From Luminiphilus sp. (GTDB taxonomy: Bacteria > Pseudomonadota > Gammaproteobacteria > Pseudomonadales > Halieaceae): 11,882 nucleotides of DNA. This document shows, piece after piece, positions 1-11,882 of the stretch. The stretch lies in NCBI GenBank assembly GCA_028117185.1, contig JAOHHD010000032.1:1-11882 (forward strand). Reading direction: 5' to 3'. The position numbers and the translations under genes were made by a program. The notes under the pieces are model-generated. The model did not search any database and had not been told where the DNA came from. It was given only the letters and a program-made list of their open reading frames with translations. Numbering within the stretch: the first letter of the stretch is position 1; each line of letters begins with the position of its first letter.

Positions 1-6
1 AATCAT
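1..6 (-). CDS. azlD: Presumed start of azlD (branched-chain amino acid export, small subunit), cut by window edge
   Basis: Only the first two codons (ATG ATT) lie in the window. The ATG at 6..4 overlaps the TGA stop of the azlC-like gene in an ATGA arrangement, which is the typical translational coupling of azlC to azlD. The identification rests entirely on this overlap and on the usual gene order, since no diagnostic residue is visible. Confidence 0.4.
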
Positions 7-689
7 CGCTGACCTCGACGCGTAATCAGCAACATGATGACGACACTAATGAACACGGCCACTAACAGGCCAGCCCGATTAGGGAGCTCGGCAAACAGAT
101 AGGTGATGATCATGGCGAGTATGGCTGCCCCGATTTTATCCGGGCGGTTACTGGCTGCCATCATCAGGCTGACGAACAGCACTGGCGCGGCAAATTCGAC
201 CCCCCAGCTAGCGGGAATAGCAGGGCCCAGTACGACACCTATTGCTGTAAATAGCATCCACAATGACCAAAAAGTGAAGCCTGCAGCCAAAAAGTAGTGC
301 CTAAAAGTGTCGGGTTCCTTGATCGGGTTCAATTGGCTTAAGACAAACACCTGATCAATCAGGACATAAGGTCCGACCCATCTGAACCAGGTGGGCTGAT
401 GTTGAAATTGCGGCGCCAACGCAACGGAATAGAGCATATGGCGTGCACCTACCACCAAAGCGGCACTGACGGCGGCGGCGACCGATGCCCCCTCACCAAT
501 TAAGGTAAACAGCGTCACCTGTATGGCGCCACCAAAAATAATGGGGGATGAAGACCATCCTAGCCACTCTGGGATACCGGCATTAGCTACGACCACGCCA
601 AAAACAAAGGCAAAGGGAATGGCAGGAATAAACAATGGCAGGGCGCTCGCAGCGCCGCTGATAGCGGGTGAAAATCGTTTGGTACTCAT
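3..689 (-). CDS. azlC: AzlC family branched-chain amino acid exporter, large subunit
   Basis: This 228-residue integral membrane protein belongs to the AzlC family, whose members pair with the small AzlD protein to export branched-chain amino acids or their analogues. The N-terminal region (residues 10-35, with the PLFIPAIPFAFVFG stretch) and the signature GARHMLYSVALAP near residues 81-93 match the family, as does the length. Hydrophobic segments run through the whole protein, with a clear C-terminal pair around residues 160-222. The start is the ATG at 689. No strong Shine-Dalgarno is visible upstream, and another ATG eight bases further upstream is out of frame. The TGA stop overlaps a likely azlD start at the window edge, so this is the first gene of an azlCD pair. 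The substrate cannot be fixed from sequence. Confidence 0.9.
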   Translation of the reverse strand: MSTKRFSPAISGAASALPLFIPAIPFAFVFGVVVANAGIPEWLGWSSSPIIFGGAIQVTLFTLIGEGASVAAAVSAALVVGARHMLYSVALAPQFQHQPTWFRWVGPYVLIDQVFVLSQLNPIKEPDTFRHYFLAAGFTFWSLWMLFTAIGVVLGPAIPASWGVEFAAPVLFVSLMMAASNRPDKIGAAILAMIITYLFAELPNRAGLLVAVFISVVIMLLITRRGQR

Positions 690-1238
690 GGGGTCATACC
701 GACAACCCGCAGGGGTAACATGATGGGGTGAATAGGGAGCGCATACAGTACGTCGTGGGTTTCCTGCTAGGGCGAAGTGCCGCGAACAGCGGAGCGGACT
801 CGCTATACAAGGTCGAGGTGACTACCGGGATACTGCAGCAGCGGATGTTTCATGATAGTCCTTACTCACGGGCTTGATGCTGGCTGTATCGATCCACCCA
901 ATTCGCTCGAACTGCAACGACGCAGTAGCTGGCTTGGAGGGCATTCGAACACATCCAGTCTCATACAGACAAGCCCAGCGTGACGGTCGGCTGGCGATGC
1001 GGATCCGCCGCTTGTCCTGCTTGCGAGACGCGATTTTAGATATGATGACGCCATGACGAATGGCCACTCAATCAAAAAATTAGCCAGTGCTCTGGTAATT
1101 TGGCGCTCGTGCGTTGCTGACCGCTGCCACTGGCGTATGGTTGAGTGTGAAATGAATAAGCATAGGCTTCGTAGTGTGGTTCGAGAGAGAGCGGCTAATC
1201 ATGGGTGGGTTTGATTGGGCAATGCTGAGCGGGTGTCG
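690..1238. other. About 550-base gene-poor gap between the divergent azlC and DUF418 genes
   Basis: No protein family, tRNA or strong hairpin is recognisable here. It must hold the promoters of the two divergent genes, but no convincing -35/-10 pair stands out; a TTGAGT at 1141 followed by a poor -10 is the best I see for the plus strand. Short overlapping open frames on both strands (822-1067) resemble no known family. A 16-codon minus-strand frame at 803-853 has a good ribosome-binding site (AAGGA five bases before its ATG) and could be a short peptide or the remnant of a gene start. Confidence 0.5.
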
Positions 1239-2414
1239 ATGACGCAGTCCCCTGAACGTATAGCCTTTTTTGATGTGCTTCGGGGCGTCGCGCTGTTTGG
1301 TATCTTGGTCGTCAACGTGTTTAGCTTTGGCGCTGATGCGGCCGTATGGACAGATGCAGCAGACCGTGTTGCCTGGACGCTCAAGCATATCGTCTTTGAA
1401 TCAAAGTTCTGGGCGCTATATAGCGTATTGTTCGGCATCGGCTTTTACCTGCAGCGCATGTCTCCCACTTACACGTTGGCACGTGCTGTTCGCAGGCTGT
1501 CGGTACTGATGGCGTTGGGTTGCCTGCATGCTTTGTTGTTCGAGGGCGACATTCTCATGCTGTATGCGGAGCTGGGCGTGCTCTTACTGTGCCTCAACGG
1601 GCTGCCCAACCGTTGGCTGCTAGGTGTTTGTGTGGCACTTAGCCTCAGTTTTCCGCTCGGACACCTGCTGGGAGATGACCGCGGCGACGAGCGGCCGCCT
1701 GAGAATAGCGAGGAGGCCATTGAGTGGCTTGAGGACGACTTGGCGCACTCACCGTTATCGATTGGTGGCTTTAGCGATGTGGTCACATACCACTCAGGTA
1801 ATATCCCCGAGCGATTCTGGGCCGATTGGCAATATCCAGATTCAGGATTATTGGTGCTCACTTTCTTTTTACTGGGCGTCTATTTTATGCGCGTTGGGTG
1901 GCCTAGATTACAGATGCTCTCGTTTCAATCGGGTTATCGCCTGGCGGCGAGTTTTTGGCTGGCGGGCCTTTTTTTGATGGGAGTAGAGCGTTACTTAGCC
2001 CTAAGTGTGGGCTATGACGCGTTCGGCAAATCAGATGCGTCAGCGCTCTGGGTTCTGTTGGGAGACCTTGTCTACCTTTGCGCTGCGTTCCTGTTAACGG
2101 GTGCTTGGTTTGTCAGCGTGTGGTGCTGGACGCAGGGCAACTGGGCCACGGCGCTTCGTGCGCGCGTTGCAAGTGCGGGCCGGGTGAGTCTGTCGGCATA
2201 CCTCAGTCAAACGCTCATTTTTACGACGGTATTTTATGACTATGGCTTCGGCAAAGCGTTTGAATGGGGGCCGTTCGCGGTATGCTGCTTTGCGGTAGTG
2301 GTTTATTTCGCACAGTTGATGATCTGTCACTGGTGGTGTGAGCGATTCCGTCTGGGGCCGATGGAATGGTTGTGGCGGTCCCTAACGTATCTTCGCTGGA
2401 TGTCGATTCGGTAA
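1239..2414 (+). CDS. DUF418 domain-containing (YeiB-type) integral membrane protein
   Basis: This polytopic inner-membrane protein of about 391 residues belongs to the DUF418/YeiB group, whose molecular function is poorly defined; relatives are often suggested to be transporters. The N-terminus carries the typical RIAFFDVLRGVALFGILVVN motif, followed by FWALYSVLFGIGFYLQR, and a helix containing GDILMLYAELG. The C-terminal DUF418 domain has GRVSLSAYLSQTLIFT and ends with FRLGPMEWLWRSLTYLRW, both characteristic. I prefer the ATG at 1239 because the conserved sequence starts six residues later; TTG at 1215 and GTG at 1233 are in-frame alternatives. The upstream GAGCGGGTG is only a weak ribosome-binding site. 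The gene stands alone on its strand and converges on the synthetase gene, with 91 bases between the two stops and no clear terminator there. Confidence 0.87.
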   Translation: MTQSPERIAFFDVLRGVALFGILVVNVFSFGADAAVWTDAADRVAWTLKHIVFESKFWALYSVLFGIGFYLQRMSPTYTLARAVRRLSVLMALGCLHALLFEGDILMLYAELGVLLLCLNGLPNRWLLGVCVALSLSFPLGHLLGDDRGDERPPENSEEAIEWLEDDLAHSPLSIGGFSDVVTYHSGNIPERFWADWQYPDSGLLVLTFFLLGVYFMRVGWPRLQMLSFQSGYRLAASFWLAGLFLMGVERYLALSVGYDAFGKSDASALWVLLGDLVYLCAAFLLTGAWFVSVWCWTQGNWATALRARVASAGRVSLSAYLSQTLIFTTVFYDYGFGKAFEWGPFAVCCFAVVVYFAQLMICHWWCERFRLGPMEWLWRSLTYLRWMSIR

Positions 2415-2505
2415 TTTGGGTTGGGGCTACTAACTGGTGCTCCCTGAAGACGTCGCTTTCTCGAACACCCAACCGTGGCTCACTGCAATGAAACAGGTCT
2501 TAGCG

Positions 2506-4473
2506 TTACCGGTTAGCGTGATTGGTGGGTTGCGTCGGACTGCCTGTGTGCAGTCCGGGAGCGAGCCGCATCGCCTTTAAAATTAATGACTGCGGCGACA
2601 CCGTCACATCATCTTCCAGCGTGGCGCCGCCCATCAGCATTGAACCATGGTTGATCACGGTGTTGTTGCCAATTGTGGTTCGTGCCACGTTGAGTATGCG
2701 ATTCTCAAAGCTATGGAGCTGCATCTGACCATTCACCACGCAGTCATCACCAATATCAACTGCGTGCCAATCAGAGAGCTGTATGGGTAGCCCGATCAGG
2801 CTTCGTTGGCCGATTCGACAGCCAAACCGCCGCAACAGCGGGTTAGCCAGAGCGGTTCCCGCAACAGTACTCATAAAGCTTGCCATGAGTCGAAAAAAAC
2901 AGTCTTGCGCGAGAAAATACGCGAAATGCCGCACCGACCAAAAAGGGGCGCTATTTTTCGCGCCCCAAGAGTTGCCCACGAGAAGATACTTTATGAGCAA
3001 TGCAAGAAGCGGCAAGCTGATGGGGAACAGGATGCTGGTGATCAGTGCTGCCCCAATATTGCTGAACCCCACTGCATTGAGGGATACCAGCAACATGGTG
3101 GCGATAAAGACAGTGAGGCCTGGTACGACACCGACGGAGGCAAAGTCATTTAAAACAAAGCGCATTATGAAGATCCACCAGGAAGGCTTCGGGTGAACTG
3201 GTTGTGCCTGCTGCAACGTTGCGCCAAGTGATAGTGGCGGGTTTCCTGCGAGAACCCGTTGGAGGTCTGGGCGATCTCTGTATTGCTCTCGGTAGTCATG
3301 AGATCCAATTGGCGTCGAAACCCCCAGAAGCAAATTGCCGGGCAACGCGCCAGGTTCAATCATTGCGTTATTACTAGCGAAGAAGCCCGCGGGTAATCGG
3401 AGTGGTTTTACCAAAAGAAATGCGCCGTGCTCATCCAGGACGTTACAGTAGCAACCTTGTGCAATAAAAATATTGGCATCGGCTTCGAGTTGCTCGGGCA
3501 ATACATTAACGAGCGCGTCGCATTCTGAGGCCCCGACTTGCGAGAATTTTACACCGGCTAGTGCTCGCAGATATTGCCCTGTCAGACTCCAACCCCACAT
3601 TTGCTGGATTTGATTCATTTTAGTTTGTCGGTATCGGGCTAGCGTGCCCGTGAGGCTGACGGCGCCAATCCATCCAGACGGAGTGGGCGTCAGCCGAAGG
3701 AAGAGGCAGATCAGAAGCGAACTAGAGAGCACGCCAATCCAGATGCCGGCGATGCCAGCGCCCCCTATTGCCAGAAGGCCGCTGAGTGTGAGTGCAGTAT
3801 CATCTACGCTGAGCGTGTTGAGCGCGTCTAGGCCAAGAAAAAACGAAGCGATGAGCGCGATAAACGCGCCGGGAATCACCACTAATGACAGTTCGAGTGC
3901 GAGTTGCAGCAAGACATTGCGAACGTCGATGGCGGCCATTATGAGTCGATTGCGCTTTGGGTGATCGGGCGTTTTCACTGGATGGAGCTTGCCCACCGGA
4001 GACCCTGGAACACCACTAATTTGTGAATAAGCGTCGCAAGCACCTTGTAGCGATGACAACGGCGTTAACCACGAGCCCTCTGCGAGGATGCCGCCGGCTG
4101 ACACCATGGCTCGACTCCCCACTCGAGCGCGGGGGCCAATGTGTATGGCTTTTAGGGTGAATAGCGAAGATTCCCATTCGATCGTGCTAATTTGCGCGCC
4201 TGCCTGAATCACAGCGCCTTCCTCAATCGTCATCAGAGAGAGCGGGCCATACCACTCGGTGCTTTGTGCAATGAAGGCGCCGGGGTGAATATGCGCGCCA
4301 AGACTACGTAGAGCCCAATTAAAAAGCGTTGGACTTCTCAGGCCATTCACCAGCGGCCTCAAGACAAAGCCCGCCTGTTGCTCCAGCCACCAAACCTGCA
4401 GGTGGTGCCGGGAATATTTTTGGTAGCGGCCCGGTTCTAATGTGGCTTCTAATCCCATTACAACTTGTATCAA
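2506..4473 (-). CDS. C-terminal half of Pls/PosA-type nonribosomal peptide synthetase (membrane plus three beta-helix domains)
   Basis: This 655-residue open frame is the condensation half of a Pls/PosA-like synthetase. Hexapeptide-repeat, left-handed beta-helix (acyltransferase-like) segments lie around residues 58-140, 300-390 and 540-640. They are separated by two pairs of membrane helices (about 183-215 with 228-260, and about 433-465 with 470-500). This is the alternating soluble/membrane layout of epsilon-poly-L-lysine synthetase, where the three tandem domains form the peptide bonds. The frame begins with TTG at 4473, or ATG at 4458, and neither has a ribosome-binding site. It is in the same reading frame as the upstream adenylation-carrier gene, separated only by a TGA and five sense codons. 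It is therefore probably the rest of one gene rather than an independent one. If translated separately it would lack its partner domains but could assemble with them in the membrane. The frame ends at a TAA at 2506-2508. Confidence 0.85.
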   Translation of the reverse strand: MIQVVMGLEATLEPGRYQKYSRHHLQVWWLEQQAGFVLRPLVNGLRSPTLFNWALRSLGAHIHPGAFIAQSTEWYGPLSLMTIEEGAVIQAGAQISTIEWESSLFTLKAIHIGPRARVGSRAMVSAGGILAEGSWLTPLSSLQGACDAYSQISGVPGSPVGKLHPVKTPDHPKRNRLIMAAIDVRNVLLQLALELSLVVIPGAFIALIASFFLGLDALNTLSVDDTALTLSGLLAIGGAGIAGIWIGVLSSSLLICLFLRLTPTPSGWIGAVSLTGTLARYRQTKMNQIQQMWGWSLTGQYLRALAGVKFSQVGASECDALVNVLPEQLEADANIFIAQGCYCNVLDEHGAFLLVKPLRLPAGFFASNNAMIEPGALPGNLLLGVSTPIGSHDYREQYRDRPDLQRVLAGNPPLSLGATLQQAQPVHPKPSWWIFIMRFVLNDFASVGVVPGLTVFIATMLLVSLNAVGFSNIGAALITSILFPISLPLLALLIKYLLVGNSWGAKNSAPFWSVRHFAYFLAQDCFFRLMASFMSTVAGTALANPLLRRFGCRIGQRSLIGLPIQLSDWHAVDIGDDCVVNGQMQLHSFENRILNVARTTIGNNTVINHGSMLMGGATLEDDVTVSPQSLILKAMRLAPGLHTGSPTQPTNHANR

Positions 4474-4488
4474 ATGGAGAAAAACGAC

Positions 4489-4491
4489 TCA
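4489..4491 (-). other. In-frame TGA codon interrupting the Pls/PosA-like synthetase frame
   Basis: Reading the minus strand, the codons around this site are AAT TTG AGC TGA GTC GTT TTT CTC CAT TTG, with no change of frame between the adenylation-carrier half and the beta-helix half. Without the TGA the two halves form one frame of 1,419 codons matching the single-chain family architecture, with the stop falling inside the predicted second membrane helix. TGA is used as an ordinary stop by the azlC-like, amidinotransferase and asparagine synthase genes here, so genome-wide reassignment is unlikely. The candidates are a nonsense mutation, stop readthrough, or a one-base sequence error from TGG, CGA or TGC/TGT. 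Confidence 0.85.
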
Positions 4492-6765
4492 GCTCAAATT
4501 CACGAAGGGCACGATCATATAGAGGCAATACGTAATAATGGTCGCGCCCAAAAAGCCCAAGATATCGCCTGAAAGTAGCAATACCTCTGGGTCAATAATC
4601 GCCAGTCCTAGTCCCGCAACGAGCACCAGCGGTACGCGAAGTAATACAGCGGCACTGGCCTGCAGTGCACTGAAAGTGCGAAAGGAGTACATATTGCTCT
4701 CGACCTCAGCGTCGTCGCGAGTCGGTGGGGTAAGATGACTGTCCTCGGATGCTACTTCGGGTTGAATCGTGTCAGCGAGTGCCGCGATATCTGCGGCACA
4801 GCGATGTTCGCTAAGCAGAGATCTGACTGTCACGGGATAGCCCGTCGCTTGCAGTGTTTGTGTGAGTTGAGCAATGGCAATGGAGTGAGCGCCCCACTGA
4901 ACAAAGTCGTCGCGCCAACCAAGATCGCTTCCCAGTTTTGCCCGACATAGCGCTAGCACGCGGACGTCGAGCGACTCACCGAGGGCGTCATCTTGTTGTG
5001 GGCTGAGCACCGGTCTCTGGTCGGATGTGCTGGGAAGCGCCGAAACCTGCGGTAACGCACGCCGATCGATCTTGCCCGACGCGGCCACGAGGTCAAATTG
5101 GTCAATGAGAAAGACTCGACTGGGTACCGCATAGGGGGGAAATTTTTGTCCCACGAGCGTTTGTGCTTCAGCCAGTAGCGGCTGCCCAAGTAGCTGCACA
5201 CTCGCGTCCCGTTGGGATTTATGCCAGAGCAATGGCGCGCGAACAAAAGCGATCAGCTCATTGTTTTGACAATCGAGTACCGCAGTTTCGAACTCGGCAA
5301 AGTGATCTTGTAATAGCGACTCAATTGGCTGCGCTTCGACGCGGAACCCCCTTACCTTGAGCTGTGCATCGAGACGACCGTGAAAATGGACTCTCAGGGT
5401 GGTGGGGTCAACGTGGCATCGATCACCCGATCGATACAGGCGACCGAATTGGGGGTGGGTGATAAATTGTGCGGCCGTGGCCTCAGCTCTATTGCGGTAG
5501 CCCTGTGCCAGCTGGCAACCGCCAATGCAGAGCTCGCCCTCTGTGCCATGCGGGAGCAGCGCTAATGTCGCCGGATCAAGAATGAAGTAGGTCACTCCTG
5601 CGAAAGGGCTGCCAATCGTGACTGGCTCATTGGGCCGCAGCAGTTGCCGACTGGTGTCCGTACTCACCTCGGTGGGACCATAAGTATTGACGATCTGCCG
5701 GCGCGCCCTCGACCATGGCTCAACCAGTGAGGCGGGAAAAGCCTCTCCAGCTGGCACGATATAGCGACAAATAGGATAAGGCAGATCAAGTTCAGGGTTG
5801 GTGGTTAAGGTGGAGAGCAAAACGGGCGGGCAAAACAACGCGGTAACACAGTGATCCCTGAGAATCGGGAGCAGTTGTGGACCAGAGCGCAATGCTGCCT
5901 TGGTGAGTAAGACAACCTCGCAGCCGGCGACCCAGGCGCTATACATTTCAGAAATGCTGCCGTCATAACCGAGCGAAGAAGTGAGTGAACTCGCATCACT
6001 ACCAGGTACAAAATCATAAAACGTTGCATACGATTGCACGAGATTGATATATCCGGCATGGGGGCATTCAACGCCTTTGGGTGCGCCGGTGGTGCCGCTG
6101 GTGTAAAAGAGGGAAGCGATTCGCTGGGTTGGCGAACCCTGATCAGCGTTAGGGTTAGACAGCGACCTCAGGGTAGAGGATGCAGTGCGGCTATCTGCAA
6201 CTTTCAGTGACTCAAGAGAACATATCGACATTCCCTCTATCGCAAGAGATGTGTCATTGGTTAATGCAAGTTGCGGATCAGTGATTAGCAGTGCGGGCGC
6301 CGCATCGTCCAATATCTGTTGGTAAAGATGGCTAGGTGACTCCGGATCAATAAAGACTTGCGTCGCGCCGGCCTTGAGAATGGCTAGGTGCAGCGCCACA
6401 GTGTCGACAGAGTCTTGTCGCAAGTGCACGGCCACTATCTCATCATGCCCGCTCAGGTGCTGTCGGATATAGTCAGCGAAGCGATTGGCTTTTGCGTCGA
6501 GTTCGGCGTAGCTGAAAGATTCCCCCGATTCGGGAATCGTGAGCGCAGTAAAATCTGGGAATCGTGCTGCCGAGCGCTCAAAGATTTCATGTAGCCAGCG
6601 CGCACCTATCTGATGGCGATGCTGCCCCCAGCTGTCCCTCGCCGCGGGCTGACTGAGTACCGTTTTGAGGGGGGGAGGTTTAGTGCTCTCCGCCGCGACG
6701 CTGCGGTAGCGCAGCCAGGCAGCGGTCAGCAATAAGAGGAGAAGCGTTATCCATAGGAGGCTCAT
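4489..6765 (-). CDS. Pls/PosA-type nonribosomal peptide synthetase, adenylation and carrier half
   Basis: This 758-residue protein would activate an amino acid as its adenylate and load it on its own carrier domain. Residues 4-18 form a leucine-rich N-terminal membrane segment. The adenylation domain spans about 57-575: P-loop-like YTSGTTGAPKG at 221-231, NTYGPTE at 360-366, YRSGD at 444-448, GRLDAQLKVRGFR at 463-475, and GKIDRRALP at 564-572 with catalytic Lys565. The carrier domain (about 595-665) has WGAHS with the phosphopantetheine Ser628. Two membrane segments follow (about 700-725 and 738-758). By alignment to GrsA from memory, the pocket residues read D G S F V A T T D K; Asp268 is the usual anchor for an alpha-amino group and Asp370 sits where the ornithine code also has Asp. 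The gene starts at ATG 6765, 33 bases after the amidinotransferase stop, without an obvious ribosome-binding site. It ends at an in-frame TGA, after which the family's remaining domains continue in frame. Confidence 0.9.
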   Translation of the reverse strand: MSLLWITLLLLLLTAAWLRYRSVAAESTKPPPLKTVLSQPAARDSWGQHRHQIGARWLHEIFERSAARFPDFTALTIPESGESFSYAELDAKANRFADYIRQHLSGHDEIVAVHLRQDSVDTVALHLAILKAGATQVFIDPESPSHLYQQILDDAAPALLITDPQLALTNDTSLAIEGMSICSLESLKVADSRTASSTLRSLSNPNADQGSPTQRIASLFYTSGTTGAPKGVECPHAGYINLVQSYATFYDFVPGSDASSLTSSLGYDGSISEMYSAWVAGCEVVLLTKAALRSGPQLLPILRDHCVTALFCPPVLLSTLTTNPELDLPYPICRYIVPAGEAFPASLVEPWSRARRQIVNTYGPTEVSTDTSRQLLRPNEPVTIGSPFAGVTYFILDPATLALLPHGTEGELCIGGCQLAQGYRNRAEATAAQFITHPQFGRLYRSGDRCHVDPTTLRVHFHGRLDAQLKVRGFRVEAQPIESLLQDHFAEFETAVLDCQNNELIAFVRAPLLWHKSQRDASVQLLGQPLLAEAQTLVGQKFPPYAVPSRVFLIDQFDLVAASGKIDRRALPQVSALPSTSDQRPVLSPQQDDALGESLDVRVLALCRAKLGSDLGWRDDFVQWGAHSIAIAQLTQTLQATGYPVTVRSLLSEHRCAADIAALADTIQPEVASEDSHLTPPTRDDAEVESNMYSFRTFSALQASAAVLLRVPLVLVAGLGLAIIDPEVLLLSGDILGFLGATIITYCLYMIVPFVNLS

Positions 6766-6798
6766 AGGTCTGAACAGTGCGGGTGCGGCGTGCGCATC

Positions 6799-7848
6799 TC
6801 AATCGAAGTAGGATTCCATCTTACCGCGACGGCGTGTATCCAGTGTCACACAGTGAAACCCGCCGCCCATCATGCGCGAGTGTCTCAGCTTGAGCGGAAC
6901 GACCTCCATGTGGTGGCTTTCTAGCAGCTTGATGAGTGCTGTTTGATCGCGATCGACGACGACTGTATCGGGACCTAAACTAAACAGGTTCATATCAATC
7001 CACTCGCTGCCGATCGCTTGTTCTAGATAGTCTGCGGTGTAGCGATCCTGATTTTCCATGGGGGGGCTAAAGAGTATCTCCCACTGCTTTAAAAAGGGTG
7101 GGATGGTATCCGGCGATAACCGTGCGGGATTGGCGAGTAACAGCCCGGGCTTGAGTGCGACTAAAGTCGAGTCAATATGGCTGCCATAATAGACGTCTTT
7201 CATAAAGTGCACGGTGAACTTGTCTACTAGGACGCGTTGCAACCAGCGACCGCCCAGTTCATTGCCCGTTGCACTCACGAGATACAGCAAATCGCGACCA
7301 AATCGTAATACATTGGCCGCATCAAAGGCGGGTTCAATATTACGAGGAGTCGGTGCTGATACGTCGTATTCAAACAACCGGTCTTCGAGCATGGGCTGGG
7401 GGGCCGCGAACCAATTCGCGCCCTCCTCGAGATACTCCATGAGTAAACGTCGATAGGAGCCTGTTTCGAGGGATCGGCCTCTAATCACGTTGGGTGTTTC
7501 GATAACGGTATCGCCGATAACGAGCAGCACGTCTCTGGGGCAGTAGTTATAGTATCCCTGACACTCCCAGTGGGGCGTCTTGATGACTTGATCATGCGGC
7601 CAGACATCAGGCCTGTGTACAGTGATTCCCCTTGCTTCGAGTGCTTGAATAAACACCTGCAAATCTTCTTCGGTTTCTTCAATAATGTGATCAGGAAAAA
7701 CGCCCTGAGGCAGCGCATCGAGCGCACGATCAGGGTACTCCGCTAGCCGAGTACTTGGATCGGCAAAGGGAAAACGGGCGCCTAACGGATTCCCCACTAC
7801 AACCTCTTCCAACGGATCCCACTCGTTACAACTCCAGACTCTGGGCAT
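6799..7848 (-). CDS. Arginine amidinotransferase (AGAT/CyrA/SxtG family)
   Basis: This 349-residue enzyme belongs to the arginine:glycine amidinotransferase family, which moves the amidino group of arginine onto an amine acceptor, giving a guanidino compound and ornithine. The fold markers are all present: NEWDPLEEVVVG near the N-terminus, YCPRDVLLVIGDTVIETP at about 102-119, and FDAANVLRFGRDLLY with Asp176. Further on are YGSHIDSTLVALKPG with His224, and GGGFHCVTLDTRRRG with nucleophilic Cys333. Asp176, His224 and Cys333 correspond to the family's catalytic triad, so activity is expected. The acceptor is not predictable here: glycine (AGAT, CyrA), a polyketide-derived amine (SxtG) or lysine (phaseolotoxin-type) are known precedents. 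The gene lies 33 bases upstream of the synthetase, which suggests it supplies or modifies that pathway's building block. The start is ATG 7848 with only a weak GAG upstream. The preceding gene ends at a terminator, so it probably has its own promoter. Confidence 0.92.
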   Translation of the reverse strand: MPRVWSCNEWDPLEEVVVGNPLGARFPFADPSTRLAEYPDRALDALPQGVFPDHIIEETEEDLQVFIQALEARGITVHRPDVWPHDQVIKTPHWECQGYYNYCPRDVLLVIGDTVIETPNVIRGRSLETGSYRRLLMEYLEEGANWFAAPQPMLEDRLFEYDVSAPTPRNIEPAFDAANVLRFGRDLLYLVSATGNELGGRWLQRVLVDKFTVHFMKDVYYGSHIDSTLVALKPGLLLANPARLSPDTIPPFLKQWEILFSPPMENQDRYTADYLEQAIGSEWIDMNLFSLGPDTVVVDRDQTALIKLLESHHMEVVPLKLRHSRMMGGGFHCVTLDTRRRGKMESYFD

Positions 7849-7907
7849 CAGCGCTTACTCGAGGTTAAATTAAAAGAGAATTTGATCGGTTTGGGGCGTC
7901 TGGTAAC

Positions 7908-7932
7908 AAAAAAAGGCCACCCTTAGGTGGCC
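7908..7932 (-). terminator. Rho-independent terminator after the small secreted protein gene
   Basis: On the minus strand a perfect 7-bp stem (GGCCACC / GGTGGCC) closes a four-base loop and is followed directly by seven T. It lies 23 bases beyond the stop codon of the small secreted protein gene and about 60 bases before the amidinotransferase start. It therefore separates the two transcription units, or attenuates read-through into the second. Confidence 0.9.
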
Positions 7933-7955
7933 CCAGACAAAATTAAGCGCAGCGC

Positions 7956-8336
7956 TTAAATATCGTCAGCTTCCCACAGAGCAGAGCCGTGGCACGTCAG
8001 CGTTTCACGCTCCATCTGAGCGACGTCTGATGAAGGATAGGCGTCCCAGAATGCGCCGAAGTCCGCAAAGGAACCCCAAGAGACAACATACTGTACGTCG
8101 GTACCGTCACCGTCTGCACCCACTGCTACGGGAAACAGAACGTGAACGTCCATATCACCGCCACCGGGCAGCTTAGACGCCGCGTCCTTCCACTTGCCCG
8201 CCTGCTCAACCACGGACTCTTCTGCGACGTCACCGTTAATATTGCACTTCCACATTTGGACTGGATCACCCGCAGAGGCGAATGGGGACAACAACATCAA
8301 AGCGCTAACTGCTGATACAAAACCTTTAGTTTTCAT
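7956..8336 (-). CDS. Small secreted protein of unknown function
   Basis: The product has 126 residues. It begins with a typical signal peptide: a lysine-containing start, a hydrophobic core of about 14 residues, and an ASA/GD cleavage site near residue 23. The mature protein of about 103 residues is acidic, has two cysteines (about 31 and 114) that could pair in the periplasm, and is rich in Trp, Phe and Gly (VSWGSFADFGAFWDAYPSS). Its size and alternating pattern resemble a single dimeric alpha/beta-barrel (ABM-like) domain, but this is only an impression and I do not recognise the family. ATG 8336 is well supported by an AGGAG ribosome-binding site (8343-8347, reverse strand) eight bases upstream. 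A strong terminator follows, so it is a single-gene unit. No motif links it to the synthetase pathway. Confidence 0.85.
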   Translation of the reverse strand: MKTKGFVSAVSALMLLSPFASAGDPVQMWKCNINGDVAEESVVEQAGKWKDAASKLPGGGDMDVHVLFPVAVGADGDGTDVQYVVSWGSFADFGAFWDAYPSSDVAQMERETLTCHGSALWEADDI

Positions 8337-8364
8337 AGGGATCTCCTAGTTATAGATGCGCAGT

Positions 8365-8393
8365 AATGTATCAACGGCAGTGGTTCAGTACAA
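8365..8393 (-). promoter_or_regulatory. Candidate sigma70-type promoter of the small secreted protein gene
   Basis: Reading the minus strand, TTGTAC (8393-8388) and TACATT (8370-8365) are separated by 17 bases, about 28 bases before the start codon. The match is partial: three of six at -35 and four of six at -10. A 14-base dyad, AATTG-CGAT-CAATT (8397-8410), lies directly upstream of the -35 and could be an operator. Confidence 0.35.
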
Positions 8394-8475
8394 AGTAATT
8401 GCGATCAATTGGGTCTCTGTGTCACCTTTTGCACAATCAGACGTTAAAATCCGCCCAAGAACAATATTTGTCGCT

Positions 8476-8521
8476 AAATCGGACGCCAAAATCGGACGCC
8501 AAAATCGGGCAAAATCGGGTA
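8476..8521. repeat. Short tandem repeat array (2 x 13 bp, then 2 x 10 bp)
   Basis: Two identical 13-base units AAATCGGACGCCA are followed by AAATCGGGCA and AAATCGGGTA, then a further partial AAAACG. The 10-base units look like the 13-base unit with three bases missing and one or two substitutions. The array is too short and lacks the spacers needed for a CRISPR. It lies between the flavoprotein remnant and the small secreted protein gene, upstream of that gene's promoter region. Confidence 0.8.
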
Positions 8522-8537
8522 AAAACGATATTTATCG
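8521..8537 (-). terminator. Possible weak terminator after the flavoprotein remnant
   Basis: On the minus strand CGATA-AA-TATCG is followed by five T, five bases after the TAA stop of the flavoprotein remnant. The stem is only 5 bp and A/T-rich, and it overlaps one of the 15-base repeats, so termination would be weak at best. Confidence 0.35.
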
Positions 8538-8541
8538 CCCT

Positions 8542-9585
8542 TTAAGCAGCAGACTGCCCGGAAGCGAGCCGCTGGCCTAACAACCGCCCAAAGGTAATCG
8601 CGGGCGTCACCAGCATGCCATTGGTATAAGCCGCCCCAGATGTGGCGCCTGCACCAATCACTTCACCGATGGCGAATAAATTTGGGATTGGTCGTGCTTC
8701 GCGATCGAGCACCCGCAAGCTGGCGTCGATGCTGAGCCCCGCGAAGGAGACCAAGGTCCAGCCTTGCATGGCGATGCTGTAGAACGGCGGCTTTGTTAGT
8801 GGCAAGGGTCGTGACACACGGCCATAAGGATCTGCACCGCCAACGGCGATGCTGTGATTGTAATCATTGACGGTTGCGGTGAGGGTGGCGGGATTCAGGC
8901 CTGCTCGGAAGGCCAACTCACTCACTGTCATGGCCCTGTGGAACATGGGGTTACTCTGATACTCGTTGGCAATTCTTTGTCGGGTCCAGTCGGGAATAAT
9001 GGGGTCCGATTTTTCAAGCATGTCAGCGTCAAAAATAGCCCAGTGCCGATGCCCCGGTTGCCGATAGATGCCGCGCTCAATCTGATGCACGCTGGGGTGA
9101 TCTTCTCTCACAAAACGCTCGCCTCGCGCGTTGACGACGATTTCCCAAGGCGATCGAGCCGCAGGGTTTAAGGGGGCGTAGGCAAACATCTGACAGGGGT
9201 AGCGATGGGCATCTGGAATGAGTCCCGGTAGGCAGGCGTACTTTTCCGCGCCGACAATCGCTGCGCCGGCAGACATGCCCAATAGCAGGCCGTTGCCTAA
9301 TGATGTTGGGTAGGCCGTCTGCGCATACAGCGGCACGCCATGTAGCTCCTCGAACAATCTTGGATTGGCAGCGCAGCCGCCCGTCGCAACGACGACATGG
9401 GACGCTTTAACGTCTCGATGTCCAAACGGTCCGTCCACCGTAACGCCTGTGATGGCACCGGAGGGTTGCTGCTGCAGGGCCGTTGCCGACGTGCCCGTGA
9501 GTAGCGTGACTTGTTGATTGCTGATGGCCTGATTGAGACTCGGCATTGGTATAGACCAGCTTGCGTAATACGTCGTCGCGAACAT
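8542..9585 (-). pseudogene. FAD-dependent oxidoreductase (fumarate reductase/succinate dehydrogenase flavoprotein type), N-terminus lost
   Basis: The open frame has 347 residues and corresponds to the C-terminal two thirds of a FAD_binding_2-type flavoprotein, a group that includes fumarate reductases, 3-ketosteroid dehydrogenases and tricarballylate dehydrogenase. Visible markers are VVVATGGCAANPRLF (about residues 64-78) and the closing FAD-site motif FAIGEVIGAGATSGAAYTNG (about 304-323). The N-terminal dinucleotide-binding GxGxxG fold is missing, roughly 150 residues by comparison with the usual size near 490. Homology appears to begin near residue 16; the preceding residues are the out-of-frame reading of the neighbouring enoyl-CoA hydratase gene. 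The apparent ATG at 9585 is therefore an accident of that overlap and has no ribosome-binding site. Without the Rossmann motif the protein could not bind FAD normally. The 3' end is intact. Confidence 0.82.
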
Positions 9586-10048
9586 TACCCCGCCACAAAG
9601 GGTAACCCGCCATATCTGGCACCAGACCCCAGCGCATCTCCATTACGCTACATCGCGTATCGGGATGCACAATACGGATGTCAGCACCTGACAATATATT
9701 GAGCCCGCCTCCAATCGCAATGCCATGCGCGGCAGCAATGACTGGCATAGGCAGCGTTCGCCAACCCCAAGCCACTTGCTGGAAACGATTGGCAACACCA
9801 TGGGTCCGCTCGAGTAATTTTGTCGGTGCGCTATCGCCCTGCAAACTAGCCATATCAAGACCGGCACAAAATCCTCTGCCCTCACCTGAGACCACCACCG
9901 CGCGAAGATCAGGTTGCACTGCCAGCTCAGCGATCGCTGAGATAATAGCGTCGAACATTGCCGAATCCAGTGCGTTTATTTTATCCGGCCGGGTCAAGGT
10001 CACGCGAGCAATATGATCCGAGGTGGTTATCGAGACTCTGTCACTCAT
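9407..10048 (-). CDS. Enoyl-CoA hydratase/isomerase (crotonase) family protein, C-terminus lost
   Basis: Residues 1-167 of this 213-residue frame are a normal crotonase N-terminal part: LTRPDKINALDSAMFDAI at 18-35, the oxyanion-hole segments FCAGLDM (60-66) and GIAIGGGLNI (109-118), then MRWGLVPDM and the family-typical VRDDVLRKLVYT ending at 167. Family members continue for about 90 more residues, including the C-terminal helices needed for oligomerisation. Here the frame instead runs into flavoprotein DNA in the wrong frame, giving about 46 unrelated residues before a stop. ATG 10048 is well supported by GGAG (10056-10059, reverse strand) about seven bases upstream. The promoter-proximal end is thus intact, but the product should be unstable or inactive. 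The natural substrate is unknown; the intact ancestor probably acted in fatty-acid or related acyl-CoA metabolism together with the flavoprotein. Confidence 0.85.
   Translation of the reverse strand: MSDRVSITTSDHIARVTLTRPDKINALDSAMFDAIISAIAELAVQPDLRAVVVSGEGRGFCAGLDMASLQGDSAPTKLLERTHGVANRFQQVAWGWRTLPMPVIAAAHGIAIGGGLNILSGADIRIVHPDTRCSVMEMRWGLVPDMAGYPLWRGNVRDDVLRKLVYTNAESQSGHQQSTSHATHGHVGNGPAAATLRCHHRRYGGRTVWTSRR
9538..9550 (-). other. Fusion junction between the crotonase and flavoprotein genes
   Basis: Crotonase homology stops after LVYT (codon ending at 9548). Flavoprotein homology begins near SLNQAIS (first codon at 9540), in a different frame. The missing parts of both genes would total at least about 700 bases, so a single deletion or an assembly join explains the pattern. 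No insertion sequence or long repeat is visible at the point. Confidence 0.75.
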
Positions 10049-10093
10049 AAAACAGCTCCATTGTGATGATGCGTTCAGTACTCACTGAGGCTT

Positions 10094-10108
10094 GGCATAG
10101 TGTATGCC
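10094..10108. promoter_or_regulatory. 15-base dyad, candidate operator upstream of the crotonase gene
   Basis: GGCATA-GTG-TATGCC is a perfect inverted repeat with 6-base arms, centred about 53 bases upstream of the crotonase start codon. That spacing suits a repressor site. A TATACT resembling a -10 box on the minus strand (10134-10139) lies just upstream, but without a convincing -35. Confidence 0.4.
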
Positions 10109-10185
10109 GAAATACCGCGGAACAGAGAGACCCAGTATAACGCTCACGGGTCGAACCACGACATCAACCCAAGAATGCGCGCCCT

Positions 10186-11882
10186 TCATTCACTTAAGTA
10201 CCTGAGTGGATCAATTTGCTCGGGCAACCCACCCACCGTCGACTCGACAAAGAGGCGATGCCAAAGCGCAAACTGCAACAGGCTCATTAACAGGCGGCCT
10301 GCGCCACCCGAACGTTGCTGAGTGGCGAGCGCTAATGTGACACCTTTTGGATTAAACCAACGTCTTATCGCTTCATTGCGCAGCAGGATTTGACCTAGCA
10401 GCGCCAAGCGATCGCCCTGCCACCAGTCATTAACGGGCACATAAAAACCGCGTTTTTTAGCTGCGAAATGCTCGGTGGGCATAAAGCCCGCTGCCCACTG
10501 CTTGAGAATTTTCTTACCTTCGTGCCGGTCACTTTTAAGGCTGTCCGGCAGCATAAGCCCCCATTCAACGATTCTGCGATCGACAAACGGCATGCGCCCC
10601 TCGACGCCTTGCGCCATCAACATACGATCAGCTTTGACCAAGAGGTTATTTGGCAATGCATGCTCAAGGTCCAACGCCTGCATTTTTTGCAAGGCACTCC
10701 AGCGCGATGGGTAAGATCCCCAGCTCTCTATCAGCGGCGTGCGCCAGTGCGCGCGAGCAGCTTGCAAATCAGGCCCCAATAACTGGTTGGCAATACTGCC
10801 CCGTAGATCGCCTCTAGCGCGAAATCCACCGGTTCCCGGAAATAAACAGCGTTTCATGAAGCGTTCTGCAGCACCCGTGCGGTAACGACCGTAACCGGCA
10901 AAACTTTCATCGCCGCCCTCACCCGAAAAAACGACCTTCATCGTTTTGGAGGCTTCCTCTGCTAACAGGAGCGTTGGCAAGTTGGCCGGGTCGCGCATTA
11001 AGTCATCAGCGGCCCACACGGTTTGCACCAAACGAGCTAGCAAGTCATCTGGCGTGGGCGTGATCACGCGATGGCGGGTGCTAAAATGCGTCGCTAGCCG
11101 AGTGGCCACATCGAGCTCATCCCCCACGGAAGATCCGGGAAACCCGATCGAAAAAGTATGGATATCCTCCATGCCATAGCGGCGCATCAGACCCAGCAAG
11201 ATAGTGGAATCCACGCCGCCTGATAGAAATAGTCCAATGGGCACATCGGCACGTTGATGCTGCGTGAAGACGCCCTCCATTAAGCTATCAAGTGACGAGA
11301 TCGGATCGGCGTGACTATTCGGCGTGGTCTGAGCAACGGACCAATGACGCCAGCGCTCAACTCGTTGACCTGCCCTGATGAGTACCGCTTCGCCGGGCAG
11401 TACTCGTTCAATACCGCAAAAAGGGGTGTCACGGGCGAGCGGATGCTGCGCCTCCATATACTGAACCAATGCGGTCGGGTTGAGATCTGGCTGTTGCGGC
11501 ATCAGGGCCAGTAATGCCTTAATCTCAGAAGCAAAACGCACCCCCGCAGTCTCCTCGTAACAGTACAAGGGTTTCATTCCGAGGGGGTCACGTACCAGCA
11601 GCACTTCGTTCTGCTCGGCATCATGCAGCGCAAAGGCATACATGCCCTCTAGCCTAGTCAGGACATCTCGGCCCCAGGCGGCGTACCCTTGCAGGATGAC
11701 CTCTGAGTCCGATTGCGTTGCAAAACGGGCACCTTCGGATACGAGCCGCTCTCTCAGCTCGATATGGTTATAGATCTCGCCATTTGCCACCAACGCAAAA
11801 CGACCGCAGGATGACCGTAGCGGCTGAGCCCCCCCCCTCAAGGTCAATAATCGATAGCCGGGTATGGCCCAACGCCACCCCA
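10186..11882 (-). CDS. asnB: Asparagine synthase (glutamine-hydrolysing), 5' end outside window, frameshifted at a G9 tract
   Basis: This is a class-II glutamine amidotransferase joined to an ATP-dependent synthetase domain, as in AsnB. The glutaminase part shows ANGEIYNH (around 11764-11787) and VRDPLGMKPLYC. The synthetase part shows the PP-loop FLSGGVDST with SGGVDST at 11203-11223, then FSGEGGDESFAGYGRY and VEGRMPFVDRRIVEW. The C-terminus appears complete, with a TGA stop at 10186-10188. The catalytic Cys2 and about 55 N-terminal residues lie beyond the window. From the edge the frame reads GHTRLSIIDLEGG, then a run of nine G (11829-11837) shifts it; eight G would give IIDLEGGAQPL, the expected family sequence. 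As written, the upstream frame ends at a TAA at 11768-11770. The role could be asparagine synthesis or amidation in an exopolysaccharide or natural-product pathway. The 137-base gap to the next gene gives no clear sign of co-transcription. Confidence 0.88.
   Translation of the reverse strand, partial: GWRWAIPGYRLLTLRGGAQPLRSSCGRFALVANGEIYNHIELRERLVSEGARFATQSDSEVILQGYAAWGRDVLTRLEGMYAFALHDAEQNEVLLVRDPLGMKPLYCYEETAGVRFASEIKALLALMPQQPDLNPTALVQYMEAQHPLARDTPFCGIERVLPGEAVLIRAGQRVERWRHWSVAQTTPNSHADPISSLDSLMEGVFTQHQRADVPIGLFLSGGVDSTILLGLMRRYGMEDIHTFSIGFPGSSVGDELDVATRLATHFSTRHRVITPTPDDLLARLVQTVWAADDLMRDPANLPTLLLAEEASKTMKVVFSGEGGDESFAGYGRYRTGAAERFMKRCLFPGTGGFRARGDLRGSIANQLLGPDLQAARAHWRTPLIESWGSYPSRWSALQKMQALDLEHALPNNLLVKADRMLMAQGVEGRMPFVDRRIVEWGLMLPDSLKSDRHEGKKILKQWAAGFMPTEHFAAKKRGFYVPVNDWWQGDRLALLGQILLRNEAIRRWFNPKGVTLALATQQRSGGAGRLLMSLLQFALWHRLFVESTVGGLPEQIDPLRYLSE
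11829..11837 (-). repeat. Nine-G homopolymer causing an apparent frameshift in asnB-like gene
   Basis: The coding strand has nine consecutive G between the codons for LSIIDL and AQPL. The upstream frame (GHTRLSIIDLE) and the downstream frame (GAQPLRSSCGRFALV) are both clear asparagine synthase sequence but differ by one base. A tract of 8 (or 5 or 11) would join them. Such tracts are prone to both slippage in the cell and sequencing error. Confidence 0.85.

What the first reader, a model, noticed from the sequence alone, without database searches (positions are those of the whole stretch)
2506..6765. Pls/PosA-type synthetase split by one in-frame TGA inside a membrane helix
The two halves of a single-chain family lie in the same frame, separated only by TGA and five sense codons, and neither possible start of the second half has a ribosome-binding site. 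Possible explanations are a true two-protein synthetase, programmed stop readthrough (both a short carrier-only form and a full synthetase), recent nonsense inactivation, or a base error. The rest of the 1,419-codon frame is intact, which argues against long-standing decay.
Basis: partly seen in the sequence, partly recalled or inferred. Interest (0 to 1): 0.8.

Follow-up and report, generated by a model that had tools for sequence, protein, structure and literature searches.

The report
Private stop codon in synthetase gene
A marine bacterium's large peptide-polymer-type enzyme gene carries one premature stop codon at a place where its relatives encode tryptophan, so this is most likely an ordinary recent knock-out mutation (or a sequencing error) and not a new two-part or readthrough enzyme.

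Summary
In detail: on the minus strand, frame 2506-6765 is open for 1,419 codons except for one TGA at 4489-4491. The gene's closest relatives are in marine Luminiphilus (Halieaceae). A sister protein, P0022, is one chain of 1,419 residues, 1411 identical, with Trp at the site. Trp stands there in 50 of 53 other aligned proteins. Of 41 loci examined, the 40 that cover the site all have TGG, including 26 of 26 genus genomes covering it, of 57 searched. Code change is excluded: 8 of 9 conserved Trp positions are TGG, and three neighbouring genes end in TGA. No recoding structure was found. dN/dS against close relatives is low on both sides of the TGA, so the stop is young. It is a private change: a recent strain- or cell-specific nonsense mutation, or an error. 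The window also holds a private inverted junction (9538-9545, 8 shared bases) that breaks two genes and resembles single-cell amplification chimeras, a reason for caution. Without reads, mutation and error cannot be separated; I lean to mutation.

The parts
2506..6765 (-). Frame of one NRPS-like synthetase (adenylation, carrier, membrane / beta-helix C-terminal part), 1,419 codons interrupted by one TGA
4489..4491 (-). In-frame TGA (codon 759); Trp/TGG in relatives; the differing base is plus-strand position 4489 (T)
4489..6765 (-). Upstream ORF: AMP-binding domain (residues 62-423), carrier domain (603-663), first membrane helices
2506..4473 (-). Downstream ORF with no convincing start: rest of the membrane and beta-helix part (Hexapep 1363-1396 of the joined frame)
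9538..9545 (.). Private inverted junction with 8 shared bases joining a truncated enoyl-CoA hydratase gene to a truncated FAD-dependent oxidoreductase gene; a caution about the contig, not part of the synthetase

Best explanation
The gene is a normal single-chain NRPS-like membrane synthetase of marine Luminiphilus, in which this one cell or strain carries a recent single-base nonsense change (a TGG Trp codon read as TGA; C to T on the plus strand). Shown: the TGA, its absence from the relatives examined, the low dN/dS on both sides. Inferred: translation stops after codon 758, giving an adenylation-carrier protein with part of the first membrane helix pair and none of the beta-helix lobes. 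That product should load a substrate but not polymerise it, because adenylation plus carrier domains alone made no polymer in the related epsilon-poly-lysine synthetase (work reported in PMC10522769, passages seen).
For: Sister P0022 is 1411/1419 identical, one chain, Trp at 759. Trp in 50 of 53 further aligned proteins; the 3 exceptions (Arg) are 25-26% identical and aligned loosely. TGG in 40 of 40 loci that cover the site, of 41 examined (32 distinct sequences), including 26 of 26 genomes of the genus that cover it, of 57 searched. The frame has 24 TGG and one TGA; of 9 columns where at least 90% of relatives have Trp, 8 are TGG. TGA ends three other window genes, and the amidinotransferase among them has the same length, 349 aa, in the relative L050. 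dN/dS of the window against L001, L002, L003: 0.147, 0.161, 0.171 before the TGA; 0.098, 0.089, 0.094 after it; against L009 0.159 and, over 163 codons only, 0.133. The rest of the frame has no further stop. Seven other residue differences to the sister show that ordinary within-species divergence is present.
Against: No reads and no second sequence with this TGA were available, so the change could be an error. The contig carries another private oddity that looks like an amplification chimera. No protein ending at the site was among the 3 matches, so the allele was seen nowhere else; the 42 member sequences behind P0022 were not seen one by one.
Confidence: 0.6

Rival explanations
1. The TGA is an error of amplification, sequencing or assembly; the organism has an intact gene.
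For: A C-to-T change is the form left by cytosine deamination, which one single-cell protocol was changed to suppress (PMC8214697, passages). The window holds an inverted junction with 8 shared bases whose two sides lie 5.7 kb apart in the relative L050, matching the commonest class of multiple-displacement-amplification chimera: inverted, under 10 kb apart, short complementary sequence (PMC1855051, passages). No other sequence examined has the TGA.
Against: No other stop in the 1,419-codon frame. By my own rough estimate, ordinary polymerase error rates make a stop in one given gene less likely than a real nonsense change. That the window comes from single-cell amplification is inferred, not known; in another study chimeras were rare and mostly about 500 bp apart, at most 5000 bp (PMC10945365, passages).
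Confidence: 0.34
2. Programmed readthrough, reinitiation or a true two-protein enzyme: the TGA is functional, giving both a short adenylation-carrier protein and some full or separate C-terminal part.
For: The frame after the TGA is fully open and conserved; a TTG follows five codons after the stop.
Against: Trp in the sister and TGG in the 40 loci that cover the site; no ribosome-binding sequence before either start; downstream RNA folds no better than its shuffles, z 1.11; no Rfam match at gathering score and no tRNA in the window; conservation after the TGA is explained by the intact ancestor.
Confidence: 0.03
3. The organism reads TGA as Trp.
For: The site is Trp in relatives.
Against: The frame has 24 TGG and only this one TGA; of 9 columns with Trp in at least 90% of relatives, 8 are TGG; the AzlC, amidinotransferase and asparagine-synthase genes of the same window end in TGA, the amidinotransferase at the same length as in L050.
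Confidence: 0.01

Closest known systems
Intact orthologue in a sister sequence (P0022) and in Luminiphilus genomes
   Same: 1411 of 1419 residues identical to P0022, same length and no gaps; 86% with the copies of G001-G003
   Different: Trp/TGG at codon 759 where the window has TGA
epsilon-poly-L-lysine synthetase (Pls) and delta-poly-L-ornithine synthetase (PosA)
   Same: Adenylation domain, carrier domain, then about 700 residues with three membrane helix pairs and beta-helix lobes (PMC10522769 passages; model)
   Different: Sequence is distant: TIGR02353 142.9 bits against cut-off 423.1; an amidinotransferase gene lies next to it; substrate and product unknown
Ordinary nonsense pseudogene / private nonsense allele
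   Same: One stop in an otherwise intact, selected frame, absent from the relatives examined
   Different: Presence in the cell's DNA not confirmed by reads
Multiple-displacement-amplification chimera (for the separate junction at 9538-9545)
   Same: Inverted, segments under 10 kb apart, short shared sequence (PMC1855051 passages)
   Different: Origin of the window is unknown, so a real inversion is not excluded

Membership tests
Pls/PosA family synthetase (NCBIfam TIGR02353) | Score above the curated cut-off | tested here: not met
   142.9 bits for P0022, 125.3 for P0045, 119.2 for P0060, 117.8 for the window's downstream half; cut-off 423.1
Pls/PosA family synthetase (NCBIfam TIGR02353) | Order adenylation - carrier - membrane domain with three helix pairs and three beta-helix lobes | tested here: inconclusive
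   Pfam AMP-binding, PP-binding, Hexapep in order; model with three long helix pairs and beta-helix strands in the first and last lobe, middle lobe poorly modelled, pLDDT under 50; weak Foldseek matches to hexapeptide acyltransferases, 4 with E up to 0.001, low TM-scores
Pls/PosA family synthetase (NCBIfam TIGR02353) | Makes an isopeptide-linked cationic homopolymer | not testable with these tools
   needs expression and product analysis
Programmed stop readthrough gene | In-frame stop conserved among relatives | tested here: not met
   0 of 40 loci that cover the site (41 examined, 32 distinct sequences) have a stop there
Programmed stop readthrough gene | Stable RNA structure directly after the stop | tested here: not met
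   z-score 1.11; 174 of 200 shuffles fold at least as well
Nonsense pseudogene | Stop private to one lineage in a gene intact elsewhere | tested here: met
Nonsense pseudogene | Stop present in the cell's DNA | not testable with these tools
   no reads available

The most novel reading that the evidence does not exclude
Some cells of this population keep a TGA allele that is partly read through, so that the same gene yields mostly an adenylation-carrier protein and a little full synthetase, a tunable on/off state of polymer synthesis.
Probability: 0.02. Interest if true: 0.55.

Novelty: not a real feature. Interest (0 to 1): 0.1.

Why it matters
Mainly as a caution: a gene cut in two in one environmental sequence need not be a new split enzyme. 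A sister at 99% identity and a count over the genus settle that. If the mutation is real it is ordinary loss of an accessory biosynthetic gene. The intact family, with its conserved neighbouring amidinotransferase gene, may deserve study in its own right.

Tried and rejected
Code reassignment was tested with conserved Trp columns and with the stops of neighbouring genes, and rejected. Recoding was tested by folding the stretch after the TGA, an Rfam scan at gathering score and a tRNA scan, and found no support. A 758-residue form was looked for with the last protein search: 3 matches, 0 ending at the site (lengths 875, 897, 1033). The plasmid collection (downstream half) gave only four Streptomyces plasmids with weak matches over 18% of the query; the phage collection gave none. 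The seven other residue differences to the sister were compared with relatives: the five upstream ones (204, 573, 574, 578, 692) fall mostly at variable positions, and at 574 it is the sister that departs from the commonest residue. The two downstream ones (821 and 1155) fall where 34 and 35 of 53 relatives have the sister's residue. Two sites are too few to claim relaxed selection. dN/dS against the more distant L024 and L025 is saturated or nearly so at synonymous sites and was not used. A search for Luminiphilus single-cell papers listed one paper, which I did not read. Foldseek against PDB gave only weak acyltransferase-type matches.

Full report
OBSERVATION. The gene lies on the minus strand. 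Searches confirm an upstream ORF 4489-6765 (758 aa, stop TGA) and a downstream ORF 2506-4473 (655 aa from TTG) in one frame, with the TGA and five sense codons between them. With the TGA read as X, the frame has 1,419 residues and ends in TAA. Neither TTG 4473 nor ATG 4458 has a ribosome-binding sequence (by eye). That both halves belong together is shown by homology, not by chance arguments.

WHAT IT IS. Pfam finds an AMP-binding domain (62-423), a carrier domain (603-663) and a hexapeptide repeat (1363-1396). The closest DNA relatives are metagenome-assembled genomes of marine Luminiphilus / Halieaceae, at about 82-85% DNA identity over the long shared stretches. The label Pls/PosA is a distant fit only: 142.9 bits against a cut-off of 423.1. 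The general layout resembles that of PosA and epsilon-poly-lysine synthetase as described in PMC10522769 (passages): six membrane helices in three pairs and three beta-helices. A model of the C-terminal 823 residues of the relative L002, from 16 aligned sequences, shows three pairs of long helices with beta-helix strands; confidence is moderate (mean pLDDT 68.7), and residues 479-516 and 528-599, the middle lobe, are poor. The Trp equivalent to the TGA is residue 165 of that fragment, in helix 158-175, which I read as part of the second member of the first pair. A stop there removes all beta-helix strands of the model.

IS THE STOP PART OF THE FAMILY? No. P0022 (a cluster of 42 member sequences, longest contig 67,939 bases) is 1411/1419 identical, without gaps, and has Trp at 759. 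I aligned 55 proteins: the window's frame, the 45 new matches and 9 of the 20 matches. The 11 others were left out: P0002, P0003, P0004, P0006 and P0011, which I had read, begin after the site; P0012, P0013 and P0018-P0021 I did not examine at the site. Beside P0022, 50 of 53 have Trp; the other 3 (P0062, P0065, P0066) have Arg and are 25-26% identical, with a loose alignment. At DNA level, 41 loci were given; 40 had a match across the site, and 40 of 40 have TGG there (for L010 the residue fell beside an alignment gap; one search shows its Trp and TGG). L019, which matches only residues 51-577, had none. The 40 loci hold 32 distinct sequences, since several are the same stretch reached twice (the pattern used there missed L015 and hit an earlier Trp in L044 and L045, for which I rely). 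Of 57 genomes of the genus searched, 26 have a match that spans the site, and 26 of 26 have TGG (L001-L004, L024-L045). Two of these 26 (G014, G055) show the gene in two overlapping pieces, broken around residues 1187-1203 and 286-300, so sporadic breaks occur elsewhere in the gene; I did not examine whether these are real.

ALTERNATIVES TO A PREMATURE STOP. A changed code is excluded: the frame has 24 TGG and one TGA; of 9 columns where at least 90% of relatives have Trp, 8 are TGG; and the AzlC, amidinotransferase and asparagine-synthase genes of this window end in TGA, the amidinotransferase at the same 349 residues as in L050. The stretch after the TGA folds slightly worse than the mean of its shuffles (z 1.11). 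No RNA family reaches its gathering score and there is no tRNA in the window. The last protein search (upstream half, region 590-758) gave 3 proteins, none ending at the site; its reach is limited, and cluster members are not listed singly.

HOW OLD IS IT? dN/dS of the window against L001, L002 and L003 is 0.147, 0.161, 0.171 for codons 1-758 and 0.098, 0.089, 0.094 for 760-1419; against L009, which ends early, 0.159 and 0.133 (163 codons). For the neighbouring amidinotransferase it is 0.034, 0.037, 0.040 against L001-L003. Within the downstream part, codons 760-950 are less constrained (0.133-0.183) than 951-1419 (0.067-0.076). The part after the TGA is thus at least as constrained overall as the part before it. 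That is expected if the stop is very young; it is not evidence that the downstream part is still made.

MUTATION OR ERROR? The differing base is plus-strand 4489, T in the window, where the TGG of relatives implies C. This is a transition common both as mutation and as damage. One further fact bears on the quality of the contig. Against L050 (a relative's genome), window 1238-9545 and 9538-11881 both align, the second in the opposite orientation, with the two ends 5.7 kb apart (L050 10805 and 16472). The eight bases TGCCGAGT are common to both parents at the join. The join cuts an FAD-dependent oxidoreductase (401 aa in L050) and an enoyl-CoA hydratase (259 aa in L050). In 6 of 6 relative loci in which the hydratase or asparagine-synthase gene was found (L002, L003, L005, L008, L013, L018), it lies opposite to the synthetase, whereas in the window it has the same orientation. 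Lasken and Stockwell report that 406 of 475 amplification chimeras were inverted, 337 of them under 10 kb apart, mostly with short complementary sequence (PMC1855051, passages). Against this, a later study found chimeras rare and mostly about 500 bp apart, at most 5000 bp (PMC10945365, passages). So the window may come from amplified DNA; a real inversion is not excluded. This lowers trust in single-base oddities, but by my own rough judgement an ordinary nonsense mutation remains the likelier source: 0.6 against 0.34.

CONCLUSION. A private premature stop in a gene that is one chain in the sister and has a sense codon at the site in the 40 loci that cover it: ordinary recent inactivation or an error, not a split or readthrough enzyme.

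Noticed in passing
6799-7848 (-), next to the synthetase: An amidinotransferase (best sequence match in PDB: inosamine-phosphate amidinotransferase 1bwd, then SxtG, HsvA and arginine:glycine amidinotransferase; no Pfam match) lies directly upstream of the synthetase in 15 of the 16 relative loci that carry sequence before the gene (19 loci L001-L019; L004, L007 and L015 begin at the gene), including Verrucomicrobiota and Desulfobacteraceae records; the exception is L019. Two literature searches for the combination found 0 papers. The pair may make a guanidino-type product; this is inference.
   Followed up: partly
9538-9545: Private inverted junction with 8 shared bases that truncates an enoyl-CoA hydratase gene and an FAD-dependent oxidoreductase gene; looks like an amplification chimera, or else a real inversion.
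   Followed up: yes
7956-8336 (-): A 126-residue protein with a signal-like start (by eye) and no Pfam or NCBIfam match, found just upstream of the amidinotransferase in 12 of 19 relative loci and once (L014) a few kb away at 37% identity.
   Followed up: partly
P0016 (398 aa; longest contig 193,056 bases): A relative with Trp at the site whose sequence turns unrelated about 110 residues later, as after a frameshift.
   Followed up: no
G014 contig 53 and G055 contig 1: Two genus members have the synthetase in two overlapping pieces on one contig, broken at other places than in the window.
   Followed up: no
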